From: Nitrospinae bacterium RIFCSPLOWO2_12_FULL_45_22
Lineage (GTDB): Bacteria > 2-12-FULL-45-22
Reading direction: 5' to 3'
Assembly (NCBI GenBank): GCA_001803565.1
Contig: MHDQ01000051.1
Location: forward strand, 601-8,988
DNA: 8,388 bases
Within the stretch, counting starts at the first letter, position 1. Every line of letters starts with the position of its first letter. This document shows, in pieces, positions 1-8,388 of the stretch. The notes under the pieces were generated by a model. It ran no database searches. It was not told the origin of the DNA and saw only the letters and a list, made by a program, of their open reading frames with translations. The translations under genes were made by a program, and so were the position numbers.

Positions 1-44
1 TGTGGAACAAATATCATCGGGCAGGTAATGCCAATTATCGGTAT
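1..44 (-). CDS. Partial 5' end of a possible peptidase C26 / class I glutamine amidotransferase-like protein
   Basis: Only about 14 codons are visible before the window ends. The frame reads (I/M)PIIGITCPMIFVP. A 'PIIGIT' start at residues 2-7 is typical of peptidase C26 proteins such as gamma-glutamyl-GABA hydrolase, which release glutamate from gamma-glutamyl compounds. A perfect AGGAGG lies at 55-50, five bases before codon ATA (44-42), so translation may start at an unusual AUA. Alternatives are TTG at 65, which has no SD, and ATG at 17, which is 32 bases from the SD and would cut off the family motif. The upstream frame closes with TAA at 77-75. The family call rests on a very short stretch and is tentative; that some minus-strand gene starts here is more likely than the named family. 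Confidence 0.35.
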   Translation of the reverse strand, partial: MPIIGITCPMIFVP

Positions 45-49
45 AAAAA

Positions 50-55
50 CCTCCT
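50..55 (-). promoter_or_regulatory. Strong Shine-Dalgarno AGGAGG of the left-edge gene
   Basis: AGGAGG on the minus strand, five bases before the ATA codon at 44-42. It is the main reason to place a gene start here on this strand. A TATAAT box lies 31 bases upstream (91-86), but I see no matching -35 at the correct distance (a TTGAAA is present only 7 bases before it), so a promoter is not established. Confidence 0.4.
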
Positions 56-172
56 GTTCTACCAAGCCGGGTAATTACGTCTTTGATTATAGGGGGTTTT
101 TCAACACCAGGATAGCCGGTAAGGAGTATATTATTTTTTATAAAATAAGACCAGAGTTATCAGGAATTAATG

Positions 173-304
173 ACCGTAAGGTGGCGGCAACTTGCCCGCG
201 AATTTGTTGTCGGGTTCGTAGCCTGAGCTTCCGGCTTGAGAATGAGGATGGGCCAGAAGGCCGTCCTACAGTGCCCGATCTATGGCATGCTTATGGTATT
301 TTTT
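173..304 (+). ncRNA. Candidate structured non-coding RNA with terminator-like 3' end
   Basis: This fills most of the 309-nt gap between dapA and the left-edge gene. Read on the plus strand it folds into nested helices: an outer stem ACCGUAAG (173-180) with CUUAUGGU (290-297); a GC hairpin GCGG/CCGC (184-187/196-199); a stem GUCGGG/CCCGAU (209-214/274-279) continued by GUAG/CUAC (218-221/266-269); and inside it two hairpins, UGAGC/GCUUG (224-228/234-238) and GGAU-GGCC/GGCC-GUCC with an AGAA loop (246-266, one bulged G, sharing one base with the GUAG/CUAC stem). Four of these helices contain G-U pairs that would be A-C mismatches on the minus strand, so the plus strand is the likely RNA. Six T (299-304) follow the outer stem by one base, as in an intrinsic terminator. 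A TATAAAAT box (139-146) could be a -10, but no good -35 precedes it. I do not recognise a known RNA family. The 92-codon plus-strand reading frame across it (28-306) has no good SD and no familiar sequence. Confidence 0.42.
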
Positions 305-353
305 GAATTAATGTATCCCACTAGGGAAAATAACTGGCGGGGTAGTATCCAAT

Positions 354-1229
354 CTATGCGAGTACACCATATTCCTTGAGGGTAGCTTGTAGGCGGTTCA
401 GGTTGGGCTCGGCCATAGAGCATAATGGCAAGCGCAATTCGCCGCTGATCTTACCCATTAAAGCTAAGGCGGTCTTTACTGGTATCGGGTTAGTCTCCAG
501 GAACATAGCGTCATTTAAGGGCCTTAATTTGTACTGTAGGGCCTTTGCCCTAGCCAGGTTACCCCCCTGGAAGGCTCGCACCAGCTCCGCCATATCGCGG
601 GGCGCTACATTGGCCACTACGGAGATTACCCCTTTACCGCCTACAGCCAGGATAGGCAAAACTAAAAAATCATCGCCCGAGAGGACAATAAAGTCTTCGC
701 CACACAGGGCAATAATATCTATTATTTGCTGGAGGGAACCCGAGGCCTCTTTTATCCCCACAATATTCCCTATCTTAGCCAGGCGTGCTACTGTAGAAGG
801 AAGGAGATTAACGCCGGTACGGCTGGGGACATTATAGAGAATGATCGGTATTTCTACTTCAGAGGCAACCTTGCAGAAGTGCTGATACAAACCCTCCTGG
901 GTAGGTTTGTTATAATAGGGCGTGATCATCAGGGACGCATCGGCACCAGCCACTAGTGCATGTTGGGTAAGACTAACGGCTTCTTCCGTAGAATTAGACC
1001 CGGTACCGGCTATTACGGGTACCAGCTTCCTTACCGCATCAACGGTTATCTCAACCAGGTGTTGATGCTCTTTATGGGACAACGTAGCGGACTCACCAGT
1101 AGTACCGCAAGGGACAATACCATTCGTCCCATTATCCATCTGATACTCTATCAGTTCTCTTAGCCCTTTCTCATCCACCCTACCATCCCTAAACGGGGTT
1201 ACTAAAGCCACTATTGAACCAGTAAACAT
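354..1229 (-). CDS. dapA: 4-hydroxy-tetrahydrodipicolinate synthase (dihydrodipicolinate synthase)
   Basis: Condenses pyruvate with aspartate semialdehyde, the first committed step of diaminopimelate and lysine synthesis in the cytoplasm. The 291-residue length is normal. Visible family residues are the Schiff-base Lys160 in GIKEASG, Tyr132 in LYNVPSRTG, the Thr43/Thr44 pair in CGTTGESATL, Arg137 and Tyr106. Positions matching the E. coli lysine-binding site are also kept (Ser47, Ala48, His52, His55, Asn79, Glu83, Tyr105), so feedback inhibition by lysine is likely. I chose ATG at 1229 rather than the adjacent TTG at 1232 because GGAGG (1243-1239) lies nine bases before it and the protein then begins MFTGSIVALVTPF as in relatives. 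It follows dapF after 103 nt, a gap holding a facing heptad-repeat element. No clear intrinsic terminator follows the TAG stop on this strand. Confidence 0.97.
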   Translation of the reverse strand: MFTGSIVALVTPFRDGRVDEKGLRELIEYQMDNGTNGIVPCGTTGESATLSHKEHQHLVEITVDAVRKLVPVIAGTGSNSTEEAVSLTQHALVAGADASLMITPYYNKPTQEGLYQHFCKVASEVEIPIILYNVPSRTGVNLLPSTVARLAKIGNIVGIKEASGSLQQIIDIIALCGEDFIVLSGDDFLVLPILAVGGKGVISVVANVAPRDMAELVRAFQGGNLARAKALQYKLRPLNDAMFLETNPIPVKTALALMGKISGELRLPLCSMAEPNLNRLQATLKEYGVLA

Positions 1230-1253
1230 CAAGCTGTTCCTCCCTACCTAGTT

Positions 1254-1336
1254 GTCAGAGGCCAGGGGTCGGGGATCAGGAAAAGGATAATTCTCTCTAG
1301 CGATCTCTGTTCCCTGAACACTGATAACTGATTTAT
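1254..1336. repeat. Facing heptad-repeat element between dapF and dapA
   Basis: Two arrays of degenerate 7-mers point at each other. On the plus strand (1254-1288): GTCAGAG, GCCAGGG, GTCGGGG, ATCAGGA, AAAGGAT. On the minus strand, reading inward from about 1332: ATCAGTT, ATCAGTG, TTCAGGG, AACAGAG, ATCGCTA. The shared theme is RTCAGRG. The arms can pair imperfectly, roughly 19 of 28 positions in the simplest register. The outer end of the right arm touches the dapF stop codon. It shares its layout, but not its 7-mer, with elements at 3584-3661 and 5001-5098. Confidence 0.6.
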
Positions 1337-2157
1337 TTAAGGGCTTCTTCCCAGAGATAGCCCTGATAAATAACCTTAGCCGGCCCTTCCAGATATACTT
1401 CCGAAAATCCTTCGCCCGTCCTTTGAAAAAATATAGTCAATACCTCACCACCATAAGTCTCTACCGCCACAGGAGAGCCCATACCTTTCCAAACAGAGGC
1501 CATTAAAGCGCTGGCTATTGCCCCGGTACCGCAGGCCATAGTCTCATCCTCTACCCCCCGCTCATAAGTCCGGATAGCGATCCTATCGGGGCTTATGATC
1601 TTGACAAAATCGGCATTAGTCCCAGCCGGAGAGAATTCAGGGTGGAAGCGGATCTGTTTCCCTACTTCTACCACGGGATACTTCGCAAGATCATCTACCA
1701 GACAGACCAGGTGGGGCACACCGGTATTAATAAATCCCCCCTGGATAGACCGATCTTTCAGGCTCAAGTCTATCTGCGGTCGGAGATTGTATGGCTCAGT
1801 CATCTTTAGTTTCACGCCGGTAGTGGTTACCTCGGCCTGGATGATCCCGGCCTGGGTCTCAAAAGATAGCTGGGCAGGGGCTATCCCCAACAGATGGGCC
1901 AATTTAGCTACACATCGCCCACCATTGCCGCACATCTCTGCCTCACTGCCATCGGCATTAAAAAACCTCCATTTAAAATGGGCTCTAGTAGAAGATTCTA
2001 TCAGTATCAGACCATCCGCCCCCACTGAGAAGCGCCGGCGGCAGACTTGCTGGACAAAAGGCCGTATGCCCTCGCTATCCAACCCCTTATTCCGATCATC
2101 TATGAGGATAAAATCATTCCCACTGGCACTCATTTTATAGAACAGTATCTTTTGCAT
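1333..2157 (-). CDS. dapF: Diaminopimelate epimerase
   Basis: Interconverts LL- and meso-diaminopimelate, supplying meso-DAP for peptidoglycan and as the substrate of LysA. The reaction is PLP-independent and uses two cysteines as acid and base. Both are visible: Cys76 in EMCGNGGRC and Cys209 in ETMACGTGA. The N-terminal ASGNDFILID (Asn14) and Asn145/Asn181 regions also match the family. The length, 274 residues, is usual and the gene is intact. ATG at 2157 is preceded by a modest AAGGGA about ten bases upstream, which can be paired in a small hairpin. It lies 86 nt after lysA and 103 nt before dapA. A DapF implies that LL-DAP is made, so the organism uses an aminotransferase (DapL) or an acylated-intermediate route rather than direct dehydrogenase formation of meso-DAP. 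Confidence 0.97.
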   Translation of the reverse strand: MQKILFYKMSASGNDFILIDDRNKGLDSEGIRPFVQQVCRRRFSVGADGLILIESSTRAHFKWRFFNADGSEAEMCGNGGRCVAKLAHLLGIAPAQLSFETQAGIIQAEVTTTGVKLKMTEPYNLRPQIDLSLKDRSIQGGFINTGVPHLVCLVDDLAKYPVVEVGKQIRFHPEFSPAGTNADFVKIISPDRIAIRTYERGVEDETMACGTGAIASALMASVWKGMGSPVAVETYGGEVLTIFFQRTGEGFSEVYLEGPAKVIYQGYLWEEALK

Positions 2158-2167
2158 GAGTCTCTTC

Positions 2168-2215
2168 CCTTACGTTGGTCTGGGCAAGGCATCTATTATG
2201 CAGAGCAAGCTCTAC
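2168..2215 (-). promoter_or_regulatory. Two-hairpin leader of dapF
   Basis: In the 86-nt lysA-dapF spacer the mRNA can form GUAGAG-CUUG-CUCUGC (2215-2200) and then CCUUGC, a ten-base loop and GUAAGG (2189-2168). Each has six pairs and one G-U pair that exists only on the minus strand, which fits an RNA role. The second stem covers the AAGG of the probable dapF ribosome-binding site. The spacer has no TTGACA-like box, so dapF is probably co-transcribed with lysA. Confidence 0.3.
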
Positions 2216-2243
2216 CACTACAGTCTACAAAACAGCTTAATGA

Positions 2244-3506
2244 CTATCTTAAGAAAGCTGGGATCGCTTCGCCCCGAATAAGGTCTTCATAGCTCTCTCT
2301 TTGACGGATAACATAATATTGGCCATCTTTTACCAGGACCTCCGCTACCTTAGGGCGCGAATTATAATTAGAGGCCATAGAGAAACCATAAGCCCCGGCT
2401 GACATAACCGCCAATAAATCGCCCGCTGAACAAACCGGTAAGGGCCGATCCCTGGCCAAAAAATCGCCACTCTCACAGATAGGTCCGACCACATCTACCG
2501 TGTGAGTTGTAGCTTGCTTATCTTTTAGCATTACATGCTGGATAGCCTGATAAGAGCCATAGAGGCTAGGGCGGATCAGATCATTCATACCACCATCTAC
2601 GATAACAAAATTCTTTTCAGTAGTGGATTTAGTATAGAGCACCTGGGTAATCAGGACCCCGGCATTGCCTACTATAACCCGTCCGGGCTCAAAGATGACC
2701 GTACAATTCATTTTTGCCATATGGGGAGTAAGGGCTTCAGCAAGCTTTTGGGGATGGGGTGGCTCTTCATCGTTATAGGTTATTCCTAATCCTCCCCCCA
2801 GGTCCAGATATTGAACCACTATATCTTCCCTTTTGAGCTCATCCAGTAGATAGGCAAGTCTTTTTACTGCTTCAACAAAGGGCCCGGTCTCGGTTATCTG
2901 GGAGCCGATATGGGAATGAATACCGAGAATTTGCAGATTTTTTGCTTTTTTAGCTAATCTGTAATGATCCAGGGCTTTAGAGATATCTATCCCAAACTTG
3001 TTTTTCTTGAGCCCAGTAGATATATAGGGATGAGTCTGAGGGTCTACATCTGGATTTACCCGTAAGGCAATAGGGGCCTTTATTCCCATTTGCCCTGCCA
3101 ACTCATCAATGGCCTCGAGCTCCTGGCCGGACTCTACATTGAACATTAAGATACCCGCTTCTAAGGCATATCTTATCTCTTCCTTACTCTTGCCTACACC
3201 GGCATAGACAATCTTCTGGGGATCAGCGCCGGCCTTTAATGCCCGGTATAGTTCGCCGCCTGAGACTACATCTAACCCTGCCCCTTCTCTAATGAATATC
3301 CGCAGGATAGCCAGGTTAGAATTGGCCTTCATAGCAAAGCATATCAGGTGAGGTATACCCTGGAAAGCAGTATCAAAGGCCAGGTAATGACGAAGTAATG
3401 TCTTATAGCTATAGAGATAGAAAGGAGTTTTTACTTCCTGGGCGATTTTTAGGACAGAGATCTCCTCACAGTATAATTCTCCATTTCGGTAATGAAAGAA
3501 ATGCAT
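2244..3506 (-). CDS. lysA: Diaminopimelate decarboxylase
   Basis: Removes CO2 from meso-diaminopimelate to give L-lysine, a PLP enzyme of the alanine-racemase fold type III, cytoplasmic. The 420-residue length is normal. Visible motifs are the PLP lysine Lys60 in CFAMKANSN, HSHIGSQI (197-204), the phosphate-binding glycines DLGGGLGI (235-242), EPGR (273-276), the active-site Cys344 in GPICESGD contributed across the dimer, and Tyr373 in GAYGFSMASNYNSRP. ATG at 3506 has AGGGG eight bases upstream. The gene is set apart from the lipoprotein gene by 226 nt carrying its own promoter and a heptad-repeat hairpin within a leader of about 180 nt, so it probably begins the lysine part of the cluster as a separately controlled unit (lysA-dapF-dapA). 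Confidence 0.97.
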   Translation of the reverse strand: MHFFHYRNGELYCEEISVLKIAQEVKTPFYLYSYKTLLRHYLAFDTAFQGIPHLICFAMKANSNLAILRIFIREGAGLDVVSGGELYRALKAGADPQKIVYAGVGKSKEEIRYALEAGILMFNVESGQELEAIDELAGQMGIKAPIALRVNPDVDPQTHPYISTGLKKNKFGIDISKALDHYRLAKKAKNLQILGIHSHIGSQITETGPFVEAVKRLAYLLDELKREDIVVQYLDLGGGLGITYNDEEPPHPQKLAEALTPHMAKMNCTVIFEPGRVIVGNAGVLITQVLYTKSTTEKNFVIVDGGMNDLIRPSLYGSYQAIQHVMLKDKQATTHTVDVVGPICESGDFLARDRPLPVCSAGDLLAVMSAGAYGFSMASNYNSRPKVAEVLVKDGQYYVIRQRESYEDLIRGEAIPAFLR

Positions 3507-3583
3507 AGTTTAAACCCCTGCTCCTCGGCAAAATTTGGGTAAGTGAGCTTTATCTGCCACGAAGGCATGAAAACACCTAGAGA

Positions 3584-3661
3584 GCGTAAAACGCAAAGCT
3601 AAAAGTGCAAAGCTGAGGACTAATCACCTTAGTTTTACCTTTTGCGCTTTACGCTTTGAGC
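3584..3661. repeat. Facing heptad-repeat element in the lysA leader
   Basis: Five 7-mers on the plus strand (3584-3618): GCGTAAA, ACGCAAA, GCTAAAA, GTGCAAA, GCTGAGG. Five on the minus strand reading inward from 3661 to 3627: GCTCAAA, GCGTAAA, GCGCAAA, AGGTAAA, ACTAAGG. Only eight bases separate the arms. Both arms drift in the same way, from GCGTAAA-like outside to an AGG-ending unit inside, so the element is symmetrical beyond its 7-bp period. The AAA/TTT part of the four outer heptad pairs matches throughout and the innermost pair matches fully if G-U pairs are allowed, giving an imperfect stem of about 35 bp in the lysA transcript. Confidence 0.65.
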
Positions 3662-3694
3662 CTATTAGTTACTTAGAGTCTGAATGGTAACAAG

Positions 3695-3723
3695 AATGTA
3701 GCATAGGAGAGGATTTGTGTCAA
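3695..3723 (-). promoter_or_regulatory. Probable sigma-70-type promoter for lysA-dapF-dapA
   Basis: A consensus -35 TTGACA (3723-3718), a 17-bp spacer and a -10 TACATT (3700-3695, four of six consensus bases) lie just after the lipoprotein stop codon. Transcription would begin near 3688, leaving a leader of about 180 nt before lysA that contains the heptad hairpin. Confidence 0.5.
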
Positions 3724-3731
3724 ACCTGACA
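3718..3731. promoter_or_regulatory. Operator-like palindrome over the lysA -35 box
   Basis: TGTCA-AACC-TGACA is a perfect 5-bp inverted repeat with a 4-bp centre. It contains the -35 hexamer of the lysA promoter, a position where a dimeric repressor would block RNA polymerase. No regulator gene is present in the window, and a 5-bp arm could occur by chance. Confidence 0.25.
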
Positions 3732-3732
3732 A

Positions 3733-5088
3733 CTATTCTCTCTTTATAGGGAATACCTGTATTTTTTCAGAGAAAGGACTTTCATTAGGGGGCGAGGCAT
3801 TATCTACCGCGGTAATCGCATAAAAATATACCTGGCCAGGCTGAATATCCTGGTCTCTGAAAGTCGTTTCAGAGATGGGTGAGGTAGTTATCCGCTGATA
3901 ATGCTCTTCAGTAGTACTTTTTCGGTATACATAATATCCCAAAAGATCTGGCTCAGAATTAGGATTCCAGTTCAGGACAATGCCGTCTCCTTTATTAACA
4001 CCTACTAACCCCTGAGGCGCCAGAGGGGGATAAGTATCCCGTAGGGTAACGGCTACCTCATTAGAAGCCGGACCTTCATGCCACGGAAGGGCATCTGTAG
4101 TAACTGCCCGCACTACATAGACATAAGTCTCTCCATTAGTTAACCCGGTATCTACATAAGAATTGTCTTTTATTAGCTCTTCATTTAAGGGATAGAAGGG
4201 ATAATCACTATCTCCCCCTCCTTTTCTATAAAGGTTAAAACCCTCCAATTCTGTTAGCGGAGTTCCATCAACTCGCGCCCTGGGAGGGGACCAGGCCAAC
4301 CATGCTTTACCTTCACCCCGGATAGCAACGAGGTTCGTTGGTGGGTCAGGGGTGGGCGAGAGCCATACCTGAGCAATATTTGATGGCTGACTGGGCAGAC
4401 CACTCTTGTCAAAACTGATTACCAGATAGCTATAGCCTCTATCAGCCTTGAGCCCTTCGGGGAACTTAGATAAACTTCTGTCCTTATAAATTACATAATC
4501 ATCTTCCAGCTCCACTCCTTCCAACCTCTCTAACAATATTTGATCAATCCGTTCGTATCCTACCAGGTATTCATCCTCACCCCTTTCCTGGATTGAGGGG
4601 AGCTTGATAAAATCGGCAGGCTCTTCCTGGCCTAGATGCTGAACATCTTTTTCATCTTTATCTGGCCCCTCAGCTTCCAGGGCTGATTGTGGTTCCTCCA
4701 GGGTATTAATAAGCTCTTCTGTCTCTACCTCGGTTTCCAGGGAGTAATCTATCTGCTTATCAGCCGGTACAGAACGATACAAGGGAATATATGCCTCTTC
4801 TTCGGTGTCCCCTTGTTCTTTTCTATAGACTTCAAAACCATCGAGGTCTAATAGCTTGGTATCATCCACCCGCCTGGTAGGAATAGCCCATTTTAGAATA
4901 ACCTCATTATTTTTGGTATAGACTTCCAGGTCAGTGATCTTCTCCGGGGCAAACTCTTCGGGGGGTAAGGGTGGGGCCTTGATCCCACAACTTATAATAA
5001 GCAGTAAGCAGTAAGCAGTAAGCAGTAAGGAGTAAAAACTATTTCGTGCTAATGGTCTACTGATCACCGCAAACGGCTTACAGCTCAC
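3733..5088 (-). CDS. Lipoprotein with three fibronectin type III domains and an acidic insertion
   Basis: A 451-residue predicted envelope lipoprotein of unknown function. After a short basic start, a hydrophobic stretch (19-32) ends in the lipobox IISC with Cys34 as lipidation site, followed by GIKAPPLPPEE, like the CG-x-K-x-P-x-x-P start of LptM-type small lipoproteins. Three FN3-like units follow: residues 45-242 (with 'LDGFEVYRK' and 'GYSYLVISFDKSG' strands), 246-349 and 352-447. The first is split by a Glu/Asp-rich insert at about 105-205. FN3 units usually bind proteins or sugars or act as spacers. GTG at 5088 follows GAGGAG by six bases and is three bases after the argH stop; GTG at 5067 is a possible alternative start. 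Codons 19-29 consist of 7-bp repeats of the element at 5001-5098, so the signal-peptide core appears to be repeat-derived. Lipoproteins of this kind next to argH are, as far as I recall, common in several anaerobic lineages. Confidence 0.8.
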   Translation of the reverse strand: MSCKPFAVISRPLARNSFYSLLLTAYCLLLIISCGIKAPPLPPEEFAPEKITDLEVYTKNNEVILKWAIPTRRVDDTKLLDLDGFEVYRKEQGDTEEEAYIPLYRSVPADKQIDYSLETEVETEELINTLEEPQSALEAEGPDKDEKDVQHLGQEEPADFIKLPSIQERGEDEYLVGYERIDQILLERLEGVELEDDYVIYKDRSLSKFPEGLKADRGYSYLVISFDKSGLPSQPSNIAQVWLSPTPDPPTNLVAIRGEGKAWLAWSPPRARVDGTPLTELEGFNLYRKGGGDSDYPFYPLNEELIKDNSYVDTGLTNGETYVYVVRAVTTDALPWHEGPASNEVAVTLRDTYPPLAPQGLVGVNKGDGIVLNWNPNSEPDLLGYYVYRKSTTEEHYQRITTSPISETTFRDQDIQPGQVYFYAITAVDNASPPNESPFSEKIQVFPIKRE

Positions 5089-5098
5089 TGCTCACTCC
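5001..5098. repeat. Facing heptad-repeat element spanning the argH stop and lipoprotein start
   Basis: On the plus strand 5001-5035 holds GCAGTAA four times in perfect tandem, then GGAGTAA. On the minus strand, reading inward from 5098 to 5057: GGAGTGA, GCAGTGA, GCTGTAA, GCCGTTT, GCGGTGA, TCAGTAG. Both arms share the theme GCAGTRA and can pair over about 35 bases, with 29 of 35 positions matching when G-U pairs are counted. Unlike the other two elements, almost all of this one is coding: it carries the last codon and stop of argH, part of the SD and the start codon of the lipoprotein, and its signal-peptide core. Confidence 0.7.
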
Positions 5099-6489
5099 TC
5101 ACGGCCACTCTTTTGGGCCCTTAATGCCTGGACCCGCCTCAATATATTCTCTTTTGCGGTACCACCATAAGCCTTTTTACTTTCTATAGCTTTTTCCACG
5201 GAAAGTCGCTGAAAGAGGTCAGAGCCAAATTCCTGCGCAAAGGCTTTATATTCCTCGAGAGATAGTTCCCGAAGGGTTTTTTTGTTCTCCAGGCAAAAAT
5301 TCACTAACTTACCTACGGCCGCATGGGCCGTTCTAAAGGGGACATTTTTGCCCACCAGATAGTCTACCAATTCTGTTGCCAACATAAACTCATCCTGGCT
5401 GGCCGCGGCCATAACTTCTCTGTTTGGCCGGACATTCTCCAGGAAACGGTTAAGGACCTTTAGGGATTTTTTTATGGTATTAGCAGTATCGAATAAAGGT
5501 TCCTTATCTTCCTGTAGGTCCTTATTATAGGAGAGGGGCAGGGCCTTCATAACGGTTAATAGGGCCATCAGGCTGCCATATACCCGGCCGGTCTTGCCCC
5601 GGATAAGCTCTGGTATGTCAGGGTTTTTCTTATGAGGCATGAGGCTACTGCCAGTGCAGAAGGCATCTGCTATAGTAATAAAATTGAATTCCGCTGAAGA
5701 CCATAACACCAACTCTTCACAAAACCTGCTTAGATGCATCATCAGGATAGCAGAATGGGCCACAAACTCTATCACAAAATCCCTATCACTGACACTGTCT
5801 ATACTATTGGTAGATACAGCAGAAAAATTTAGCAGTTCTGCGACATATTGCCGGTCTATGGGCAGAGAGGTACCCGCTAACGCCCCGCTGCCCAGAGGCA
5901 TAATATCTACTCTTTTGAGACCATCCAGGTAGCGCTGTCTGTCCCGCTCCAGCATATCAAAATAAGCCAGCAGTTGATGAGAGAAGAGGACGGGTTGGGC
6001 CCGCTGCAGATGGGTATAGCCGGGCATTACACAATCAATATAATCTTCTGCCATATGGAGCAAGGTGTTTTGTAGGGCAGTAGTACCTCTTTCTATCTCC
6101 TGGATAGTATCTCTGAGATAGAGCCTTATATCCAGGGCTATCTGATCGTTACGGCTGCGGGCAGTATGGAGTTTCTTTCCTACTTCCCCTATCTTTTCTA
6201 TCAGCCTATGCTCAATATGCATATGGATATCTTCTAGGGCCGGGTCAAACTTAAAACTACCCGCTTCTATTTCCTGCTGGATATCTTTTAACCCCTTGAT
6301 AATAGCCTGGGTATCCGCATCAGAAATAATCCTGACTTTGGCTAACATCTGAGCATGGGCAATACTCCCCTCTATATCATATTTATAGAGAACCTTATCA
6401 AACGATATAGAGGCCGAGAATTCCTCTACCAGCTTATCCGTCTCCTGGGTAAAGCGTCCTGACCAAAGTTTAGAAGACTTTTTGACCAT
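5092..6489 (-). CDS. argH: Argininosuccinate lyase
   Basis: Splits argininosuccinate into arginine and fumarate, the last step of arginine synthesis, as a cytoplasmic homotetramer of the fumarase/aspartase superfamily. With ATG at 6489 the protein has 465 residues, the usual size, and opens KLWSGRFTQETDKLVEEF as in relatives. Conserved regions are TARSRNDQ (109-116), GYTHLQRAQP with catalytic His160, and the signature loop GSSLMPHKKNPD (280-291) carrying the catalytic serine. The TTG at 6501 is a poorer start because it directly adjoins the SD GGAGG (6506-6502); the ATG stands twelve bases from it. The gene follows the racemase by 17 nt and precedes the lipoprotein by three. Its last codons (GREE and stop) run into the heptad-repeat element. 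No other arginine gene is in the window. Confidence 0.97.
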   Translation of the reverse strand: MVKKSSKLWSGRFTQETDKLVEEFSASISFDKVLYKYDIEGSIAHAQMLAKVRIISDADTQAIIKGLKDIQQEIEAGSFKFDPALEDIHMHIEHRLIEKIGEVGKKLHTARSRNDQIALDIRLYLRDTIQEIERGTTALQNTLLHMAEDYIDCVMPGYTHLQRAQPVLFSHQLLAYFDMLERDRQRYLDGLKRVDIMPLGSGALAGTSLPIDRQYVAELLNFSAVSTNSIDSVSDRDFVIEFVAHSAILMMHLSRFCEELVLWSSAEFNFITIADAFCTGSSLMPHKKNPDIPELIRGKTGRVYGSLMALLTVMKALPLSYNKDLQEDKEPLFDTANTIKKSLKVLNRFLENVRPNREVMAAASQDEFMLATELVDYLVGKNVPFRTAHAAVGKLVNFCLENKKTLRELSLEEYKAFAQEFGSDLFQRLSVEKAIESKKAYGGTAKENILRRVQALRAQKSGREE

Positions 6490-6501
6490 ACGGAATAGCA
6501 A

Positions 6502-6506
6502 CCTCC
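6502..6506 (-). promoter_or_regulatory. argH ribosome-binding site adjoining the racemase stop codon
   Basis: The sequence TAAGGAGG joins the racemase stop (6509-6507) to a GGAGG SD. It decides the argH start: TTG at 6501 would touch it, so ATG at 6489, twelve bases on, is preferred. The tight join suggests translational coupling. Confidence 0.6.
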
Positions 6507-7202
6507 TTAGAAGAACCGTTGCCGGTAAAGGGATTGATAGATGAAATTAGCTAAGGTAGTTATATCAAAAACCGGTCGGCATACCGCTTCCTGCACGGCC
6601 GTGGCATAGGGAGCCATATTAGCACATTCCAGGACTATAGCTCCTACGGTTGGGTTTTCTTCAACGAGTCTCCGGGCCGCTCCCACCATATCTTGCTCTG
6701 CCTGGACAATATTCAGTTCTTTCTTGTTTTCTAATATGGCACAATTCAGTTCCTGGCCAGATTCCAGGCCGATAATAGCTATTGGTATACTAACGCCCCC
6801 TATGGCTTTTAGATGTTCTTGCCCCAGGAGTCTGGAATCTATAGTAATCACCCCTACCTTCTGGTCTTTGCTTAGTAGGTGGTATGCCAGGGGTATTTGG
6901 AGCAGGCTAGAAATAAGGACAGGGATTTTTACTGTTTCTGCTATCTCTTGCTGATATATAGCCAGGAGGCCACAGGTAGAGGTAATGGCTGCTACGCCTT
7001 CTCTTTCTAATTCCTGGGCAGCATCTTGTAATACCTTAAGTAACTTTTTATCCTGGTCTTCCTTGAAAAACTGCGGGGTTATACCTTTTACTACCTTATA
7101 AATAACCGGAAAATCCCAGGTTTCAGCCCCCCCAGCATCCCCGGGGATCCGAGGAAATTGGGTATCTAACATTATGATACCCATAGGGGCTTGTGCTTTC
7201 AT
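6507..7202 (-). CDS. Aspartate/glutamate (hydantoin) racemase family protein
   Basis: A 231-residue member of the Asp/Glu/hydantoin racemase fold (PF01177 type). These cofactor-free enzymes use two cysteines, one in each half: Cys77 in ITSTCGLLAIYQ and Cys193 in IVLECANMAPYA. The N-terminal block GIIMLDTQFPRIPGDAGG and the VLISSLLQIPLA and VFDITTLANF segments also fit a subgroup usually annotated only as 'aspartate/glutamate racemase family'. It is not MurI-like, since the MurI N-terminal motif FDSGVGG is absent, so the substrate is unknown. Where I expect GN in the N-terminal block this protein has GG (24-25). ATG at 7202 lies one base after the activator stop; the longer frame from 7307 would overlap the activator and adds unrelated residues. 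ATG at 7184 is a possible shorter start. It is probably co-transcribed and translationally coupled with the activator gene. Confidence 0.8.
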   Translation of the reverse strand: MKAQAPMGIIMLDTQFPRIPGDAGGAETWDFPVIYKVVKGITPQFFKEDQDKKLLKVLQDAAQELEREGVAAITSTCGLLAIYQQEIAETVKIPVLISSLLQIPLAYHLLSKDQKVGVITIDSRLLGQEHLKAIGGVSIPIAIIGLESGQELNCAILENKKELNIVQAEQDMVGAARRLVEENPTVGAIVLECANMAPYATAVQEAVCRPVFDITTLANFIYQSLYRQRFF

Positions 7203-7203
7203 C

Positions 7204-7995
7204 CTATTTCTTTTGTCTCTCCAGTGCCCTTTTAGCAAAGAGGGCAGCTCCCACAGCCCCGAATAATTGGGGGTCCACAGCCGGAGAGGTAGCCAGCTTC
7301 CGCCCAATCTTATCCTCGATCATCTTCACTACCCCAACGTTCTTAGAAACGCCACCGGAGATAATGACCTGCTCCTCTACTCCTACTCGATACAACATCG
7401 AGACCAGACGGTTAGCAACCGAGTTATTTATACCAGCGCAAATATTGGCCTTAGACTTCTTTTCTGCCATTAAGGAGACTATCTCGGCCTCGGCAAAGAC
7501 GCTGCACTGGCTGCTAACTTCTAAAATCTCTTTCCCGTCTAAGGACAATGGGCCCAGGTCTCCAATATTGATATGGAGGATCTTGCACATGGTCTCTAAA
7601 AACCGGCCTGTTCCGGCGGCACACTTGTCGTTCATAACAAAATCCTTGACCGTCCCGGTATCGTCTACCCGGATTACCTTGCAGTCCTGACCACCAATAT
7701 CTATTACTGTGCGGATATTGTTGTTTACCCAATGGGCACCTTTGCCGTGACAGGAAATCTCGGTAATGTTCTTTGTGGCAAAGGGGATATTGACCCGGCC
7801 ATAGCCGGTACCGACACAGTATTCGATATTTTCCAGGGTTAAGCCAGCCTCTTTCAGGGCTATATCCATAGACATCCTGGCCGTCTGCTCGCATACCGTC
7901 GTGGAGGGAATTAAACTGGTACCGCTAATCTCACCATCCTTCATAATTACCACTTTACCCGTGGTAGAGCCTATATCACAGCCTGCTACAATCAT
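7204..7995 (-). CDS. HgdC/HadI-type activator ATPase of 2-hydroxyacyl-CoA dehydratase / BadF-BcrD family
   Basis: A 263-residue ASKHA-fold ATPase. In this family a homodimer holds one [4Fe-4S] cluster and uses ATP to push a low-potential electron into a partner dehydratase or benzoyl-CoA-reductase-type enzyme. Visible features are the phosphate loop GCDIGSTTGKVV (5-16), GTGYGRVNIPFA (62-73), the second phosphate motif DIGGQDCK (99-106), the cluster ligands Cys125 in NDKCAAGTGRF and Cys164 in SSQCSVFAEAE, and the adenosine region ISGGVSKNVGV (212-222). Both cysteines sit where Cys127 and Cys166 lie in the Acidaminococcus protein. ATG at 7995 follows GGAGG (8008-8004) by eight bases. It is the first gene after the promoter at 8081-8052 and is followed by a racemase after one base. 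No dehydratase subunits are adjacent, so the partner is unknown. It implies a strictly anaerobic lifestyle. Confidence 0.92.
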   Translation of the reverse strand: MIVAGCDIGSTTGKVVIMKDGEISGTSLIPSTTVCEQTARMSMDIALKEAGLTLENIEYCVGTGYGRVNIPFATKNITEISCHGKGAHWVNNNIRTVIDIGGQDCKVIRVDDTGTVKDFVMNDKCAAGTGRFLETMCKILHINIGDLGPLSLDGKEILEVSSQCSVFAEAEIVSLMAEKKSKANICAGINNSVANRLVSMLYRVGVEEQVIISGGVSKNVGVVKMIEDKIGRKLATSPAVDPQLFGAVGAALFAKRALERQKK

Positions 7996-8051
7996 CCTCT
8001 CTTCCTCCCTAAAGTTCTCAGGTTGTTTTCACCAAAAAAAATCATGGTAAC

Positions 8052-8081
8052 ATAATAAGCAATAAAATAATTATCTGTCAA
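8052..8081 (-). promoter_or_regulatory. Probable sigma-70-type promoter of the activator-racemase-argH-lipoprotein operon
   Basis: Consensus -35 TTGACA (8081-8076), an 18-bp AT-rich spacer and -10 TATTAT (8057-8052, five of six bases) lie in the 132-nt gap after the chorismate mutase gene. Transcription would begin near 8045, leaving a leader of about 50 nt with a run of eight T (8041-8034) and the SD at 8008-8004. A palindrome GAGATCTC (8088-8095) lies six bases upstream of the -35. No intrinsic terminator for the upstream gene is evident, so some read-through is possible. Confidence 0.6.
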
Positions 8082-8127
8082 GCCAATGAGATCTCTGGAG
8101 AATCTATCCGGGGCACCAGAATGCCTC

Positions 8128-8388
8128 TCAGCCCTCCGAGGTCTGGTCTTCTAATTTACGGGATTCTTCGATAATCTTTTCAAATAGTTTTACCAATGAT
8201 TCGTTATCCCAGGGCCCCTTATTTTTCCCCTGGAGCCGGGTTAAGATGCTATTTTCTCTGGTAGGATCATGGATAGGAAGACCTCTTTCTTTTTTTAGAG
8301 AGCCCATTTTTAAAACTAATTTTGCCCTCTCATTCAATAGGGCCAGGATCTGATCATCAATAGAGTCAATCTGCTTTCTTAACTCTTC
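8128..8388 (-). CDS. Chorismate mutase, AroQ type (5' end missing)
   Basis: Converts chorismate to prephenate on the way to phenylalanine and tyrosine. The frame is open to the window edge, so at least 86 residues are visible and the true start lies outside; it begins EELRKQIDSIDDQILALLNE, which normally falls within the first ten residues or so of a stand-alone AroQ domain. Counterparts of the E. coli active-site residues, numbered from the first visible residue, are Arg4 (R11), Arg21 (R28), Lys32 (K39), Asp41 (D48), Arg44 (R51), Glu45 (E52) and Ser76 (S84). The Gln88 position is Glu80. The protein ends ten residues after Ser76 with a TGA, so no prephenate dehydratase domain follows; this is a free-standing mutase or the C-terminal domain of a longer protein beginning outside the window. 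Confidence 0.85.
   Translation of the reverse strand, partial: EELRKQIDSIDDQILALLNERAKLVLKMGSLKKERGLPIHDPTRENSILTRLQGKNKGPWDNESLVKLFEKIIEESRKLEDQTSEG

Follow-up and report, generated by a model that had tools for sequence, protein, structure and literature searches.

Facing heptamer arrays between genes of a Nitrospinae bacterium are likely gene-less members of a class of small mobile hairpins

Features of the locus

The window, by which we mean the whole stretch of 8,388 nucleotides that was analysed, comes from Nitrospinae bacterium RIFCSPLOWO2_12_FULL_45_22 and contains three hairpins that sit between protein genes and not in an rRNA helix. The host genes and the arms of the elements are arranged as follows:

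354..1232, minus strand: dapA (PF00701), downstream of element 1
1254..1281, plus strand: element 1, left arm, read from the sequence as the degenerate heptamers GTCAGAG GCCAGGG GTCGGGG ATCAGGA
1305..1332, minus strand: element 1, right arm, facing the left, read on the minus strand as ATCAGTT ATCAGTG TTCAGGG AACAGAG
1333..2157, minus strand: dapF (PF01678), upstream of element 1
2244..3506, minus strand: lysA (PF02784, PF00278), adjoining element 2
3556..3580, plus strand: left arm of an outer hairpin flanking element 2, with units of about 9 bp, GCCACGAAGGCATGAAAACACCTAG (family GCCACNAAGNCACNAAGACACCAAG), from an alignment of 15 copies
about 3581..3661, no strand assigned: element 2, the inner hairpin of 7-bp units, theme GCGYAAA / GCTAAAA / GTGCAAA, from genome copies and the fold
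3662..3691, minus strand: right arm of the outer hairpin flanking element 2, degenerate, from the same 15-copy alignment
3733..5088, minus strand: FN3 lipoprotein ORF (PF00041, and translation), its N-terminus within element 3
4998..5035, plus strand: element 3, left arm, GCAGTAA five times, from TRF, autocorrelation, translation and the genome-wide family
about 5073..5103, minus strand: element 3, right arm, facing the left, GCAGTGA theme on the minus strand, from TRF, autocorrelation, translation and the fold
5092..6501, minus strand: argH (PF00206, PF14698), its final codons and stop within element 3

The inward-facing arrays of the original prediction, at 1254-1336, 3584-3661 and 5001-5098, are all present, with coordinates that needed slight correction. 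Element 2 is larger than predicted, since the outer pair of approximately 9-bp units extends it to 3556-3691. TRF calls a period of 7 in both arms of element 3, and by autocorrelation 27 of 28 positions of this element match at lag 7, as against at most 18 of 28 at lags 4-6, 8-13 and 15. Elements 1 and 2 are both too degenerate for autocorrelation alone to serve as proof; element 1 is supported by its inverted complementarity, and element 2 by the same feature together with approximately 18 copies in the genome. The best-strand RNA folds have z values of -4.3 for element 1 (plus strand), -4.2 for element 2 and -4.9 for element 3 (minus strand). Element 2 is nested, the 7-bp hairpin sitting in the loop of the outer inverted pair, which is present in about 10 of the 15 aligned copies. 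The left arm of element 3, read on the minus strand, codes for approximately residues 18-30 of the FN3 lipoprotein ORF, the hydrophobic core of its signal peptide, and the right arm holds both the stop codon of argH and the GTG with which the lipoprotein ORF begins. The window elements thus have stem-forming terminal inverted repeats with heptamers; none has a PF05635 ORF in its loop, and an Rfam search of the window gave no match.

Facing arrays and dispersed families in the genome

The original prediction had proposed scanning the genome, a 3.67-Mb MAG, for a 7-bp period, and we did so in a 620-kb sample made up of every third contig between C3 and C180, with at most 20 kb of each. Segments with period 7 (at least 15/21) number 83, compared with one in third-order Markov sequence. 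There are 25 inverted facing pairs no more than 600 bp apart, of which 19 have period 7 (some of these being adjacent arrays within one locus, L134) and six have period 8; there are none at periods 5, 10 and 11 in the sample, and none in the Markov sequence. The original prediction was right in that the architecture recurs with changing units, and chance does not account for it. Sixty-six of 76 arrays lie outside ORFs, although ORFs make up 83.5 % of the sample, and of the 57 intergenic arrays with two assignable neighbour genes, 51 lie between genes on the same strand.

The window elements differ in their relatives. Element 2 has its approximately 18 copies, about 80-91 % identical, dispersed through the genome as near-identical gene-less hairpins with terminal inverted repeats; element 3 is dispersed by its arms only, its unit being found again in other hairpins at dozens of places; and element 1 has no such copies, and what relatives it has elsewhere in the genome are weak. 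The proposal that the arrays arose by a local process 'rather than spread of one fixed sequence' is contradicted in its main point by these observations on elements 2 and 3.

PF05635 genes between facing arrays

PF05635 is a family of four-helix-bundle proteins, also called S23 or '23S rRNA intervening sequence protein' (IVP). By inspection each of the nine PF05635 genes in this genome, none of which lies in the window, adjoins arrays, eight on both sides and the ninth (L084), which starts near a contig end, on the right only, and each locus has its own unit. At a fixed threshold, facing arrays are found at 6 of 8 of the genome's own PF05635 genes and at 19 of 29 from other families. At the same threshold they flank 59 of 77 PF05635 loci of named bacteria and archaea, compared with 0 of 290 shifted controls; these 77 loci come from one protein query and are not a random sample, and one (L164) duplicates another (L087). 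About a quarter of PF05635 genes are thus without arrays at the threshold used. All seven plasmid PF05635 genes are flanked, and none of 20 Y1-transposase genes, which served as a second control; a phage collection gave no PF05635 match with the one query used. The facing-array architecture around PF05635 genes is therefore a property of this genome and of many phyla. We note separately that GxxExxY genes are a possible second cargo class, with 6 of 30 flanked at the fixed threshold and more by eye.

The four-helix-bundle protein is under purifying selection (dN/dS 0.11-0.12). Similarity of the repeat units rises with protein identity, being 0.66 at 60-70 % identity as against 0.51 in a permuted control, and for protein pairs below 60 % identity the two are still correlated (Mantel r 0.22, 0/2000). 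The unit theme is inherited along with the protein of the element, and each theme is better read as the mark of an element lineage.

The arms of the genome's own gene-carrying elements and of the window elements match 38 further places in the 620 kb, summed over queries; shuffled arms gave 0-2 matches, and arms with permuted units 0-9, in most cases 0-3. Of the eight gene-carrying elements tested, four share arms with gene-less hairpins in the sample, and for the other four and element 1 no gene-less relative was found there at E≤0.01. None of the three window units shows such sharing of ends with a gene-carrying partner, and a gene-carrying element with GCAGTRA arms was not found in this genome.

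Mobility in other genomes and plasmids

Outside this genome there are copies that have transposed, sites both filled and empty, and insertions of one element in another. Genome G055 contains four near-identical arm-gene-arm units in unrelated flanks, two of them with a gene-less copy alongside, and genome G030 has two copies that are 98 % identical, with a terminal inverted repeat matching at 43 of 44 positions. Plasmids of the Nostoc type present both filled and empty sites, with flanks 91-97 % identical, and at these sites two strains have the same four-helix-bundle protein (WP_114080759.1). The plasmids also carry gene-less copies that share their unit with gene-carrying elements, as well as elements nested in one another, one of which is inserted within the four-helix-bundle gene itself. 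A possible target-site duplication of 7-8 bp is seen at two of five plasmid sites (GTAATTAA; and ATTCTAA, of which ATTCTAA is also unit-like), with none clear at the other three. An origin of the 7-bp period in target duplication was rejected, because such duplications are direct and the arms are inverted. Between two loci, L311 and L318, there is a difference of exactly 14 bp, a whole number of units.

Relation to known elements

The 23S rRNA intervening sequence (IVS) of Coxiella burnetii, which has been termed a selfish element, forms a 28-bp terminal stem whose loop contains an S23 ORF; the stem is preceded by two or three GACAGAT heptamers, the number of which varies among strains (PMC4990558). 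In common with the elements described here it has a stem of terminal inverted repeats, a loop holding the S23/PF05635 ORF, and tandem heptamers at the stem in strain-variable number. The IVS differs, however, in lying within rRNA helices and in being excised by RNase III (PMC4990558), whereas the same architecture is found here between protein genes and in a wide range of phyla, along with nesting, empty sites and copies that lack the gene. In our best reading, 23S rRNA intervening sequences are those members of this class of mobile hairpin that reside in rRNA.

The elements are also similar to MITEs, which are short, gene-less, bounded by terminal inverted repeats and kin to a gene-carrying element, but here a short unit repeated in tandem makes up the ends, and the gene carried is no known transposase. 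RAYT genes are typically flanked by their own REPs, whereas the Y1 genes surveyed here are not repeat-flanked (0/20), and REPINs are without heptamer arrays. STRR are heptanucleotide repeats of cyanobacteria, to which the likeness is by resemblance only; the heptamer arms on the Nostoc plasmids are distinct in flanking PF05635 genes. What REPIN and REP-RAYT systems do share with the present elements is short inverted-pair hairpins scattered between genes and mobilized in trans (PMC3116915, PMC3733652).

The P6b stem-loop of the Nostoc trnL intron is likewise a stem made of complementary 7-nt repeat motifs, which are swapped as units; in the available part of that account their origin is given as unknown, and they are not tied to any gene or mobile element (PMC4476775). 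In Geobacter metallireducens, paired 'global regulator binding sites', which are tandem hepta- or octamers in opposite-strand pairs at variable spacing, are similar in form but were read as regulator sites (PMC2700814). Heptamers are the most abundant tandem DNA repeat of intergenic regions in many prokaryotes, with 'no clear clue' to function, according to a survey of which the available part reports neither facing pairing nor an association with PF05635 (PMC6344855).

Origin of the elements

We consider it likely that the window features are gene-less members, non-autonomous or decayed, of a class of small mobile hairpins that is widespread and whose full form carries a PF05635 gene. The ends of such an element would be inverted tandem arrays of a 7-bp unit, less often of 8 or 9 bp, with one small gene for the S23 protein between the arms in the full form. 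That protein may recognize the arms, as DNA or as RNA, and gene-less copies, those of the window included, would move in trans; hairpin loops and junctions of same-strand genes would be preferred or tolerated landing places. Afterwards the arrays would alter through slippage by whole units, while correction templated by the hairpin would preserve the likeness between the arms.

According to the original prediction, 7-bp units were built or homogenized locally at gene ends, and one could suppose that, without any mobile element, replication slippage and quasi-palindrome correction turn any gene-end hairpin into 7-bp arrays. Whole-unit changes do occur, both at the L311/L318 pair and among Coxiella strains (PMC4990558), degenerate positions are common to the units of both arms, and a polymerase-footprint idea has been offered for 7-nt slippage (PMC4679880). 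This part of the proposal stands, but the units are not made anew at each junction: its main point is wrong because there are dispersed families, transposed arm-gene-arm units, filled and empty sites and a unit theme linked to the protein. The dispersed copies of element 2 (82-91 % identical) and the association with PF05635 are equally unexpected under slippage, which as the sole process is already largely refuted and which we regard as very improbable. Selection of the arrays by the host, as binding sites or terminators at gene ends, would fit their stable RNA hairpins and their position between same-strand genes; global-regulator sites were proposed for the Geobacter arrays (PMC2700814) and post-transcriptional sites for repeats of Beggiatoaceae (PMC4679880). 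However, same-strand gaps already account for approximately three-quarters of gap bases, presence or absence varies between near-identical plasmids and one gene is interrupted by an element (L322), so that a regulatory origin seems improbable.

Movement could also depend on another enzyme. Y1 (HUH) transposases act on single-stranded DNA, which would suit insertion into hairpins, and a Y1 enzyme might move the inverted repeat pairs in trans in the manner of REPINs, with the four-helix-bundle gene as a frequent passenger or helper. Among 116 genomes Y1_Tnp is present in 34 of 42 with PF05635 and 33 of 74 without (OR 5.3, p 1.7e-4, a figure that ignores phylogeny and genome size), and DDE_Tnp_1 shows no association (OR 1.2). 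Eight PF05635-positive genomes are without a Y1 match, although some of these are incomplete. Against such a role, Y1 genes lack the flanking repeats that RAYT genes have, and the 7-8 bp duplication at some sites is ill-suited to Y1 enzymes; on balance we think it rather unlikely. Copying of a transcribed hairpin back into DNA by a reverse transcriptase, aided by an Avd-like four-helix-bundle protein, would agree with the occupation of transcribed gene junctions and, as IVS, of rRNA, and one protein of this genome matches the DGR Avd model weakly and below the cut-off (E 7.6e-5, 23 bits against 80). Reverse transcriptase in trans is nevertheless disfavoured, RVT_1 showing no co-occurrence with PF05635 in the 116 genomes (12/42 vs 21/74, OR 1.0), and we give this route little credence.

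More tentatively, the mobile hairpins may form a single class that spans bacteria and archaea, with a heptamer 'address' at both ends recognized by the element's own four-helix-bundle ring protein, and that lands in hairpin loops and gene junctions. Such a class could be the main source of prokaryotic intergenic heptamer arrays and would take in rRNA intervening sequences and, in Nostoc, the trnL P6b repeats as special cases; we think this broader view quite possible, though somewhat doubtful as a whole. The role of rRNA intervening sequences and of the S23 protein is still unclear (PMC4990558), and if the link holds, these sequences and the intergenic heptamers would be two puzzles with one answer. 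It would offer an origin for the seven-base repeats scattered in bacterial genomes and a concrete role for the large PF05635 family, and it is testable, as plasmids of laboratory cyanobacteria bear the elements and empty sites are known; Trichormus variabilis ATCC 29413, for instance, has one on plasmid C, with empty sites in sister plasmids. It would also mean that insertions can be seen creating new gene ends, such as the repeat-encoded signal peptide of the lipoprotein.

The three elements of the window

The genome is a metagenome-assembled one of 3.67 Mb in 321 contigs, and the window (C51:601-8988; 8,388 bases) contains the following features.

Minus strand: dapA, dapF, lysA, a gene for an FN3-domain lipoprotein, and argH
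Minus strand: an Asp/Glu racemase family gene, a BadF/BadG-type ATPase gene and a chorismate mutase gene
About 1254-1332: element 1, facing heptamer arrays
About 3581-3661: element 2, facing heptamer arrays
About 4998-5103: element 3, facing heptamer arrays

The three facing arrays of the original prediction are indeed present. That of element 3 is detected clearly by Tandem Repeats Finder and autocorrelation; for elements 1 and 2 the period alone gives no significance, and their support is inverted complementarity (z -4.3 for element 1, -4.2 for element 2) and, for element 2, also its relatives. Element 2 has about 18 copies in the genome, mostly 82-91 % identical, plus additional partial matches. 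Among 15 aligned copies, about 10 are nested within an outer pair of approximately 9-bp units (GCCACNAAGNCACNAAG) and three within a different 7-bp pair whose theme is like that of element 1; in the window copy, remnants of the outer 9-bp-unit pair survive at 3556-3580 and 3662-3691. The element 3 unit, G[CG][AC]GT[AG]A, is found again in dozens of compact hairpins of the genome, several of them enclosed by an outer pair of approximately 10-bp units (CGCAGATNNA), and element 1 has weak relatives only. We note that, as with the element 2 copies, elements are nested at loci L004, L007, L009 and L022, where 7-bp hairpins occupy the loop of a hairpin with 9- or 10-bp units. At 4989-5092 (minus strand), element 3 provides the GTG start of the FN3 lipoprotein gene, the codons of its predicted signal-peptide core (SLLLTAYCLLLIISCG) and the argH stop codon.

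In a sample of 60 contigs of this genome (620 kb), 83 period-7 segments were found at 15/21, versus one in third-order Markov sequence, and the other periods from 4 to 17, the harmonic 14 excepted, yield 4 to 39. Inverted facing pairs no more than 600 bp apart number 19 with period 7 (including some adjacent arrays from one locus) and six with period 8, with none for periods 5, 10 or 11 and none in the Markov sequence. Despite an ORF coverage of 83.5 %, 66 of 76 arrays lie outside ORFs.

Association with PF05635 genes

A 115-residue ORF matching PF05635, the four-helix-bundle (S23) family, was found inside one facing pair in the first sample. By inspection, arrays adjoin all nine PF05635 genes of this genome, on both flanks in eight; the ninth locus (L084), which starts close to a contig end, has the right-hand array only. 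The unit differs locus by locus and is mostly of period 7, with period 8 at L081 and at one flank of L082. At a fixed threshold, facing arrays were found at 6/8 of these loci, at 19/29 in other bacterial families and at 7/7 on plasmids. The 77 named loci, the product of one query rather than a random sample, gave 59, mainly of period 7 and some of 8 or 9, among them archaeal records plus Nostoc, Sphaerospermopsis and Microcystis. Control sites displaced by 1.4-1.7 kb within the same loci gave none (0/290), nor did Y1-transposase genes (0/20).

Several individual loci are of note. Arrays of 9-bp units border the PF05635 genes at L095 and L226, and thus the period is not always seven. At L043 (3271-4014) the arrays around a PF05635 gene extend into adjacent ORFs, coding for what is predicted to be the N-terminus (MFCVLCSVFFVLGSN) of an ORF of 267 residues and for a C-terminal tail of 27 residues (RRQNTEHRVQSTEYRVKSKEQRTKSKE). 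The PF05635 matches of one genome, G009 (L240-L244), are partial pairs in opposite orientation a few hundred bp apart, almost without adjoining arrays. L312 (NZ_CP081930.1), filed as a Riemerella plasmid, appears to be chromosomal, with lepA and suf genes; a four-helix-bundle gene there has sufB on one side and an iron-sulfur assembly accessory gene on the other. Genes of the GxxExxY family (TIGR04256; L275-L304) are often bordered by facing arrays of 8-10-bp units, e.g. CCACAGAGGCACAGAGACACAGAG or CGCAGATTACGCAGATT; across 116 genomes their co-occurrence with PF05635 has an OR of 11.

Gene-carrying and gene-less forms belong together. In the 620-kb sample, the arms of gene-carrying elements of this genome and the window elements gave 38 further matches as a total for all queries; shuffled arms gave 0-2 and unit-permuted arms 0-9 (mostly 0-3). 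This search covered eight of the nine gene-carrying loci, all save L082, and found gene-less relatives for L078, L079, L081 and L086 and none in that sample for L080, L083, L084 and L085. No gene-carrying element bearing the element 3 unit was found.

Mobility and unit inheritance

Transposed copies occur in other genomes. G055 has four near-identical arm-gene-arm units with unrelated flanks, two of them adjoined by a gene-less copy, and G030 has two copies that are 98 % identical in the first part, which both share; their terminal inverted repeats agree at 43/44 positions, and the gene of the second is interrupted by other DNA. Filled and empty sites are both found among Nostoc-type plasmids. 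In one set, an element lies between two ORFs in Trichormus plasmid C and a Scytonema plasmid and is missing from four plasmids that are about 97 % identical. A second set includes a junction occupied in three plasmids and empty in five, and a different junction where gene-less arrays with the same unit are present in five plasmids, two of which have a second hairpin within the first, and absent in four; in one plasmid a gene-less hairpin interrupts the four-helix-bundle gene. Two plasmid sites show a 7-8 bp target duplication, and three show no clear one. Element 3 would itself be an insertion that creates new gene ends.

The original prediction had the units built or homogenized locally at gene ends rather than spread as one fixed sequence. 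Support for this is partial: whole-unit slippage is real, with exactly two units (14 bp) separating locus L311 from L318, but the main process is the spread of elements. Units are inherited along with the protein: at a protein identity of 60-70 %, the similarity of units is 0.66 versus 0.51 for composition-matched permuted units, an excess that dwindles below 50 % identity. For pairs below 60 % the Mantel correlation is 0.22, with 0/2000 permutations as high, relatedness among loci being uncorrected. Read on the gene strand, the units vary around a loose consensus, AGGTnnT. The PF05635 protein, to which the solved structures 2GSC and 2RLD are related, evolves under purifying selection, with dN/dS at 0.11-0.12 where dS is above 1. 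In Xanthomonas, the S23 protein is reported to form a pentameric ring (PMC4990558).

Possible mechanism and relation to known systems

The PF05635 protein may bind the arms, and could serve gene-less copies in trans. Existing hairpin loops may be good landing places, as suggested by complementary outer flanks at 5/16 inner hairpins of this genome versus 1 to 4/87 mismatched flank pairs (scores 9-12). Slippage together with hairpin-templated correction would maintain the periodicity of the arrays and the likeness of both arms. Among 116 genomes, Y1_Tnp co-occurs with PF05635 (OR 5.3, p 1.7e-4, phylogeny uncorrected), and RVT_1 and DDE_Tnp_1 show no co-occurrence.

The Coxiella 23S intervening sequence already combines the parts seen here, namely an S23 ORF, a 28-bp terminal stem and strain-variable tandem heptamers, GACAGAT (PMC4990558). 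A PF05635-type protein is also encoded by CPR rRNA insertions, and most rRNA insertions of that group occupy the top or base of a stem-loop (PMC11270868). Paired hepta- and octamer arrays in Geobacter have been interpreted as regulator sites (PMC2700814); complementary 7-nt repeats form the P6b stems of Nostoc trnL, their origin being given as unknown (PMC4476775); and heptamers are the most abundant intergenic tandem DNA repeats of a 7,006-genome survey, with no known role (PMC6344855). A link of intergenic heptamer arrays to PF05635 was not found in the searchable literature, a body that takes in few subscription titles. The window elements are not themselves rRNA intervening sequences; we file them as gene-less members of a class of mobile hairpins that functions as those sequences do and probably takes them in.
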